From the NCBI GenBank assembly GCA_027026255.1, contig JALVOT010000014.1, positions 149,986 to 213,985 on the forward strand: DNA of 64,000 nucleotides, written 5' to 3'. Numbering within the stretch: the first letter of the stretch is position 1; every line of letters begins with the position of its first letter. The translations under genes were made by a program, and so were the position numbers. The notes beneath the pieces were generated by a model, which did no database searches, was not told the origin of the DNA, and was given only the letters and a program-made list of their open reading frames with translations. This DNA is from Caldifarciminota bacterium. GTDB taxonomy: Bacteria; Hydrothermota; Tepidihabitantia; SM23-42. Of this stretch, positions 1-64,000 are shown piece after piece.

Positions 1-2
1 CA

Positions 3-329
3 AAATGGCAACAGATTGACAAACATCCTAACCCACATGGGGTGGATGTAAGAAAGATTTATGATGCCGTGCATGCCCAGGTTATGCATATTACATTAAA
101 TCCCGGAGAAAAACTTAAAAGACATATTACTCCGGTTGATGTTATCTTTTATGTTCTTGAAGGACAAGGGATAGTTGAAATCGGTGATGAAAAGAGAGAG
201 GTTGAGCAGGGGACATTGATTGATAGTCCGAGAAAAATACCACATTGTTGGTATAATGAAGGTGATAAAATCTTGCGGTTTCTTGTTATCAAGATTCCTC
301 GCCCCAGTGAAAAATCAAAATTGCTATAA
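3..329 (+). CDS. Cupin-domain protein, 5' end outside window
   Basis: The frame stays open to the left edge of the window, so the true start lies upstream; about 108 codons are visible. The protein is a small single-domain cupin: the metal-site region includes the segment LKRHITPVDVIFYVLEGQG, and a second cupin motif follows around PRKIPHCWYNEG. The His residues in these two motifs could bind a metal. Stand-alone cupins of this kind occur in many anaerobes and their substrates are mostly unknown. It is followed 31 bp downstream by a ferredoxin-type gene on the same strand, so the two may be co-transcribed. No substrate can be inferred. Confidence 0.8.
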   Translation, partial: KWQQIDKHPNPHGVDVRKIYDAVHAQVMHITLNPGEKLKRHITPVDVIFYVLEGQGIVEIGDEKREVEQGTLIDSPRKIPHCWYNEGDKILRFLVIKIPRPSEKSKLL

Positions 330-360
330 AGTATAGAAACAGCATAATAAGGAAAAGTTA

Positions 361-921
361 ATGGACGAGAAAAATTCAACTCTTCACTATGTTTGTACGC
401 GGAAAGAAGCGTGGGATTTAATTGAGCAACATAACCGCTTTTGGATTTCTGATTGTGGATGTCGGCTGGCTAAACATGGATGTGCCCGTTCCCGGATTGA
501 TTTATGTCTTGCTTTTGTTGAAAACTGGTGGAAAAATAAAAAAGATAAGGGAATGAATCTTAAAGAAGTTTCAAAGGAATATCTACGAGAAATTTTTCAA
601 GAAGCGAAAGAAAAACATCTGGTAACAAGACCATTTCATAATTCAGAAGATTTGAACAGTGTTACAGGAATATGCTTTTGCTGTGATGACTGTTGTAAGT
701 TTTTTATCGGTGATAGTGAGAAATGCAATAAAGGCTTACTGATTGAGAAAACTGATCTTACGGAATGTACATCCTGTGGTTTATGTGTAGAAGTCTGTCA
801 TTTTGAAGCCAGAAAAATCGTGAATGGCGGGTTGACTGTTGACCGGGATAGATGCTACGGTTGCGGGCTCTGTTTAGATGTTTGTCCAATAGAAAAATGC
901 ATTATGATGGTGCCCAGATAA
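361..921 (+). CDS. 4Fe-4S ferredoxin-type protein
   Basis: A 186-residue soluble protein. The C-terminal 50 residues carry two 4Fe-4S cluster motifs, CTSCGLCVEVCH and CYGCGLCLDVCP; in the first, the usual Pro after the fourth Cys is His. The N-terminal 130 residues hold further Cys clusters (ISDCGCRLAKHGC, CFCCDDCC), suggesting additional metal or cluster binding, as in 4Fe-4S proteins of anaerobes that pair an unknown N-terminal region with a bacterial-type ferredoxin tail. A weak ribosome-binding site (aagga) precedes the ATG. The likely role is electron transfer or redox sensing; the partner is unknown. The upstream neighbour is a cupin gene. Confidence 0.8.
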   Translation: MDEKNSTLHYVCTRKEAWDLIEQHNRFWISDCGCRLAKHGCARSRIDLCLAFVENWWKNKKDKGMNLKEVSKEYLREIFQEAKEKHLVTRPFHNSEDLNSVTGICFCCDDCCKFFIGDSEKCNKGLLIEKTDLTECTSCGLCVEVCHFEARKIVNGGLTVDRDRCYGCGLCLDVCPIEKCIMMVPR

Positions 922-927
922 TTTCAT

Positions 928-1029
928 ATGTCGAGATTTAAGCCGGAGTTTAAAGTGACAGTTTTTAAGGGTGTAAGAGATGGGATTGAGGATTGGACCA
1001 AGAAAATATTTTGTGAAGAAAATCAATAA
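928..1029 (+). other. Short ORF, 33 codons, possible remnant
   Basis: An ATG-started 33-codon frame begins 6 bp after the ferredoxin gene stop and starts MSRFKPEF. The first 12 bases (ATGTCGAGATTT) recur exactly inside both copies of the 124-bp repeat upstream of the serpin, where the frame begins MSRFDPKF. No Shine-Dalgarno sequence is visible and no family is recognised. It may be a decayed gene start or a shared sequence motif; coding status is doubtful. Confidence 0.2.
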
Positions 1030-1093
1030 GCCAACGGCATATAAAAAATACATTATAATAAGGCAAAACACGATAGTGATTTAGTGGCGAATT

Positions 1094-1792
1094 ATGAAAA
1101 AAGAATTTTTATACAATTGTTTAGTTGAGGTCAAAAATAAAGTAGCAATAACAAATAAAAATGCTACTTCTCAGAGAACACTTTTCAAACAGAGATTTTC
1201 ATTTTCCAGTCTATCTAAATCTGAGCAACTGATTGTCTGGGATTATATCTGGAATAATTCATCTGATTTTTGGGTATCTATGCAGTCCTTTTTATTTCTT
1301 GAAAAGAATATGAAGGACAAATATTTTTTGGTCGAATCGTGGGAGACAATAAAAAATTGGCAAAATAAAGTGGATAATTGGGGGAGATGTGATGCATTAT
1401 CAAAAATCTATACAAAAATTCTTGAGATAATTCCTGATAAGGTATTGGAACAACTAAAGAAATGGAATAAATCAAAGAATTTATGGGACAGGAGGCAATC
1501 TCTTGTAAGTCTTTTATATTTCAGTCGAACAAAGAAAACCATATTACCTTATGAAACAATAGTTCCCTTTGTGAGCAGATTGATTGATGACAAAGAATAT
1601 TATGTTCAAAAAGGCATCGGTTGGACATTGAAAGAATTATACCGTGTTTATCCAAATAAGACATTAAAATATATTGAGAAAAACGCTAAAAGAATTTCAG
1701 CAATAGCATTTTCTGCTGCAACTGAGAAACTTACAAAAACAGCTAAAGAAAGATTGAAAGAAATAAGAAAAAGCAAGCCATTAATACTCTGA
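1094..1792 (+). CDS. DNA alkylation repair protein, AlkD-like HEAT glycosylase
   Basis: A 232-residue all-helical protein of the AlkD family (DNA glycosylases that remove N3- and N7-alkylated purines without base flipping). In AlkD of Bacillus cereus the key residues are Trp109, Asp113 and Trp187. Here W96 and D100 have the same spacing within NKVDNWGRCD, and a Trp lies in the later VQKGIGWTLKE segment (W177), so the active site looks complete. The WDRRQSLVSL segment is also typical. The length fits the family. It stands alone between the ferredoxin and the serpin repeat. No clear ribosome-binding site is seen. DNA repair is a well-supported role; substrate specificity is inferred from the family. 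Confidence 0.85.
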   Translation: MKKEFLYNCLVEVKNKVAITNKNATSQRTLFKQRFSFSSLSKSEQLIVWDYIWNNSSDFWVSMQSFLFLEKNMKDKYFLVESWETIKNWQNKVDNWGRCDALSKIYTKILEIIPDKVLEQLKKWNKSKNLWDRRQSLVSLLYFSRTKKTILPYETIVPFVSRLIDDKEYYVQKGIGWTLKELYRVYPNKTLKYIEKNAKRISAIAFSAATEKLTKTAKERLKEIRKSKPLIL

Positions 1793-1844
1793 AACCTGGA
1801 CAAAGCTTTACCTTGTACATAAAAATAGTAGAGTACAAACAAAC

Positions 1845-1871
1845 TTGACAGATTTGCTAAGATAATATAAT
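1845..1871 (+). promoter_or_regulatory. Sigma-70-like promoter, repeat copy 1
   Basis: TTGACA at 1845-1850 and TATAAT at 1866-1871 with a 15-bp spacer; overlapping AT-rich hexamers (for example TAATAT) would give 17 bp. Identical to the promoter in copy 2, 124 bp downstream. Both face the serpin gene. Confidence 0.55.
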
Positions 1872-1968
1872 ATGTCCTATCATTCTGTTAATTCCAGAAT
1901 TTAGGATTGTTTTTTATGGAAACTTTGTCCAATGTCGAGATTTGACCCTAAGTTTGAAACAAACAAAC

Positions 1969-1995
1969 TTGACAGATTTGCTAAGATAATATAAT
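1969..1995 (+). promoter_or_regulatory. Sigma-70-like promoter, repeat copy 2, for serpin
   Basis: TTGACA at 1969-1974 and TATAAT at 1990-1995. The predicted transcript would have an untranslated leader of about 90 nt ending in AAAGGAGG just before the serpin ATG at 2094. Confidence 0.55.
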
Positions 1996-2093
1996 ATGTC
2001 CTATCATTCTGTTAATTCCAGAATTTAGGATTGTTTTTTATGGAAACTTTGTCCAATGTCGAGATTTGACCCTAAGTTTGAAAGGAGGTTTAT

Positions 2094-3320
2094 ATGCTAT
2101 TTCGTGGTTTCTGGCTTCTGGTCATATTGGGTATTGGTTGCACAACCAGTGCCCGGATTGATAATACCGGTCCGGATATGAAAGGAACCGGTATTATTGC
2201 CAGGGCAAATAACCGATTCGCCCTGGAGATTTTTACACAAATCAAAAAGCACCATAAAGATGAGAATATCTTTTTCTCACCACTCAGTATTGTTACCGCC
2301 CTGACTATGGTTTATGAAGGGGCAAGGGGACAGACTGCTAAAGAGTTGGAACAGGTTCTTCATATTCCATCCGAACCAGAATCGAGAAGGCAGAATTTCG
2401 CCCATCTGATTAATGAACTGAACCGAAAAGATAAAAAATATACACTTGGAATAGCCAATGCACTCTGGGCACAGAAGGATTATAGGTTTTTAAAGAAATA
2501 CTTTCAGGTTATTGAAAAATACTATCAGGGCAGGGCAATCAATGTTGATTTCGTTAAAGAGACTGAGGAAACACGAAAGAAGATAAACAACTGGGTTGAA
2601 GAAAAGACTAAGGGTAAGATTAAAAATCTGATTCCGGAAGGAACCCTTAAACCACTTACCAGATTGGTGCTCACAAATGCAATTTATTTTAAGGGGAACT
2701 GGGCACAGCAGTTTGATAAGCAATTAACCCATAGCGAAGAATTTCAAACCCTCAGTCGGGATACGGTTAAGGTTCCAATGATGAGTTTTACCGGAGATAA
2801 GGCAAAGTTTAATTATGCCGAGATTGAAGGGATACAGATTCTGGAACTACCTTATGAGGGTGATGACCTATCAATGTTGATTTTATTGCCTGAACCCGGC
2901 AAGGTCGCGGCTTTGGAAGAATCATTGAGTTTTGATAAACTTACCAGATGGCAGGGTTTACTCAGAAAACAGCAGGTTGATGTCTACCTGCCGAGATTCA
3001 AACTAAAGACAAAGTATTTTCTGGCAAAGATTTTGATTGAGATGGGAATGCCATCGGTATTCGGCGTAAAACCTACTGATTTTTCCGGGATGGACGGCAC
3101 CAAAAATCTTTCAATAAGTAAGGTGATTCATCAAGGATTTGTTGAAGTTAATGAAGAGGGAACCGAGGCCGCCGGAGCAACCGGTATAGTAATGGAATTG
3201 GCAATGAAGAAAAAAATTCCAATCTTTCGGGCTGACCATCCATTTCTCTTTCTGATTCAGCATAAACCAAGTGGCACCATTCTGTTTTTCGGTCGGGTTG
3301 GTAATCCGGATAGTCAATGA
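2094..3320 (+). CDS. Serpin family serine protease inhibitor, probable lipoprotein
   Basis: A 408-residue full-length serpin. The N-terminus is a short hydrophobic signal ending in GIGC, a slightly non-consensus lipobox, so export and lipid anchoring are likely. Family signatures include FFSPLSIVTALTMVYEGA near residue 60, NAIYFKGNW and the C-terminal FRADHPFLF. The reactive-centre hinge at about residue 354, EEGTEAAGATG, has the small residues at P15-P9 required for loop insertion, so this should be an inhibitory serpin rather than a non-inhibitory one. Counting from the hinge, P1 falls near Ala-Met in MELAMKKK, which would suit elastase- or subtilisin-like targets; this is an estimate. Start chosen from AAAGGAGG 5 bp upstream. 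It is driven by a duplicated promoter region. Confidence 0.95.
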   Translation: MLFRGFWLLVILGIGCTTSARIDNTGPDMKGTGIIARANNRFALEIFTQIKKHHKDENIFFSPLSIVTALTMVYEGARGQTAKELEQVLHIPSEPESRRQNFAHLINELNRKDKKYTLGIANALWAQKDYRFLKKYFQVIEKYYQGRAINVDFVKETEETRKKINNWVEEKTKGKIKNLIPEGTLKPLTRLVLTNAIYFKGNWAQQFDKQLTHSEEFQTLSRDTVKVPMMSFTGDKAKFNYAEIEGIQILELPYEGDDLSMLILLPEPGKVAALEESLSFDKLTRWQGLLRKQQVDVYLPRFKLKTKYFLAKILIEMGMPSVFGVKPTDFSGMDGTKNLSISKVIHQGFVEVNEEGTEAAGATGIVMELAMKKKIPIFRADHPFLFLIQHKPSGTILFFGRVGNPDSQ

Positions 3321-3557
3321 TTTAAATTACGGTGACTTTTACTGGTAATTATTCAATAAAATACTGGAGGATTAACCGACTATAGTTTATCGATGATTAA
3401 ATTTTAAAGTGTATACGGAGTAACAATTATACTCCCTTAAATTAAGTATTAGTACTCATATTATTTTGGGTGGTAAAATTTCTTGAAAAGACATCGATTA
3501 TGATTACCCTTGAATGCGATATAAGTGAATAGATTTTTTGCAAGAAAGGAGGTTAAA

Positions 3558-4550
3558 ATGAGAAATACAAAATTGCGTATTACCATTGATATATTCAGTG
3601 GTAGAGAAAATCCGGTTATAGAATTTACCGGTAAGAAACTTAAGGACCTCTCTGAAAGGTTATCACCGGTCAGTAAAATTGAAACAAGGCAGTTAGGTAT
3701 TCCCTTAGAACCAACTCTGGGTTATAGAGGACTTATCGTAGAACAGGTTGGACGGCCTTTAAAAGGACTGCCAGCAATATTTCGTTTTGCTTCCGGCACA
3801 ATTATTGGCCGTGAGATTTCTTTTAGTACAGCCGACAAAAATTTTGAAGATTTCATTTTAGCGAATCTTCCTAAAAGCTTACCATTGAAAAGTTTTAAGA
3901 AAGAGTTTAAGCGTTTCAAAGAATTGATTGAATTTCGTAATAAGCAGTATTGGCATCATTCTTCGAGTGAAGACAAGGTTTCAGAGGATTTAATGATTGA
4001 TGATGACGAGCTGTTGAGAGAAGTTAAATACTTTAAAGAACCAATAGATCGGGTCCCCCGTTATTGGCCTTGGCCACCTTTTAGCTGGTGGCACAGGTGT
4101 AAATATTTTTGTGCGCCAATTTACGAACCATCCTGGTGGAATGTACCAAATATACAGCCTTATAATAATTGCTACAATTATGCTACAAACTACCGAACAG
4201 ATACATTCGCCCAGCCAGGTAAAGCATCAGGCTCTATCTATAGTGTTATAAACTGTAATGATGTTAAAGCAGGAGCGATTGCCGATGCATTAATTGATGC
4301 ACCATATGCCAATAATAAATATCCGACAACAGGACATCTTGTGGCACTGGTTATCTGGCCAGGTTTTGATTTTCATTGGTATAGAAAAGATAGATACGGA
4401 CGCTGGTCTCATAAACCAGGACGTACTCCGGTAACCAATAAAGATAATAGTGGCAATTTAATCTATGATCCCAGAACGGCTGACCGAGGTCCTTATACTG
4501 ATTTCTGTACATTTATGATTGTTAAACATGGTCATATAAAAATTAGATAA
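3558..4550 (+). CDS. Two-domain protein: FSGR domain plus putative Cys-His hydrolase-like domain
   Basis: 330 residues, starting at the ATG behind AAAGGAGG; an earlier in-frame ATG at 3525 would place the ribosome-binding site inside the gene. Residues 5-115 form a domain with FSGRENP (13-19) and LGYRG (54-58) that recurs as the whole of the next gene. After an acidic linker and a Trp/Pro-rich stretch, residues 190-325 hold NNCYNYA (Cys205), TGHLVALV (His260), DFHWYR (His273), WSHKPG (His285) and NKDNSGN (Asp296). Conserved-looking Cys and His residues suggest, but do not prove, a papain- or NlpC-like hydrolase. No signal peptide or membrane segment is seen. I recall neither domain having an established function. 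Confidence 0.7.
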   Translation: MRNTKLRITIDIFSGRENPVIEFTGKKLKDLSERLSPVSKIETRQLGIPLEPTLGYRGLIVEQVGRPLKGLPAIFRFASGTIIGREISFSTADKNFEDFILANLPKSLPLKSFKKEFKRFKELIEFRNKQYWHHSSSEDKVSEDLMIDDDELLREVKYFKEPIDRVPRYWPWPPFSWWHRCKYFCAPIYEPSWWNVPNIQPYNNCYNYATNYRTDTFAQPGKASGSIYSVINCNDVKAGAIADALIDAPYANNKYPTTGHLVALVIWPGFDFHWYRKDRYGRWSHKPGRTPVTNKDNSGNLIYDPRTADRGPYTDFCTFMIVKHGHIKIR

Positions 4551-4566
4551 AACGATATTTTGAAAA

Positions 4567-4896
4567 ATGACAAAATGTAAGGCGCGTGCATTTATATTTT
4601 CAGGTCGTTCTGATCCAATCTGGTTTCTTAATGAACAACAAAAGAATAAACTCATTATGCTTTGGGAAGGATTTGATCCAGCAAATGCTCAGGTACATAT
4701 CGAGTCAAAATTGGGATACCGTGGTGTATCAATGATATGCCCTGATTATGGAGAATTTTTTGCTTACGGAAGATATGTGAGAAGAATGATTAATAATCGA
4801 ATTGAATGGCGAGTTGATGATAAAAAACTATTCGAACAGTTTTTATTATCCACTGCACCCGAAGGATTGCTGCCTCCTGAGATTTTTAATACCTGA
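4567..4896 (+). CDS. Stand-alone FSGR-domain protein
   Basis: 109 residues, 16 bp after the preceding gene and probably co-transcribed with it; no Shine-Dalgarno sequence is evident. The sequence aligns along its length with residues 5-115 of the preceding protein: FSGRSDP at 11-17, KLGYRG at 48-53, a Phe/Ala/Gly-rich strand, then DKKLFEQFLL matching DKNFEDFIL. It is therefore a single-domain paralogue of the N-terminal half of its neighbour. Possible roles are a regulatory partner, a dimerisation partner or an immunity-like inhibitor of the C-terminal domain next door, but none of these is demonstrated. Confidence 0.65.
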   Translation: MTKCKARAFIFSGRSDPIWFLNEQQKNKLIMLWEGFDPANAQVHIESKLGYRGVSMICPDYGEFFAYGRYVRRMINNRIEWRVDDKKLFEQFLLSTAPEGLLPPEIFNT

Positions 4897-5437
4897 TGTA
4901 AAAATTTGCCATAAAATCAGGGTATACCTTCGAACAGAAAATTACGTCCAGGAATAGAATTTGATATTCATCCTTATATGCTAATTTCCGCTTATTTTTG
5001 ATAATGAAAATTAGCGATTGAATAGGTTACACTTTTCTAAAAACAGCATTTCGGAAATATACCCCCGGTCGATAAGATATAAAATTCGGGTATGATGTTT
5101 TTCAGAAGATGATAGAAACTGAATGAATGATTTTTCAGAAATTTTATATGTTAAAGATTAGTCTTGCAAAATATATCATGGATATTTATTCGAGTTTTCG
5201 CATTGGTTTAATGACAGAATATGGTTCAATAGATATCTTTATCCATCTTTGATGATTCTTAAAAGGAACAATTGGTTTATTCAAATGCTATTGGAATGCC
5301 ATAATTTATGAATAAATGGTTAAATAATAAAAATATGTGATGAAAGAAATTTACTATAAAAAAGGAAAAGTAATAGTAAGTAATAATAATCGCCATTCTC
5401 CTTCCTTTCTTTTATTAGTTGCATAGATATATAAAGC
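4897..5437 (+). other. AT-rich region without a supported gene
   Basis: 541 bp, strongly AT-rich, between the FSGR pair and a doubtful ORF. Stops are frequent in all frames. The best frame is a 41-codon ATG ORF at 5127-5252 with no ribosome-binding site and no recognisable family. No tRNA, repeat or convincing terminator was seen. Together with the next feature, it looks like an eroded or recently acquired stretch. Confidence 0.5.
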
Positions 5438-5731
5438 TTGATTTTTGGCAGGATAAAAGATTCGATCCCTGTGGTTGTATGTAAATCTGCCTTAGGTTAT
5501 TTATGTGAATATCTTAAAAAATTCCAGACCAATGCAACCTACGGTTGTGAAAAGTTAGACTCGGTGTTTCAAACTAATAAAAGGGTATATGTAATAACGG
5601 CCTTCACTGATTATTTTAAGAAAACAGTTAAAGCGAAGTATCCAGAACTTCGATATAAAAGAATAAATGAGGAATACTCCTTTCCCAATATTTTTCTTTT
5701 ATATAATAAAAGTCAAAAGAAACTTGACTGA
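5438..5731 (+). pseudogene. Possible gene remnant, 97 codons from TTG
   Basis: The frame opens at a TTG without a ribosome-binding site and encodes 97 residues containing KRVYVITAFTDYFKKTVKAK and ending in a FPNIFLLYN-type strand. That ending resembles, in style only, the C-terminal part of large membrane glycosyltransferases, in which a soluble domain predicts what a residue pair would look like, but I cannot assign it. The surrounding kilobase lacks genes. A degraded C-terminal fragment of a larger gene is the most economical reading; a genuine small protein is possible. Confidence 0.3.
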
Positions 5732-5966
5732 AGTCGAATAGTTGGTTATTATAAAAGATATGGAATTATCTTTTACTTTACTTACCTTTTGTCGGCGGAT
5801 AATCGGGGATAAAAGAACCAGACCTGTTAAAAATCGTTCAGGTTGGAGAGACGACTTATCGAATGTGGTGAATGTTGAGAAATCATTTCAAGGGTAATCC
5901 GGAAGTTAATCTGGATTTCAGGCATCTGCTGAAATTTTCGGTTATAATGCAAATCAGATTATAATT

Positions 5967-6716
5967 ATGAAGATAAAGACTTTTGTTGTCGGCCCAATTT
6001 TTACAAATTGTTATCTTGTTTGGTGTGAAAAGACCAGGCAGGCAATTGTTATTGACCCGGGATTTACCAATATGGAAGATGGGCAGCCGGTTCTAAAAGC
6101 GATAAAGGAAAAAAACATAAGGGTAAAATATATTGTGATTACGCACGGCCATTTTGACCACACCGGCGGCATTAGAATATTGAAAAATATAACCGGGGCA
6201 AAGGTCTTGGTTCACGAAAAAGATGCTGAATTTCTGCCTGAACCCTGGAAGGGCATTAAAGAACTTATAAATAAGGACAAACAGATTCCCTGTCTGGCAT
6301 GCGGCTCATTATCCCTGCATCTTAAAATTGCTGAAGATAATAAAAAAGCACGGGTGCTGTGTGAAGACTGCGGAATGCATATAGAATTCTTCTCTTCTCC
6401 TTCTGCTGATAAAAGAATAAAAGATGGAGAAATAATCGAATTCGGAGATTGTAAATTGGAAGTCATCCATACCCCGGGACACAGCCGGGGTAGTATCTCT
6501 TTATATAGCGCCGAAGAACAGGTGCTTTTCAGCGGTGATACACTATTCGCCGGTTCAATTGGCAGAACAGATATATTTAACTCTTCCTATGAAGAGATTA
6601 TGAATTCCCTCAAGAATAAACTAATGGAATTACCGGATAATACGGTTGTTTATCCCGGGCACGGCGATGCAACAACAATCGGCAGGGAAAGGAAGAACAA
6701 TCCTTTTCTGGTTTAA
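5967..6716 (+). CDS. Metallo-beta-lactamase fold hydrolase with inserted zinc ribbon
   Basis: 249 residues of the glyoxalase II-like MBL superfamily. The metal-binding set is complete: THGHFDH at 59-65, the His in TPGHSRG (172), SGDTLF with Asp191, and YPGHG with His232. Unusually, between residues 105 and 140 it carries CLAC (109-112) and CEDC (132-135), a four-Cys zinc-ribbon-like insertion not part of the standard fold. The function is probably thioester or related hydrolysis in the cytoplasm. The insertion may mediate protein or nucleic-acid contact. TATAAT-like boxes lie just upstream, but no convincing -35 or Shine-Dalgarno sequence was found. Confidence 0.85.
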   Translation: MKIKTFVVGPIFTNCYLVWCEKTRQAIVIDPGFTNMEDGQPVLKAIKEKNIRVKYIVITHGHFDHTGGIRILKNITGAKVLVHEKDAEFLPEPWKGIKELINKDKQIPCLACGSLSLHLKIAEDNKKARVLCEDCGMHIEFFSSPSADKRIKDGEIIEFGDCKLEVIHTPGHSRGSISLYSAEEQVLFSGDTLFAGSIGRTDIFNSSYEEIMNSLKNKLMELPDNTVVYPGHGDATTIGRERKNNPFLV

Positions 6717-6725
6717 TTTTTCGGC

Positions 6726-6753
6726 TTGACATAGCATTATATTATAATATAGT
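6726..6753 (+). promoter_or_regulatory. Sigma-70-like promoter for LolA-like gene
   Basis: TTGACA at 6726-6731, a 16-bp spacer and TATAGT at 6748-6753. The predicted start is about 27 nt before the ATG at 6787, which has AAAGGAG upstream, so this is a leadered transcript, in contrast to several genes further right. Confidence 0.6.
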
Positions 6754-6786
6754 TAAATTGTTAATCTTAAAATGAAAGGAGCAATA

Positions 6787-7563
6787 ATGTCAAAAAGCAA
6801 AATGCTGGTCATAACGCTTGCCTTGATGGCAATCTTTTCAATCGTCCGGGCTGAAGAATGGCAGACAATCTTGAGAAAGATTCAGGCTCAATATAAAGGT
6901 TATAAGGAAAATATTAAAGATATTACAATGATAATGTCGAGTAAGACAGTTACACCAAAAGGTGAGGTGACAGCTGAGATGACGACATATAAAAAGGGTG
7001 AGAAGTCTCGAATCGAGACTGCAATGGGTATGCCAGATATGCCAGAGGGAATGGAAGAAATGAAGATAATCGTTATCAATGATGGAAAGGATATCTGGAT
7101 GATTTCACCCTTTATGGGTGGCAAAAAGAGTAAACTTCCGGTGGATAAATCTGGCTACAGTAAGAGACAGGCGGATTGGTGGAATTGGCTTTCTGAAAAG
7201 GGGAAGATTATCGGTTCGGATAAAATTGATGGCACAGATTGCTATATAGTTCAATTGGATATTGAGGATGCACCTTATTCAAAGTTGTGGGTGAGTAAGA
7301 ATAAGTATAGTGTTCTTAAGGCCGAGTATGCAGAAGGAAAAAAGCATAAGGGCGAGATTATCTTCTCAGATTATAAAATAGTTGATAACCGCTATCCATA
7401 TCCTCACAAGATGAAAATTTTTCTTGATGGTGAACCCACTTCTACCATAGAAATCAAATCGATTGAGATAAATAAAGGACTTTCTGACGAGCTATTTGAC
7501 CCTGACAGGGTTAAAGTGAAAAGCGGCATCCGGCAGATGATGCAGGAACATCAAGAAAAATAA
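6787..7563 (+). CDS. Outer-membrane lipoprotein-sorting (LolA-like) protein
   Basis: 258 residues from the ATG that follows AAAGGAG; the ATG at 6772 lies within the ribosome-binding site and was rejected. An N-terminal signal peptide (MLVITLALMAIFSIVRA, then EEW) predicts periplasmic export. The mature part resembles the LolA/LolB-like beta-sheet fold in its pattern: a strand-rich chain with MTTYKKGEKSRIET, then DGKDIWMISPFM, then KIDGTDCYIVQL and LWVSKNKYSVLKAEY. Such proteins carry lipoproteins or other lipids between membranes or bind lipid chains. It is monocistronic with its own promoter. The fold assignment is fairly secure; the exact cargo is unknown. Confidence 0.8.
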   Translation: MSKSKMLVITLALMAIFSIVRAEEWQTILRKIQAQYKGYKENIKDITMIMSSKTVTPKGEVTAEMTTYKKGEKSRIETAMGMPDMPEGMEEMKIIVINDGKDIWMISPFMGGKKSKLPVDKSGYSKRQADWWNWLSEKGKIIGSDKIDGTDCYIVQLDIEDAPYSKLWVSKNKYSVLKAEYAEGKKHKGEIIFSDYKIVDNRYPYPHKMKIFLDGEPTSTIEIKSIEINKGLSDELFDPDRVKVKSGIRQMMQEHQEK

Positions 7564-7719
7564 GAAAAGCTGCAGTGAAGATGGCATATTTGCGGTTTGA
7601 TTATGAATCTTAAATATCGGCTTTAAAAATGGCAGCATTATCACTTTTCATAATGAGCAAAGAATCCGGGAAGCATACAGACTGATGTCAAACAAATAAA
7701 TTTTCAGAAAGGAGGCTTT

Positions 7720-7971
7720 ATGCCTGTAAATGAAATCATTATTACGGTTGTTGAACAAACCGGAATCTGTGATGCCGGACATAAAAAAGGGCAGGAATTC
7801 AGTTATGAGGGAAAGCTGCCCGATATCTGTTCAGCAGCCTGGGATGTGCTTTACCCATATATAAGGGTCTTGCAGTTTGGTGGTAATTTCCCCTGGGAAA
7901 AAGAGGGAGAGGCATATCTTGCCTGTCCGGATCCCAAAAATCCTGTTGTCTTCAAATTAGAGCGGAGATAA
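7720..7971 (+). CDS. TIGR04076 family small protein
   Basis: An 83-residue protein preceded by AAAGGAGG. It matches the pattern I know for the uncharacterised TIGR04076 family: an N-terminal strand (IIITVVEQTG) followed by Cys in GICDAGHKKGQEF, then LPDICSAAWDVLYPYIRVL and GGNFPWE, ending in a strand that contains a Cys (YLACPDPKNP). Conserved Cys residues suggest metal or redox chemistry, but no function is known. It lies immediately upstream of the methionine sulfoxide reductase gene on the same strand, 46 bp away. Confidence 0.8.
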   Translation: MPVNEIIITVVEQTGICDAGHKKGQEFSYEGKLPDICSAAWDVLYPYIRVLQFGGNFPWEKEGEAYLACPDPKNPVVFKLERR

Positions 7972-8017
7972 ATAATACTAACATCCTGATTTTATAAGCT
8001 GCAGGGAGGAAAATATT

Positions 8018-8884
8018 GTGGCAAAAAATAGCGGCAGATACCGAAAACTCACCTCTGAAGAGGAGCGTATTATTAATAATAAGGGCACTGAACCACCCGG
8101 CAGTGGAATATATGACAACTTTTTTAAGAAGGGAACCTATATCTGCAAGCGATGTAATGCTCCTCTATTCAGGTCTGAAGATAAATTTAAATCTTCTTGC
8201 GGCTGGCCCAATTTTGATGACGAGATTAAAGGTGCAATAAAGCGGGCAGCTGATCCGGATGGTAAACGGATTGAAATCCAGTGTGCAAACTGCGGCGCGC
8301 ATCTGGGTCATATCTTTGAAGGTGACGGTTTTACTGACAAGAACAGGCGATACTGTGTCAATTCAATCTCCCTTATTTTTATACCGGATAAAGAGTGGAC
8401 CGATACGGCAAAGGCATACTTTGCAGGAGGTTGTTTCTGGGGTGTGGAATACTATTTTGAACATAAAGACGGTGTGCTCAGCGCGGTCTCAGGTTATATG
8501 GGCGGGATAAAGGAAAATCCAACCTATGAAGATGTCTGCTCAGGAAAATACGGGTATTATGAGGTTGTTGAGGTAACCTATAATCCGAAAAAAGTTTCTT
8601 ATGAAGAACTTGCAAAATTATTCTTCGAAATCCATGACCCAACCCAGGCCAATGGACAGGGACCAGATATTGGTGAACAGTATAAATCAGTGATATTCTA
8701 TAGTAATGCTGAGGAGAAGAAAACTGCAGAGAGGCTGATTGAAATTTTAAAAGATAAGGGATATAATATTGTCACAAAGGTCCTGCCTGTAACAAAGTTT
8801 TATAAGGCCGAAGACTATCATCAGGACTACTACGAGAAGAAAAAAGAGAAACCGTCCTGTCATATTTATAAGAAAAGGTTTTAG
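8018..8884 (+). CDS. msrBA: Bifunctional peptide methionine sulfoxide reductase MsrB-MsrA
   Basis: 288 residues from a GTG start with GGAGGA upstream. Residues 1-125 are MsrB: zinc ligands CKRC and CANC, and the catalytic Cys in RYCVNS. Residues 130-288 are MsrA, with the signature AGGCFWGVE carrying the nucleophilic Cys, GYMGG and a late Cys in KPSCH that could act in resolving. The two halves repair the R- and S-epimers of methionine sulfoxide, respectively. The order B-then-A is one of the known fusion orders. No signal peptide is seen, so the protein is cytoplasmic. It indicates exposure to oxidants and fits the adjacent redox and metal genes. Confidence 0.95.
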   Translation: MAKNSGRYRKLTSEEERIINNKGTEPPGSGIYDNFFKKGTYICKRCNAPLFRSEDKFKSSCGWPNFDDEIKGAIKRAADPDGKRIEIQCANCGAHLGHIFEGDGFTDKNRRYCVNSISLIFIPDKEWTDTAKAYFAGGCFWGVEYYFEHKDGVLSAVSGYMGGIKENPTYEDVCSGKYGYYEVVEVTYNPKKVSYEELAKLFFEIHDPTQANGQGPDIGEQYKSVIFYSNAEEKKTAERLIEILKDKGYNIVTKVLPVTKFYKAEDYHQDYYEKKKEKPSCHIYKKRF

Positions 8885-8915
8885 TTTTAAAAAAACAATT
8901 GATTGTGAGGTAATA

Positions 8916-9866
8916 ATGGCAAAGAAAAAATCGAAGAAAAAACAAGAAAAGATTGATGATTTTTCAGAGTTTGATCCCCGGGCGATGGAAAAATTATTGT
9001 CGGAAATGAACAGGGCACTTGAGGATAAAGATTTTAATTCTGATAAGGAAGCAGAACAATTTATGGAAGAATTTCTTGTATCAAAAGAAAGAAAGATATC
9101 TGCTCCAGAAAAACCCCTGAACCAGGCTCAGGAACTCATCTATCAAACCTGGGAGTCTGATAGAGAAGAGAAGGTAAGACTTGCCTACAGGGCGCTTGAG
9201 ATATCAAAAGATTGCGCCGATGCCTATATAATACTTGCTGAGGAAGTTGCCCGAAATCGAAAGGAAATGTTGAGATATTATCAACAGGCAGTTGAAGCCG
9301 GGAAGAGGGCACTTGGACCTGAAATTTTCAAAGAAGACTCAGGTCATTTCTGGGGATTAATCAGCACAAGACCATATATGCGGGCATTAGCCGGATTGGC
9401 TCAGTGTTACTGGCTTCTGGGAAAACGGCGTGAAGCAATTGAGCATTATTATGAACTACTCCGACTTAATCCCAATGATAATCAAGGAATACGCTATCTA
9501 TTACTTAATGCTTTGCTTGTAGCAAGACGTAATGATGATGCCCAAAAACTTCTTAACAAATATAAAAAAGACCCAACTGCTACCTGGTTATATTCTACGG
9601 CACTTTTAGAATTTCGGCGCCAGGGCGCGAGTAAAAAAGCGAATTCTTTATTAAAAAAGGCAATAGAATTTAACCCTTTTGTTCCTGAATATTTACTTAA
9701 GAAAAAGAGATTTCCAAGGGAATTCCCCGTCGCGATTGGTTTTGGGGATGATAGTGAAGCAGTTGATTATGCATATGATGCAATCCCGGCGTGGGAGAAA
9801 ACTCCAGGTGCATTAAAATGGCTGAAGGAAAAATTTCAAGAATTTGTCGATAAACAGGATAATTGA
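8916..9866 (+). CDS. TPR protein with ST7-like domain
   Basis: 316 residues. The N-terminus is Lys-rich (KKKSKKKQEK) and acidic, followed by helical TPR-like repeats (residues 85-240: AYRALEISKDCADAYIILAE, ALAGLAQCYWLLGKRREAIE). The segment GHFWGLISTRPYMRALAG is characteristic of the ST7 family region found in many bacterial TPR proteins. It probably acts as a cytoplasmic scaffold; the partner is unknown. It lies 31 bp after msrBA on the same strand and a small membrane gene follows with overlapping ends, so it may sit in that operon. Confidence 0.8.
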   Translation: MAKKKSKKKQEKIDDFSEFDPRAMEKLLSEMNRALEDKDFNSDKEAEQFMEEFLVSKERKISAPEKPLNQAQELIYQTWESDREEKVRLAYRALEISKDCADAYIILAEEVARNRKEMLRYYQQAVEAGKRALGPEIFKEDSGHFWGLISTRPYMRALAGLAQCYWLLGKRREAIEHYYELLRLNPNDNQGIRYLLLNALLVARRNDDAQKLLNKYKKDPTATWLYSTALLEFRRQGASKKANSLLKKAIEFNPFVPEYLLKKKRFPREFPVAIGFGDDSEAVDYAYDAIPAWEKTPGALKWLKEKFQEFVDKQDN

Positions 9867-9894
9867 TTCAAATGGGAATGGATATAACCTGGTA

Positions 9895-10119
9895 ATGTGT
9901 GAGGTTATGATTTTATTGATAGCATCGAGTTCGATATTCATTTATAAAAATCTGCCGGTTGCTGCATTATCCATTATGCCACCGTTTGTCTCTTTGATAT
10001 TTATGTATCTGACATTCCATGATATAAAGATCTTTCTTACATCGGATGAACTTATTATAAAATTCTGGCTATTCACTACAAAGACCGAATTACAGAATAT
10101 GGAGAACTTTATACTATGA
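9895..10119 (+). CDS. Small membrane protein, two predicted helices
   Basis: 74 residues from the ATG at 9895; an upstream TTG at 9844 would overlap the TPR gene. Two hydrophobic segments (MILLIASSSIFIY and AALSIMPPFVSLIFMYLTF) predict an inner-membrane protein. It is followed by another small membrane protein whose ATG overlaps this stop (ATGA), indicating translational coupling and joint function. No family is recognised. Confidence 0.5.
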   Translation: MCEVMILLIASSSIFIYKNLPVAALSIMPPFVSLIFMYLTFHDIKIFLTSDELIIKFWLFTTKTELQNMENFIL

Positions 10120-10427
10120 AAATCTATTTTTCCCCAAAGAGTAATCCCGGTAAATGGGCGATCAGGCTAATTCTTTGTTTTTTTGTGTTCCTTGGAATAT
10201 TCTTTCTCTTTGTAAATTTGGGAGAGAGGGGTGGTAATACATTTTTCAGCAACCTGAAACTCGCAATTCCCATACTTATCGCCGGTATCTCTGGTGTCGG
10301 TTCATTTTTTATCGGGGTTGTAAGTATTATTAAGAATAAAGAATTCTCGCTTTCTGTTTTTCTGGCTGCCTTAATCGGTTTTTTGGTCCTGATATGGATA
10401 CTTGCCGAGATTCTATCTTCCCACTGA
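10116..10427 (+). CDS. Small membrane protein, three predicted helices
   Basis: 103 residues, starting in an ATGA overlap with the previous small gene. Three hydrophobic segments span roughly residues 16-36, 49-70 and 79-98. The N-terminus (MKIYFSPKSNPGKWAIR) is basic and probably cytoplasmic. No motif or family is recognised. The two coupled membrane proteins lie between a TPR protein and a HEAT-repeat protein. Confidence 0.55.
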   Translation: MKIYFSPKSNPGKWAIRLILCFFVFLGIFFLFVNLGERGGNTFFSNLKLAIPILIAGISGVGSFFIGVVSIIKNKEFSLSVFLAALIGFLVLIWILAEILSSH

Positions 10428-10543
10428 ATCAAGGATTTTTTTAATGATATCAAAATTAGAACTTTATATTACGGACATAATACGGATTGGGTTTCAGAAG
10501 TGGTGAGGAATAATAATCCTGACTCATCAGGGATACGCTAATT

Positions 10544-11344
10544 ATGAGAAGTTACTATGACCTTTCAAAGAAAAAACGAAAAGAATTGTTTAACCGGATG
10601 CAAAGAGAAATTCTGTCTGACCTCATTAAAAAAGAGAAACGGTCTGTACTGAAGTATGCAGGTAATAAAGACACCTATATCAGAAAAAATGTTTATGTAA
10701 TCATAGGTCGAATATATAAATGTAATAAGAATCTGAGACAATGGATTCTATCTCTCTCAAAATCGCTATTTTCAGAGAAGGACAAATATATCTGTCAGAC
10801 CGCAGTATATCTCTTTGGAGAGATCGGACAGATGCATTCAGGAAGGGTTATGGAATACCTGAAAAAGGCGCTCCGGGATAAATCACCGGTAGTGCGCCGC
10901 GGCCTGGTCGGTGCCTTAAAAAGAATGGGGGAGAAGAATCCCGGGCCGGTCTTGAAACTTGCCCGGGAATTTCTCGACCATCCTGACCCTGAAGTTGTCT
11001 GTAGTGTAATACATGGTGCAAAACTCTGGGGACGGACCCATCCTGAGGATATCCTGCCTTTGTTACGGGAACTGCAGGATGATTCACGGAAAAAGGTGAG
11101 GAAGATGTTGATTCATATATCGGGTCAAATCAGTTATAAGAAGGGGTGTCTTAAAAAAGTTGCCTTAGAATTAAGGCGATGGCATAATCATAATTTAGTA
11201 GAAAATATTATAAATGAAATCTTATCGGTGCATAAACGATATGAACGGTTCAGTGCTTTGTCAGTCGGTGAAGCAAGGTCTTATCTCGAAAGAAAATTTT
11301 CAGCTATACATAAATTTTCATTTGGTCAAAACCCAAAAATTTAA
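10544..11344 (+). CDS. HEAT-repeat protein
   Basis: 266 residues of helical HEAT or Armadillo-like repeats, for example DKYICQTAVYLFGEIGQ, SPVVRRGLVGALKRMGEKNP and DPEVVCSVIHGAKLWGRTHP. The pattern, with many basic residues, resembles the non-catalytic end of AlkC/AlkD-type DNA alkylation repair proteins and other HEAT adaptors, but no catalytic Trp/Asp pair like that of the gene at 1094 is evident. It lacks a signal peptide. The function is open; nucleic-acid binding or a scaffold role is possible. It lies 19 bp upstream of the VIT1 family gene. Confidence 0.65.
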   Translation: MRSYYDLSKKKRKELFNRMQREILSDLIKKEKRSVLKYAGNKDTYIRKNVYVIIGRIYKCNKNLRQWILSLSKSLFSEKDKYICQTAVYLFGEIGQMHSGRVMEYLKKALRDKSPVVRRGLVGALKRMGEKNPGPVLKLAREFLDHPDPEVVCSVIHGAKLWGRTHPEDILPLLRELQDDSRKKVRKMLIHISGQISYKKGCLKKVALELRRWHNHNLVENIINEILSVHKRYERFSALSVGEARSYLERKFSAIHKFSFGQNPKI

Positions 11345-11363
11345 ATGAGTGAAAGGAGATAAG

Positions 11364-12251
11364 ATGAATATTCCCTTTAAAAATCTGGATAAAAAGGTTC
11401 AGCGGACTGTGCTTCAGGCCCAGCAGGCTGAGATTACCGAGTATGAGATTTACAAAAATTTATCACGATTTGAGAAGAAAAAGAAAAACAGTGAAACACT
11501 TGAACATATCGCCGAGGATGAATTGAATCATTATAACTTCTGGAAGGATTATACAAAAAAGGTGGTAAGCTCCAATCGAGTAAAAGTCATATTCTATTTC
11601 ATCATCTGCAGAATATTTGGCCTCACCTTTGGTGTCAAACAGATGGAGAAGAGGGAAGGCAATGCCCAGTATATTTATAAGACACTTTGCACAAAAATAC
11701 CGGAACTGATGAAGATTGTCCGGGATGAGGAGAGGCATGAGGAGGAACTCATCGGTATTATCGATGAGGAACGGTTGAAATATGTCGGTTCAATGGTGCT
11801 GGGACTTAATGATGCTCTGGTCGAGCTTACCGGTGCCCTTGCCGGGCTTACCCTTGCCCTGCAGAACACACATCTTATTGCCCTCGCCGGGCTTATTACA
11901 GGCATTGCTGCATCGTTGTCGATGGCGGCATCTGAATATCTTTCGACAAAGACTGAAACCAGCGAAAGGAATCCGGCAAAGGCAGCCCTGTATACAGGTT
12001 CGGCTTATGTCCTGACTGTCCTTTTTCTTATCTTTCCATATCTGATATTTAAAAATTATCTTTTCTGCTTGGCATTTACACTATTTAACGCACTTGTCGT
12101 AATATTAATCTTTACATACTATATTTCCGTCGCCCGGGATACATCATTTAAGAATAGATTTTTTGAAATGGCAATAATCAGTCTGAGTGTTGCTGGTGTA
12201 TCATTTGGGATTGGATATCTTATCAGGAAATTATTCGGAGTCGAGGTCTGA
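11364..12251 (+). CDS. Ferritin-like/VIT1 (CCC1) family membrane protein
   Basis: 295 residues from the ATG behind GAAAGGAGAT. Residues 15-140 are a ferritin-like (rubrerythrin-type) four-helix region with repeated E and EXXH patterns (ITEYEIYKNL, AEDELNHYNFWKDY, DEERHEEEL), which fit a di-iron site. The remaining part is a VIT1/CCC1-type transporter: LGLNDALVELTGALAGL and ASLSMAASEYLSTK are hallmark segments, followed by further membrane helices. Such fusions (MbfA-like) are membrane-bound ferritins that export iron or manganese. It heads a metal-handling group with the DUF302, SHOCT and CopB genes downstream. Confidence 0.9.
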   Translation: MNIPFKNLDKKVQRTVLQAQQAEITEYEIYKNLSRFEKKKKNSETLEHIAEDELNHYNFWKDYTKKVVSSNRVKVIFYFIICRIFGLTFGVKQMEKREGNAQYIYKTLCTKIPELMKIVRDEERHEEELIGIIDEERLKYVGSMVLGLNDALVELTGALAGLTLALQNTHLIALAGLITGIAASLSMAASEYLSTKTETSERNPAKAALYTGSAYVLTVLFLIFPYLIFKNYLFCLAFTLFNALVVILIFTYYISVARDTSFKNRFFEMAIISLSVAGVSFGIGYLIRKLFGVEV

Positions 12252-12295
12252 GTAAACATATATCGATTCAGACGGTCTAAATTATAGGAGGTTCT

Positions 12296-12679
12296 ATGAA
12301 TTACGGTTTTTTGAAAAAAGTAGCATTTGACATCGATACGACATTGAAGCGTGTGCAAGAAGTTCTAAAAAACGAAGGCTTTGGTATACTCACAAAAATT
12401 GATGTTGAAGAGAAATTTAAGGAGAAACTGGATATTGAATTTCCCAGATACAAAATCCTCGGTGCCTGTAATCCTGAGATGGCATATAAGGCGATATCTG
12501 CCGAATGGGAAATCGGCCTGCTTTTGCCCTGTAATGTTATTATTTATGAAAAAGAGGGTGATGTATTTGTGGGAATCATCCGGCCAACCCGGGCAATGGC
12601 TGAAGTGAAGAATGAAACCCTGCAGAAGATAGCATCTGAGGTTGAAGAAAAACTAAAAAGGGTTTTTGAATCCATATAG
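12296..12679 (+). CDS. DUF302 domain protein
   Basis: 127 residues, ATG behind TAGGAGG. The sequence shows the DUF302 layout: an N-terminal alpha/beta segment with TTLKRVQEVLKNEGFGILTK, then YKILGACNPEMAYKAISAE and LLPCNVIIYEK, which contains a conserved Cys. Proteins of this domain are small cytoplasmic alpha/beta proteins of unknown function, often next to heavy-metal or redox genes, as here beside a copper-type ATPase. They may bind metal or heme-like ligands through the Cys residues, but that is inference. Confidence 0.9.
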   Translation: MNYGFLKKVAFDIDTTLKRVQEVLKNEGFGILTKIDVEEKFKEKLDIEFPRYKILGACNPEMAYKAISAEWEIGLLLPCNVIIYEKEGDVFVGIIRPTRAMAEVKNETLQKIASEVEEKLKRVFESI

Positions 12680-12684
12680 GAGTT

Positions 12685-12972
12685 ATGATGATAAAAATAA
12701 TAATCGCCTATTTTTTGTCTGTATTACTCCTTTTCTCAGATGAGGAATACGGACATATGGGCGGGGAACATTTTTGCGGGTTTGGAGGCGGTATTATGTG
12801 GGTTATCTGGCTCGTAATAGTTGTCGCGGTTATCTATTCCATCTATCGCAGCAGGGCTGAAAATAAAATTGAAGAAAGAGAATCACCGCTGGAAATTTTA
12901 AAAAAGAGACTTGCCCGGGGCGAAATATCACAACAGGAATATGAACAATTGAAAAAGAAACTGGGATTATAA
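12685..12972 (+). CDS. SHOCT-domain membrane protein
   Basis: 95 residues, starting at tandem ATGs behind AGGAG. It has an N-terminal hydrophobic segment, a Gly/His/Cys loop (HMGGEHFCGFGGG), a second helix (VIWLVIVVAVIYSIY) and a C-terminal SHOCT motif (PLEILKKRLARGEISQQEYE). SHOCT proteins are short oligomerising membrane-anchored proteins. Its location between DUF302 and the CopB ATPase, with gaps of 5 and 13 bp, implies a role in metal homeostasis; the His/Cys loop could bind a metal ion. Confidence 0.85.
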   Translation: MMIKIIIAYFLSVLLLFSDEEYGHMGGEHFCGFGGGIMWVIWLVIVVAVIYSIYRSRAENKIEERESPLEILKKRLARGEISQQEYEQLKKKLGL

Positions 12973-12985
12973 CCGGGGAGATAAA

Positions 12986-14944
12986 ATGAGGCATAATCAC
13001 CACAAGCATATGGTTGCAGATTATCAGAAAAGATTCTGGATATCCCTTGCTCTGACCCCTCCAATCCTCCTACTTTCGCCGATGATTCAGAATCTCTTAA
13101 AGATTGCTGATAAACTGAGAATTCCGGGCGATGTTTATCTACTTTTTGGGTTGGCTACTTTTGTCTTTCTGTTCGGCGGTTTTCCTTTTCTTAAAGGTTT
13201 AAGCAATGAATTAAAGAATCGAAAACCCGGTATGATGACCCTGATTGGGATTGCGATTACTACTGCATATATTTATAGTAGTGCAGTGGTTTTTGGTCTT
13301 CAAGGAAAGTTTTTCTTCTGGGAACTCGTAACCCTTGTTGATATCATGCTTCTTGGACACTGGATTGAGATGCGTTCAATTATGGGGGCATCAAGGGCAT
13401 TAGAAGAACTTGCCAAACTAATGCCCTCGGCTGCCCATAAGATTCTGGACTCAGGCGATATCAAGGATGTTCCGATTAGTGAACTCAAACCGGGCGATCA
13501 AATCTTGATTCGACCCGGTGAAAAGATACCTGCCGATGGGGTGGTGGTTGATGGTGAAACATCAGTGGATGAATCGATGCTCACCGGTGAATCCATGCCG
13601 GTTTCAAAAGGTCCGGGTGCTAAGGTGATTGGCGGAGCGATTAATGGTGAGGGTTCAATTGCGGTCGAGGTAAAAAGTGTAGGAAAGGATTCCTTCCTTT
13701 CTCAGGTCATTGAACTCGTTAACCAGGCACAGATGAGTAAATCACGAACCCAGGACCTTGCCAACCGTGCTGCGCTGTGGCTCACAATTATTGCTTTAAC
13801 TGCAGGAACCGTAACCTTATTTGTCTGGTTGCTGTTTATGAAAATGGATTTTGCCTTTGCCCTGGAAAGAACCGTTACTGTGATGGTAATTACCTGTCCT
13901 CATGCCCTGGGTCTGGCGGTTCCGCTGGTCATTGCGGTTTCAACTGCACTCTCGGCAAGGAATGGGCTTTTGATTCGGGATCGTGGGGCATTTGAACGGG
14001 CAAGAAATATTCAGGCGATCGTTTTTGATAAAACCGGCACCCTGACAATGGGTAAATTCGGGGTGACCGATGTTGTCAGTTTCTCAGATAAATTTCCCGG
14101 GGATAAGATATTAACCTATGCAGCATCTGTAGAAATTCATTCTGAGCATCCCATTGCCAAGGGCATTGTTGCTTCGGCTGCGGAAACGGTGCCGGTCAAT
14201 AAATTCAGGGCGATTCCTGGAAAAGGTGCTGAGGCTGAAATTGATGGTAAAGTAGTAAAGATTGTCAGTCCTGGATATCTCAAAGAGAATAATATCAAAG
14301 TTAAAGACAGTCAGATAAAGACGATTACTACTCAGGGTAAAACGATTGTTTATGTGCTGGTTGAGGAAAAAATAATCGGCGCGGTTGGTCTTGCCGATAT
14401 AATCAGACCTGAATCCAGGAAGGCGATTAAAGCACTGAAAGGAATGGGTATTCGCTGTATGATGCTTACCGGTGATAATCAAATGGTCGCCAGATGGGTT
14501 GCTGAAGAGATTGGACTGGATGAATATTTTGCCGAAGTTCTGCCTCAGGAAAAGGCATCAAGGATAAAGGATATTCAATCACGTGGACTGGTTGTTGCTA
14601 TGACCGGTGATGGGGTGAATGATGCCCCGGCCCTTGCCCAGGCAGATATCGGAATTGCAATCGGTGCTGGAACCGATGTTGCAGTTGAAACTGCTGATAT
14701 TGTCCTTGTCCACAGTAATCCACTGGATGTGGTGGCAATTGTTGGTCTTGCCCGTGCTACATACCGCAAGATGATTCAGAATTTACTCTGGGCAACCGGG
14801 TACAATGCATTCGCGATTCCCTTAGCTGCCGGTGTTTTATACAATTTTGGAATCCTGCTCAGTCCGGCTGTTGGTGCAGTTTTTATGTCTTTAAGTACAG
14901 TAATTGTAGCAATAAATGCAAGATTTTTAAAGATTTCACGATGA
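12986..14944 (+). CDS. copB: Copper-translocating P1B-type ATPase, CopB class
   Basis: 652 residues. The phosphorylation motif is DKTGTLT (Asp348), with TGES and a C-terminal GDGVNDAPAL. The membrane metal site is CPH (304-306), which marks the P1B-3 (CopB) class rather than the CPC class; these export Cu(I)/Cu(II) or silver. The N-terminus is short with a His cluster (MRHNHHKHM) instead of an HMA domain, in keeping with CopB. ATP drives export from cytoplasm to periplasm. The gene ends the VIT1-DUF302-SHOCT-copB row and starts behind GGGGAGATAAA. All main catalytic residues are present. Confidence 0.95.
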   Translation: MRHNHHKHMVADYQKRFWISLALTPPILLLSPMIQNLLKIADKLRIPGDVYLLFGLATFVFLFGGFPFLKGLSNELKNRKPGMMTLIGIAITTAYIYSSAVVFGLQGKFFFWELVTLVDIMLLGHWIEMRSIMGASRALEELAKLMPSAAHKILDSGDIKDVPISELKPGDQILIRPGEKIPADGVVVDGETSVDESMLTGESMPVSKGPGAKVIGGAINGEGSIAVEVKSVGKDSFLSQVIELVNQAQMSKSRTQDLANRAALWLTIIALTAGTVTLFVWLLFMKMDFAFALERTVTVMVITCPHALGLAVPLVIAVSTALSARNGLLIRDRGAFERARNIQAIVFDKTGTLTMGKFGVTDVVSFSDKFPGDKILTYAASVEIHSEHPIAKGIVASAAETVPVNKFRAIPGKGAEAEIDGKVVKIVSPGYLKENNIKVKDSQIKTITTQGKTIVYVLVEEKIIGAVGLADIIRPESRKAIKALKGMGIRCMMLTGDNQMVARWVAEEIGLDEYFAEVLPQEKASRIKDIQSRGLVVAMTGDGVNDAPALAQADIGIAIGAGTDVAVETADIVLVHSNPLDVVAIVGLARATYRKMIQNLLWATGYNAFAIPLAAGVLYNFGILLSPAVGAVFMSLSTVIVAINARFLKISR

Positions 14945-15330
14945 ATCCTGAATTCGGGAGTAATAACCAGTTGATCATATATTTCTTAAATCCAGATAGG
15001 GGATAGGCAATTGTGGAATTTTATGAGAAGTTTGTAAAAAAAAATAATAAAGAGAGAGGTGCCGTAAGTTTAAAAAAAGAATACTCAAGAACTTACGGCT
15101 CACCTGATATTTTAATTTTGCTATTTAAGAAATAATAGAGTGATGGTGAAAAGAAATTTTAAAAACCTGAGATTGCATTCTTTTGATAAATACCCGGAAA
15201 TTAAGAACTGATGGAAGTTTTGGCGGTGCGCTTATTATAGCACTTAATGGCAATATACTTGGAGAGCGGGAAATCGGCCAGCAAGGGTGGCTGATATATA
15301 AACCTATAAAATAACTTAAAGGAGGTTATT
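14945..15330 (+). other. Intergenic region with stem-loop and short ORF
   Basis: 386 bp. It holds a stem-loop at 15057-15105 (described separately) and a 43-codon TTG-started frame at 15183-15314 reading ...TDGSFGGALIIALNG..., without a ribosome-binding site or family match. The rest is AT-rich. No tRNA is seen. The next gene starts behind AAAGGAGG at 15331. Confidence 0.5.
15057..15105 (+). promoter_or_regulatory. Stem-loop upstream of ChrB-like gene
   Basis: GCCGTAAGTT (15061-15070) pairs with AACTTACGGC (15090-15099), a 10-bp stem with a 19-nt A-rich loop; flanking AGGT and ACCT extend it beyond a small bulge. The right arm is followed by only a short T-run, so it may be the copB terminator or an RNA element in a leader. 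The function is open. Confidence 0.5.
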
Positions 15331-15762
15331 ATGAAATGGGTTACAAGAGAAAAGGTGCATGTGGATAGGGTTGCATGCCCCTGGCTTATCAAAAGGTTCA
15401 TTGACCCGGATGCAGAGTTTGTTTTCGTTCCCCGGGACACTGATCCAGCAACCATAAAAGAAGGTATTCCCTTTGATATGAAGGGAGTGGAACTCGGACA
15501 TCACGGTGATAAATGCACTTTTGATGCATTAATGGAAAAGTATGATATCCAGGATGGTGCAGTGAAGAAAATTCAGATGATAGTCCGAGAAGCAGATACA
15601 CATCCTGAAAATCCTTCACCACTTGCTGTCGCACTCAGTATATTAGCAAGAGGTTATAGACTAATATGCAAGGACGATCACGAAACATTAAAAAAGGAAT
15701 TCTATCTTTATGATGCATTATATGCATACTTTAAGCAAGAGATAGAAGACAAATCAAAATAA
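15331..15762 (+). CDS. ChrB-like chromate resistance domain protein
   Basis: 143 residues corresponding to the C-terminal ChrB domain only: MKWVTREKVHVDRVACPWLI, FIDPDAEFVFVP, ELGHHGDKCTFDALM and the final helix pair. Full ChrB adds an N-terminal regulatory part, missing here, so this may be a stand-alone sensor or enzyme. ChrB proteins accompany chromate exporters; the domain also occurs next to rhodanese and MFS genes with no known chromate link. The MFS transporter gene begins 3 bp after this stop, so the two are co-transcribed. Confidence 0.85.
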   Translation: MKWVTREKVHVDRVACPWLIKRFIDPDAEFVFVPRDTDPATIKEGIPFDMKGVELGHHGDKCTFDALMEKYDIQDGAVKKIQMIVREADTHPENPSPLAVALSILARGYRLICKDDHETLKKEFYLYDALYAYFKQEIEDKSK

Positions 15763-15765
15763 AAA

Positions 15766-16980
15766 ATGGATAGATGGCGTTCCCTCATCAATATCTCTCT
15801 GGTCGATTTTTCTGCACGATTAAGTTATAATATTGCAAGGACACCTCTATTGCCGCTGTTTGCGGCTTTTCTTAAAGCATCTCCTTCAGAGATAGGGTTG
15901 ATCGTCGGTGCTTCTACAATAACCGGTATCTTTTTAAAGGCTCCTTCAGGTGCCCTTTCTGACCAGCTCGGCAGAAAAAGGATGCTGCTATTTGGTGCCC
16001 TTATCTTTGCAATTATGCCGTTCAGCTATATCATCGCTACTGCAGTCTGGATGCTTATTATAATAAGATTTATACATGGAATGGCAACATCAATATACGG
16101 ACCTGTGGCAAATGCAGTTGTGGCAAATATTGCCGGTAAAGAAAAGGGCAAATTTCTGTCGTTATTCGCTTTGATTAAGATTGGGACAAATGCCCTCGGT
16201 GGATTGATCGGTGGATGGTTATTATATTATCTGGCAAAAGGCAGGTCATTGAACATTAACGACTTTCACCACGCATATCTAATTTGTGGAATCTTGGGTG
16301 TATTTGCATTCATTATTGCGGTGTTCGTGCTTCCTAAGGTAGAACCATCCACCCAGCACAGGGCAATAAAGAACTCCTTTCGCAAAGTATTTGACGGTTT
16401 AAAAGAGACAGGCAGCAACCTGAAGATATTGATGACCTCATCAATGGAATCGATCCAAAATATGACAATGGGCGCGGCAATGGCATTCTTACCTATTCTT
16501 GTAGTCAAGGAATATCATCACTCTGTAGTGAAGGCAGGATTTTTATGGTCCCTGGTGATGGGAACATCGGTTCTTCTGAAACCTGTGATGGGATATCTTT
16601 CAGACCGGATGAAACGATGGAAACTAATTTGTCTGGGAATGTTTCTTTGTGGTATCTCATTTGTTGCCTTTACATTGACTTCTGATTTTTATTTGCTGAT
16701 GATAATTTCGGTATCGTTTGGGTTGGCTGAGGCGATTGTAACAACATCTACTGTTTCCTATGTGGCAGAAATAGCAAAGGTGCATCAGCTTGGAGCCAGT
16801 CTTGGTGTGTTTGGAACCATTGCAGATACCGGACAGGCACTGGGGCCGATAATCATCGGGATTCTTTTGACCCGGACCGGCTATTTCAGCAGTTTTATGA
16901 TGGTTTCATTCTTCATAATCCTGTGGACATTCTTATATGCAGTTGTGCAGGTCAAACACAGCAGTGATACAAAAAGGTGA
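15766..16980 (+). CDS. MFS efflux transporter
   Basis: 404 residues, with about 12 membrane helices. The MFS motif A appears after TM2 as SDQLGRKRM, with further repeats such as GYLSDRMKRW in the second half, a feature of the duplicated six-helix fold. It lies downstream of the ChrB-like gene, so a role in metal, oxyanion or drug export is plausible, but MFS proteins cannot be assigned a substrate by sequence alone. The start ATG lies 3 bp after the previous stop without a strong ribosome-binding site, suggesting coupling. Confidence 0.9.
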   Translation: MDRWRSLINISLVDFSARLSYNIARTPLLPLFAAFLKASPSEIGLIVGASTITGIFLKAPSGALSDQLGRKRMLLFGALIFAIMPFSYIIATAVWMLIIIRFIHGMATSIYGPVANAVVANIAGKEKGKFLSLFALIKIGTNALGGLIGGWLLYYLAKGRSLNINDFHHAYLICGILGVFAFIIAVFVLPKVEPSTQHRAIKNSFRKVFDGLKETGSNLKILMTSSMESIQNMTMGAAMAFLPILVVKEYHHSVVKAGFLWSLVMGTSVLLKPVMGYLSDRMKRWKLICLGMFLCGISFVAFTLTSDFYLLMIISVSFGLAEAIVTTSTVSYVAEIAKVHQLGASLGVFGTIADTGQALGPIIIGILLTRTGYFSSFMMVSFFIILWTFLYAVVQVKHSSDTKR

Positions 16981-17115
16981 TTTAATGAAAATGACTTGTA
17001 GTGAAAACGGCGGTAAAACCTGAACCTCTGGGCTTCCTGGAAATGGTGTAAACAAAGGAACTTTATAGTACTGATCTGACTTTTAGCTTTCTATCCAATG
17101 ATTGTAAATTCAAAA

Positions 17116-17140
17116 GGGTGGTGTGTTTAACACACCACCC
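17116..17140 (+). terminator. Perfect palindrome, probable terminator hairpin
   Basis: GGGTGGTGTG (17116-17125), loop TTTAA, then CACACCACCC (17131-17140): a strong 10-bp GC-rich stem with an equally valid palindromic reading. No T-run follows (GGCAACTT), so factor-dependent termination, mRNA-end protection or a palindromic operator is also possible. It lies downstream of the MFS gene and upstream of the MGMT-like gene. Confidence 0.55.
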
Positions 17141-17287
17141 GGCAACTTATTTGAACCCGGAAATTGGTTATAAAAAGAATTGTCAAAAGAAAATTATCCA
17201 AATTATGGTAGTCTGATAAAAAAACTTGATAATAATGGGATTATCCGGTATTATTATGTAAGATTTAAATCAGAAAGGAGGTCGGTA

Positions 17288-17773
17288 ATGGGTTCGAAAA
17301 AGAAAAAATCCTGGCGTGAGAAGTTGATGGATAAAAAGGATTTACCAAAGGTGGTAAAGATTTCAGACAGGATGGCAGGAAGATGGGGGACAAAACCTGG
17401 TGATACGCTGGTAATCCCGGCACCCATTGAGGTGGATGAGTTTATGCGTAAGGTGCCGAAGGGTAAACTCACTACAATAAATGAAATTCGTAAGGCACTT
17501 GCCCGAAAACATAAAGCGACCATAGGCTGCCCGATCACAACAGGGATTTTTGCCCGTATAGCAGCTGAGGTTGCAGCAGAGGATAGGGCAGAAGGGAAGA
17601 AGAATATAACACCATATTGGCGCATATTAAAAGAGGGCGGAGTGATAAATGAAAAATATCCAGGTGGTATACCTGACCAGCGCAAACTTTTAGAAAAAGA
17701 AGGACATCAGGTTATTAAAAAAGGAAAAAGATATGTGGTCCTGGATTTTGAAAAACATATCGTGAAACTTTAG
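17288..17773 (+). CDS. MGMT family (alkyltransferase-like) protein
   Basis: 161 residues from the ATG behind AAAGGAGGTCGGTA; the upstream TTG start at 17180 was rejected. The sequence belongs to the atypical MGMT family: VPKGKLTTINEIRKALARK is the helix-turn-helix-like DNA-binding part, and GCPITTGIF takes the place of the PCHRV active-site motif of true O6-alkylguanine transferases. The Cys is present, but the His-Arg pair is not, so classical methyltransferase activity is doubtful; an alkyltransferase-like (ATL) recognition role or an unknown one is possible. It is cytoplasmic and monocistronic. Confidence 0.75.
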   Translation: MGSKKKKSWREKLMDKKDLPKVVKISDRMAGRWGTKPGDTLVIPAPIEVDEFMRKVPKGKLTTINEIRKALARKHKATIGCPITTGIFARIAAEVAAEDRAEGKKNITPYWRILKEGGVINEKYPGGIPDQRKLLEKEGHQVIKKGKRYVVLDFEKHIVKL

Positions 17774-17990
17774 TTAATCTCTATATATTGTGTTATTGTT
17801 TTTGACTAATAATTTCAATCCCTGACAAAGGTTACTAAGTATATATAATTAACAAATCTATGCTTAGAATTGAACGATTGATCACCCAACCGGGATAGAG
17901 GTTGTATTTCACGGTCTCTGACCTGGAAGAAATTTCAAATATTAAGCCCGAATCTGCCCTGGTATGTGCCGCACGTTCATTTTTTCCTGG
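17774..17990 (+). other. Intergenic stretch without gene
   Basis: Between the MGMT gene and the promoter at 17991 I see only AT-rich sequence with no frame, hairpin or tRNA that can be supported. From 17991, a promoter and a 36-codon frame (18024-18134) follow; that frame overlaps the next ATG as ATGA but starts where transcription would begin, so it is probably not translated from this transcript. Confidence 0.5.
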
Positions 17991-18018
17991 TTGACTTTTC
18001 TTCAAAAAATGTTATAAT
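17991..18018 (+). promoter_or_regulatory. Sigma-70-like promoter for flavoprotein operon
   Basis: TTGACT at 17991-17996, a 16-bp spacer and TATAAT at 18013-18018. Transcription is predicted from about 18025, giving a leader of some 105 nt before the ATG at 18131. The operon contains the flavoprotein and the GAF fusion. Confidence 0.6.
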
Positions 18019-18130
18019 TCCTTATGAAATTGGTGCTTAAAGTCGTCTATTTTTTAAAAATACCGGGTTTTTTATTACGGTCAAACCGCCTGAAATTGCT
18101 GAAACCGGTTAATAAATCAGGAATTTCTAT

Positions 18131-18955
18131 ATGACTCACTTTGTCGCCCTGGTTGCTTCAGAAAGGAAAAAAGGAAATTCTGACCTTTTAGCCCGGCTTA
18201 CAACCAGGTATGCACTCAGGTCCGGGGCAGATTCTGCAGAAATCATCTATCTTAAAGATTTTCAATTAGAACAATGCTTAGGATGTATGAGCTGCACATT
18301 TAATCAGACAAAATGTAGGATTGAGGACGACCTTTATAGATTACTGGATATCATTATGGATGCAGATAAACTCCTGTTAATCGCTCCGGTTTATGTTCTA
18401 TCAATACCCGGTAAATTGAAGATGTTTATTGACCGATATCTTGCAATCACAAATTATATCAAGGAAAGAAAGGAACTTCCAGCAGTAAGTATTGGTATTG
18501 CCGCACTTCCAGATTGGCATCAGTTTCAATTGCCATTAATGAATATCGGTCTGCTTGGTCTGGGCCGTATTGTGGTTGATAGTTTTATCCTCTATGGAGC
18601 CGGACCAGGTGAGGTTTTAATCCACCCCGGGATTGAAAGGGTGCAAAAGGCAGTAAAGAATTTAATTCAATCTGAACCAGAACCATTAAAATCCCAGATT
18701 TCTAAGCACTGTCCGGTCGATTTCTGTACACTTTTTGAAAGAATCGATGACAACCACTATAGATGTCCTGTCTGTCTTAGCCCGGCTCAGCCACATAAAG
18801 ACGGTTTCTATTTTGATGCCGTAGACCTTAACTCACACCGCTGGACCAGAGAGAATATCAAAAAACATTTTATTGATTGGATTCTCCAGACAAAACCAAG
18901 ATTTTTCTCTAACTTAAAAAAAATTATCGAAAAGAAAAGAGAGTTTGAGTTATGA
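18131..18955 (+). CDS. NAD(P)H-dependent flavin/iron-sulfur flavoprotein with C-terminal zinc ribbon
   Basis: 274 residues. The N-terminal 170 residues have the flavodoxin-like fold of NADPH-dependent FMN reductases: VALVASERKKGNSDLLARL holds the FMN phosphate loop, with QCLGCMSC (Cys cluster of iron-sulfur flavoproteins, plus a later Cys in NQTKC) and APVYVLSIPGKLKMFIDRY. The C-terminal 70 residues carry HCPVDFC and YRCPVC, a probable zinc ribbon. Such enzymes pass electrons from NAD(P)H or ferredoxin. It is followed by the GAF gene in an ATGA overlap. The exact reaction is unknown. Confidence 0.8.
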   Translation: MTHFVALVASERKKGNSDLLARLTTRYALRSGADSAEIIYLKDFQLEQCLGCMSCTFNQTKCRIEDDLYRLLDIIMDADKLLLIAPVYVLSIPGKLKMFIDRYLAITNYIKERKELPAVSIGIAALPDWHQFQLPLMNIGLLGLGRIVVDSFILYGAGPGEVLIHPGIERVQKAVKNLIQSEPEPLKSQISKHCPVDFCTLFERIDDNHYRCPVCLSPAQPHKDGFYFDAVDLNSHRWTRENIKKHFIDWILQTKPRFFSNLKKIIEKKREFEL

Positions 18956-20352
18956 ATACAACGGAGAATCTTTTTAATGAAATTAAAAAAGTTGTTCAAG
19001 ACAAAAGGGAAAATACCACAAAATTACAAGAAATATGCAATATCCTTAAAGCAAATTTCAAGCAATTTAATTGGGTGGGGTTTTATCTTGCTGATCCTGT
19101 AAAAAAAGAACTGCATCTGGGTCCTTTTGTCGGTGAACCAACTGAATATAAAATAATCAAATATGGTGAAGGGATATGCGGTCAGGCCGCCCAGGCAGAA
19201 AAAACCTTTCTGATTCCGGATGTTTCTAAAGAATTCAATTATCTTCCCGGCAGTGCCCGGGTGCACTCTGAAATCGCTGTACCGTTAATCAGAAATAATC
19301 AGCTTATGGGAATACTCGATATAGATTCGCACCAGCTTAATGCCTTTTCTGCATCTGAACAGAGGCTTCTCGAACAGATAGCTTCTGTGATCGCAGAAAT
19401 ATTCGTTTCCGAAAAGAAAGATTTTCAAAAACAGAAAATAAACGAAAAAATGCTCCGGAAATATAAGATTATGTCGGAGCAGGCAGCCCAGGCTCCGCAT
19501 TCTGCTCGTCTTCAAGAGCGATTCGGTGATTTATGTTTAGAATTAGGTTACTGGGATGAGGCGTTGTTAAGATACAAAAAGGCTGCAGAACTTGGGGCAG
19601 ATACCGCTATTGATAAAATAAAAAAGCACTTTAAAAATATTGATTTAAAAGAAATAGTTAAAGCTCAAAAAAAACCATTTAATGAAATTATTGAAGAGGC
19701 ATTGAAATATCCCTTTGTTAGAAAGGGTTATCTTACGATATTTGTTGGCGCATTGATATTCGGCTTTATCAGTATGATTCCACTGATTGGATTTCTCCTG
19801 TTATACTTAGCAGGTTATCCATATCTGCTTGCCTATATGTTCAAGATTTTACAATATACAGAAGCCGGCAGGGAGACCCTGCCTGAATGGCCAGAATTTA
19901 CTGACTGGTGGGAATCAATCTATCGGCCGTTTTTCCTTTATGATACTGCAATCCTGGCTGCAGTGCTGCCTTTAATTATTTTCCTGGTGATATTCTTTAT
20001 CTTTCCTGGTGTCCTGAGTGTTATCCTCCTGCTGATCGGTATTCTGCTTGCTGGCGGCTATTTTCCAATCGCCCTTATTGCCGTTGCAGTAAACGAAAAT
20101 TTCTTTTCACCATTTAACTATCCATTATTAATCAATTCAATCAAGAGGATATGGCGCAGTTATTTTATTACCGTAATCGTACTCCTCTTTGCCGTCTTTA
20201 TTGATTGGTTATTAATTGTATTCCTGGTTCCATTTACCACCCCGTTCATCGGTCCGTTTGTTTTCTGGATAATCTCCATCTACTTTCTTGTGGTTGAGAT
20301 GCGGATTCTGGGATATGTCTATTACCAGAACAAAAATTTGTTAAATTGGTAA
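18952..20352 (+). CDS. GAF - TPR - DUF4013-like membrane fusion protein
   Basis: 466 residues. Residues 1-150 form a GAF domain close to free methionine-R-sulfoxide reductases (WVGFYLADPVKKELHLGPF, YGEGICGQAA, SEIAVPLIRN, GILDIDS). The Cys of the GVCG segment is kept, but the IACDS segment carrying the catalytic Cys of fRMsr is YLPGSA here, so reductase activity is unlikely and ligand sensing more so. Residues 165-230 are TPR-like. Residues 250-460 hold about six membrane helices with a DUF4013-like pattern. The start overlaps the flavoprotein stop (ATGA). This arrangement suggests a membrane sensor. Confidence 0.75.
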   Translation: MNTTENLFNEIKKVVQDKRENTTKLQEICNILKANFKQFNWVGFYLADPVKKELHLGPFVGEPTEYKIIKYGEGICGQAAQAEKTFLIPDVSKEFNYLPGSARVHSEIAVPLIRNNQLMGILDIDSHQLNAFSASEQRLLEQIASVIAEIFVSEKKDFQKQKINEKMLRKYKIMSEQAAQAPHSARLQERFGDLCLELGYWDEALLRYKKAAELGADTAIDKIKKHFKNIDLKEIVKAQKKPFNEIIEEALKYPFVRKGYLTIFVGALIFGFISMIPLIGFLLLYLAGYPYLLAYMFKILQYTEAGRETLPEWPEFTDWWESIYRPFFLYDTAILAAVLPLIIFLVIFFIFPGVLSVILLLIGILLAGGYFPIALIAVAVNENFFSPFNYPLLINSIKRIWRSYFITVIVLLFAVFIDWLLIVFLVPFTTPFIGPFVFWIISIYFLVVEMRILGYVYYQNKNLLNW

Positions 20353-20369
20353 ATAAGGAGGATTATGTG

Positions 20370-21143
20370 ATGTACAAAAATATCATCATTGAAAAGAAAG
20401 ACCGGATCGGTGTATTAAAGGTAAATCGACCCGAGAAACTCAATGCGGTCGATATTGAAACGATCCTTGAGATTGAATCGGCGATGCAAAAATTTAATCA
20501 GGAAAAAGAGATACTGGTGATTATCATTACCGGTGAGGGTAAGTCATTTGTTTCTGGCTCTGATATTTCAAAACTTGTCCAGATGGATTCCCTTAAGGCC
20601 CGGGAATATAGTCAGATCGGTCAGCGGGTGCTTTCATTTATTGAAAATATGGAAAAACCGGTTATCGCTGCAGTAAATGGCTATGCCTTGGGCTCAGGCT
20701 GTGAACTTTGTATGGCCTGTGATATAAGGATTGCCTCAGAAAAGGCAAAATTTGGTCAACCTGAGGTGAAGTTGGGGTTGATCCCGGGTCATGCGGGAAC
20801 CCAGCGTCTTGCCCGACTGGTTGGCGTTGGTAAGGCAAAGGAATTAATCTTTACCGGCGATATCATATCGGCACAGGAGGCAGAGCAGATCGGACTTGTG
20901 AATAAGGTTGTCGCCCTGGATGCACTGATGGACGAGGCGATGAATCTCGCCCGAAAGATTATCGAGCAGGGCACAACCGCGGTCCGGCTTGCCAAGACAG
21001 TTATAAATCGCGGTATCGATGCAAATATCACCACGGCGAATTCATATGAAACCGAGGTCTTCGGTATCCTGTTTTCTACTGAAGAAGCCCGGGAAGGTAT
21101 GAATGCTTTTCTGGAAAAGAGAAAACCGAATTGGAATAAATGA
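20370..21143 (+). CDS. Enoyl-CoA hydratase/isomerase (crotonase)
   Basis: 257 residues from the ATG behind AAGGAGG; the upstream GTG at 20346 was rejected. Crotonase signatures are present: SFVSGSDISKL (oxyanion loop), GYALGSGCELCMACD with the first catalytic Glu, and FGQPEVKLGLIPG with the second Glu. Both acids needed for water addition are present, so a true hydratase is likely. It begins a three-gene set with 3-hydroxyacyl-CoA dehydrogenase and thiolase downstream (gaps of 41 and 26 bp), giving the last three steps of beta-oxidation or their reverse. No acyl-CoA dehydrogenase lies in the window. Confidence 0.92.
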   Translation: MYKNIIIEKKDRIGVLKVNRPEKLNAVDIETILEIESAMQKFNQEKEILVIIITGEGKSFVSGSDISKLVQMDSLKAREYSQIGQRVLSFIENMEKPVIAAVNGYALGSGCELCMACDIRIASEKAKFGQPEVKLGLIPGHAGTQRLARLVGVGKAKELIFTGDIISAQEAEQIGLVNKVVALDALMDEAMNLARKIIEQGTTAVRLAKTVINRGIDANITTANSYETEVFGILFSTEEAREGMNAFLEKRKPNWNK

Positions 21144-21184
21144 GCCTTTGAACGCACCGCTCATAAGACAAGAAAGGAGGTATA

Positions 21185-22522
21185 ATGACTCTGAATGAAA
21201 GACTCCAGAATGTTACAGTTATCGGGGCGGCAGGAAAGATGGGCAGTGGAATTGCGGTTTTGATTGCTCAGGAGATGGCACGGATAAAGTTAATGCCGGA
21301 AAATCGCGATAAGGTTTTTAGAATTAATCTGGTTGACATCAGCGAAAAGGCACTTGATGGTCTGCGTTCCTATCTTCACACCCAGATTCTTAAGGTGGCT
21401 GAAAAATCTGCAGTTATGCTCAGAAAGATATACGAGGACCGCACTGATTTAATTGAGAATGCGGATATTATTAATACCTTTGTTCAGGATACACTCGCCT
21501 TAACAAATTACTCCACAGAGTTGAGCATAGCAAAAAATTCTCATCTTGTCTTTGAGGCGATATATGAGAATGAAAAATTGAAGATTAAGATTCTCAAACA
21601 ACTGAAAAGGATTTGTCCCGCAGATACACTGTTTCTCACGAATACATCAAGTATCCCGATTTCATACCTTGATGAAAAAGCCGGGCTTGAAGGCCGTATC
21701 ATCGGCTACCATTTTTATAATCCACCGGTGGTCCAGCGTCTGGTTGAGGTGATTCAGGCGAAGGATACCACCGACGAATTGAAAAATATCGCCCAGGAAT
21801 TGGGCAGAAGACTTCGTAAAAAACTTGTTCCTTCAAATGATATATCCGGTTTTATCGGGAATGGTCATTTTATGCGGGATGGTTTGTATGCATTATCTCA
21901 GCTTGATTCCCTTAAGCGTCAGTTCAGATTTCCCGGTGCGGTATATGTGATGAATCGTATATCCCAGGATTTTCTGCTCAGACCGATGGGTATCTTCCAG
22001 TTGATTGATTATGTCGGTATTAATGTATTCCAGTGTATTCTCAAGGTGATGAGAACCCATCTTGGTGATACAGGTCTGCGCAGCAAACTGGTTGATAAAT
22101 TAATCAAACTCGGAATTCAGGGCGGACAATATCCTGACGGTTCTCAGCGCGATGGATTTTTGAAATATGAAAAGGGAAAACCGGTCGGCATCTATGATAT
22201 CAGAAAAAAGGAATATTTCATCTTTGATGATAAATGGACTCAGAAAATTGATAAAAAGATTGGTCCACTTCCTGATGGGTTTGTGCCCTGGAAGGCATTA
22301 CTCAGGGATCCTGAAAATAAGAAAAAACTTGCGATACACTTCAGTAAACTGAAAAATATGAATACCCCCGGTGCGGAACTCGCCCTTAAATATCTCAAAA
22401 AGACAAAAGCAATTGCTGAAAAACTTGTTAAGGATGGAGTGGCGAATTCTTATGATGATGTAAATGCAGTGCTGACCAATGGTTTCTACTGGTTATATGG
22501 ACCGGTTAATGACTATGTTTAA
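21185..22522 (+). CDS. 3-hydroxyacyl-CoA dehydrogenase
   Basis: 445 residues behind AAAGGAGG. A Rossmann motif, VTVIGAAGKMGSGIA, begins near residue 9; the catalytic region has TNTSSIPIS and RIIGYHFYNPPVVQRLVEVI with the catalytic His. The second half contains the helical dimerisation domain (RDGLYAL..., IDYVGINVFQCILKVM), typical of bacterial FadB/HBD-type enzymes. It oxidises L-3-hydroxyacyl-CoA using NAD+. It sits between the hydratase and thiolase genes. It is longer than the 280-residue short type because it carries a duplicated C-terminal domain. Confidence 0.93.
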   Translation: MTLNERLQNVTVIGAAGKMGSGIAVLIAQEMARIKLMPENRDKVFRINLVDISEKALDGLRSYLHTQILKVAEKSAVMLRKIYEDRTDLIENADIINTFVQDTLALTNYSTELSIAKNSHLVFEAIYENEKLKIKILKQLKRICPADTLFLTNTSSIPISYLDEKAGLEGRIIGYHFYNPPVVQRLVEVIQAKDTTDELKNIAQELGRRLRKKLVPSNDISGFIGNGHFMRDGLYALSQLDSLKRQFRFPGAVYVMNRISQDFLLRPMGIFQLIDYVGINVFQCILKVMRTHLGDTGLRSKLVDKLIKLGIQGGQYPDGSQRDGFLKYEKGKPVGIYDIRKKEYFIFDDKWTQKIDKKIGPLPDGFVPWKALLRDPENKKKLAIHFSKLKNMNTPGAELALKYLKKTKAIAEKLVKDGVANSYDDVNAVLTNGFYWLYGPVNDYV

Positions 22523-22548
22523 TCCGGTTTTACCGGAAAGGAGTTATT

Positions 22549-23796
22549 ATGGCCTTCCTTAGAAAAAAGATTTATGCCCTTGCTGGTTTTAATACAATCT
22601 CTCTGGGCACGGGAAGAAAAGAATTTCATCCCAAAAAGCCCAGGCCGGGAATTGAACATTATATCAAAGAAGCGGGCCTTGGTGCAATCACCCAGGTAAA
22701 GAATCCTGATGCAATTGATGAAGGTGTTATCGGTAATTTTATTGCCGAGAGGTTCTGCAAACAGGGAAATCTCGGCGGTTTCTTTCCGATGGTTCATCCG
22801 ACATTCCAGTACAAACCCTGTATTCGGGTTGAAGGAGCCTGTGATTCCGGGGGACTTGCACTGGTTACCGCAGTCAAGACAATTCTTTCAGATGTCGCCG
22901 ATGTCGTGCTTGTAATTGGTGTAGAGGTCCAGAATTCCGTCAAGGCGGTCTATGGTGCTGATTATCTTGCTGCGGCTGGATGGTTTTCTGGTGAGCGTAA
23001 AAAGGGTCATGCCTACTTCTTTCCGGATCAATTTTCCCGGCGAGCCGGTGCCTGTTTTAAAAAGTTTGGTAAAAAGAAGGTAAGACAGGGAATGGCACAG
23101 TGGTATGTAAACGCTATAGAGAACGCAAGAAAGAATCCCAATGCCCAGGAATATCACAATAGAAATCCAGAACTCTTTGCCACTGCAATGACTCCACCAA
23201 ACCCTGAGGTATTTTGTGAACATATAAATGTGTTTGACTGTTCCAAGGTGTCTGATGGTGGTTCGGCAATAATATTTGCCTCAGAAAATGGTCTTGAAAA
23301 ACTTGGAGTAGAAAAGAAAAATGCTGCCGAGGTTATTGCATTTGCCCAGGTTCAGGATAATCTAACCACTCCGCCACCGGATATGACTAAATTGTCTACC
23401 TGTGAGGTGGCGGCAAAAAAGGTTTATGAAAGGGCAGGCATTAAACCGAATGACCTTTCTGTACTCGAAGTCCATGATTGCTTTACGATCGCCGGGCTAT
23501 TGGCAATTGAAGCAGCAGGCTTTGCAGATTATGGTGAAGGTGCGGATTTTGTTAAGGATGGAAAGACTAAAGCGGATGGTGTAATTCCAACGAATACTAC
23601 AGGCGGACTTATCGGTTATGGACATCCAACCGGGGCAACCGGTGTGCGTCAGGCAGTTGATGTGGTTGCTCAACTCTCAGGTAAAGCCGGTGATTGTCAG
23701 GTAAGGATAGATTCAAATCGACCCTTCGGAATGCTCTCAAGTATGGGGGGCAATGACAAGACTGTGGTGACAATGGTCTTTAAGAAACCTGATTAA
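22549..23796 (+). CDS. SCP2-type thiolase / acetyl-CoA acetyltransferase
   Basis: 415 residues behind GGAAAGGAG. The nucleophilic Cys lies in EGACDSGGLALVTA; the catalytic His lies in EVHDCFTIAGLL and in GYGHPTGATGVRQ. The C-terminal Cys of classical thiolases (CxGxG) is absent: the segment reads FGMLSSMGGND, as in SCP2-type and archaeal-type thiolases, in which the second Cys sits earlier (the Cys in HDCF). It therefore probably condenses or cleaves acyl-CoA with that arrangement. It closes the beta-oxidation trio. Confidence 0.92.
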   Translation: MAFLRKKIYALAGFNTISLGTGRKEFHPKKPRPGIEHYIKEAGLGAITQVKNPDAIDEGVIGNFIAERFCKQGNLGGFFPMVHPTFQYKPCIRVEGACDSGGLALVTAVKTILSDVADVVLVIGVEVQNSVKAVYGADYLAAAGWFSGERKKGHAYFFPDQFSRRAGACFKKFGKKKVRQGMAQWYVNAIENARKNPNAQEYHNRNPELFATAMTPPNPEVFCEHINVFDCSKVSDGGSAIIFASENGLEKLGVEKKNAAEVIAFAQVQDNLTTPPPDMTKLSTCEVAAKKVYERAGIKPNDLSVLEVHDCFTIAGLLAIEAAGFADYGEGADFVKDGKTKADGVIPTNTTGGLIGYGHPTGATGVRQAVDVVAQLSGKAGDCQVRIDSNRPFGMLSSMGGNDKTVVTMVFKKPD

Positions 23797-23864
23797 CAGA
23801 TGATATTAAAAGAGTTCAGGGCATTAATCGATACTCCGGTTGAACATACTTGAAATTAAACCTG

Positions 23865-24362
23865 ATGAAAAAAGCGATAGGGTTTAAGCCGATCGGTGTT
23901 ATCCATACACCATTCAAAGAACCGAAAGGGACTCCGATTCAGCCGCGGGCAGGAAAGGGAATAAAAGGCATTGTTGAGGTTTATCCTGAATATGTTGAAG
24001 GACTCAAGGACATTGATGGATTCTCGCATATCATATTAATCTATCATCTGCACCTGGCCGGGGACTATAGATTAATGGTTACACCCTTTATGGACGATAC
24101 TGTCAGAGGTCTGTTTGCAACCCGGGCCCCGGCTCGTCCAAACCCCATCGGTATTTCTGTGGTCAGGTTAGAAAAGGTCATTAAGAATGAACTCCATATT
24201 AAGGACTTAGATATTATCGACAATACGCCGCTTCTTGATATAAAACCGTATGTCCAGGAATTTGACAAACCAGAAATAATAAAGGTCGGCTGGCTAAAAT
24301 CACGCATAAAACGATTGGAAAAAACAAAAGATGACGGCCGATTTGCTGATTCAAAAAGATGA
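23865..24362 (+). CDS. trmO: tRNA m6t6A methyltransferase TrmO-like
   Basis: 165 residues from the ATG at 23865; an in-frame TTG at 23850 is possible and neither has a clear ribosome-binding site. It contains the TsaA/TrmO signature: KPIGVIHTPFKE at the N-terminus, VEVYPEYVEGLKDIDGFSHI, and the diagnostic RAPARPNPIGISVVRL. The family methylates N6-threonylcarbamoyladenosine at position 37 of tRNA using S-adenosylmethionine. The C-terminal extension of E. coli TrmO is absent, as in many short versions. It overlaps birA by ATGA. Confidence 0.85.
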   Translation: MKKAIGFKPIGVIHTPFKEPKGTPIQPRAGKGIKGIVEVYPEYVEGLKDIDGFSHIILIYHLHLAGDYRLMVTPFMDDTVRGLFATRAPARPNPIGISVVRLEKVIKNELHIKDLDIIDNTPLLDIKPYVQEFDKPEIIKVGWLKSRIKRLEKTKDDGRFADSKR

Positions 24363-25060
24363 TTGGTGAACAGGTCTACAGATTAGAAGAGATTGAATCC
24401 ACCAATGAGTATGCAAAGTCGATTTTATCGGATGCAGTTAACGGAACTGTAGTCTATGCTGAATCGCAAAGTGCGGGTAAAGGAAGATTTGGTAAGGTCT
24501 GGTATTCACCAAGGGGTGGTTTATACATATCGGTTATCTTGAAGACCAAAAAACCTGAATTGATTCCGATAATGGCTGGAATAGGAATATGTGAAACCCT
24601 GAACAGATATGATATCCTTACCGGAATTAAGTGGCCCAATGATATTATGCTGAATAATAAAAAGATTGCCGGGGTATTGACTGAGATTATTGATGACAAA
24701 ATCATCCTGGGGATCGGATTGAATCTTAATATTGTTGATTTTCCCGAAGAGTTAAAGGAACAGGCAAGTTCGGTATTGTTAGAAACCAAAAAACATCTTG
24801 ACCAAATAACGGTCTTTCAGGGACTTTGCTCTGAACTTAACAGATTTTACAATCTACTTGAGTCCGCAAGAATCACAGAATTACTCTTAATGTGGTACCA
24901 TTATACTATAATGCTGGGAAAGAATGTTGTGATTGAACTGCCTGATAAAAGTATGCAGGGACGGGTTATTGATATTGACCAGGATGGAGCACTTATCTTA
25001 ATGCTGCCGGGCGGCAAGATTGAGCGTGCCGTTGCTGGTAATTGCCGGATCATAAAATGA
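24359..25060 (+). CDS. birA: Biotin-[acetyl-CoA carboxylase] ligase
   Basis: 233 residues, the catalytic and C-terminal parts only, without the N-terminal helix-turn-helix that makes E. coli BirA a repressor. The biotinoyl-AMP loop region AESQSAGKGRFGKVWYSP and GIKWPNDIMLNNKKIAGVL are present, as is the C-terminal SH3-like strand set. It transfers biotin to the carrier of biotin-dependent carboxylases. It is coupled to trmO upstream and to the adenosyltransferase downstream by ATGA overlaps. Confidence 0.95.
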   Translation: MIGEQVYRLEEIESTNEYAKSILSDAVNGTVVYAESQSAGKGRFGKVWYSPRGGLYISVILKTKKPELIPIMAGIGICETLNRYDILTGIKWPNDIMLNNKKIAGVLTEIIDDKIILGIGLNLNIVDFPEELKEQASSVLLETKKHLDQITVFQGLCSELNRFYNLLESARITELLLMWYHYTIMLGKNVVIELPDKSMQGRVIDIDQDGALILMLPGGKIERAVAGNCRIIK

Positions 25061-25566
25061 TACAGATTTATACAGGAAATGGTAAAGGAAAGACCACCGC
25101 TGCATTAGGTTTGGGACTGCGGGCTATCGGCCACGGCCTGAAGGTAATTGTTATTCAATTTATGAAGGGCAGGATAAACTATGGTGAACTATCTGCAGTA
25201 AAGGACCTTCCAGATTTTAGAATTGAACAGTATGGTCGTCCTGATTTTGTTAATCCTGAGAACCCGGATAAAGAAGACATTGAACTTGCTGAAAAGGCAT
25301 TCCTTCGAGCCCGACAGGTGATAACAAGTCACAAATATGATTTGATTATCCTTGATGAAATCAATGTTGCAGTCTCATTCAACCTTATTCCAAAATCCGC
25401 GGTGCTTAAATTATTAAAGAGTGTGCCCGAAGATATGGAAGTTGTCCTTACCGGCAGGTATATGCCGGTTGAATTTGCCGGGATTGCTGATCTGGTAAGT
25501 GAAATCAAGGAGGTAAAACACTATTTTCAGACCGGAACCCCGGCACGCAAGGGATTTGATTACTGA
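25057..25566 (+). CDS. cobO: Cob(I)alamin adenosyltransferase (CobO/BtuR type)
   Basis: 169 residues from the ATG overlapping the birA stop. The P-loop GNGKGKTTAALGLGLRA starts near residue 7, KVIVIQFMKG follows, then a conserved YDLIILDEINVAV with the Walker-B-like acids, and VVLTGR(Y). This matches CobO/CobA-type ATP:corrinoid adenosyltransferases, which make adenosylcobalamin. The B12-binding MetH-like protein at 37244 gives one reason to need cobalamin. It is the last gene of the trmO-birA-cobO unit; a promoter for rpoZ follows. Confidence 0.92.
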   Translation: MIQIYTGNGKGKTTAALGLGLRAIGHGLKVIVIQFMKGRINYGELSAVKDLPDFRIEQYGRPDFVNPENPDKEDIELAEKAFLRARQVITSHKYDLIILDEINVAVSFNLIPKSAVLKLLKSVPEDMEVVLTGRYMPVEFAGIADLVSEIKEVKHYFQTGTPARKGFDY

Positions 25567-25585
25567 AATTTAAGGGTTTACTCAG

Positions 25586-25613
25586 TTGACATTTATGGAT
25601 AATTGCATAAAAT
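25586..25613 (+). promoter_or_regulatory. Sigma-70-like promoter of the rpoZ operon
   Basis: TTGACA at 25586-25591, a 16-bp spacer and TAAAAT at 25608-25613. The predicted start is about 12 nt before the rpoZ ATG, with AAAGGAGG right at the 5' end, so a very short but leadered mRNA. Confidence 0.6.
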
Positions 25614-25631
25614 TTATGAAAGGAGGTAATT

Positions 25632-25820
25632 ATGATTGTCCCGATTGAGAAAATCTGGCAAAAATTTGAGAATAAATACAAGGCGATTAATATCGCGGCG
25701 CTTGAAGCCCGAAGAATAAAGGACGAGCAGAATAAGGGTTTGATTGACGAAAAGATAAATCCCATATATGAAGCGATAAAGAGGCTGATCAAGGGTAAGA
25801 TTAAATATCAGGAAAAATGA
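25632..25820 (+). CDS. rpoZ: RNA polymerase omega subunit
   Basis: 62 residues behind AAAGGAGGTAATT. The sequence NKYKAINIAALEARRIKDE corresponds to the conserved omega helix that holds the beta-prime C-terminus. Its position directly before coaBC, with overlapping ATGA, repeats the gene order found in many bacteria and supports the assignment despite the short length. The C-terminus (IKRLIKGKIKY) is basic. Confidence 0.88.
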   Translation: MIVPIEKIWQKFENKYKAINIAALEARRIKDEQNKGLIDEKINPIYEAIKRLIKGKIKYQEK

Positions 25821-26983
25821 AAATTGTTCTTGGGATAACCGGTTCGATTGCCGGGTATAAGGCGTTGGAATTAATCAGGCTATTGCGCAGGCAGGACGCT
25901 GAAGTCCGGGTCGTGCTTACAAAGGCGGCACTCAACTTTGTTACACCATTAAGCTGTCAGACGCTTTCAAATAATCCTGTATATATTGACCAATTCGTGC
26001 TTGATAAGGGGATTAAACATCTATCACTGGCAGATTGGGGTGATATCTTTGTAATCGCCCCGGCGAGTGCAAATATTATTGCCAAGGCGGCCCAGGGGAT
26101 AGCCGATGATCTTTTATCGACCGCCTTAGTTTCCTCAAATAAACCGACTCTCTTTGTTCCGGCAATGGATACCAGGATGTGGGAGAATCGTATTGTCCAA
26201 TCAAATGTGGAAAAACTGAAAAATCTCGGCTATCATTTTCTCGAACCAGTTTCCGGAGCCCTTGCCTCGGGCAGGATTGGTAAGGGCAGATTTCCTGAAA
26301 TTTCACTTATCTATAAAAAGATTCTTGCAATTGCTGATTCCTATCCAGATCTTAACGGAATGAATATCTTGATTACCGGCGGAAGAACTGAGGAGGACCT
26401 GGACCCGGTAAGGGTAATAACCAATCGTTCCTCAGGCCGGATGGGACGGGAATTATTATATGCCGGTATCTCGCGCGGCGCCCGGGTAAGGGCAATATTT
26501 GGCCGGGTTGATATCAATTTACCCGGGGATATTGATATAATCCGGGTGAGAAAAGCCGATGAGATGTTAAAACACCTTCAACAAAATTTTGAATGGTGTG
26601 ATTGCCTGATTATGGCCGCGGCAGTGGGCGATTATCGGGCTGAAAGGATTTCAAAAAATAAATTTCACAATCAAAAACTGAATATAAAATTTAAAAAGAA
26701 TATTGATTTACTCAAAGAATTAAAAAAATTGAACAAAAATAAGATATTGATAGGATTTTCCCTGGAATCGGACAGAGGATTTGAAAGGTCCCGCGAAAAA
26801 CTTATTAAAAAGGGACTTTCATTCATTGTCCATAATCCCTTGAGCGTAATTGATAAAGAAAGGACTGAGGCAACGATTATTCGCCCCGGAAAGAAACCGA
26901 TTCATATCCGCAATACTACAAAATGGCACCTGGCAAACAGAATATATAATGAATGTCTCGTCGAAATAAAGGGCCAAAGATGA
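25817..26983 (+). CDS. coaBC: Bifunctional phosphopantothenoylcysteine decarboxylase / phosphopantothenate-cysteine ligase
   Basis: 388 residues. Residues 1-180 are the CoaC flavoprotein part: GITGSIAGYKALELIRLL, then ADWGDIFVIAPASANIIAK with the Asn that helps catalysis, and PAMDTRMWEN with the conserved Met. The C-terminal half is CoaB: ITGGRTEEDLDPVRVITN, RSSGRMGREL and AAVGDYRAE. It makes 4'-phosphopantetheine from phosphopantothenate in CoA synthesis. Both ends overlap neighbours by ATGA, placing it firmly in the operon. Confidence 0.96.
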   Translation: MKIVLGITGSIAGYKALELIRLLRRQDAEVRVVLTKAALNFVTPLSCQTLSNNPVYIDQFVLDKGIKHLSLADWGDIFVIAPASANIIAKAAQGIADDLLSTALVSSNKPTLFVPAMDTRMWENRIVQSNVEKLKNLGYHFLEPVSGALASGRIGKGRFPEISLIYKKILAIADSYPDLNGMNILITGGRTEEDLDPVRVITNRSSGRMGRELLYAGISRGARVRAIFGRVDINLPGDIDIIRVRKADEMLKHLQQNFEWCDCLIMAAAVGDYRAERISKNKFHNQKLNIKFKKNIDLLKELKKLNKNKILIGFSLESDRGFERSREKLIKKGLSFIVHNPLSVIDKERTEATIIRPGKKPIHIRNTTKWHLANRIYNECLVEIKGQR

Positions 26984-28344
26984 TAGAAACAAAACGAGTG
27001 CCGCCCCATTCCCTGGAAGCAGAAGAATCTGTGCTCGGTTCAATCCTGCTTGATCCCCGGGCATTGCCCAAGGTGATGGAAATTTTAAAAGAAGAACATT
27101 TTTACCAGCCGGCAAATCAGAAAATCTATCATGCAATTCTTGATCTCTTCAGCAGCAATATTACTGCAGACCTGGTAACAGTTACAAACTGGCTAAAACA
27201 GAATAAGATGCTTAATGAGGTGGGCGGCCCGGAATATCTATCAAATCTTGTAGCTAACGTCCTTACCACCGCCAATGTTGAACACCATGCCCGGGTTGTG
27301 CTGGATAAGGCGATCAAACGTGCGGTCATAAATACTGCAATGGAATTACTGAAGAGTGGTTTTGAAGATTCCCGACCCGCATCAGAACTTGTTGATTATG
27401 CCCAGAATGAAGTTTTTACAATAAGAGAAAGGGGATTAAAGAAAGAGGCCGTTCATGTGAGATCATATGTTACAAAGATAATTGAAACGGCGGAAACAAG
27501 ACAGGGTTCAAGGATGATTACCGGGGTGGAAACCGGCTACTATAAATTAGATGAGATGACCGCCGGTTTTCAAAAAGGAGAGTTTATTGTTGTCGCTGGT
27601 CGGCCGTCAATGGGTAAAACCGCATTTGCCTTGAATATCGCCGCCTATGCAGCAATTCGAAATAATGTTCCGGTCGGTTTCTTTTCTTTGGAGATGGCTG
27701 GTGAGGCACTGGTTCAGAGAATGCTTTGCAGTGAGTCAAAAATAAATTTAAGAAATCTGCATCGAGGCATACTTAACTCTGAGGATTGGGTAAATCTTAC
27801 TACCGCCGCGGGGAATTTTTATCGGGCACCGATTTATATTGATGATTCTGCTACATTATCGATCTTTGAATTAAAGGCAAAGGCACGCCGATTAAAAGCA
27901 GATTACAACCTCGGTATTTTATTTATTGATTATCTACAACTGCTGGAAGGACCAAAGACATATAAAACAGCGTCCCGCCAGCAGGAAATTTCCGACATAT
28001 CCCGGGCGCTTAAAGCCCTGGCAAAAGAACTTGACCTGCCCCTTGTTGTTCTATCTCAACTTTCAAGGATGCCGGAACGTCGGGAAAAGAATAAAAGACC
28101 TTTACTTTCCGACCTCAGGGAAAGCGGTGCGATTGAACAGGATGCGGATTTGGTAATCTTTATCTACCGTGATGAAATCTATAATAAAGAGACAGAAAAA
28201 AAGGGGATAGCAGAGATAATTATCGCCAAACAGCGTAATGGGCCGCCGGGAACAGTAGAACTACGTTTCTTTAATGAATATACCCTTTTTGAGAATCTTA
28301 CCTATCATGAAGAGGTGATTGAGGAGGAAAATGAACCTGTTTAG
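26980..28344 (+). CDS. dnaB: Replicative DNA helicase
   Basis: 454 residues from the ATG that overlaps the coaBC stop (ATGA); an ATG ten codons earlier was rejected because the family begins RVPPHSLEAEESVLG. The N-terminal primase-binding helical domain spans about 1-150; the RecA-like motor has Walker A GRPSMGKTAFALN, then FFSLEM, and IDYLQLL for Walker B, with LSQLSRMPERR and a terminal GTVELRF. It forms a hexamer that unwinds DNA at the fork. No intein is seen. Between coaBC and mlaE it lies in an unusual but compact operon. Confidence 0.97.
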   Translation: MIETKRVPPHSLEAEESVLGSILLDPRALPKVMEILKEEHFYQPANQKIYHAILDLFSSNITADLVTVTNWLKQNKMLNEVGGPEYLSNLVANVLTTANVEHHARVVLDKAIKRAVINTAMELLKSGFEDSRPASELVDYAQNEVFTIRERGLKKEAVHVRSYVTKIIETAETRQGSRMITGVETGYYKLDEMTAGFQKGEFIVVAGRPSMGKTAFALNIAAYAAIRNNVPVGFFSLEMAGEALVQRMLCSESKINLRNLHRGILNSEDWVNLTTAAGNFYRAPIYIDDSATLSIFELKAKARRLKADYNLGILFIDYLQLLEGPKTYKTASRQQEISDISRALKALAKELDLPLVVLSQLSRMPERREKNKRPLLSDLRESGAIEQDADLVIFIYRDEIYNKETEKKGIAEIIIAKQRNGPPGTVELRFFNEYTLFENLTYHEEVIEEENEPV

Positions 28345-29068
28345 TAAAATTGGGAATTTTGCAATCTTTCTGGGCCGCTCGATATTTATACCCTGGCATA
28401 TAAGAACAACCAAGGAGCGGATTTATGAACAGGTCCATAATGTAGGAATCGGTTCTTTACCAATAATAATTATAATTGCTGCTTTCGTCGGACTGGTAAC
28501 CACGGTCCAGACTTCATATCAGCTCATCGGCTCGGTTCCACGATATCTACTCGGCTCAACCGTAGGCAGGATGGTGGTGATCGAACTTGGTCCGGTGCTT
28601 ACCGCCCTGATGGTCAGCGGACGATGCGCCTCTTCAATGGCGGCGGAGATTGGAACGATGCGTGTTACCGAACAGATTGATGCGCTTGAGGTAATGGCGA
28701 TTGACCCCTATAGATTTCTCAGCCTGCCCAGAATCATTGGAACCGTAATCTCAATGCCCTTACTCTGTATAATAGCGGAATTTGATGCCCTTCTATTTGG
28801 TGGACTCTATGCCCACTATTTTCTTAATGTCCCATTCAGTGTTTTTAACTATGGGTTGACCCATTACTTTTTTATTCGTGACCTTTTTGGTGGTCTGGTC
28901 AAAACATTCTTCTTCGGTCTGGTGATATCAACCGCTGGCTGTTATTTCGGGTTTCAGGTAACCGGTGGGGCAAGAGAGGTCGGTCGTTCAGCAACATACG
29001 CGGTGGTTGTTTCATCGATTCTGATTCTGATATTAGATTTTCTCATTGCCCTGGTGGTATTCGGATGA
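28331..29068 (+). CDS. mlaE: MlaE-family ABC permease
   Basis: 245 residues from the ATG behind GAGGAGGAAA; it overlaps dnaB by 14 bp. Five or so hydrophobic helices and the MlaE signatures ELGPVLTALMVSGRCASSMAAE and TEQIDALEVMAIDPYRFL are present. In Gram-negative bacteria MlaE is the inner-membrane channel of the lipid transporter MlaFEDB, which moves phospholipids between inner and outer membranes. The ATPase and MCE protein follow directly. Presence of this set supports a diderm envelope. Confidence 0.94.
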   Translation: MNLFSKIGNFAIFLGRSIFIPWHIRTTKERIYEQVHNVGIGSLPIIIIIAAFVGLVTTVQTSYQLIGSVPRYLLGSTVGRMVVIELGPVLTALMVSGRCASSMAAEIGTMRVTEQIDALEVMAIDPYRFLSLPRIIGTVISMPLLCIIAEFDALLFGGLYAHYFLNVPFSVFNYGLTHYFFIRDLFGGLVKTFFFGLVISTAGCYFGFQVTGGAREVGRSATYAVVVSSILILILDFLIALVVFG

Positions 29069-29754
29069 TTGAAGTAGTAAACCTTTCAAAACACTTTAAT
29101 GGTTCTGTTATACTGGATACAATAAATTTTAAAGTCGATGATGAGAAATTAGTAGTCATTCTTGGTCCGTCAGGCACCGGAAAGACCGTGCTGTTAAAAT
29201 CGATAGTAGGTCTATTGGCGGTGGATGGGGGAGAGGTTTTTTTTGACGGCGTTTCTCTGCAGAAGGTAACAAAAAAAGAAATCTATAGAATTCGTAAGAA
29301 TATCGGCTATGTCTTTCAAGGCACTGCATTATTCGATTCAATAAATGTATTTGAAAATATTTCTTTGCCGATTATCGAACATACTTCGATCTCGAAAATT
29401 AATCTTAATAAAGAGATTAAGCGAATTCTTAAAATTATTGGAATGGAAGGAAAAGAACGGTTATTCCCCAAAGAACTTTCCGGGGGTATGCGCCGTCTTG
29501 TTGCAATTGGCCGGGCATTGGCATTGAATCCGAAATATCTCTTTTATGATGAACCAACAACCGGGCTTGACCCCATCGCCTGCGACCGAATCAAGGCGTT
29601 GATTAACACATTAAAAAAAGATTATAAAAAGAGCGGAATTGTCGTCACCCATGATTTAGAGATTGCCCGGGAAGTCGGTGATGAAGTCTATATGTTGAAA
29701 AACGCTAAGATTAAAAAATTGAAAAAGATTGATAAGGAGTTTTATGAAAAATAG
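29065..29754 (+). CDS. mlaF: MlaF-like ABC ATPase
   Basis: 229 residues, starting in ATGA overlap with mlaE. The nucleotide-binding motifs are Walker A GPSGTGKTVLLKS, Q-loop FQGTALF, signature LSGGMRRLVAIGRALAL and Walker B YLFYDEPTTGLDP with the switch His in VVTHDLE. The signature motif LSGGM is typical for the Mla/Ttg2 ATPases. It energises the permease to move lipids. It has the usual length. Confidence 0.95.
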   Translation: MIEVVNLSKHFNGSVILDTINFKVDDEKLVVILGPSGTGKTVLLKSIVGLLAVDGGEVFFDGVSLQKVTKKEIYRIRKNIGYVFQGTALFDSINVFENISLPIIEHTSISKINLNKEIKRILKIIGMEGKERLFPKELSGGMRRLVAIGRALALNPKYLFYDEPTTGLDPIACDRIKALINTLKKDYKKSGIVVTHDLEIAREVGDEVYMLKNAKIKKLKKIDKEFYEK

Positions 29755-30472
29755 GTTCAGGGATTTCCTCGTCGGAATATTTGTCATTGCCGGGGTTGTG
29801 ATATTTGTCATACTTTATATCTGGTTAACCGGTCGAATCAGTATGCGCAACACCTATGATGTCAAGGTCTATTTTGATGATGTGTCAGGTTTGAAAATTG
29901 GAGACCCGGTTCTTGTCTTCGGTTTAGAAAAAGGAAAGGTAAAGTCATTTAAGATTGAAAATGATAAGGTTCTTGTGATACTCGGGGTTGACCGAAAAAT
30001 TCTCTTACCTGAAGATTCCAGAATTGTAATCCGTTCGGTAAGTTATATGGGTGCGGACCGTTATATAAAAATCACAATGGGCAAAAGTAATAAGGATGCA
30101 AAGGTTTTCTATGGGGTTAATGAAACCTTAGACCTTGAGGCATTGGTGCTGCAATTTGACAGCCTTGCCCGGGTCTTTAAATCATTTAAACCACCGGATC
30201 TGGATAAGACGATAAATCGACTATTCTCCGAGGTGAATAGAAACATTAAAATTCTATCAGAGTCGATGAAAACACCGACCGAGAAGATTGACAACCTCCT
30301 GGCAAGACTTGATTCAGTAACGGCGCTTCTAAAGGGTGAAGGCACAGTAGCCAAGCTGTTGAAGTCGGATGAACTATATAATGATATAAAGAAGACCAAT
30401 ACGGCACTGCAGGACTTAATTGAAGATATTAAGGCAAATCCCAAAAAGTATATCCAGATAAAGGTTTTCTGA
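29744..30472 (+). CDS. mlaD: MlaD family MCE-domain lipid transporter subunit
   Basis: 242 residues from the ATG behind AAGGAG. One N-terminal membrane anchor (residues 8-30) precedes an MCE domain (about 35-125): YDVKVYFDDVSGLKIGDPV is the diagnostic start and the domain ends near SYMGADRYIKI. The remaining 110 residues are helical, as in MCE proteins that form hexameric tubes. It should sit in the periplasm and shuttle lipid to the outer membrane. It completes the mlaEFD set; no mlaC or mlaB neighbour is visible. Confidence 0.9.
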   Translation: MKNRFRDFLVGIFVIAGVVIFVILYIWLTGRISMRNTYDVKVYFDDVSGLKIGDPVLVFGLEKGKVKSFKIENDKVLVILGVDRKILLPEDSRIVIRSVSYMGADRYIKITMGKSNKDAKVFYGVNETLDLEALVLQFDSLARVFKSFKPPDLDKTINRLFSEVNRNIKILSESMKTPTEKIDNLLARLDSVTALLKGEGTVAKLLKSDELYNDIKKTNTALQDLIEDIKANPKKYIQIKVF

Positions 30473-30476
30473 GATT

Positions 30477-31811
30477 ATGAAGACAAGATTTGTCTGTCAG
30501 AATTGCGGTGCATCTTCGCCGAAATGGATGGGGCGGTGTCCGAATTGTGGTGTATTCAATACAATGGTTGAAGAGAAGATGAAAGAGCAGGTATCAAAGA
30601 ATCAATATGAACCAGCCCGTGTAATCTCCCTGACTGAAGTCCCGATTGAGCAGAAAGACCGTATCCACACCGGGCTGCAGGAGTTTGACCGGGTCCTTGG
30701 GGGAGGATTCGTAAAGGGTTCACTTATTCTTCTGGGTGGTGATCCCGGTATCGGAAAATCCACCTTGATGCTTCAGGTATCATCCCCCCTGGCAAAAAAT
30801 AATGCAGAGATTTTTTATGTAAGCGGTGAGGAATCTCCATATCAGGTGAAACTCCGTGCCCGGCGTCTGGGCGTAAATAGTAATAACATAAAATTCCTTG
30901 CCGAGACCAATCTTGATGCAATCCTTGACTGTGCCGAAGATATAAATCCGGATCTTATGGTTATCGATTCAATTCAGACCGTCTACAGTCCAGACCTGTC
31001 ATCGGCCCCGGGTAGTGTTGGTCAGGTCAGGGAATGTGGTGCGCGCATAATGAGATTTGCCAAGCAAAGGGAGATTACCACAGTAATTATCGGACATGTC
31101 ACAAAATTCGGGATGATTGCCGGTCCCAAAACATTGGAACATATTGTTGATACGGTCCTCTATTTTGAAGGTGATAAAACCCAGCAATACCGGATATTAA
31201 GGGCAATAAAGAATCGTTTTGGTTCAACCAATGAAATCGGTGTCTTTGAGATGTCAGAATCCGGACTAAGGGAGGTCGATAATCCTTCACGCCTTTTCAT
31301 ATCAGGCGCCCACACCTCGGGTTCTGCAATCATTACTGTTATTGAAGGGTCTCGACCCCTGCTCGTGGAAGTCCAGGCACTCACCAGCCCCAGCATTTTC
31401 AATTATCCCCAGCGTGTAACATCAGGAGTGGATTATAAAAGACTGGCAATGCTGATTGCGGTTTTGGAAAGGAGATTGGGTATTGGAGTCGCTCGATTTG
31501 ACTGTTTTGTCAATGCCGTGGGGGGAATTCGTGTTTTCGAACCGGGCTGCGACCTGGGGATTATCCTTGCGATTGCATCTTCTATAAAAAATATCCCCAT
31601 CGATGAACATACAGTAATTATCGGCGAGGTTGGACTGGGTGGTGAGGTGCGGCCGGTCTTCAACATTGAATCCCGCATTAAAGCCGCCGGGAATTTAGGT
31701 TTCCGTCTTGCGATAATTCCTGAAAAGAATCCAATCCGCGGTAAACAAAAGATGGAAGTTGTGCCGGTTAATACGGTTAAGGATGCGGTCAGAATAGCAC
31801 TGGGATTATAG
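30477..31811 (+). CDS. radA: DNA repair protein RadA
   Basis: 444 residues. The N-terminal zinc finger is FVCQNCGASSPKWMGRCPNC; the RecA-like ATPase has Walker A GGDPGIGKSTLM and the RadA-specific KNRFGSTNEIGVFEM. The C-terminal part is a Lon-like peptidase fold (VNAVGGIRVFEPGCDLGII) typical of RadA/Sms. It acts in recombinational repair by branch migration and unwinding. It begins 5 bp after mlaD in the same operon. Length is the family norm. Confidence 0.97.
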   Translation: MKTRFVCQNCGASSPKWMGRCPNCGVFNTMVEEKMKEQVSKNQYEPARVISLTEVPIEQKDRIHTGLQEFDRVLGGGFVKGSLILLGGDPGIGKSTLMLQVSSPLAKNNAEIFYVSGEESPYQVKLRARRLGVNSNNIKFLAETNLDAILDCAEDINPDLMVIDSIQTVYSPDLSSAPGSVGQVRECGARIMRFAKQREITTVIIGHVTKFGMIAGPKTLEHIVDTVLYFEGDKTQQYRILRAIKNRFGSTNEIGVFEMSESGLREVDNPSRLFISGAHTSGSAIITVIEGSRPLLVEVQALTSPSIFNYPQRVTSGVDYKRLAMLIAVLERRLGIGVARFDCFVNAVGGIRVFEPGCDLGIILAIASSIKNIPIDEHTVIIGEVGLGGEVRPVFNIESRIKAAGNLGFRLAIIPEKNPIRGKQKMEVVPVNTVKDAVRIALGL

Positions 31812-31820
31812 GAGGAAATT

Positions 31821-32468
31821 ATGCTATTATTCAGAAAAGAGGCGCATTATGTTCTTGACTCTTCCAGTATCCTTGATGGAAGGGCCATACATCTTTTTGA
31901 AAAAAAATTTCTCGAGGGCAGGATACTAATTCCTCAGTTAGTCAAATCGATTGTCCGACGGATAAGTCGGAATATTTGTGACCGGGCGATTCAGGTCTTA
32001 AAAAGGAACGCTGCGGTTGAGTTTGTTGTCGAGAGGGGGAACGGCCTGGTTGAGGAAGTCTGTGTCCTGCAGCTCGCATCACGACGTAAGGCAAAGGTTA
32101 TAACAACATCAGACGAAGTCTGCAGACAGGCAAAATTTTTTCCTGAGGTTAAGATTATTGATATCCGGGATATTTACCGAACCCTTACTCCGATTTTTCC
32201 TCCGGATAAGGTCATAATGGTCAGGGTGCTTAAGAAGGGATTAAATCCTACAGAAGGAGTGGGTTATATCGAAGGGGTGAAGATTATTGTTCAAAATGGC
32301 GCACACTGTATCAATCAAATCGTTAAGGCACGGGTTAAGACTATGCTTTCATTTGACTCAGGTAATCTTGTTTTTTGCACTTTAGAAGAAAATCTTTCTT
32401 TGCCCTCAAGGGTTGATAAACATAAATCCGCACGAAAATCAAGGAGTCGAAAAAATGGAGTATCTTGA
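31821..32468 (+). CDS. PIN-TRAM domain nuclease-like protein
   Basis: 215 residues behind TAGGAGG. The N-terminal PIN domain has VLDSSSILDGRAIHLFEKKF with acidic residues of the metal site and TTSDEVCRQAKFF; the C-terminal TRAM domain spans GLNPTEGVGYIEGVKIIVQN. The combination matches YacL-like membrane-anchored proteins but lacks their N-terminal membrane helices, so it is the soluble version. It may act on RNA. A basic tail follows. It lies in the radA operon and overlaps the M42 gene. Confidence 0.85.
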   Translation: MLLFRKEAHYVLDSSSILDGRAIHLFEKKFLEGRILIPQLVKSIVRRISRNICDRAIQVLKRNAAVEFVVERGNGLVEEVCVLQLASRRKAKVITTSDEVCRQAKFFPEVKIIDIRDIYRTLTPIFPPDKVIMVRVLKKGLNPTEGVGYIEGVKIIVQNGAHCINQIVKARVKTMLSFDSGNLVFCTLEENLSLPSRVDKHKSARKSRSRKNGVS

Positions 32469-33468
32469 TAGACTGTTAGAAAAACTTACCCGGGGTATTG
32501 GTGTCGGCTACGATGGCAATATTCGTCAGATAATCAGTGATGAATTAAGCGCCCTCAATATCAAAGCCGAGATCAATCCGGACGGCAGCGTTACGGCATC
32601 AATAAAAGGCAGGGAAAAGTCGAGTATCTTAATTGCCTGCCATCTTGATGAGATCGGATATATCGTAAGTTCCATTGATGAAGATGGCAGAATCTACTTC
32701 AGTGAAATAGGAGGGGTTGATGTTCGAATTCTGCCCGGACAGGAAGTTTTAATTTCCGGTAAGACCGAAATTTCTGGTTATATTGGGGTTCGTCCGCCGC
32801 ATCTTTTGAGTCGTGCCGAAAGAAAAAAGGTTCAACCCCTTCATAAACTATTTGTTGATACGGGTCTTTCGGCAAAATATGTGAAGGAGAATGTAAAAAT
32901 CGGAGATATAATTTCCTTTGCTGACAATTACTACAAATTCAATAATAATTTGAGGAGCGCAAAATCACTCGATAATCGGGCCGGGGTTGCCTGTGGTATA
33001 CTTGTTTTAAAAGAGTTGATAAACAGCACCCATCAGGTGAACATCTATTTTGTTGCAACAAATCAGGAAGAGTTTTCAGGATTGGGCGCCGAGGTTCATT
33101 CTTATCGACTACCGGTTGATTATGGGCTGGTGATCGATGTTACATTCGGTGAATATCCCGGGCAGAAAGAGAGTGAAATATTTTCTCTTAATAAAGGTCC
33201 GACAATCGCTAAAGGCGCAACAATTCCCGCAAAGTTATCCAATCTATTGATTGATTCGGCAAAGGAACTGGAAATACCATATCAGGTCGAACCGATATCC
33301 GGATTTACCGGAACCGACGCCGACGCAATCGCCTTTAATCGTGAAGGTATTCCTACCTGTATTGTCGGGATACCATTAAGATATATGCATTCACCGGTTG
33401 AAGTGGTTTCATTGAAGGATATTGAAAGGGCCGCGAGGCTTATTGCGGGGTTTATAAAAAAATTATAA
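32455..33468 (+). CDS. M42 family metallopeptidase
   Basis: 337 residues from the ATG behind AAGGAG, overlapping the PIN-TRAM stop by 14 bp. Metal ligands characteristic of M42 aminopeptidases occur in ILIACHLDEIGYIV, SAKSLDNRAGVACG, NQEEFSGLGA and GTDADAIA. Such enzymes are dodecameric tetrahedral aminopeptidases that trim peptides in the cytoplasm and need zinc or cobalt. The usual length is about 340-360, so this is complete. It is the last gene of the rpoZ operon and converges on the minus-strand SppA gene. Confidence 0.93.
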   Translation: MEYLDRLLEKLTRGIGVGYDGNIRQIISDELSALNIKAEINPDGSVTASIKGREKSSILIACHLDEIGYIVSSIDEDGRIYFSEIGGVDVRILPGQEVLISGKTEISGYIGVRPPHLLSRAERKKVQPLHKLFVDTGLSAKYVKENVKIGDIISFADNYYKFNNNLRSAKSLDNRAGVACGILVLKELINSTHQVNIYFVATNQEEFSGLGAEVHSYRLPVDYGLVIDVTFGEYPGQKESEIFSLNKGPTIAKGATIPAKLSNLLIDSAKELEIPYQVEPISGFTGTDADAIAFNREGIPTCIVGIPLRYMHSPVEVVSLKDIERAARLIAGFIKKL

Positions 33469-33478
33469 TCTGATATTC

Positions 33479-35683
33479 TTAATGCAATTCATATTCAGGC
33501 ATCAAGAATAGATAATTACCTTTTGTGTTTCTATTATTTAGTATGGTAAATCTTGTGCTCTGAGGATATGTAATTACTTCAACATCACCTTTTATTCCGG
33601 CAAGTTTTTTAAGTGTATTAAGGGCATCAAGAAAACCCCCATTTTTATCTACCAATCCCAGTCGCCTGGCATATTTTCCAGAATAGATTCGACCCTGACC
33701 CAGGGAATCTGCCTTCGCCTTATTAATTCCCCTTCCTTCAGAAACCCTGTCCAGAAATTTATTATACCACCACCTCACCTCATCTTCTTCTCTTTTTATT
33801 TCCGCGTCGGTAAGGTGACGCAGGTCCCAGAAAATATCTGCATGTTCACCTCTTTTAATATAATCCCATTTTATACCGATTTTATCATAGAATCCTTTAT
33901 TGATCAATCTTAAATTTAAAACCCCGATTGAACCGGTAATTGTGCGGCCATCTGCATAGATTTTATCAGCCAGACAGGCAATATAATAACCGCCGGAACC
34001 GGCAACATCACCCATCGATACGACAACCGGTTTTTCTCCGGCACATTTTTTTAATGCGTAAGCAATCTTATCCGATGCAAATGCATCGCCCCCGCCGGAA
34101 TTTATTCGCAACAGCACACCCTTGATTTTTTTATCACGGCTTAGTTTATCAAATATTTCAGCATAGGTTTCGCCACCGATAAGATTCGATTGTAATATTC
34201 CCGGGTTTCCTTTACCGGTAACGATTGCACCCTCGGCAATTACCAAAGCGATCCGGGAAAGGTTTTTAAGCCAGGCTGGCTCGATATCTTTCTGTTCAAG
34301 GAAATCTTCAAAGTTGACCTTTGCCATTGCGCCGTAGCGCTTTTTTATATAATCATCAAGTTCGAAATCATAAATGGTTGTATCAATGATGTTTAATGAT
34401 TTTGCCGCATCACTATTTAAATAGGCGAGACTGTCAATAATCTTTTGAACCTGCTCTGTTTTTTTATTTCTTGCCCGCGCGATGTTCTGGAGGATATCAG
34501 GGTATATATCATCAAGATATCTTTCTATCTGTGCTCGATCCGCTTCCGACATATTTTCCCGTGTGAATATTTCTATCGCCGACTTATATTTACCAATATG
34601 GACAATATCGGTCTCAATCCCGAGTTTTTCAAGAGTCCCTTTAAGATATAATTTTCTCATTGCCAGTCCGGGTATGGTGACACTTCCTAAAGGAGAAAGG
34701 ATTACTTCATCGGCACAACTGGCTAATTCGTAAAGCAGTGTAGAATTATACCGATCCGAGAAGAATACAATTTTTTTCTTCTTTTTAAGCCGATTCAACA
34801 GACCTCTCAATTCTTCAAGTTGAGCCGGACCGATTTTCACCTTCTGCAGGCGAATCAGGATTACCTTAATGTCGTCCCGGTTATCCAGGGAAGCAAGGTC
34901 ACTCATAAATTTTGTAAACTTTGGTTCCACGCTTAGCGGTATGCCCAGGAAAGATTTTCTGGCAATTTCAGGATAAGAACCCTTTAAAGATACCTCAATT
35001 ATCTTTTCATTGCCGGGTATTGCGGTTGGATATCTCTGGGCTGAAAAGATCATTCCGCCGCTCAATTTTTTGTTTTCGTGTTCGTATGAACCGGCAGCCT
35101 TTGTCTTCCCAAATGACAATTCTATACCGGCATGCCAGTGGAAATCTTTATCAGCAAGAAACTGAAGTTTCAGACCGGGAATCGGTTCTAAAATACCACC
35201 ATAAAAATAGCGTAGTGTATCTTCAATACCTTCATATTTAAGGTCAAAACAGAGGGTGAAATATTCTTTGAATGGTCTGATACCAATTCCCCAATGCATC
35301 GCCTTTTTTGAACCTAAGGTTGTATTGAATCCTATGGAGAGAGACCTTGACGGCCGACAGAGCAGACCGAATTTATGACTTGATGTATCGCCGAATTGAT
35401 AGCAATAACCGAATGCGAAGGCACCGGGAAGTTTATAGCCGGCTCCTATTTCATAATAGGTTAAGCTGTCAATTTTTTTTATTCCCAACCCGATATTACT
35501 GAGTTCTGTACCTCCGGTCCAGGTCTTCGGTTCGGGGTTATAGGTGAAGAAGAGTTCTGCGCCCGGCTGAATTCCCAATCCTGCCGGGTTGGAGAATATA
35601 CTGATTGAACGTGCATTCAGGGAAGAAAATTCTCCTTCATAAAATGGATTTATATGAAGAAGCATAATTATAATAAAAAACAT
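33479..35683 (-). CDS. SppA-type signal peptide peptidase fused to outer-membrane barrel-like N-terminus
   Basis: 734 residues, longer than classical SppA (about 620). Residues 1-210 have a short signal and beta-strand-rich alternating hydrophobic patterns, including SIFSNPAGLGIQPGAELFF, the NPAGL element of PorV/FadL-type barrels. From about residue 230 the chain is SppA 67K: general-base Lys in HIGKYKSAIE and nucleophilic Ser in GDVAGSGGYYIACLADK. The usual role is degradation of cleaved signal peptides. It is in the same orientation as and 15 bp downstream of the NCS2 gene, and converges with the M42 gene 10 bp away. Confidence 0.85.
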   Translation of the reverse strand: MFFIIIMLLHINPFYEGEFSSLNARSISIFSNPAGLGIQPGAELFFTYNPEPKTWTGGTELSNIGLGIKKIDSLTYYEIGAGYKLPGAFAFGYCYQFGDTSSHKFGLLCRPSRSLSIGFNTTLGSKKAMHWGIGIRPFKEYFTLCFDLKYEGIEDTLRYFYGGILEPIPGLKLQFLADKDFHWHAGIELSFGKTKAAGSYEHENKKLSGGMIFSAQRYPTAIPGNEKIIEVSLKGSYPEIARKSFLGIPLSVEPKFTKFMSDLASLDNRDDIKVILIRLQKVKIGPAQLEELRGLLNRLKKKKKIVFFSDRYNSTLLYELASCADEVILSPLGSVTIPGLAMRKLYLKGTLEKLGIETDIVHIGKYKSAIEIFTRENMSEADRAQIERYLDDIYPDILQNIARARNKKTEQVQKIIDSLAYLNSDAAKSLNIIDTTIYDFELDDYIKKRYGAMAKVNFEDFLEQKDIEPAWLKNLSRIALVIAEGAIVTGKGNPGILQSNLIGGETYAEIFDKLSRDKKIKGVLLRINSGGGDAFASDKIAYALKKCAGEKPVVVSMGDVAGSGGYYIACLADKIYADGRTITGSIGVLNLRLINKGFYDKIGIKWDYIKRGEHADIFWDLRHLTDAEIKREEDEVRWWYNKFLDRVSEGRGINKAKADSLGQGRIYSGKYARRLGLVDKNGGFLDALNTLKKLAGIKGDVEVITYPQSTRFTILNNRNTKGNYLFLMPEYELH

Positions 35684-35698
35684 AAATCCCCCTTTTTA

Positions 35699-37000
35699 TT
35701 AGTAGGGGAAGAAAATGTAGAAGAGCACGGACAGGGCAAACAGAACCCAGAGTCCCGGTGCTATCTCTTCAGTTCTTCCCGATACCAGTTTAAAGATCGG
35801 ATAAAGGATAAAACCCGCGGTGATTCCAATACCCAGATTATATGTAAAACTCATCAGGGTAATCACAAAAAATCCCGGTATTAACTCGGTATAATCAGAA
35901 AAATTAATTTTTGTAATAGACGATACCATCATCATCCCCACGATAATCAGGGCCGGTCCATATGCCTGAGCCGGTATTGAAGTAAAGAGTGGGGCGAAAA
36001 ATAGACAGACAAGAAAAAGCAGGGCGGTTATCACTGCAGTAAGTCCACTGCGTCCTCCTTCTTCAATTCCGGTTGCCGATTCGATAAATGTTCCGGTAGT
36101 GGTCGTGCCGACCAGGGCGCCGAAAACCGTTGCCAGAGCATCGGCAAGCATCGGTTTTTCAATCTCGGGAAGATTACCGTCTTTATCAAGAAACCCGGCT
36201 CGGGCCGACACACCAATCAATGTTCCCATTGTATCGACAAAATCCATCACAAAGACGGTCAGAATCACCGCAAAAAATCCCCAGGAAAGGGCACCGATTA
36301 TATCAAGTTTCAGAAAGATGGGGGAGAGGGATGGAGGAAGACTCAACCATTTGGTCGGTGCCGGGGCAATCTTGAATATAAAACTTAAAAATGTTGTGGC
36401 AAGAATGCCGGTCAGGATTGCACCTTTGAATCTTTTTATTAAAAGGATTGAAATAAGAAGGATTGCAAAGATTGCCAGCAGAACCTCGGGTGCCCTGATA
36501 TTACCGATCCGGACCGGGGCACCGGGCACACCGAGCCTCACCAATCCCGTATCGTTCAAACCGATAAAGGTCAGAAATAGTCCGATACCTACTGCAAATG
36601 AATATTTCAGTCCTGGTGGTATTGCATTGGCAAGCCAGGACCGCAGTTTGAATATTGTGATAAGGGTGAATATCACCCCGCCGATAAATATTGCGCCGAG
36701 TGCAGTCTGCCACGAATAACCCAGAACTTTGACAACAGTATAGGCGATAAATGCATTCTCACCCATATATGGGGCAATGGCAAATGGGCGTTTTGCATAA
36801 AGACCCATAATAATCGTTCCAAAAAATGCCGATAAAATTGTTGCGACCATAGACGGACCTTTTGGTATTCCTGCTACCTGCAGGATTGCCGGATTTACTA
36901 CAATGATATATGCCATCGTCATAAATGTTGTTATTCCGGCAAGGACTTCGGTCTTTACATTCGTTCCGAGTTCTTCAAGCTGGAAGAATTTTTTAATCAT
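35699..37000 (-). CDS. NCS2 family purine/uracil permease (AzgA-like)
   Basis: 433 residues from the ATG behind AGGAGG; an alternative GTG start two codons earlier overlaps the ribosome-binding site. The N-terminal EVLAGITTFMTMAYIIVVNP is the AzgA-type hallmark, and PYMGENAFIAY and ATGIEEGGRSGLTA follow; about 12-14 helices are predicted. These proteins take up adenine, guanine or hypoxanthine with protons. It leads into the SppA gene downstream. The nucleoside phosphorylase at 46218 fits a purine-salvage route. Confidence 0.93.
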   Translation of the reverse strand: MIKKFFQLEELGTNVKTEVLAGITTFMTMAYIIVVNPAILQVAGIPKGPSMVATILSAFFGTIIMGLYAKRPFAIAPYMGENAFIAYTVVKVLGYSWQTALGAIFIGGVIFTLITIFKLRSWLANAIPPGLKYSFAVGIGLFLTFIGLNDTGLVRLGVPGAPVRIGNIRAPEVLLAIFAILLISILLIKRFKGAILTGILATTFLSFIFKIAPAPTKWLSLPPSLSPIFLKLDIIGALSWGFFAVILTVFVMDFVDTMGTLIGVSARAGFLDKDGNLPEIEKPMLADALATVFGALVGTTTTGTFIESATGIEEGGRSGLTAVITALLFLVCLFFAPLFTSIPAQAYGPALIIVGMMMVSSITKINFSDYTELIPGFFVITLMSFTYNLGIGITAGFILYPIFKLVSGRTEEIAPGLWVLFALSVLFYIFFPY

Positions 37001-37210
37001 CCGCACCTCCTGTTTTTTATAAATATGTTGTGGTTTATAAAGGTCTTTCTATAAAAATTTATGTCTGATATAGGGTGCTTAACCTGGATAGATATCATTA
37101 AAGGCATACTTAATCTATTTTATTCAGTTTTATTTATATGTCAAGAACGACATTGTCGCTCACCGCTTCGCTCTAAGTGTAAGCACTGAAAAATCATATA
37201 AAACGGTATG

Positions 37211-37238
37211 TTGACTAAAAAATTTATATATGTAGAAT
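37211..37238 (+). promoter_or_regulatory. Leaderless promoter for MetH-like gene
   Basis: TTGACT at 37211-37216, a 16-bp spacer and TAGAAT at 37233-37238. The ATG at 37244 is 5 bp after the -10 box, about where transcription should begin, and no Shine-Dalgarno sequence precedes it. Confidence 0.6.
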
Positions 37239-37243
37239 AGGCA

Positions 37244-39586
37244 ATGCGAAAACTTGATAAGATTCTAAAAAAGAGGGTGCTATTTCTTGATGGGGCAATC
37301 GGAACCAATCTTCTGAATAAAGGGTTAGAACCGGGAGAATCACCAGGTATTTTAAATCTCAAAAATCCCTCTGTAGTATCGCATCTGCATCAACAATATA
37401 TTAAAGCGGGTTCAGATGCCATTTTGACCAATACATTCAGCGCCAATCCTATAAACATCCCTGGAAAAGTTTTGAATAAAGTTTTGAAAACGGGTGTAAA
37501 ATTAGCAATGGAGTCGGCAAAAAATCGTGCCCTTGTTTTCGGTGATGTAGGGCCGCTTGGTGAATTAATAAAACCTTATGGCAAGGCGGATTTTGACCGG
37601 GTTTTAAAGACTTTTGAAAGAATATTTAAAATTTTAAGTTCTGCAGGTATTAAGGTTTTTTTGATTGAAACCTTTACTTCAATTATTGAGGCGAAGGCTG
37701 CATTCCTTGCCGCCCGAAAATTTTCCGACCAAATTTTTGTAAGCCTATCGTTTCAGGAAAATTGTCGGACAATAATCGGAGAGATTCCGGAATCTGTTGC
37801 CGTAACATTTGACGCACTCGGTGCCCGGGCGATCGGCGTAAACTGCACCACACCGGAAACGGCGATTGAGGTAATCAAGCGGATGCGAAAGGTCACTCGA
37901 TTACCGCTTTTGATAAAACCTGATGCCGGTAAGATAAGACTTGATGGTGATAAAATCCATTATACCTATTCCGACCTTCAGATGGCGCGGTTCTTTAAAA
38001 GATTTATTCGAGCCGGTGCGGATATTATCGGCGGCTGTTGCGGAACCGGACCGGAATATATTCGTAGAATTTCAAAAAATAAGGTCAGACATAAACCCCG
38101 TAAATTCACGCCGCGGTTTTATCTCACTTCTCCTCAGAAGGTGCTCGAGGTTAACAACCGGGATATCATAATTGTCGGTGAACGTCTTAATCCATCCGGT
38201 CGAAAAAAGATTAAAGAACAGTTGTTAAATGACAATTATACAATCTTTGGTGATGAAGCAAAGGCACAGGAAGAGGCGGGTGCCCGGTGCCTTGATGTAA
38301 ATGCATTTGTCATTGAAAAAGAAGAAAGCACCACAATGACAAATGCGGTCTATGAAGTAATGCAAAACTGCCGGCTTCCTCTTTTCATTGATACGCAGAA
38401 CTTTAAGGTTGCAAACAAAATTCTCTCATTCTATCCCGGAGTGGGAGTCTACAATTCGATTCCGGCACGCAAAAATGACCTTCTGCGCTGGCTGCCAATG
38501 GTTGGAAGATATGGATTCAAGGCGGTGATTTCACTGATTGGTAAAAAGATACCCAAAACCTATGAAGAGCGGATTAAAAATCTTAAACTTACCCTGAAGA
38601 TTGCCCGAAAAATCCATTTTCCAGAAGATGACTTAATATTCGACCCTCTGGTATTTTCTGCGGCAGACGAACCAGAACAGATATTACATACCCTCAAGGC
38701 GGTTGAGGAAATAAGCCGACTCGGTTTGAAGACAATCCTCGGGATTTCCAATGTATCATTCGGGCTGCCCGGACGCACCCATCTTAATGCATATCTCGCC
38801 GGCGCAGCAATAAAGTCAGGGGCGAACTTTCTTATATTGAATCCTCTGAATGATGATATTATGAAGGCGGTTGCAGCCGCCCGCGCCTTATTTAAGGGAA
38901 AGGTCGCTGACTGGATATCATTTTCTCAGACAAAAACCGGGATTTTTAAGAAAGTAAAATTAAAGGAAACGGCTTCGATACCGCCCGGTCTGATTTCCGC
39001 AATTGTTGAAGGTAATCAAAAAGCCGGGGTTGATAGGGCAGAAAAGATGCTCAAATCAGGTATCTGTCCTCAAAAACTGATTGATGATCATATTACCCGC
39101 GCCTTAAAGATTGTCGGAGACCTCTATGAAAATGGAAAATATTTTATCCCGGACCTGCTGAAATCTGCTTCTGTTGCCCGGGCAATATTACAGATTTTAA
39201 AAAGGCATCTTCCCCGGGGAAAAAAGAAAGGAAAGATTATTCTGGCTACACTCAAGGGTGATATTCACGATATCGGTAAGAATATTGCCGGAATGATGTT
39301 TGAAGCCGCCGGATATGAGGTAATTGACCTGGGAAGCAATGTTCCCGCAGAGAAAATTATCAAGGCAGTAAAGCGCTATAAACCAGATGCAGTTGGTCTG
39401 AGTGCCCTTCTGACTACAACAATGCCCCGGATGGAATATGTTATAAAAAGATTAAGGAGGCAGGGTCTCAATGTAAAGGTTATTATTGGCGGACCAAATG
39501 TGAGCAGTGAATATGCCCGTAAGATTGGCGCCTATGCAGCGGTTCGTAATGTGCTGGAAGGTATAAGTTTTATTAAAGAAAAGTAA
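37244..39586 (+). CDS. metH: Methionine synthase (B12-dependent), lacking reactivation domain
   Basis: 780 residues, against about 1200 in E. coli MetH. Residues 1-285: homocysteine-binding barrel with zinc Cys201 (GVNCTTP) and Cys265-Cys266 (GGCCGTGPE). Residues 310-560: pterin-binding barrel (GERLNPSGRKKIK, DVNAF). Residues 575-650: helical cap; 660-780: cobalamin-binding fold with Asp673-x-His675-x-x-Gly678 (GDIHDIGKNIAG), where His would ligate cobalt. The C-terminal AdoMet-binding reactivation domain is absent, as in several thermophilic and anaerobic MetH proteins. It methylates homocysteine with methyltetrahydrofolate. Confidence 0.92.
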   Translation: MRKLDKILKKRVLFLDGAIGTNLLNKGLEPGESPGILNLKNPSVVSHLHQQYIKAGSDAILTNTFSANPINIPGKVLNKVLKTGVKLAMESAKNRALVFGDVGPLGELIKPYGKADFDRVLKTFERIFKILSSAGIKVFLIETFTSIIEAKAAFLAARKFSDQIFVSLSFQENCRTIIGEIPESVAVTFDALGARAIGVNCTTPETAIEVIKRMRKVTRLPLLIKPDAGKIRLDGDKIHYTYSDLQMARFFKRFIRAGADIIGGCCGTGPEYIRRISKNKVRHKPRKFTPRFYLTSPQKVLEVNNRDIIIVGERLNPSGRKKIKEQLLNDNYTIFGDEAKAQEEAGARCLDVNAFVIEKEESTTMTNAVYEVMQNCRLPLFIDTQNFKVANKILSFYPGVGVYNSIPARKNDLLRWLPMVGRYGFKAVISLIGKKIPKTYEERIKNLKLTLKIARKIHFPEDDLIFDPLVFSAADEPEQILHTLKAVEEISRLGLKTILGISNVSFGLPGRTHLNAYLAGAAIKSGANFLILNPLNDDIMKAVAAARALFKGKVADWISFSQTKTGIFKKVKLKETASIPPGLISAIVEGNQKAGVDRAEKMLKSGICPQKLIDDHITRALKIVGDLYENGKYFIPDLLKSASVARAILQILKRHLPRGKKKGKIILATLKGDIHDIGKNIAGMMFEAAGYEVIDLGSNVPAEKIIKAVKRYKPDAVGLSALLTTTMPRMEYVIKRLRRQGLNVKVIIGGPNVSSEYARKIGAYAAVRNVLEGISFIKEK

Positions 39587-39710
39587 AGATGTTTCAGGGA
39601 TAAATTTTCTCACCCCGGGATTTCCACCGTGGTATTTGCTTTAAAGATTGAAAAATTTGTTGATACTTTCTATATAATACCCACTGGAAAACCGCACATT
39701 AATAGAACAA

Positions 39711-40535
39711 CTATCTCTGACATTTTGGACAGTATCTTGTGCCGCGATTTCCGAGTTTGGTAATTTTTATTTTTGTTCCGCAAACCCTGCAGGGTTCGCC
39801 TTCCCGGTCGTAGACATACAAAAATTTCTGAAAATCTCCTTTTTTACCATCAATCCTCTTATAATCAGAAACCGTGGTTCCGGCGTATTTAATGGCTTTA
39901 TTTAACACCTTTTTTAAAGAAAGGAGGAGTTTGAATACCTCATCGGTGCTTAATGTATAGGCCCTTCTCAACGGCCGGATCCCGGCCTGGAAAAGTGCCT
40001 CATCTGAATATATATTCCCGACACCGGCACAGAAGTGCTGGTCTAAAAGGATTGCCTTAATCCTTGCCTTTCGGTTTTTTAATATCCCCTTAAAATATTG
40101 AAAATCAAATTCCGGAGAAATCGGTTCGTAACCGAGATTAAAAAACCCTTTAAGACAATGTGGCTGTTCATTACCCTTTATCAGATACACCCTTCCCAGT
40201 GCCCTTGGTTCATTAAAGAGGACCTGCCGGTCCGAAGTTTTTAACAGGATACGGGTGAATTTCTCTGGCGGCATTTCTGGTTTAGCCAGGATTATTGAAC
40301 CGGAAAGACGAAGATGGAAGATCAACCGCTTATCACCGGTTAGTTTCAGGATTAAATATTTACCCTGGCGCTGGACATCAAGTATGATTTCTCTGGACAG
40401 CATTCTGCAAAACTTTTTCGGCTCGGGATAGGCAACAATATCCCTGCGCAGCACAACACATTTTACAATTTTTTGATTAATCAGCCCGGGCATTAATTCC
40501 CGGCGGATGGTTTCAACTTCAGGTAATTCAGGCAT
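39711..40535 (-). CDS. mutM: Formamidopyrimidine-DNA glycosylase
   Basis: 274 residues. The N-terminal catalytic Pro after Met opens PELPEVETIRRELMPG; Lys of the beta region lies in RQGKYLILKL; the central GVGNIYSDEALFQAGIRP is a family signature; and the C-terminal zinc finger holds CRVCG and YCPKC. It excises oxidised purines such as 8-oxoguanine and cleaves the strand. It follows the MgtE-like gene by 3 bp, sharing its GGAG ribosome-binding site region. No degeneration is seen. Confidence 0.95.
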   Translation of the reverse strand: MPELPEVETIRRELMPGLINQKIVKCVVLRRDIVAYPEPKKFCRMLSREIILDVQRQGKYLILKLTGDKRLIFHLRLSGSIILAKPEMPPEKFTRILLKTSDRQVLFNEPRALGRVYLIKGNEQPHCLKGFFNLGYEPISPEFDFQYFKGILKNRKARIKAILLDQHFCAGVGNIYSDEALFQAGIRPLRRAYTLSTDEVFKLLLSLKKVLNKAIKYAGTTVSDYKRIDGKKGDFQKFLYVYDREGEPCRVCGTKIKITKLGNRGTRYCPKCQR

Positions 40536-40538
40536 ATT

Positions 40539-41738
40539 TTATCTCCATAATTTAAGAATAAATAAAAACAGAAATATCCCCGCTATGTCTCCGAGACTGG
40601 TAATTAATGGAGCAACGACATTGCTGGGGTCAAGGTGTATCTTTTTTGAGAAAGATGCAATCAAAAAAGATACCAAGCTGGTTCCAAAACTTAAAGGAAT
40701 AAGATTAAGTGCAGTCAGGATAAGTAAAAACAGGAAATTTGACTTGCCGATGTGCAGGAGCAGAGCCGAGAGGTGTGAAATCAGGGCGATGGGTATGATA
40801 AGAATAAACGAAAGTATCAATGCGGCAAAAAGCGTCTTCCAGACATAACCGTTCCAGCGAAATGGTCGTGTATAACCGATATATATTGCTGAGGTGAGGC
40901 GCATACCTGAAATGCAGCCGATGCTTCCGCCCTTTGATATAAGCTGGGGAAGGAGCACCAGCAGATATGGCGCAGCACCGAAGGTTGATTCATGGGAATG
41001 AAGAAAAAGTCCGGCAAAGATACCGAGGACACCGCATATAATTATTACCGGACTGCTTTGAAAAAATATTTTTGTGAATTTATATCGGGAGGGAAATGAT
41101 TCTTTAATAACCAGCAGGGCGACAATCAAGAAGCTCAAATCCGGCAGGTTAATCTTTTGAATTAATGTCGCGGCAAAAAAGATTGAGAGCATCGCCACAC
41201 CATCTCCAAAAACAGCAATGGCCGGGGAAATTATATCGTCCGGGTCAACAGATTTTTTGAATGAAAAAACGGATAAGAAAAAGGTAAAGGGAATCAATAT
41301 CAGACTGGAGACTGCGCCGCTGATAAAACCGATTGCCGTAAGTTTGAAAATACCGGCCGATGGAAGATGGAGCAGAAGACAGAGTAGATGGGCAAGGACA
41401 CCGAAAAATGCTGAAAAGGAAAAACTGAGGGAAAATGCCCCCAGAATATTATTCAGAAGGAGTGGTGTAAGTTTGAATGAAGGTTTTATTAGACCAAGAT
41501 GCAACATTGTGCTCAATCGAGAACCGAATGATATACCAACATCTCCACGCAGGTCGAGGATCGCCGGCACCAGCACCATAACTCCCGGGATAACAAACAG
41601 TATCCCTTCCATCTTTCCCAGCACTGAACCGGCAAATGCACTACCGAAAACAGTGAGTAATAACAGGGGTGAGGCTTCCCTTATGATCTTATTTAGAACT
41701 TTTTGTTTTCTTTTCTTCTTTCTCTTTTTTCTTCGCAT
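40539..41738 (-). CDS. MgtE/SLC41-like divalent cation transporter, two-repeat type
   Basis: 399 residues from the ATG at 41738 before RRKKRKKKRKQK; an earlier frame start at 41837 lies inside the preceding gene. Two MgtE-type membrane repeats follow, each with a GDG or GDI element (AIAVFGDGVAMLSIF; ITSLGDIAGIFL) and DP pairs (SVDPDDIISP; HLDPSNVVAP). There is no cytosolic N or CBS domain, as in SLC41-type and archaeal proteins. It should pass Mg2+ or similar. The neighbouring PhoU-TrkA_C gene is a typical partner and overlaps by 50 bp. Confidence 0.85.
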   Translation of the reverse strand: MRRKKRKKKRKQKVLNKIIREASPLLLLTVFGSAFAGSVLGKMEGILFVIPGVMVLVPAILDLRGDVGISFGSRLSTMLHLGLIKPSFKLTPLLLNNILGAFSLSFSFSAFFGVLAHLLCLLLHLPSAGIFKLTAIGFISGAVSSLILIPFTFFLSVFSFKKSVDPDDIISPAIAVFGDGVAMLSIFFAATLIQKINLPDLSFLIVALLVIKESFPSRYKFTKIFFQSSPVIIICGVLGIFAGLFLHSHESTFGAAPYLLVLLPQLISKGGSIGCISGMRLTSAIYIGYTRPFRWNGYVWKTLFAALILSFILIIPIALISHLSALLLHIGKSNFLFLLILTALNLIPLSFGTSLVSFLIASFSKKIHLDPSNVVAPLITSLGDIAGIFLFLFILKLWR

Positions 41739-42288
41739 AATCAAGCATCTTTCTGATTGCAACATCCTTACCCTTTGCATAGATAATATCATCCGATTTA
41801 AGGACGGTCTTTGAGGTTGGTTCAAATATCCAGTCACCTTTGCGTAATATAGCGCGAATTACAAATCCGGTTTTTTCAGGCAGCTTTGCCTTTTCCAGAG
41901 GTTGACCATCAATCTCTGAACCTTTTTCTACGGTTATTCTTTTGATTATTAAGTCCTTTCGATAAGCAGCGGCAATGATCGGATGGATACCACGCGCCAC
42001 AATTTCAACCATATCATCCATACCATCAGATATCTCCTTCACTGCAACACCAAGTTGAAGAATTGAGGCAAGCTGGACTATTTCATCTTTATCAATTCCT
42101 TTCGCTGCATAGATTGTAGAAATTCTCATCTGGAATGTTAAATCGGCAATCTCTTTCTTTATTTTCGTAACATCCTGTGCCAGCATTATATCATCCTGCA
42201 AAACCGCGGCATAACCAAGTTCAATCATCAAATCAGACAGATCCCTCATCCTTATGAGCATATCCTTAAGGGTCTTTATCTCTTTCAT
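41689..42288 (-). CDS. PhoU-like/TrkA_C domain regulatory protein
   Basis: 199 residues behind AAGGAGG. Residues 1-105 are a PhoU-like helical bundle (MRDLSDLMIELGYAAVLQDD, ILQLGVAVKEISDGMDDMVE); residues 110-185 are a TrkA C-terminal (RCK_C) domain (IIKRITVEKGSEIDGQPLEK, GFVIRAILRKGDWIFEP). The last residues are very Lys-rich. In many bacteria and archaea a protein of this kind sits beside an MgtE/SLC41-like transporter, probably gating it in response to ligand. Here the coding frames overlap the transporter, suggesting tight coupling. Confidence 0.88.
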   Translation of the reverse strand: MKEIKTLKDMLIRMRDLSDLMIELGYAAVLQDDIMLAQDVTKIKKEIADLTFQMRISTIYAAKGIDKDEIVQLASILQLGVAVKEISDGMDDMVEIVARGIHPIIAAAYRKDLIIKRITVEKGSEIDGQPLEKAKLPEKTGFVIRAILRKGDWIFEPTSKTVLKSDDIIYAKGKDVAIRKMLDYAKKKEKEEKKTKSSK

Positions 42289-42466
42289 TAGTGCCTCCTT
42301 CTTATTTTAAATCCTGAGAAATTCTCCTCAGAAACTATTTTATTTGATTTTTACCGGATTGCAAGAGATAATAAATAGAAATTTGGTTTAATTTAATTAT
42401 CGCAAAAGAGAAACACAAAAGGTGCAAAAAACACGGAGGGTATACCGCGCAGTGTTTATTAACCAC

Positions 42467-42819
42467 TGATTCCTCTCCACTTTTTGTCTCGGTTTTTTGT
42501 AAGCTATGTAGGTTATAATATAGCCGAGGGGCGTCTCGCCCCGAGACAGGGCGTCTGGCGAGCTGCAGGGGTTTCTGAAACGAGTTAAGAATGACAAACC
42601 TCCAGCAGGCGGCGGGGACGCCGCCCGCGCTGAGAAAAATTGAACCGGGCGAAGATGGTAGAGAAATTTTTCAAATGACCAATAAATAATATAAAAAAAG
42701 TAAAACGAAGTCGTTGGGTATTTTTCGTCTTAGTTTAATAATCTCAGGGAAGTTTATTCTGTCCGGAATACCGTTGCAATTCATCCAGAAGGCACAATGA
42801 AAAGAGAGGAGAGGAGTCA
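42467..42819 (-). mobile_element. MITE-like element, copy A
   Basis: 353 bp with terminal inverted repeats TGATTCCTCTCC (left) and GGAGAGGAGTCA (right). It is about 90 percent identical by eye, in the opposite orientation, to copy B at 58448-58843, with a few indels. The core has GC-rich hairpin-forming segments (GGGGCGTCTCGCCCC and GGCGGCGGGGACGCCGCC). Flanks TATTAACC and TATTAATC form a near-direct repeat, possibly a target duplication. It encodes no credible protein. Its right end is 14 bp before the -35 box of the FmdB gene. Confidence 0.75.
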
Positions 42820-42832
42820 GTATTAATCCGCC

Positions 42833-42860
42833 TTGACAGACCATGAAAATTTGTTATAAT
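42833..42860 (+). promoter_or_regulatory. Leaderless promoter for FmdB zinc-ribbon gene
   Basis: TTGACA at 42833-42838, a 16-bp spacer and TATAAT at 42855-42860: perfect consensus boxes. The ATG at 42866 lies 5 bp after the -10 box, so the transcript should start at or beside the start codon; no Shine-Dalgarno sequence. Confidence 0.75.
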
Positions 42861-42865
42861 CCGAT

Positions 42866-43078
42866 ATGCCGACATATGAATTTATCTGCGATAATTGCCA
42901 GCATAAATTTGAGGTCTTTACGACCATTTCCAATAAGGATAAAGTAAGATGTCCGAAATGTAAGGGTTCAAAGCTCTCCCGTAGATTTACGACGGTTCAG
43001 ATAAAAGGAGGCAAAGGGGGTTCAAGTTGTGCAACCTGCAACGCCAGTTCCTGCTCTACCTGTTCAATCAATAAATAA
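42866..43078 (+). CDS. FmdB family zinc-ribbon protein
   Basis: 70 residues. Starts MPTYEFICDNCQHKFEVF, the FmdB hallmark with CDNC, followed by RCPKCKGSKLSRRFT to complete the zinc ribbon. The C-terminus is Ser/Cys-rich (SSCATCNASSCSTCS), providing further Cys pairs beyond the four zinc ligands. FmdB-type proteins are regulators or small nucleic-acid-binding proteins of unknown target. It is a single gene with its own strong leaderless promoter next to a MITE-like element. Confidence 0.92.
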   Translation: MPTYEFICDNCQHKFEVFTTISNKDKVRCPKCKGSKLSRRFTTVQIKGGKGGSSCATCNASSCSTCSINK

Positions 43079-43157
43079 ATCGGATTTTTAACCTGATTTT
43101 TTTCTAAAGGATATCAATACAGAAATAAACAGGGGAGAGGGTATTTAAAATTTTATC

Positions 43158-43186
43158 TTGACCGTCCGGTTTCATCCGGGTATAAT
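43158..43186 (+). promoter_or_regulatory. Leaderless promoter for small unknown gene
   Basis: TTGACC at 43158-43163, a 17-bp spacer and TATAAT at 43181-43186; the ATG at 43193 is six bases further on. No Shine-Dalgarno sequence. Confidence 0.7.
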
Positions 43187-43192
43187 ACAATA

Positions 43193-43483
43193 ATGGGTGA
43201 AGAGAATGGAATATTAAGAAATAAGAATAAACACCTCTTATACGAAAAATTAAAAGAGGCGGAAGAGATAATTTTAAGTATAATGGATGAAAGGGTTTTT
43301 CTCCCTGATGATAGAATCGATTTACTCCTCACTGATATTCAGGAACGCCTGCAGGGGCTGAGGCCGTGCAGTGGTCTGGATGCAATACAGTTAGAAGAAG
43401 TTTATGTAAATTTAATAATGGGTGTGATGAACCAGGACCTGCTTGATTCATCTACTTTGAACAACTTGAAAACGGAAAGTTAG
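43193..43483 (+). CDS. Small protein of unknown function
   Basis: 96 residues, charged and helical in appearance (KLKEAEEIILSIMDER, DRIDLLLTDIQERLQGL), without a signal peptide, membrane helix or Cys pattern beyond one Cys. I recognise no family. It deserves to be called coding because a near-consensus promoter sits exactly in front of the ATG and the frame is open with codon use like its neighbours. It is monocistronic, converging with hisS over a 507-bp gap. Confidence 0.6.
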   Translation: MGEENGILRNKNKHLLYEKLKEAEEIILSIMDERVFLPDDRIDLLLTDIQERLQGLRPCSGLDAIQLEEVYVNLIMGVMNQDLLDSSTLNNLKTES

Positions 43484-43990
43484 AATGCCCTTTTTTAAAA
43501 CCGGGCGAAAATCCTGAATAAGATATGATATTCAGGAAAACAAAGAGGAGGGTCACAAATCTAAAGACAACATAAAAATATCACTGTTCTTTTAGTTTAC
43601 ATAATATATGTTATCGGACATTAGAAGCCTGAGGCAAAATAATTGAGGGTTATCAGAATCAAAGGTCTGCCGCATAATTTTCAGCCTGCCGGTTCAATTC
43701 TAACCAAAATCTTTTAATATATCACATATTATTTGAAAATAATCCGGGAGATTTTTGAAATCATTTTAATTCTGAAATATTATGACCTTGCTCATTAAAT
43801 AAGTTTTGTAATTCGCAGTAGTGTCTTTCCATTGAAAATTTAAAGAAGTCTTATCTCGGCGCTGAATGAATTTTCCCACCACGGCAGTTTCAGTTTATTT
43901 ATTTGCAATTTTTATGCGGGCAATCTTTCTGATATTCAAATTTAATAGATTCTATTTATTCTGTTATTTTTAATGAAAAATTGAATAAAA
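43484..43990 (+). other. Intergenic region, converging genes
   Basis: 507 bp between two converging genes. There is a small inverted repeat, CCTGAATA and TATTCAGG (43513-43520 and 43529-43536), and a weaker GCCC/GGGC pair just after the small gene, either of which might end transcription. No frame above about 40 codons, tRNA or repeat of the MITE family is apparent. Confidence 0.5.
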
Positions 43991-45232
43991 TTAAAGTAAT
44001 TTTTTAAGATATTCCGGAAAATTATCTTTTAAAACCGGTTTCTGCTCGCCGGATTGCATATTCCGAACCGTATAATAGCCTTTCTTTTCTTCATCTTCGC
44101 CGTAGATAATTACAAAATCTGTATCGAAGCGATTTGCCCTTTTCAGCTGGCGTTTTATGGTTGTATCCGGGTCTCCAAGGATGCAGATTCCATCTTTATT
44201 TTGAATCTGATTTCTAATCTTTATCATTTCATTGATAAACCTCTCCCCCATTCCAATCACAAAGAATTTCTTTTTCAATTTAATCTCAGGCAGATGCTGA
44301 GGTAATGTCAGGAGAAGTCTTTCAACCCCGACGGCCCAGCCCAAACACGGAATATCCTTACCACCCAGTTGCTTCATCAAAAGGTCATATCTGCCGCCGG
44401 CAAGGATTGTATTCTGGGCACCAAGCCCGGGAATTTTAAATTCAAATACAGTTCTTGTATAATAATCAAGCCCACGAACAAGTTTCTTGTTCTCGATATA
44501 TTGAACTGATAAGGAATCCAGGAATCTTTTTACCTGAGTATAGTGCTCAAAACACTGCTCACATAGATTATCAGTAATCTTCGGGGCGTCTGTATATACC
44601 TGCTGACAGGTTTCATTCTTACAATCGAATATTCTGAGAAAATTTCTTTGAAAACGACGCTGACAATCTTCACATACCTGATTCATCTTTGGTTTCAGAA
44701 ACATTAGTAATTTTTTCTGATATAATTTTCGACACGCCGGGCAGCCAATAGAATTTATTTCGATTGTGAAATCCCTTGCTCTGATCAAGTCTAAAAATCT
44801 TTTTGCCTGTTCAACCATCTCGGCATCATAAAATGGTGCACCCTCGCCCAATAGTTCTACACCAATCTGCAAAAATTCCCGATATCTCCCTTTTTGTGGT
44901 CTTTCTTTTCGGAACATCGAGCCGATATAAAAAATGCGTGCCGGGGCTGATAGATTATTTTCAATAAATGCCCTTAAAACCGAAGCGGTCCCTTCAGGTC
45001 TTAATACATATTTTCTTTTATTAACTTCAAATACATACATCTCCTTCTCAACGATATCCGTATTCTCTCCGACAGAACGGGCAAAAAGTTCTGCATATTC
45101 AAAGGTCGGGGTCTTCATTTCGATATATCCCCCGGCTTCAAAGAATTCTCTGGCAAGAGAATTAATTTTTTCTATCCTCTTTAATTCCCGGGCATAGATA
45201 TCCCGGGTTCCCTTAGGTCTTTGATATTTCAT
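43991..45232 (-). CDS. hisS: Histidyl-tRNA synthetase
   Basis: 413 residues from the ATG immediately after the VanZ stop (TAAG then ATG); a much earlier in-frame start at 45319 lies in VanZ and was rejected. Class II motifs are visible: KYQRPKGTRDIY at the start, FRKERPQKGRYREFLQIGVE (motif 2) and VRGLDYYTRTVFEF, GGRYDLLMKQLGG and GWAVGVERL (motif 3). A Cys-rich insertion (GCPACRK..., CEDCQRR, DCKNETC, LCEQC) is shared by many bacterial HisRS. It closes the minus-strand operon. Confidence 0.97.
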   Translation of the reverse strand: MKYQRPKGTRDIYARELKRIEKINSLAREFFEAGGYIEMKTPTFEYAELFARSVGENTDIVEKEMYVFEVNKRKYVLRPEGTASVLRAFIENNLSAPARIFYIGSMFRKERPQKGRYREFLQIGVELLGEGAPFYDAEMVEQAKRFLDLIRARDFTIEINSIGCPACRKLYQKKLLMFLKPKMNQVCEDCQRRFQRNFLRIFDCKNETCQQVYTDAPKITDNLCEQCFEHYTQVKRFLDSLSVQYIENKKLVRGLDYYTRTVFEFKIPGLGAQNTILAGGRYDLLMKQLGGKDIPCLGWAVGVERLLLTLPQHLPEIKLKKKFFVIGMGERFINEMIKIRNQIQNKDGICILGDPDTTIKRQLKRANRFDTDFVIIYGEDEEKKGYYTVRNMQSGEQKPVLKDNFPEYLKKLL

Positions 45233-45233
45233 C

Positions 45234-45563
45234 TTATTTGCTCCGTAATTTTCTGAATGTAAAATAAGATACGACAAGACCGCCGATACCGGCAATGATA
45301 TCAAGCAGTTCAAAATCACGACCCGGAATAAAAATCTGCTGGAATTCAGCGATCAGGGCAATCGCACAGCCCAGTAAAAAATAGTCGCGTCGGCTCAACA
45401 GTCTGATTTCACACAGACCGAGAATAAAAAAAACAACAAAATGATAGATTTTATCCGCCGGGAACTCATCAATTTCGGGAACAGATAAACTCGGATAACC
45501 GGTCAGGACGAATATTATTCCAATCCAGAGAATCAATAGTAATCGCTGGACTGATTTTGTCAT
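45234..45563 (-). CDS. VanZ family membrane protein
   Basis: 109 residues from the ATG overlapping the previous stop as ATGA. Four hydrophobic segments and the family features DKIYHFVVFFILG (His in TM2) and AEFQQIFIPGRDFELLDIIAG (conserved Q/GRxxxxxD segment) are clear. VanZ-like proteins are small membrane proteins of unclear mechanism, originally linked to teicoplanin resistance. It sits between an EIIA-like domain and hisS. Confidence 0.9.
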   Translation of the reverse strand: MTKSVQRLLLILWIGIIFVLTGYPSLSVPEIDEFPADKIYHFVVFFILGLCEIRLLSRRDYFLLGCAIALIAEFQQIFIPGRDFELLDIIAGIGGLVVSYFTFRKLRSK

Positions 45564-45994
45564 TCTGATTCCCAATCTTTAATCAGAGCGATAACCTGTC
45601 CAGGGTCTTTACTCTCAATAAGTTCATCCCGGAGATTATCGTCATTAAGTATACGCAGGGTCTGGGCGATAATTACTGCCGATACAGATTTAGCAGGAAA
45701 TAAAAACAGCATTATTAACTTTACCGGATTTTTGTCCGGCGACAGTTTAACCCCTCTTTTATTAATCGCAATAATAACTTCAGTCTGTTTCTTATCCTCA
45801 AGCACAACCCTTGGTAAGGCAAAGTTTTTTCTCATAATAAAAGACATTAATTTCTCTCTTTTGAGGATTTGCTCGATAATATTATGAGAAGCCGGTGCAG
45901 AACTCTTTTCAAGCATTTTTCTTAATGCATCAGAAAAATTTCTTGCCTGAAATTCCAGTAGAATCCTGTCCTTTTTTAAATATTTGTTCAGCAT
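45560..45994 (-). CDS. PTS EIIA-like domain, phosphoryl-acceptor His missing
   Basis: 144 residues with the type-2 (fructose/nitrogen) EIIA fold by pattern: ILKREKLMSFIMRKNFALPR, then VKLIMLFLFPA with the strand-helix set, ending in LRILNDDNLRDELIES. In active EIIA the phosphorylated His sits in GIAIPH; here the equivalent is NFALPR with Arg62. It therefore cannot take a phosphoryl group at that site and is probably a binding or regulatory domain. By contrast, the gene at 63776 has an intact GIAIPH. It overlaps VanZ. Confidence 0.75.
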   Translation of the reverse strand: MLNKYLKKDRILLEFQARNFSDALRKMLEKSSAPASHNIIEQILKREKLMSFIMRKNFALPRVVLEDKKQTEVIIAINKRGVKLSPDKNPVKLIMLFLFPAKSVSAVIIAQTLRILNDDNLRDELIESKDPGQVIALIKDWESE

Positions 45995-46024
45995 TAAATT
46001 ACTGTCATCAAGCTATTAACAAAA

Positions 46025-46216
46025 CTAATAATTCGGGTATTCATTTTCATAGTTTTCAATCTTTTCAAACATTTCTTTTTCTGCACCGCAGTCTGGACAT
46101 CCCCAATATTCGGGTAACTTTTCAAAACGAATGCCCGGCCCAAGACCTGATTCGGGATCACCTTTTTTCGGATCGTATATATATCCACAAACTGAGCAGC
46201 GCCACCGGATAGCCAT
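46025..46216 (-). CDS. Rubredoxin
   Basis: 63 residues. Iron ligands are Cys7, Cys10 ([10 protein letters not shown]), Cys40 and Cys43 ([10 protein letters not shown]); the central DPxxG and GLGPG and the aromatic residues are typical. It carries electrons in anaerobic oxygen or peroxide defence and similar paths. Its ATG lies 1 bp after the phosphorylase stop. The ferritin-like and other redox genes lie elsewhere in the window. Confidence 0.97.
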
Positions 46217-46217
46217 A

Positions 46218-46955
46218 TCACCCTCGGTCTGAAAATTCTTTATTATAGTTGTATGCAGTCTCTAAGACATAGTTAATTAATCGCTCGGTTCCGGCGGACA
46301 GTTCATCATCAGTGACGAACTTCGTGAAGTTCTCATCAGCACCGACAACATCGGATACGATAAGGAATGACGCTGCATCCAATCTATTTCGGTTTGCCAG
46401 ATAGTATATTAGACTCGTCTCCATTTCCACCGCAAGGATACCCCTGGACCTTAACTCAGGCACATAGTCAGGAAAGGGGTTGTAAAATACATCAACACTC
46501 GCCACTCCACCAAAATAGACTTTCAGTTCCATCTTTTTTGCGGTATCATAGCCGGTTTTGAGTATCTCAAATGTTGCATAAGGTGCGTGGGGTTTTCCAT
46601 TAAGATATGTCCTGGTTGTTCCATCAATCGGTGCAGCAGCTACTGCGGCAATAACATCAAGCGGTCGTATATCTGCACCAATACCGCCGCAGGTTCCGAC
46701 CCGGATAAATCTCTTAACCTCAAGTTGAATCAACTCCTCCATCACAATCCCGGCTGAGGGACAGCCCATCCCGGTAGTCTGAACAGATATCGGCATATCC
46801 TTATAAGTTCCGGTAAATCCCAGCAGCCCGCGATTTTTATTGACCAATCTGGAATTTTCAAGAATGCTGCTAATCTTCTCTGCCCTTGCCGGGTCTCCAA
46901 CAAGGAGAACGGTCCGGGCAAAATCTTCTTTTTTTGCCCTTATATGTATCGGCAT
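46218..46955 (-). CDS. Purine-nucleoside/uridine phosphorylase family protein
   Basis: 245 residues behind AAAGGAGG. The nucleoside phosphorylase-I signature appears as [13 protein letters not shown], the phosphate-site [12 protein letters not shown], the active [18 protein letters not shown], and [10 protein letters not shown]. The best-known members are DeoD and uridine phosphorylases, which split nucleosides using phosphate. The hexameric type is likely by length; the base preference is not decided by the sequence I see. It fits with the NCS2 base transporter at 35699. Confidence 0.93.
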
Positions 46956-46982
46956 CTTACCTCCTTTTAATAAAATATTTTA

Positions 46983-48167
46983 TCATCGACCGGTGGAAAC
47001 CAACTCCTCCTCTGAAAGATTTTTTATCAGGGTAAGAAGTGAATCACGGTATTGAAAAAAGTTCTTACGATATTTCTTACAAACTGAAGGTGCCCGGGGT
47101 ATCTTCACCCTTAAGGGATTTATTGGACGTCCGTTCTTGCGTAATTCAAAATGCAGGTGAGGTCCGGTAGAAAGACCGGTTGACCCAACATACCCTATGA
47201 GTTGTCCCATCTTTACCCTTTTACCCTTTCTTATCCCTCTGGCAAATCTGGAGAGATGGCCATATCGCGTCCGGAAACTATTCTTGTGTCGAATTTCAAC
47301 CAATTTGCCATAGCCGCCCTTCCATCCGGCGAATGTTATAATACCATCACCGATCGAAGACACCGGGGCTCCTCTTGGAGCGACATAATCAAGCCCATGA
47401 TGGGGACGCCATATTTTAAGAATCGGGTGATAGCGCCTTTCTGTAAAATAGGAACTTATATAAGAATAGCGCAGCGGCGCCTTCAGCAGTGATTTTCGTA
47501 ATGACTGTCCTTTCAGGTTATAATAATCCTCCCTTCCTTCCGGGTCTTTATAATATATCCCATAGTAATCACCAATTTTGCCTTTATATCTCAGAAAAAT
47601 CAAATTGTCATAATCAAGAAATTGAGAGTCGCAGAATGTCTTGTTGAAATACAGATAAAACGAATCACCCTTCCGGGTTTCTGTAACAAAATCAATTTCC
47701 CAGGCAAATGCATCGGCATATCTGAATACAAGATTCGGGGTCTCCCCTTTCGCCAGCATTGCATCATAGAGTGTAGCAGTAATTTCCCCCCTGATAAAAC
47801 CAGGAATCGTATCAATATATGGATATTTCATTGCAATAAATATCTCGTCGGAGTTTTTGAAGACATAATAGACATCCTTTATTGAATGGGTGTAAACCAA
47901 TTTAGAAAACTTACCATCCTTTTTGAAAATAGTTATTGAATCTCCAGGAATGCATCTTCTAAAAGAAAATCCCCCATTTTTCAGACAGTCCAGAATTTCA
48001 TAGGTCAATTTATTGAGAATAAATTTTTTCAGAATAGTTTCCAGGTTTTCACCCCGATGCACGACATAATAACTTTTTGAATAGACCGGTTCTTTCCTGG
48101 CCAGCTCTTTTTTTTGCCGGCATCCACCAAACAATAAAACAATTATCAAACTAAATACAAGACCCAT
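46983..48167 (-). CDS. M23 family metallopeptidase, lipoprotein
   Basis: 394 residues. Signal with lipobox FGGC near residue 15 indicates a lipoprotein. Residues 30-95 have a LysM/OapA-like pattern (YYVVHRGENLETILKKF). The C-terminal peptidase has zinc ligands in RPHHGLDYVAP and GPHLHFELRKNG, the expected HxxxD and HxH motifs, and spans residues 260-360. It should cut peptidoglycan cross-bridges in the periplasm or outer leaflet. It follows the Lrp-like gene by 17 bp and precedes the phosphorylase. The upstream region offers no strong ribosome-binding site. Confidence 0.9.
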   Translation of the reverse strand: MGLVFSLIIVLLFGGCRQKKELARKEPVYSKSYYVVHRGENLETILKKFILNKLTYEILDCLKNGGFSFRRCIPGDSITIFKKDGKFSKLVYTHSIKDVYYVFKNSDEIFIAMKYPYIDTIPGFIRGEITATLYDAMLAKGETPNLVFRYADAFAWEIDFVTETRKGDSFYLYFNKTFCDSQFLDYDNLIFLRYKGKIGDYYGIYYKDPEGREDYYNLKGQSLRKSLLKAPLRYSYISSYFTERRYHPILKIWRPHHGLDYVAPRGAPVSSIGDGIITFAGWKGGYGKLVEIRHKNSFRTRYGHLSRFARGIRKGKRVKMGQLIGYVGSTGLSTGPHLHFELRKNGRPINPLRVKIPRAPSVCKKYRKNFFQYRDSLLTLIKNLSEEELVSTGR

Positions 48168-48184
48168 TTTTTTCGTGCCCGGGA

Positions 48185-49087
48185 TTATATTCTTTCTTCA
48201 ATATACTCTTTCAGCCAATCATTGCAAATCTGATTTTTATAGGCGAATGAACATCCTTCTACAGAAAGCCGGGGAATATGATTAAGTGCCTCAATAATAC
48301 GCTGGAATTCGGAGAACCCCCAGAGATTAAATTCCAGTTGAAAATAACGTTTTTTGTAGCGCGAAGCGATGTTACCGGAAAATCCTATGCGATTGATAAT
48401 TTTTTTTAATTCCTTGACTCTTAAGGTGGTAGCCACCGCAATATGAATATGCAGGAAATTTTTTATAACCTTCCAGTTAAAATTGGGAAATATCGAAATT
48501 ACACCCTTCCGATTCTTCTTTGTCCAGATAAGCTGGGATAACCTTACATCACTCTCTGAGTTTTGAGTATAGACAATGGAATGGATTTTTTGATAATCTA
48601 AATTTTTTGTATTATAAAACTCTGCAATGAGTTCCCAGTCTTGTTTTATTAAGAGCCGGGGTATGGTTATATTGTATTCGCTGATCTTGTAGGCTTCAGC
48701 ATAATCAAAATCCGGTATTTTATAAGCCAGGCGCTGTGCCTCTTTTATTGACCGTGTGAAAAAAAGATAGCTGCGCTCAGGTGAAACACCAGAGGGGAAT
48801 ATCTGATTATCAACAATTTCTTCTAAGTAAGGGATTGAATGCTGTTCTTTATACCGGGGATTTGTCTCACCGGCAATGCACACCCAGTACCACTTTCCAC
48901 CGTGGATACCGGGAAGGAATAATTTAAGGCCGTAGCCCTCAATAAATCCTGAATCCTCAAAATTTCTAATACGCAGCATAATTTCATCACGGGAGATATG
49001 AAATTTACTGATTACTTCTTCAATCAGGATACTGCCCTGTAATTCAAGCTGGCGGATAATATTAAGGTCGATCGGGTCAATAATCAC
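48185..49087 (-). CDS. Lrp/AsnC-like winged-helix regulator
   Basis: 300 residues from GTG. Residues 3-60 resemble the AsnC/Lrp helix-turn-helix: DPIDLNIIRQLELQGSILIEEVI followed by SRDEIMLRIRNFEDSGFIEG. The remaining 240 residues hold two RAM-like alpha/beta segments of unknown ligand (...GKWYWVCIAGET, HIHIAVATTLRVKELKK). It is longer than standard Lrp (150 residues), perhaps containing two effector domains. It opens a seven-gene operon and may regulate itself and the divergent ABC operon through the 115-bp shared region. The start matches a leaderless promoter. Confidence 0.7.
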   Translation of the reverse strand: MIIDPIDLNIIRQLELQGSILIEEVISKFHISRDEIMLRIRNFEDSGFIEGYGLKLFLPGIHGGKWYWVCIAGETNPRYKEQHSIPYLEEIVDNQIFPSGVSPERSYLFFTRSIKEAQRLAYKIPDFDYAEAYKISEYNITIPRLLIKQDWELIAEFYNTKNLDYQKIHSIVYTQNSESDVRLSQLIWTKKNRKGVISIFPNFNWKVIKNFLHIHIAVATTLRVKELKKIINRIGFSGNIASRYKKRYFQLEFNLWGFSEFQRIIEALNHIPRLSVEGCSFAYKNQICNDWLKEYIEERI

Positions 49088-49093
49088 TGATGG

Positions 49094-49121
49094 ATTATAA
49101 ACAAAACAGGGTAAAAGTCAA
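49094..49121 (-). promoter_or_regulatory. Leaderless minus-strand promoter for Lrp-like operon
   Basis: Read on the minus strand: TTGACT (49121-49116), 16 bp, TATAAT (49099-49094), then six bases to the GTG start at 49087. No Shine-Dalgarno sequence is visible between the boxes and the GTG. Confidence 0.75.
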
Positions 49122-49167
49122 GGAAAAATGTCTGAAATACCTGGAGCATAAAATAAAAATTAACCTC

Positions 49168-49195
49168 TTTACAAATTTTTATTTTAATATATAAT
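49168..49195 (+). promoter_or_regulatory. Leaderless promoter for ABC-2 operon
   Basis: TTTACA at 49168-49173, a 16-bp spacer and TATAAT at 49190-49195. The ATG at 49203 is 7 bp after the -10 box. It is back to back with the Lrp-like promoter, giving a divergent pair whose -35 boxes lie about 46 bp apart. Confidence 0.65.
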
Positions 49196-49202
49196 AAAAT
49201 CA

Positions 49203-49952
49203 ATGGAATCGGCGATTAAACTGGAACATATTTATCGGTCATTCAAGACGCATTTCTGGCAGAAACGAAAATTGGTGCTTGAGGATATCAATCTTGAGGT
49301 ATTCCAGGGTGAAGTTTTCGGTTTTCTCGGTCCGAATGGTGCAGGTAAGACCACAACAATCAAACTCATTACCGGTTTGTTAAAACCGGATTCCGGCAAA
49401 ATCTCAATCTTTGGAATGCCCCGGGATTCATTAAAGGCAAAACAGCTTATCGGGTATCTTCCCGAATCTCCTTACTTCTATGACCATCTTACCGGATATG
49501 AATTTTTAAAAGTTCACGCCCTCCTTGGTAATTGTAAGGACTATGAAAAAAAGGTCTATGAACAATTAGAAAAAGTAGGCCTGAAATCTGCGGCTAATTT
49601 ACAACTGAGAAAATATTCCCGGGGGATGCTCCAGCGTATCGGCATTGCCCAGGCATTGATTACCGACCCGGAACTTATCATCCTCGATGAACCCCTCACT
49701 GGATTAGACCCGATAGGCAGAAAAGAGATAAAGGACCTGATTTTAGAACAGAAACAGCAGGGCAAGACGATATTTTTCTCCTCCCATATTCTGCCTGATG
49801 CCGAGGTAATCTGTGACCGCATCGGCATTATTATTAATGGTAAGATATTAAAGGTCGGGGAATTAAAGCAACTTCTTAAAAAAGGCATAAAAACCGATGA
49901 AATTTCATTGGAAGATTGGTTTGTTAAACAGGTAAAGGAGAAGGATGCATAG
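49203..49952 (+). CDS. ABC transporter ATP-binding protein (ABC-2 class)
   Basis: 249 residues. Walker A GPNGAGKTTTIKLI, signature YSRGMLQRIGIAQALI, Walker B LIILDEPLTGLDP and the switch His in FFSSHILPDAEV are complete. The family moves substrates outward (drug, polysaccharide or peptide export, or NosF/CcmA-like) and pairs with ABC-2 permeases such as the next gene, which overlaps it by 8 bp. Substrate unknown. It is the first gene of a leaderless operon. Confidence 0.95.
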   Translation: MESAIKLEHIYRSFKTHFWQKRKLVLEDINLEVFQGEVFGFLGPNGAGKTTTIKLITGLLKPDSGKISIFGMPRDSLKAKQLIGYLPESPYFYDHLTGYEFLKVHALLGNCKDYEKKVYEQLEKVGLKSAANLQLRKYSRGMLQRIGIAQALITDPELIILDEPLTGLDPIGRKEIKDLILEQKQQGKTIFFSSHILPDAEVICDRIGIIINGKILKVGELKQLLKKGIKTDEISLEDWFVKQVKEKDA

Positions 49953-50712
49953 AATCCGGGCGATTGTTGAAAATACCTTTAAAGAAAGTTTGCGTCAGAG
50001 GATTCTCAACCTTTTGATTATCTTTGCCATTCTATTAATCGTTGTGTCCATATTTCTTGAACCATTTGCGATCGGCGAATCTCCCAAAATTTTGCGTGAT
50101 TTCGGCCTTGCGGTCTCTTCTATTTTTGGTGTGCTGATAGTAATTATTATCGGGTCAAGCCTGATTCATAAGGATATAGAAAAACGGACGATATATACGG
50201 TTATTGCAAAACCGGTAAAACGGGGTGAAATAATAGTCGGCAAATTTTTGGGATTATTTTTCTTGATTGCAGTACTCGAAACCGGTATGACCATAATTCA
50301 TCAGATTATCATATTTATCTATGAAGGAGCATTTGACCCGCACCTTCTTATCGCCCTTCCCTTTTCCCTGCTTGAGGTTATGGTGCTTCTGGGCATTCTG
50401 CTTCTCTTCTCCTCATTTTCTTCAAGCACAATGGCTTCGATTATGGGCATCATATTTTTTATCATCGGTCACGGCAGTCCGGATTTAAAACTCTTTGCCG
50501 ACCAGTCAAAGGTTGTGCTGTTAAAGTATATCGCCTATGTATTCTATTATATCCTGCCGAATCTGGAAAACTTTAACTTACGGATAGAGCTTGTTTATAA
50601 ACTACCGGTGCATCACGACCAGATTCTCTTCTCTTTATGCTATGGACTCATTTATACCATCCTTCTGCTTTATGTTGCCACCATTATCTTTGAAAAACGG
50701 GAATTCAAGTAA
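49945..50712 (+). CDS. ABC-2 type permease
   Basis: 255 residues with six predicted helices, overlapping the ATPase by 8 bp. The segment KDIEKRTIYTVIAKPVKRGEII after the second helix is the typical cytosolic loop of ABC-2/NosY-type permeases, which faces the ATPase. The transported substrate cannot be told from sequence. Location between the ATPase and a TPR-like protein suggests a small export operon; the next gene begins 108 bp later with its own possible promoter. Confidence 0.9.
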   Translation: MHRIRAIVENTFKESLRQRILNLLIIFAILLIVVSIFLEPFAIGESPKILRDFGLAVSSIFGVLIVIIIGSSLIHKDIEKRTIYTVIAKPVKRGEIIVGKFLGLFFLIAVLETGMTIIHQIIIFIYEGAFDPHLLIALPFSLLEVMVLLGILLLFSSFSSSTMASIMGIIFFIIGHGSPDLKLFADQSKVVLLKYIAYVFYYILPNLENFNLRIELVYKLPVHHDQILFSLCYGLIYTILLLYVATIIFEKREFK

Positions 50713-50783
50713 CCGGGATGTGATTATAATGGAGATGTTCCGGGAATATCAACCGATATCATCAAAAAATTTAAATAAATTTA

Positions 50784-50811
50784 TTGACCGTAACGGCCAA
50801 TACCTTAATAA
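50784..50811 (+). promoter_or_regulatory. Possible promoter for TPR-like protein
   Basis: TTGACC at 50784-50789, a 16-bp spacer and TAATAA at 50806-50811; the ATG at 50821 is 9 bp further on. The -10 box is weak, but spacing and position match the leaderless pattern. Confidence 0.45.
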
Positions 50812-50820
50812 TGCGTAGAG

Positions 50821-51639
50821 ATGAAGAGATATATTTATATAATCCTTTTGTTTTTTTTGATTGCCAACCTCTCATATCGAATTGATTTAAAAAAATCACC
50901 CCATCGGTTGATTGGTGAATTGATGTATTTCCCTTCAGGAGTTGCAGTAAAGGCATTATCAATGGGTTTTTATGCACCGCTGGCTGACCTTATCTGGCTT
51001 CGGTTTATTCAGTATTATGGAGAACATCGTATGACTGATGCCAAATTTGAACTAATGTATCATATCTTAGATATATTGACAACCCTGAACCCATACTTTA
51101 TCCACGCATATACCCTGGGTGCATTGATGCTTACCCACGATGCAAAAAATCCTGAACAATCAAAAATTTTGTTAAAAAAAGGTATTCATTCTAACATCAA
51201 AAATTGGCGTTTATATTTTGTATATGGGTTTATTCATTATGTATTTCTGCATAAATATCAAACTGCCCATCGTTACTTTAAAATTGCCTCTACCCTTCCC
51301 GAAGCTACGGATATGCCTAAACGATGGGCTGCCTTTACATTATATAAAAAAATAGGCGACCTTAAAAGCTCACTGGCTTTATGGATTGATTTGTATAATA
51401 ATTGTAAAAATCCTGAAGAAAAAAATATTGCTGAAATCTATATAAAGAATATCAAAATGAAATTGGATTTAGAATTTTTAAATAAAAAAATTGAAGAATT
51501 CAAAAATATATATCACTTTTACCCACCGACTATAAAACATCTATTAACCTATAATATAATTGATTCTATTCCATCTGAGCCTCATGGATGTAAATATTAC
51601 ATAAAAAATGGTAAGGCATTTTCGTCCTGGCAACGATAA
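50821..51639 (+). CDS. Membrane-anchored TPR-like protein
   Basis: 272 residues. An N-terminal hydrophobic segment (YIYIILLFFLIANLSY) may anchor it or act as a signal; the rest is helical with TPR-like spacing (PYFIHAYTLGALMLTH, NWRLYFVYGFIHYVF). Within it FYAPLADLIWLRFIQYYGEH is a recurring element of uncharacterised membrane-associated TPR proteins in some candidate phyla. The C-terminal PSEPHGCKYYIKNGKAFSS resembles the tails of pilin-like proteins. A role in the neighbouring surface or export systems is possible but not shown. Confidence 0.6.
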   Translation: MKRYIYIILLFFLIANLSYRIDLKKSPHRLIGELMYFPSGVAVKALSMGFYAPLADLIWLRFIQYYGEHRMTDAKFELMYHILDILTTLNPYFIHAYTLGALMLTHDAKNPEQSKILLKKGIHSNIKNWRLYFVYGFIHYVFLHKYQTAHRYFKIASTLPEATDMPKRWAAFTLYKKIGDLKSSLALWIDLYNNCKNPEEKNIAEIYIKNIKMKLDLEFLNKKIEEFKNIYHFYPPTIKHLLTYNIIDSIPSEPHGCKYYIKNGKAFSSWQR

Positions 51640-51668
51640 AAATAAATAGATTGAATTTATTTTTATCG
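51634..51668. terminator. Bidirectional terminator hairpin
   Basis: CGATAAAAATAAAT (51634-51647) and ATTTATTTTTATCG (51655-51668) form a perfect 14-bp stem with a 7-nt loop between the converging TPR and STT3 genes. It includes the stop of the TPR gene and lies 2 bp from the STT3 stop. The arms supply T-runs on both strands. Confidence 0.75.
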
Positions 51669-51669
51669 T

Positions 51670-53802
51670 TTATAAACTTATCTGTATTGTATCTCCATTC
51701 ACAACGGCTGATTCCGGCACTTGTATTTTTTTAATCCCTTTAATAGTAATTATATTATATGGGGCACTTGTGTCTGCGGAATAGGGAACAGATATATGTA
51801 TTTTACCACCTTCATCTGTATATAAAGAATCACTATATATAAATTTTTGGGAACCAACTTGTACATATTTATTTATTCCAACCGAACTATTAGGAGAAGT
51901 TTTTATAGCAATCACAGCACCTTTAACATACTCGAAAATTTTAATATCCCCGATATTCGAGCAAAATACTAATCGTAACTTATTGTATGGATGATAGTAT
52001 GTCTTACCTATTGAAACAGGTAAACCATCAAAACGCAGACGCATTATTAATGTTAAAAGTCCCTTCTTTTTAATATCAAATATTCTAAGGGCTATAGATG
52101 ATTGTGTTTTGTAATAATAGTCTTGATAATAATTATTTTCATTCAATCCAAGATACTTAACTATCCAATATAAAATTTGAGGTCCTTTTTCATAAAAGAT
52201 ATAACGATAATTAAGCGAGTCCATTATATGGTAAACTTCTTTTTCATCTTCGAGTAAGAAAAATTTGTTCACAAGTTGAAAATTTGGGACATCATCTCCA
52301 AAGTTAGATGCGGATACTGGACGTTTAGCTAAAAAAAGCAGCTTATGTCCATAATTCCAGAAACACATAATACCATATTCAGGTTTTTTATTAGGAGTAA
52401 GATAATAACTTGTGGATGGTGTTGAATTAGCAAGCCACTTGTATGCTATCTCTTCTTCTTTACTTATACCTGGAGGAACCTTTGAAAAAAAAGTTTTATA
52501 AACGGGTTGGAAGATAACAATAATCAGGATTGTCACCACCACTGAACTCAATATTCTACTACATCGTGGAATCAATTTTCTTAACAAATAATATATCTGG
52601 AATAGAGTAGCTGAAAGTAAAATTACGTAGAGGGGTGCAAACCATACAGTGTATCTATATCCGTTAAATGACATAATACAGGTAAAGATAGAAAACAGTG
52701 CAAAAGTATTTCGTATTCTATCCCGTTTCTTTAACAGAAATAAGACCATCATAAAAGGCCAGACATAGTACGCCCTGCCGTATAAAGAATTTACACTGAG
52801 TGTTGATATATATTCATCCCTGATCATAAGGGGCTGAAATTCCATAATTGAAGAAAGCCATGGATTGTTTTTAAAAATGAAACCAAAACCACCTATAAAT
52901 GTCTTTTCTTTAAATAATAATATCACCAAAATGCCTAAAATAAATAGAGTGACCGATGATATTAAAAATGAATATTTTTTGTATAAATAGAGAGTCAACA
53001 TAATCAACATAGCAATGGTAAGTAAACTAAGATGCAGAAATGATAATCCTCGATAGCTAAAGGGGCCATCAGGATAGTTTGTATTAAGAATAAAGGGAAA
53101 AATCATCAAACCTGTAATAAAAAATGTAATAAAAGATTTGTGCGCAGCTCTCAGGAATAATACTAAAAAAGCCACACCAATAAATAATATTGAACCTTGC
53201 CAGAGGAGTAAACTTATACCAAAGAAAATACCGAGCCGCACAAAATCAGAGATTTTATCAGATTGTTTATAAATTAGTAAATAGAGAATACCGATAAGTG
53301 ACATACTTTCAGCAATATGGTGGTCACAATATCCAAGATTGGACCAGATTATCAATCCTGGTAATATTGCAGCAAATATTGCCGATAAGTAAGCAACCTC
53401 AATAGTGAAAATTTTTTTGGCAATAAGAAAAGTTAGCCAGATAACTAATAATCCATATAAAATTGGATAGACGGCAATCAGCCAGACCATTTGGTTTGAG
53501 GATATTTTTCCTCCTAATGTTCCAAACCAAATTATTGTTGCAGCAAGGAAGTCAAAAAGAGGCGGCCAGATACAATAGGCGCCTGTAGGATAAGAAAGAT
53601 AGTAATCATAGGTTAAAAGATGCGGATAATTATGAACTGTGGACATAATCCGGCGTGCATGATAAAAAGGATCCGTGGTTGTAAGCGGAACAGGATACTC
53701 TTTTATTTTCGAAAAATACGGGAAAAATCTCATTGAAAAACCGAGGATTAGAATAAGAAGCAAAAGTAGAATTTTAGTATTTTTTATTGGGAATAAAGAC
53801 AT
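51670..53802 (-). CDS. STT3/AglB-like oligosaccharyltransferase
   Basis: 710 residues: about 13 membrane helices, then a soluble C-terminal part. Family sites: TTTDPFYHARR with Asp44 (first DxD-type), GYCDHHIAES at 158-166 (second acidic motif), SIMEFQPL with Glu321 (the SVSE/TIxE loop). The sequon-binding WWDYG motif is FWNYG at 481-485, so Trp-Trp-Asp has become Phe-Trp-Asn. STT3 enzymes transfer lipid-linked oligosaccharide to Asn of acceptor proteins. It is downstream of, and overlaps by 29 bp, a small lipoprotein gene, and lies in the pilin region. Activity and acceptor sequence may differ from the norm. Confidence 0.85.
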   Translation of the reverse strand: MSLFPIKNTKILLLLLILILGFSMRFFPYFSKIKEYPVPLTTTDPFYHARRIMSTVHNYPHLLTYDYYLSYPTGAYCIWPPLFDFLAATIIWFGTLGGKISSNQMVWLIAVYPILYGLLVIWLTFLIAKKIFTIEVAYLSAIFAAILPGLIIWSNLGYCDHHIAESMSLIGILYLLIYKQSDKISDFVRLGIFFGISLLLWQGSILFIGVAFLVLFLRAAHKSFITFFITGLMIFPFILNTNYPDGPFSYRGLSFLHLSLLTIAMLIMLTLYLYKKYSFLISSVTLFILGILVILLFKEKTFIGGFGFIFKNNPWLSSIMEFQPLMIRDEYISTLSVNSLYGRAYYVWPFMMVLFLLKKRDRIRNTFALFSIFTCIMSFNGYRYTVWFAPLYVILLSATLFQIYYLLRKLIPRCSRILSSVVVTILIIVIFQPVYKTFFSKVPPGISKEEEIAYKWLANSTPSTSYYLTPNKKPEYGIMCFWNYGHKLLFLAKRPVSASNFGDDVPNFQLVNKFFLLEDEKEVYHIMDSLNYRYIFYEKGPQILYWIVKYLGLNENNYYQDYYYKTQSSIALRIFDIKKKGLLTLIMRLRFDGLPVSIGKTYYHPYNKLRLVFCSNIGDIKIFEYVKGAVIAIKTSPNSSVGINKYVQVGSQKFIYSDSLYTDEGGKIHISVPYSADTSAPYNIITIKGIKKIQVPESAVVNGDTIQISL

Positions 53803-54190
53803 CCTCTATTTTCCATCCTTTTCTTGTTAAAACTAATTTATCCCCTGTCAAAATAAACCGACTTTTTCCTTTTTTAAAAATGACAATTTTATAAACTATT
53901 TCTGCATTTTTCTTATTTTTATATTCAACTGTAAGTATAGAGTCTAAAACAATCGAATCAATATTACTGGAAACCGGAAATACTTCATTTTCATTATATT
54001 TTTCACGAGAAAATCCTGTAAAACATTCTAATGCTGAAATATAATCTCTTTTACTGAGAGCATTCCAATAAGTCTCAATAGTTTTTTCCGGGGTTAAATA
54101 ATCAGATTCAATTTTTACTCTCTGCACATCCTTTTTACAAACTATTAAACAATATAAACAAAGAATGAGTTTAAGATAATTCCGCATCAT
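53774..54190 (-). CDS. Small lipoprotein-like protein, DUF4878/NTF2-like
   Basis: 138 residues, with two ATGs in tandem at the start. The N-terminal hydrophobic part ends in LIVC, which could be a lipoprotein site. The rest resembles DUF4878/NTF2-like folds by pattern: PEKTIETYWNALSKRDYISA at the start, and beta strands ending in LTRKGWKIEDVFIPN. Such small domains bind ligands or partners at the cell surface. It overlaps the STT3 gene by 29 bp and follows the pilin gene after a strong hairpin, so STT3 and this protein probably share a transcript. Confidence 0.6.
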   Translation of the reverse strand: MMRNYLKLILCLYCLIVCKKDVQRVKIESDYLTPEKTIETYWNALSKRDYISALECFTGFSREKYNENEVFPVSSNIDSIVLDSILTVEYKNKKNAEIVYKIVIFKKGKSRFILTGDKLVLTRKGWKIEDVFIPNKKY

Positions 54191-54214
54191 ATTTTTTTAT
54201 ATTATATATTTTAA

Positions 54215-54251
54215 GCAGGGAGAAGGTCATAATCTATGACCTTCTCCCTGC
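54215..54251. terminator. Perfect 17-bp hairpin after the pilin gene
   Basis: GCAGGGAGAAGGTCATA (54215-54231) pairs perfectly with its complement at 54235-54251, with a 3-nt loop. It lies 15 bp past the pilin stop and before the lipoprotein gene, so it may terminate the pilin transcript, let part of it read through, or stabilise the 3' end of a highly expressed mRNA. Confidence 0.7.
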
Positions 54252-54265
54252 AATTTATCTGAGTT

Positions 54266-54787
54266 TTATTGACCTGAACTCATCTTGACAGTCAATTTTG
54301 TATCCACACCAAAGCCATAGACAACATATTTAACCGCGTTACTAGGAGTACCGCCGGCCTGTGAACCTGATACATCCATAAAAAATATTCCTACAGAACC
54401 AGCCAGATTATTTGTAAATCCTGTGGAACTGTCAGCAGTTCGAGCTATTGGATTAGATGCAACAATGGGATTTTTCATTGTAGTAGGCAGTAAGATATTG
54501 GCATTAGCCAGAGGAGAAGTGGCTGGGTCATTACCGGCTATTGAACGGATATCAGTTCCCATATTACTTGCTGCGTTAACAGTTTGTGCCAAATTTATTG
54601 GGTAGTAACCTTCAGACAGAGTTGCAAAATCCTCAGCAGCCAATTGGACAGTATGCATATTGTTCTTAACCGATGCTTCTTTTGCTCTCTTCTGCATACT
54701 GATAAAGTTCGGAATGGCGATTGCGGCAAGAATACCGATAATCACCACCACGACCATCAGCTCAATAAGCGTAAATCCTCTCTTCAT
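54266..54787 (-). CDS. Type IV pilin / pseudopilin
   Basis: 173 residues behind AGGAGG. The prepilin site is KRG|FTLIELMVVVVIIGIL, with Glu at position 5 of the mature chain and a hydrophobic N-terminal helix. The C-terminal part is a small beta-rich head with DSSTGFTNNLAGSVGIFF. It has no N-X-S/T sequon and no Cys pair. It is predicted to be driven by the sigma-54 site at 55017. Other pilus assembly genes are not in the window, so it may be a major pilin or a minor type II-like subunit. Confidence 0.92.
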   Translation of the reverse strand: MKRGFTLIELMVVVVIIGILAAIAIPNFISMQKRAKEASVKNNMHTVQLAAEDFATLSEGYYPINLAQTVNAASNMGTDIRSIAGNDPATSPLANANILLPTTMKNPIVASNPIARTADSSTGFTNNLAGSVGIFFMDVSGSQAGGTPSNAVKYVVYGFGVDTKLTVKMSSGQ

Positions 54788-55016
54788 TGTTTACCTCCTT
54801 GTTTTTCTTTATCTTACAAATATATTAAAGTTCAATGTACCCCAGCATACTGAATGGTTACAGGCTAACCCGATTTACATCCTCTGGGTCTTGAGGCACA
54901 ATCAAGAAATCAGACCGTCAAAAAATCGCATCCAGAAGACCCGTTTTGTAAAGTTTATCCATAATTAAGGAACTGTCAAGATAATCTTTCAAAGAGCATT
55001 ACTGCTAAATTATATA
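54788..55016 (-). promoter_or_regulatory. Long, possibly structured 5' leader of the pilin mRNA
   Basis: About 220 nt separate the sigma-54 start from the pilin ATG. Within it, GGGTCTT (54886-54892) can pair with AAGACCC (54936-54942) across a 43-nt loop. A sigma-70-like pair, TTGACA (54979-54974) and TAAACT 16 bp further on, is an alternative promoter. No known riboswitch class was recognised and no additional gene is seen. Confidence 0.4.
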
Positions 55017-55032
55017 TGCAAAATCCGTGCCA
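55017..55032 (-). promoter_or_regulatory. Sigma-54 promoter upstream of pilin
   Basis: Minus strand: TGGCACGGATTTTGCA, identical to the consensus TGGCACGNNNNTTGCW at every fixed position. The GG and GC are correctly spaced. It points at the pilin gene. An NtrC-family activator gene (55142-56416) lies just upstream on the same strand. Confidence 0.85.
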
Positions 55033-55141
55033 GGCGGTCCGGATGAAAAAGCTTGAAATTTCAGGTATTTTTCTCAAACAAACTGGGGAATGAAAATATA
55101 TTGTGGACTTTCTCTACACTTAAGTCTAACGAAAATAAAGC

Positions 55142-56416
55142 TTAGATTTCGATATGCAGTCTCTTAATTTTATTATAGAGGGTCTTACGGTCGATCCCCA
55201 GTATCTTTGCCGCCTTTGATATATTACCCGCGCATTCCCTGAGCACACTTTTAATTTCCTGGATTTCAACCTCGGTCAGCTTCCTCCCTTTTAAGACCGG
55301 GAGACCCAGATGTTCAGATTTAATATAGTATGAATCGGTTAAGATCGCCGCCCTTTCAACAATATGCTTTAATTCTCGGATATTTCCGGGCCAGTGATAA
55401 TTTTGTAATTTAAGAAGGGCGCTTCGAGAAAACTTCTTCTCCCCCAGCTCTTCCCGGGCGCAGATATTTTTTAAAAAAAATTCGGCAAGCAGCGGGATAT
55501 CCTCCGGCCTTTTCCGCAGCGGCGGCAGGACAATCGGGATTACATTTATCCGGTAATAAAGGTCTTCGCGGAACCTCCCCTTTTTTACCTCATAAGAAAG
55601 GTCTTTATTCGTCGCTGCGATAAAACGCACATCCACCTTAATCGGTTTTGTCGAACCTAAGGGCACAATCACCTGCTCTTCAAGCAGTCTTAAAAGTTTC
55701 ATCTGAATCGACTGCGGTGCATCGCCGATTTCATCCAGGAAAAATGTCCCTTTATCCGCAGCCTTAAATAATCCTTCTTTATCCTGGGTGGCACCGGTAA
55801 ATGCCCCTTTTTTATAACCGAATAGCTCACTCTCAAGAAGGGTTTCCGGCACTGCCGCACAGGATATGGTTACAAAGTTTCTCTCTGCTCGATTTGAACA
55901 CTTATGAATTTCCCGGGCAATCAGTTCTTTGCCGGTCCCGGATTCTCCAAGGATGAGAACTGTGGTATCGGTAGGAGCAATTCGTTTGACGACACTTAGA
56001 ATCTGTTTTATCTGCTTGCTTTCCCCGATAATTGTTGAAGAACGAGATTCCGGTTTACTGAGATTCGCCTTTATCCTTGCAACAAGTTCATCAATTGAAA
56101 ACGGTTTTAAAATATAATCGCTGGCACGGTCCCTTAACGCATCGATTGCCGACTCCATCGAACCATAGGCGGTTATAAATATTACAGGAAGCCTGGGATA
56201 GAACCGCCTGACCCGTCTTAAAAACTCAAAGCCATCAATATGAGGCATCCTGATGTCGCTGATGATACAATCAAACTTCACTTCTTTTATTTTTGTTAAT
56301 GCGGTCTCCGGCTCAGTAGTGCCAAATACAGAGTAGCCCTTCTTTTCCAGGGCGTAGGAAAGCCATTTTATCAAACTCTCTTCATCATCCAGCAATAAAA
56401 TACTCGGCTTTTTCAT
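55142..56416 (-). CDS. NtrC-family sigma-54 response regulator
   Basis: 424 residues. Receiver domain residues 5-120 with phosphoryl-acceptor Asp54 (CIISDIRMP); AAA+ domain residues 130-360 with Walker A GESGTGKE (157-164) and GAFTGA (204-209), the loop that contacts sigma-54; DEIGD in Walker B; and a C-terminal Fis-type helix-turn-helix (ISKAAKILGIDRKTLYNKI). It should activate sigma-54 promoters, of which the pilin site is the nearest, as PilR does. No sensor kinase is adjacent. It overlaps the barrel gene by ATGA. Confidence 0.96.
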   Translation of the reverse strand: MKKPSILLLDDEESLIKWLSYALEKKGYSVFGTTEPETALTKIKEVKFDCIISDIRMPHIDGFEFLRRVRRFYPRLPVIFITAYGSMESAIDALRDRASDYILKPFSIDELVARIKANLSKPESRSSTIIGESKQIKQILSVVKRIAPTDTTVLILGESGTGKELIAREIHKCSNRAERNFVTISCAAVPETLLESELFGYKKGAFTGATQDKEGLFKAADKGTFFLDEIGDAPQSIQMKLLRLLEEQVIVPLGSTKPIKVDVRFIAATNKDLSYEVKKGRFREDLYYRINVIPIVLPPLRKRPEDIPLLAEFFLKNICAREELGEKKFSRSALLKLQNYHWPGNIRELKHIVERAAILTDSYYIKSEHLGLPVLKGRKLTEVEIQEIKSVLRECAGNISKAAKILGIDRKTLYNKIKRLHIEI

Positions 56417-57333
56417 CTCCTCTGACGGGCGAAAAGTTCCCTGATGGTGAATCTCATCACCGGAACGAATCTAAATTCTCTTATATTATCCTTTATGCGC
56501 AGTGAGCTGGCAAAACCGATATTTACAAACCCTACATTTTTTACGGGAAAATTCAAGGAAAAGTCTAAACGGTTCTCCTGAACACCCTTGAGATACCAGG
56601 GATTGAACGCATAACCGACTGATAGATTATTCTTTATAACAGATATCTTAAAACGGTTCGGGCCTGAATAATCCTCCCAGAATGAATGTTCAAAGAGCAG
56701 GGAGAATTTTAACTTTTTAAAAGATGGACTCAAGCCGATTGATAGACGCTCAGGCAGTTCAATCTCTGTATTATTATTATGCGTAAGTGAACCGAGAAAT
56801 TCATAGGCGATATCGATTATCTTAAATCTTACCCCGGCAGAAAATATCATCCCTTCATAATCAGCGGTAAATGTGTCTGCAAGAGTATAATTACTGATAT
56901 GGTAATGCCAGATTTCTGCAGATTTCCCCAAGAGATAAGAACCCCGGGCGCAAACAGCACCCCAGGAAAATAATTTATTGATACCTCCGTAGACCTCTTC
57001 AATCCCCCCCCTTCCCATAAGATGAATTCTCAATCCATCATTTTCTGAATATATATCAAATGTTTGATTAAAACGCTCGCGATTACCAGCCGAAAAATAG
57101 AATCCTCGATAAACCGGAACCGCGACCTTAAGTTGAAATGGATTTGTCCAGAAGATTCCCCGAAAGTCATAAGCTTCATTAAGAATACTGAACTCCGGTA
57201 AAATTACAAATTGCACCTGCCCCAGTTTATCATTTGCAACGAATGGTAATTGAAAAACCCCCAGGTCTTCACCCAGCCCCTGAATGGAAAAAACCGAGGC
57301 ATTCACAAAAAACAGAAGCATCAGTGTCATCAT
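56413..57333 (-). CDS. Outer-membrane barrel-like protein
   Basis: 306 residues. A short signal (MMTLMLLFFVNASVFS) precedes many amphipathic beta-strands with aromatic ends (FSAGNRERFNQTFDIYSEND, FSLLFEHSFW, LDFSLNFPVKNVGFVNIGFA), a pattern suggesting a transmembrane barrel. No specific family is recognised. It is coupled by ATGA overlaps to the DNRLRE-like lipoprotein before it and the NtrC-type regulator after it, so it belongs to this surface operon. Confidence 0.6.
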   Translation of the reverse strand: MMTLMLLFFVNASVFSIQGLGEDLGVFQLPFVANDKLGQVQFVILPEFSILNEAYDFRGIFWTNPFQLKVAVPVYRGFYFSAGNRERFNQTFDIYSENDGLRIHLMGRGGIEEVYGGINKLFSWGAVCARGSYLLGKSAEIWHYHISNYTLADTFTADYEGMIFSAGVRFKIIDIAYEFLGSLTHNNNTEIELPERLSIGLSPSFKKLKFSLLFEHSFWEDYSGPNRFKISVIKNNLSVGYAFNPWYLKGVQENRLDFSLNFPVKNVGFVNIGFASSLRIKDNIREFRFVPVMRFTIRELFARQRR

Positions 57334-58400
57334 TTTCTCCCTGCCGGTGGATTTACATAACCGACGACCAGACGATGTGAACCACGAACTATTTTGAAAC
57401 TTGAGATATCATAGTTTTCCGGTGAAGTCTGGATAAAAAGACCGAAATTGGCATCCGGATGCTCAATGATCCTCTGGATATGTTTTACGATGTCAAATGT
57501 GAAAAGGGTATCGTCAACTGAAAATTTCTTAAGGGCAATAATTGGACCGCAAGGAGTATCAAAGTTTTTATAGGGTTGAATAAGTTCCTTTACGGCGATT
57601 TCAAATGAATCCCGCATTGAGAAATGTTTATGGGCACAAAAGCTGAGTTCTCCATAAACCGCCTTTTTATCATTCAGACTATCACTGTAATTAAATTTTA
57701 TATAGTCACGATATGCATACCCGGCGCCAATCCAGTCATCGATATAGGACGGTTCAGGACCGGTCAGGATATGACAATCAGCCGAGGCTGCAATCGTGGT
57801 GATTGCTCCATTCTTGATAATGCGCAGCTGGACGCCTCTATTCCCTTCCCGTGAATAGAAATGGACAAAGCCGGATTGCTGCGGGATGATAATTATACCT
57901 TTGGAATTTTTAATCCGGTCAAGTTTGATATAATTTAAGTATACAACCGCGGAATCCCCCTTTATTGTAAAATAACACAGGGAATCTCCATCATAATCTC
58001 CACCCGGTGATTCCCAGAGTTCAGCAGCGCAGCGCTTGCTCCAGGTCGCCTCGCCCTCCTTGAATTCCTGTTTCAAGGTATACAGTGCACAGGAGATGGT
58101 ATCGTTGTTAAAACGGTTATTGACATAAAGGACCATTTTAATTTCATCAAGACCGTGATATGAACTATCAGGGAAGTTGAATTTTATCAAGATACGGGAT
58201 TCATACTCATCGTTTCTACCGGCAATCAGATTAACCGAAGCACCAAGATTAATATTCTTCATTTCGGTAAAACTGTTGAATCGGGTCAGTTCAATATAAT
58301 GGGCGGAAAAATCACCCCGGGCATTCAATTCGTCCTCACCTAAGGGCAATTCATTGCAGCCTACAAAAATCAGGATGATAAGAGGAATACATATTTTCAT
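57330..58400 (-). CDS. Lipoprotein with DNRLRE-like repeats
   Basis: 356 residues from the ATG at 58400 (a TTG precedes it). Lipobox IFVGC near residue 15 marks a lipoprotein. The region SRILIKFNFPDS...CALYTL...EGEATWSKR is the pattern of DNRLRE domains, which are surface beta-sandwich modules; a second related stretch runs from GAGYAYRDYIKFNY to IQTSPENYD. The presumed role is surface binding or display. It is the first gene of the operon with the barrel protein and NtrC-like regulator, from a leaderless-type promoter. Confidence 0.65.
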   Translation of the reverse strand: MKICIPLIILIFVGCNELPLGEDELNARGDFSAHYIELTRFNSFTEMKNINLGASVNLIAGRNDEYESRILIKFNFPDSSYHGLDEIKMVLYVNNRFNNDTISCALYTLKQEFKEGEATWSKRCAAELWESPGGDYDGDSLCYFTIKGDSAVVYLNYIKLDRIKNSKGIIIIPQQSGFVHFYSREGNRGVQLRIIKNGAITTIAASADCHILTGPEPSYIDDWIGAGYAYRDYIKFNYSDSLNDKKAVYGELSFCAHKHFSMRDSFEIAVKELIQPYKNFDTPCGPIIALKKFSVDDTLFTFDIVKHIQRIIEHPDANFGLFIQTSPENYDISSFKIVRGSHRLVVGYVNPPAGRK

Positions 58401-58406
58401 CAACCA

Positions 58407-58434
58407 ATAATAACCATAATTTTTATTAAGTCAA
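58407..58434 (-). promoter_or_regulatory. Leaderless minus-strand promoter for lipoprotein operon
   Basis: Minus strand: TTGACT (58434-58429), 16 bp, TATTAT (58412-58407), six bases, then ATG at 58400 (TTG at 58403). No Shine-Dalgarno sequence. Confidence 0.65.
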
Positions 58435-58447
58435 GTAATTATTAGGC

Positions 58448-58843
58448 TGACTCCTCTCCTCTCTTTTCATTGCGCCTTCTGAATTATCTGAATTAATTGC
58501 AACGGTATTCCGGACAGAATAAACTTCCCTGAGATTATTAAACCAAGACGAAAAATACCCAACGACTTCGTTTTACTTTTTTTATATTATTTTATATTAT
58601 TTTATTGGTCATTTGAAAAATTTCTCTACCATCTTCGCCCGGTTCAATTTTTCTCAGGGCTGGTGACGCCTCCATTTTTCTCAGCGCGGGCGGCGTCCCC
58701 GCCGCCTGCTGGAGATTTGTCATTCTTAATTCGTTTCAGAATCTCCTGCAGCTCGCCAGGCGTCCCCGCCTCGGGGCGAGACGCCCCTCGGCTATATCGT
58801 AACATAGCTTACAAAAACCAGGACAAAAAGTGGAGAGGAGTCA
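58448..58843 (+). mobile_element. MITE-like element, copy B
   Basis: 396 bp, bounded by TGACTCCTCTCC and GGAGAGGAGTCA, the same terminal inverted repeats as copy A but in the opposite orientation. It has a 27-bp insertion near CATTTTTCTCAG and a longer TATATT run compared with copy A. Flanks ATTATTAGG and ATTATTAAG form a near-direct repeat. It lies between the lipoprotein promoter and the SufS promoter. Short frames through it are not coding. Confidence 0.75.
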
Positions 58844-58934
58844 GATTATTAAGCCTGTCACTTATTCCCGGGGAATATACTAAAAGAATCATCAATGATA
58901 AACCCTCATTAATTAAATGATGATGATTTTCTTC

Positions 58935-58962
58935 TTGCATTTTTAAAAAAAATGAATATAAT
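58935..58962 (+). promoter_or_regulatory. Leaderless promoter for SufS gene
   Basis: TTGCAT at 58935-58940, a 16-bp spacer and TATAAT at 58957-58962; the ATG at 58969 is 6 bp after the -10 box, so transcript and start codon would coincide. No Shine-Dalgarno sequence. Confidence 0.7.
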
Positions 58963-58968
58963 TAAACT

Positions 58969-60162
58969 ATGGATATTGAAAAAATCAGAGAGGATTTTCC
59001 TCAGTTAAGACATAATTTTATCTATTTTGATTCAGGGGCAACCGCCCTTAAACCCATTCCGGTGCTCCAGGCGGTGAGAGATTATTATGATAAATACTCA
59101 ACCAACATTGGCCGGGGAATTTATAAAACCTCTCATAAGGCAACCGTCGCCTATGAAAAATCACATCATAAGGTTTTGGAATTCTTCCAGGGTGATGGCG
59201 AAGTCATCTTTACAAAAAACTGCACTGAGGCGATAAATATTGTCGCCCACGGGATTGATTGGAAACCCCAGGATAAGATAATTGCCACCTATCTGGAACA
59301 CAATTCAAACCTTTTACCCTGGTTTAGATTAAAAAAATTCGGGGTGGTTGTTGAGCTTTTAAAATGTGACCCGGAAGGTAATATAGACCTGAATGAATTG
59401 AAACAAAGAATTGATAATCATACCCGACTTGTGGCAATAACCCATGCCTCAAATGTTATCGGCACCATCCTGCCGGTTGCGGAAATAACCGAAATCAGCC
59501 ATAAAAAAGGAGCGATGGTTTTGATCGATGGTGCACAGGGCGCACCCCATCTTGAAATCAAACTGAATGAAATCGACTGCGATTTCTATGCCGTAAGCGG
59601 CCATAAGATGATGGGTCCTACCGGCACAGGAATTCTCTTCTTTAAGAAAAAGTATTTCGATGAATTGAATCCGTTAAACCTCGGTGGCGGGACAGTTTCT
59701 GATGTCTATACGGATTCCTACAAACTTGTAAAAAACTGGGAAAGGTTTGAAGGTGGAACGCCCAATATCGCTGGCGGTATCGGTCTGGGTGCTGCCGTGG
59801 ACTATCTTAATGCCATTGGAATGTCTGAAATCAGAAAACACGAAATTGAACTCACCGCTTATTTTATGGACCAATTGAGAAAAATAGACGGGGTCAGGAT
59901 TCATGGAAAGATGGAGCCGGAAAAACGCACCGGTGTTGTTTCATTTAGAATCAAGGATATACCATCACACAGAATCGCTATAATTGCTGATGAGGTGGGT
60001 AATGTGGCAATCCGTTCCGGCCTGCACTGTGCATTTCTAATGACCCGCGACATCCTGAAAGAAGAACAGGGAACTGCCCGTGCATCATTCTATATCTATA
60101 ATACCAAAGACGAAATTGATCATTTTGTTGAAATAATAAAAAAGATTGCAAAAGATGAATAA
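58969..60162 (+). CDS. sufS: Cysteine desulfurase, SufS/Csd type
   Basis: 397 residues of a fold-type I PLP enzyme. The PLP Lys lies in AVSGHKMMGPTGTGILFF; the Asp of the pyridine ring site lies in VLIDGAQGAPH; the catalytic Cys sits in IRSGLHCAFL. It is group II by its lack of the long loop, releasing sulfur from cysteine for Fe-S clusters or thio-modification. It overlaps a small unknown protein gene by 8 bp, which may be a sulfur acceptor or regulator. Confidence 0.95.
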   Translation: MDIEKIREDFPQLRHNFIYFDSGATALKPIPVLQAVRDYYDKYSTNIGRGIYKTSHKATVAYEKSHHKVLEFFQGDGEVIFTKNCTEAINIVAHGIDWKPQDKIIATYLEHNSNLLPWFRLKKFGVVVELLKCDPEGNIDLNELKQRIDNHTRLVAITHASNVIGTILPVAEITEISHKKGAMVLIDGAQGAPHLEIKLNEIDCDFYAVSGHKMMGPTGTGILFFKKKYFDELNPLNLGGGTVSDVYTDSYKLVKNWERFEGGTPNIAGGIGLGAAVDYLNAIGMSEIRKHEIELTAYFMDQLRKIDGVRIHGKMEPEKRTGVVSFRIKDIPSHRIAIIADEVGNVAIRSGLHCAFLMTRDILKEEQGTARASFYIYNTKDEIDHFVEIIKKIAKDE

Positions 60163-60418
60163 ATCCAACTTTGAAATATTTCGAGTCTGTTCTCGGGGAG
60201 GACATGAATATTATCATATTATTCCCAAAAAGGAATTAAATGATTTTCCTGAGAATGTTCAAAAATTGTCAATTGCTGAAAAGAAAGATAAATATTTAGT
60301 CCTTAAGATGCCTGATTGTAAGGTTACACTATTTAAAGGTGGCCGAATGCTCATAGAGGACCTCCCGGAAGGTTCAGACACAAGGGCGCAGGCTATCGTT
60401 GAAGAAATAATGGGGTGA
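60155..60418 (+). CDS. Small partner protein of SufS, unknown family
   Basis: 87 residues from the ATG at 60155, overlapping sufS. It lacks a signal peptide. The C-terminal stretch KVTLFKGGRMLIEDLPEG resembles, in pattern, the short C-terminal domain of MoeB/ThiF-type adenylyltransferases (TLFxDGRxxV), with a preceding segment HIIPKKELNDFPENVQ. If this likeness is real, it could be a sulfur-transfer adaptor, but this is not established. One Cys (DCKVTLF) might take part. Confidence 0.55.
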   Translation: MNKSNFEIFRVCSRGGHEYYHIIPKKELNDFPENVQKLSIAEKKDKYLVLKMPDCKVTLFKGGRMLIEDLPEGSDTRAQAIVEEIMG

Positions 60419-60430
60419 ACAAAATTCCCC

Positions 60431-60458
60431 TTGACATAATTTTATATTCGGCTATATT
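60431..60458 (+). promoter_or_regulatory. Leaderless promoter for GlmU-like gene
   Basis: TTGACA at 60431-60436, a 16-bp spacer and TATATT at 60453-60458; the GTG start at 60464 is 5 bp after the -10 box. No Shine-Dalgarno sequence, which helps decide for the GTG start. Confidence 0.65.
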
Positions 60459-60463
60459 TAACT

Positions 60464-61417
60464 GTGCCACAATATAAATCAGGTCATTCCAAATTCAGCA
60501 CAATCATTTTAGCCGCAGGAAAAGGTAAAAGGATGGTTTCAAAAACCCCCAAGGTTCTTTTCAAAATACTCGGGAAACCGATGCTTTCATTTGTTGTGGA
60601 CAATGCAAAGGCGATAAACAGCGATGAGATTATCCTGGTGGTGGGTAAAAACTCCAGCCCGATACAAAATCTTTTAAAAAGAAAGGTGAAATATGCAATC
60701 CAGCCCGAACCCCGAGGAAGCGGCGATGCTGCAGAGAAAGGGCTTGCGCGGGTGAAATGTTCAAATGTCTTAATTCTATCAGGCGATGTGCCGCTTCTAA
60801 AAGCCGAGACGATAAAAAGTATGATTGATTTTCATCAATTTCATCAGGCTGACTTAACCGTCCTCACTGCCAAAATAGATGACCCTTATGGTTACGGTCG
60901 TATTATCCGCAATAAAAAAGGAACGGTCCAGGCAATCGTTGAACAGGCCGATGCCGATAAGAATCAACAAAAAATAAAAGAGATAAATGCGGGTGTCTAT
61001 TATGGAAAGACAAGGCTTATTCAATCCGTACTCAGGCATATCAGTCCGAACAATAAACAGGGTGAGTATTATATAACCGATGCCGTCAAGGAACTAATCA
61101 AGAAGAAAAAAAAGGTTTTTGCCTTTACGATTAATAATCCTGTTGAGATAATGGGCATCAACACAAAACTTGAACTTGCCCGGGCACGGGAAATTGTAAA
61201 AGCACAATTCTTTAAGAAATTAATGCTGACCGGTGTCTACATTGAAGACCCCCGGACCACAAATATTGATCTTTCCGTAAAGATTGGCAGATTTGTTCAT
61301 ATCAGACCATATACCTTTATTGAAGGCGATACTGAAATAAAAGACCGTGCAACAGTCGGTCCATTTGTCTGGATTAAGGATGGTAAGGTCAAAAGGTTGC
61401 CGGGAGATGTCGGGTAA
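60464..61417 (+). CDS. GlmU-like sugar-phosphate uridylyltransferase without acetyltransferase half
   Basis: 317 residues from a GTG start. The pyrophosphorylase motif is LAAGKGKRM followed by KTPKVLFKILGKPML, with QPEPRGSGDA, LILSGDVPLL and NAGVYYGKTRL. It corresponds to the N-terminal domain of GlmU plus the first few left-handed helix repeats (VYIEDPRTTNIDLSVKIGR, IEGDTEIKDR). Full GlmU has about 450 residues; the acetyltransferase part is missing. It should make UDP-GlcNAc or a related nucleotide sugar. It overlaps the LytR_C gene. Confidence 0.88.
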   Translation: MPQYKSGHSKFSTIILAAGKGKRMVSKTPKVLFKILGKPMLSFVVDNAKAINSDEIILVVGKNSSPIQNLLKRKVKYAIQPEPRGSGDAAEKGLARVKCSNVLILSGDVPLLKAETIKSMIDFHQFHQADLTVLTAKIDDPYGYGRIIRNKKGTVQAIVEQADADKNQQKIKEINAGVYYGKTRLIQSVLRHISPNNKQGEYYITDAVKELIKKKKKVFAFTINNPVEIMGINTKLELARAREIVKAQFFKKLMLTGVYIEDPRTTNIDLSVKIGRFVHIRPYTFIEGDTEIKDRATVGPFVWIKDGKVKRLPGDVG

Positions 61418-61823
61418 AGTAATTCTCTATATCCTTATCCTTCTTCTCGGCGCATTTTTAGTTTCAATGATTTTTGTCTTTACCCGGGAAGACCCCCAGG
61501 AAATCTACCGCCGAAACTCCAATCTCCGGGTCGAAGTGCTAAATGGATGTGGTGTGAAGCGACTGGCAATTAAGGTCGCCAATATCCTCAGACAAAATGG
61601 CTTCAATGTCATTCAGATTGGTAATGCCCATCGCAGTGATTTCGAAGAATCCGTAATAATTGAAAGGAGTGATAATTCATTGAAGAATGCCAAATATTTT
61701 GCCCGCCGAACAAAAATTAAAAACATTGGCTCAGATGTTGACCCGGCACTCCATATTGATGTCACCCTGATCCTTGGTGCCGATTATAAAAAATTATTCC
61801 CTGATGTCGAAAAAGAATTTTAA
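61407..61823 (+). CDS. LytR_C domain membrane protein
   Basis: 138 residues from the ATG at 61407, overlapping the GlmU-like gene by 11 bp. One N-terminal membrane helix (ILYILILLLGAFLVSMIFVF) is followed by a LytR_C domain: LRVEVLNGCGVKRLAIKVAN and HIDVTLILGADY are typical. The domain usually trails LytR-CpsA-Psr cell-wall enzymes but also occurs alone in Gram-negatives; its function is unknown. Its stop overlaps the RsfS start. Confidence 0.85.
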   Translation: MSGKVILYILILLLGAFLVSMIFVFTREDPQEIYRRNSNLRVEVLNGCGVKRLAIKVANILRQNGFNVIQIGNAHRSDFEESVIIERSDNSLKNAKYFARRTKIKNIGSDVDPALHIDVTLILGADYKKLFPDVEKEF

Positions 61824-62151
61824 GAAGAATTCATCCCGGGAGCTGGCCAAGGCGCTGGCACGCCTTATTGACAAAAAAAAGGGTGAAGATATTGTTATCT
61901 TTGATCTTCGGGAAATTTCACCGATTACCGATTACTTTATCATTGCCAGTGGTCTGTCCAACATCCATATTAAGACGATTGCTGAAGAACTACTGCAACA
62001 ATATCAACCCGACCATATTGAAGGTATGGAAGCGGCAACCTGGGTGCTCATCGACTTCTTTGATATCATCGTCCATCTATTCCAGCCTGATACAAGAGAA
62101 TTTTATGGATTAGAACGGCTCTGGGGTGATGCCCCGAGGGTGAAATTTTAA
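61804..62151 (+). CDS. rsfS: Ribosomal silencing factor RsfS
   Basis: 115 residues from the ATG at 61804, overlapping the LytR_C gene by 20 bp. It shows the DUF143/RsfS features: KKGEDIVIFDLREISPITDYFIIASG, EGMEAATWVLIDFFDIIVHLF and the final REFYGLERLWGDAP. RsfS binds ribosomal protein uL14 and blocks subunit joining when nutrients are scarce. Its position two bases before argS is a compact arrangement. The N-terminal extension is basic. Confidence 0.95.
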   Translation: MSKKNFKKNSSRELAKALARLIDKKKGEDIVIFDLREISPITDYFIIASGLSNIHIKTIAEELLQQYQPDHIEGMEAATWVLIDFFDIIVHLFQPDTREFYGLERLWGDAPRVKF

Positions 62152-62153
62152 TT

Positions 62154-63725
62154 ATGATTCGTAATAAATTAAGAGAACTGCTTTCAAAAAAATTCCCCGA
62201 AGAAAAGATAATTATCGACTATGTTCCGAAGAACAAGAAAGGTGATTATTCCACCAATCTTGCCTTTAAAATCGCCTCCCGAACCGGTAAGAATCCGCTC
62301 GATGTTGCAAAAAATATTGTCCAATCAATCAATGACCCACTCATCGCTGATACTATAATCTACCCACCGGGCTTTATCAATTTTATTATATCAAAGGAAT
62401 TTTTATTGAATTGTCTGCTCGAACCGCCAGAAATCAATCTCGGGACTCATAAAAAAATATTGATTGAATTTGTCAGCGTCAATCCCACCGGACCGATCAA
62501 TATCGTTAATGCGCGTGCGGCGGCAATTGGTAATAGTTTGATTAATGTTTTAAAAAAAACCGGCTTCAAGGCTGAAGCAGAATATTACATTAATGATCAG
62601 GGACGTCAAACAAAGCTTCTGGCGGTAAGCATCAAAGAAAGGATAAATGAACTGACGGGTATCAAGCCCAGGATTCCTGAAGATGGATATCACGGTGAGT
62701 ATCTTATTGAACTTGCCCGGGAGCTTAAAGCACTGGGAATCAGCGATATTGAGAAAATCCGGGAGTATGCGGTTAACTATTTTATCAACGAACACAAAAA
62801 TACCCTGAAAGACTTTGGTGTCGAATTTGATAACTGGGTAAGGGAATCTGAAATTTATCAGCAGGGATTGGTTGATAAGGTTTTAAAAATCCTGAATGAT
62901 AAAGGCTTAACCTATAAAAAGGATAACGCCCTTTATTTTCGTGCTACGGAGTTCGGCGATACTGAAGACCGGGTCATTATTACATCACAGGGTCGACACA
63001 CCTATCTCCTTCCTGATATCGCATATCATCTTGATAAATTATCAAGGGGCTATGACCGATTGATAAATATCTGGGGACCCGACCATCACGGATACATAAA
63101 GAGGCTGATTGGTGGAATCAGGGCGCTTGGTTACCCAGAAGAAGCCATTACGGTTATTATTGTCCAGGAGGTAAAATTAAAAAAGGGCGGTGGATATGTA
63201 AAGATGTCAAAACGGGCTGGGACATCCACGGCTCTGGATAGACTGCTTAAGGATATACCTAAGGATGTCGTCAGATTTTTCTTCTTGATGCGTTCCTGTT
63301 CCCAGCATCTTGATTTTGACCTTGACCTTGCCCGGGAGGAATCAGAGGATAATCCGGTTTATTATATTCAATATGCCTATGCAAGAATCAGAAGCATTAT
63401 CCGCTTTGCTGAAGAGAAAGGATTAAAGTGCCCGCCCCATCCAGAACTTTCACTTATAAATAAAGAAGAAGAACTCAATCTATTAAAATCGATTGTAAGA
63501 TTCCCTGAGGTGCTTGAGGATATTGTTAGGAATCTCGACCCTTACCCTATTACCTATTATTTAATTGACCTTGCGCGCAATTTTCATTATTTCTACCAAA
63601 AACATCGCGTGGTTGGTGATGATAAAGAATTATCATATGCCCGGCTATTTCTGGTAAATAAAGCAAGCCGGATAATAGCCGACGGGCTAAATTTAATTGG
63701 TGTATCATGTCCGGAAAGGATGTGA
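62154..63725 (+). CDS. argS: Arginyl-tRNA synthetase with divergent HIGH motif
   Basis: 523 residues. The expected HIGH signature (PTGPLHIGHGR in most homologues) reads PTGPINIVNAR here, with Asn116-Ile-Val-Asn119 replacing His-Ile-Gly-His. The KMSK loop is intact (YVKMSKRAGT, 350-353), and EYYINDQGRQTKLL and ...DPYPITYYLIDLARNFHYFY in the DALR part follow. Arginine is activated and attached to tRNA. The frame is uninterrupted, so this is a natural variant, not a frameshift. It begins 2 bp after rsfS. Confidence 0.92.
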   Translation: MIRNKLRELLSKKFPEEKIIIDYVPKNKKGDYSTNLAFKIASRTGKNPLDVAKNIVQSINDPLIADTIIYPPGFINFIISKEFLLNCLLEPPEINLGTHKKILIEFVSVNPTGPINIVNARAAAIGNSLINVLKKTGFKAEAEYYINDQGRQTKLLAVSIKERINELTGIKPRIPEDGYHGEYLIELARELKALGISDIEKIREYAVNYFINEHKNTLKDFGVEFDNWVRESEIYQQGLVDKVLKILNDKGLTYKKDNALYFRATEFGDTEDRVIITSQGRHTYLLPDIAYHLDKLSRGYDRLINIWGPDHHGYIKRLIGGIRALGYPEEAITVIIVQEVKLKKGGGYVKMSKRAGTSTALDRLLKDIPKDVVRFFFLMRSCSQHLDFDLDLAREESEDNPVYYIQYAYARIRSIIRFAEEKGLKCPPHPELSLINKEEELNLLKSIVRFPEVLEDIVRNLDPYPITYYLIDLARNFHYFYQKHRVVGDDKELSYARLFLVNKASRIIADGLNLIGVSCPERM

Positions 63726-63775
63726 TAACTTGAATAATTAATTTATGCTTGAGTTCAAAAATGAAAGGAGGTTGG

Positions 63776-64000
63776 ATGAACTTATCAAGCTTATTATCTA
63801 AGGAGCGGATAAACCTTTCTTTAAAACCAAGTAAGAAAGACGATGTAATTAAAGAACTGGTTTATTCCATAAAAAAAGGGGATGATGCAGACCTTATTAT
63901 TTCCACCCTGTTAAAACGAGAAGAATTGGGCTCGACCGGTATCGGGAAGGGTATTGCGATACCACACTGCCGTTCACTCGCGGTCGAGAGATTGGAGATT
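63776..64000 (+). CDS. PtsN-like PTS EIIA domain protein, 3' end outside window
   Basis: 75 codons are visible from the ATG behind AAAGGAGG; the gene runs off the window end. The active-site signature is present: GIGKGIAIPHCRSL with His64, the phosphorylated residue of fructose/nitrogen-type EIIA. The N-terminal LSSLLSKERINLSLKPSKKD is typical. It is probably a PTS regulatory enzyme; other PTS parts are not seen. It contrasts with the Arg-substituted domain at 45560. Confidence 0.85.
   Translation, partial: MNLSSLLSKERINLSLKPSKKDDVIKELVYSIKKGDDADLIISTLLKREELGSTGIGKGIAIPHCRSLAVERLEI

Follow-up and report, generated by a model that had tools for sequence, protein, structure and literature searches.

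The protease SpeB, a C10 enzyme, is encoded next to its inhibitor Spi, which has been described as an analogue of the SpeB propeptide (PMC2873492; PMC3462683). Another thiol enzyme gene that adjoins the gene of its inhibitor is known from the staphopain-staphostatin pair (PMC2873492, PMC3462683). NlpC/P60-type enzymes possess a C-H-H triad, and a GD motif has been named for them (PMC10318531).

Here we describe a pair of genes from the window, by which we mean the whole stretch of 64,000 nucleotides that was analysed, from a Caldifarciminota bacterium with a genome of 2.1 Mb. By analogy with SpeB and Spi, we propose with about even confidence that the pair would encode a papain-like thiol enzyme and a dedicated control domain, termed the FSGR domain, which is supplied both in cis and in trans. 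Systems of this kind, in which an enzyme is accompanied by an adjacent cognate partner, are already known; both families and the cis-plus-trans arrangement of the FSGR domain appear to be new. The libraries searched contain no name for either domain.

Organization and setting of the gene pair

Gene 1 (positions 3558–4550) encodes a protein of 330 residues, which contains one FSGR domain, one linker and one C-terminal domain (C-domain) of predicted papain-like fold; like the other parts of the pair, it lies on the forward strand. The start codon is the ATG at 3558, preceded by AAAGGAGG at 3545–3552, and the full length of the gene is kept in L002–L006. The cis FSGR domain (residues 5–110, positions 3570–3887) is predicted to be of α/β fold, with pLDDT mostly between 71 and 94; it carries the motifs FSGR (13–16) and LGYRG (54–58). 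The linker (residues 134–182, positions 3957–4103) is of low confidence in the model, and part of it is a window-specific insertion. The C-domain (residues 186–330, positions 4113–4547), a candidate Cys-His enzyme, contains NNCYNYA (203–209), GHLVALV (259–265), DFHWYR (271–276), WSHKPG (283–288) and NKDNSGN (294–300). Gene 2 (positions 4567–4896) starts 16 bp after the stop of gene 1; it encodes one free-standing FSGR domain of 109 residues, the putative trans partner, with FSGR at 11–14 and LGYRG at 49–53.

Both reading frames and all the motifs quoted in the first-pass annotation are present, and its claim that the N-terminus of gene 1 and the whole of gene 2 share one domain holds as well. 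BLASTP aligned the two copies with an E-value of 6e-6 and 31% identity over the domain, a likeness that we judge from the sequences to be more than chance. The joint FSGR profile scores both copies at ∼1e-33; it was built from these copies and their relatives, so it contains them. Searches of Pfam, NCBIfam, PHROG, PADLOC and PDB sequences gave no significant family for either domain, and no PADLOC profile of the known anti-phage defence systems matched. Promoter and terminator scans remained at chance level. Neither window protein has a signal peptide; gene 1 has no hydrophobic N-terminus and contains no RHS, other trafficking region or delivery domain.

The AT-rich setting noticed earlier is real, albeit mild: the GC content is ∼0.37–0.38 for the pair and ∼0.30 for its flanks, compared to mostly 0.40–0.42 in the window. 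Upstream of the pair is one serpin gene (2094–3320, forward strand; PF00079, E 4e-128) with a lipoprotein-like N-terminus, and downstream is an AT-rich stretch without large open reading frames. The pair is present in only one of the 147 genomes of the host phylum searched; therefore, the host probably acquired it by horizontal transfer.

Recurrence of the pair and behaviour of the FSGR partner

A contig scan identified five relatives of gene 1, from Chromatiales, Nitrospirae, Acidobacteriaceae, an alphaproteobacterial MAG and Belnapia moabensis, each directly followed by an FSGR gene. Eight more pairs came from sampled genomes of Alphaproteobacteria, Acidobacteriota, Gammaproteobacteria and Nitrospirota (assigned to groups by the title of the centre genome), giving 14 loci with the window. 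At all 14, which belong to several phyla, the C-domain gene is followed by the FSGR gene in the same order and on the same strand, and the two genes abut, overlap or are spaced by no more than 56 bp. These loci bear out the first-pass idea of a recurring two-gene cassette, and exclude that the pair is confined to this genome.

The two proteins diverge in parallel. Across the 14 pairs, the distance matrices of the C-domain and the partner are correlated with r = 0.713, a value as high as which was reached in none of 10,000 permutations; the correlation shows common descent of the pair, and co-evolution may also be involved. Among the fused pairs, conservation is highest in the C-domain, with a mean identity of 60%, and lower in the cis (39%) and trans (34%) FSGR domains. 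In the FSGR tree, the cis copies and the trans copies from the window's group fall into two different clades, each with a support of 0.99, which argues that the two-gene form is old, was inherited as a whole and, as judged from the tree, has been transferred as one unit among very distantly related bacteria. At L003, genes 1 and 2 are in frame with each other; when sequences were aligned to their read-through, those of the partner fell on the N-terminal FSGR copy. L007 (4929–5835), a contig of viral type, carries a decayed copy of gene 1 with frame changes. FSGR genes without a C-domain neighbour were found at L084 and L085.

A constant gene neighbourhood was considered and rejected, since neighbours are common to the Nitrospirota-type loci only. 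At these loci the pair belongs to a common island that also encodes C39/C70-like and C13 peptidases (L077, 8110–9760; L078, 1468–2322 and 6107–6727; L003, 6321–8303); L003 and G1257 have two further conserved genes in common, with identities of 87% and 66%.

Five of the pairs (G648, G1000, G1198, G1257 and G1260) differ in gene 1, which has another N-terminus without the FSGR domain; the FSGR gene still comes directly after it. Gene 1 of G1000 is cut by the contig end, leaving four loci in which both starts can be read. At these four, both proteins have a strongly hydrophobic, export-type N-terminus, with Kyte-Doolittle values of 2.4 to 3.2, whereas no fused pair exceeds 1.3. Because both proteins carry such N-termini, they seem to be exported together. 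The partners of G1198 and G1257 are 94% identical and their C-domains ∼75%, despite unrelated N-terminal halves of gene 1; therefore, the partner follows the C-domain. The export and partner patterns are correlations in only few independent lineages.

According to our proposal, the C-terminal half of gene 1 would be a hydrolase or transferase that works through Cys205 and His273, to which His285, at a position that varies, would add a third residue. Supplied in cis by the N-terminal portion of gene 1 and in trans by gene 2, the FSGR domain would bind the C-domain and hold the enzyme inactive until it is needed, and gene 2 would protect the producer as Spi, encoded beside SpeB, does by analogy; catalysis, physical binding and inhibition are what we infer here. 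The main rival reading, rather unlikely in our estimate, takes the FSGR domain for a positive partner, namely one that binds substrate, acts as a chaperone or mediates oligomerisation in a heteromeric enzyme, instead of an inhibitor. Such a role would suit a domain found in cis as well as in trans, in the same compartment as the enzyme. Plasmid copies from Rhizobium and Streptomyces encode the fused protein with its cis FSGR domain and lack gene 2, relatives of which were not found in the plasmids searched; therefore, some loci can do without the trans copy, and these lone cis copies would also suit a positive partner. However, many C-domains elsewhere (in RHS tips, phages and Alphaproteobacteria with small genomes) have no FSGR domain at all, and a small same-strand gene after a thiol enzyme fits the inhibitor precedents. 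These C-domains without FSGR, the plasmid copies that lack gene 2 and the solitary FSGR genes of L084 and L085 also weigh against our own proposal.

The C-domain in other contexts, its conserved residues and its predicted fold

In L042 (4047–5480), the C-domain is the tip that directly follows an RHS core (TIGR03696, E 4e-19); a second, weaker case is L061 (4554–5426), with the RHS core at E 1e-4. After each of the two genes comes one small gene that seems to encode a signal peptide or lipobox, and these are likely effector-immunity pairs, making effector use plausible for some relatives of the C-domain. Papain-like toxins, NlpC/P60 among them, have been described as RHS tips (PMC3482391), which also favours the reading of the window pair itself as an interbacterial effector, with the C-domain as polymorphic-toxin domain and gene 2 as its immunity gene. 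We consider this improbable for the window, because gene 1 lacks delivery features, be it an RHS or other trafficking region or a signal peptide. The C-domains of the window and the Chromatiales locus are 75% identical, which is conservative for a toxin in an arms race, and the RHS partners do not match the FSGR domain; they show only one weak match of 25 residues to each other.

Relatives of the C-domain were also found in other viral contigs, on plasmids of Rhizobium, Streptomyces and Vibrio, and in Alphaproteobacteria, several of which have small genomes. L011 (3261–5459) is a phage protein that combines a trypsin-like domain with the C-domain and is encoded close to a holin. Three viral proteins in BFVD (F2Y2U4, M1HB16 and A0A1V0SF80) match the predicted fold with E-values of 7e-10 to 5e-5; one of them is from Hokovirus, a giant virus. 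The viral entries L047 and L051 were noted together with the BFVD proteins as of the same predicted fold. On one Vibrio plasmid (L010, 1472–5552), the C-domain gene is part of a run of genes that also includes C45-peptidase, NTAN1-like and asparaginase-like ones, and tandem, diverged C-domain genes occur in small-genome Alphaproteobacteria (L025, 617–2280; L026, 618–2112).

Cys205 (codon at 4170–4172), His273 (4374–4376) and Arg276 (4383–4385) are invariant in all 34 C-domains aligned; Asn204, Pro220, Trp283 and Lys286 each occur in 33 of them. The position of His285 (4410–4412), assigned as candidate third polar residue from topology only, is occupied by His in 28 sequences, Gln in two, and Asn, Glu, Ser and Ala in one each. 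His260, which had been offered as catalytic residue beside His273, is not conserved and was rejected.

The AlphaFold2 model, built from 19 sequences, has a mean pLDDT of 77.9, mostly 85–97 in the C-domain. Cys205 begins the helix 205–210 and His273 is located on the strand 271–277. No match of the PDB fold search reached an E-value of 0.001, and TM-scores were low. Of the first 50 matches, however, at least 22 are enzymes of papain-like fold, from the NlpC/P60, MepS/Spr, Josephin, USP and C39 groups. A first AlphaFold2 run (six rows, pLDDT 56) was set aside for conclusions; papain-like (clan CA) enzymes are among the fold matches of that poorer model as well. The first-pass expectation of a papain or NlpC fold is supported by prediction, in that papain-like enzymes dominate the matches, although no single match is significant (best E 0.61); that of a candidate Cys-His enzyme is supported with its histidine corrected to His273. 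On the predicted model, the C-domain is very probably a papain-like enzyme.

We regard it as very improbable that the C-domain is a non-enzymatic binding domain, of papain-like or other fold. The individually insignificant fold matches would allow it, and the invariant Arg276 and nearly invariant Trp283 and Lys286 could be structural; however, an invariant Cys and His combined with a permissive third site, across 34 diverse sequences, is the pattern of an active site. That the enzyme matures the product of a peptide or natural-product pathway is hardly credible: one NRPS-like gene upstream and one phosphopantetheinyl-transferase-like frame downstream in Belnapia (assigned by eye) and radical SAM genes close to the G1257 and G648 pairs (the latter by eye) hint at it, but the window pair and most loci have no such genes around them, and recurring neighbours are restricted to the Nitrospirota-type loci.

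Significance and comparison with known systems

Two unnamed protein domains thereby gain a function that can be tested, and, if the proposal is true, the pair would be a further, independent example of an enzyme gene that adjoins the gene of a propeptide-type partner. It also ties a widespread, unannotated thiol-enzyme domain, found in RHS tips, phages, giant viruses and small-genome Alphaproteobacteria, to a partner, which offers a route to its activity. A broader proposal, which we put forward tentatively and consider possible but somewhat doubtful, is that of one unnamed papain-like family in bacteria, phages, giant viruses and RHS effectors, one mobile branch of which would be controlled by the FSGR domain as cis pro-domain and trans inhibitor.

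Like NlpC/P60 (C40) and other CHH-triad papain-like enzymes, the C-domain has a core of ∼140 residues with a predicted Cys at a helix start, a His on a strand and a candidate third residue that is often His. However, PF00877 matched neither the window protein nor any of 20 C-domain relatives, and the GD motif before the core strand is absent, the aligned position being H, Y, R, W or similar and never Asp; for these reasons, we regard the C-domain as a probable papain-like family of its own. By eye, the pattern NC...H-x-x-R...[SH]-K-x-G resembles that of DUF7689 (PF24738), which may be a distant relative. The DUF7689 profile matched two of the 20 members tested weakly (L048, E 0.0007–0.001; L011, E 0.029), and its cut-off of 22.6 was never reached, the best among the matches listed being 20 bits (L048). 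The other 18, including the window's, had no match, and DUF7689 contains no FSGR domain. Profile-profile comparison of the C-domain with DUF7689 and NlpC/P60 gave no alignment, at two to three sequences each, too few to inform. DUF7689 may itself be papain-like; three of its members (L044, L087 and L088) show NC...H-x-x-R...SKxG by eye, L087 together with a GD motif. Weak Imm53 matches to C-domains (E 0.006–0.05) were not taken as homology.

Like the papain-like RHS-tip toxins (Tox-NLPC/P60 and Tox-PL1-3), relatives of the C-domain directly follow RHS cores on two contigs; different from these and other polymorphic toxin systems, the window protein lacks both an RHS and a trafficking domain. 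Among the differences from the inhibitor precedents, staphostatins do not resemble the propeptide. SpeB and Spi share no sequence family with the window pair, for which inhibition is the proposed role; an exported zymogen, a trait of SpeB, is not seen in gene 1 of the window, whose proteins lack signal peptides, and export-like N-termini occur only in G648, G1198, G1257 and G1260. As in SpeB-Spi, however, the gene of a predicted papain-like enzyme lies beside a small gene whose product resembles the enzyme's own N-terminal domain, and it is because of this arrangement that we prefer control of the enzyme by the FSGR domain.
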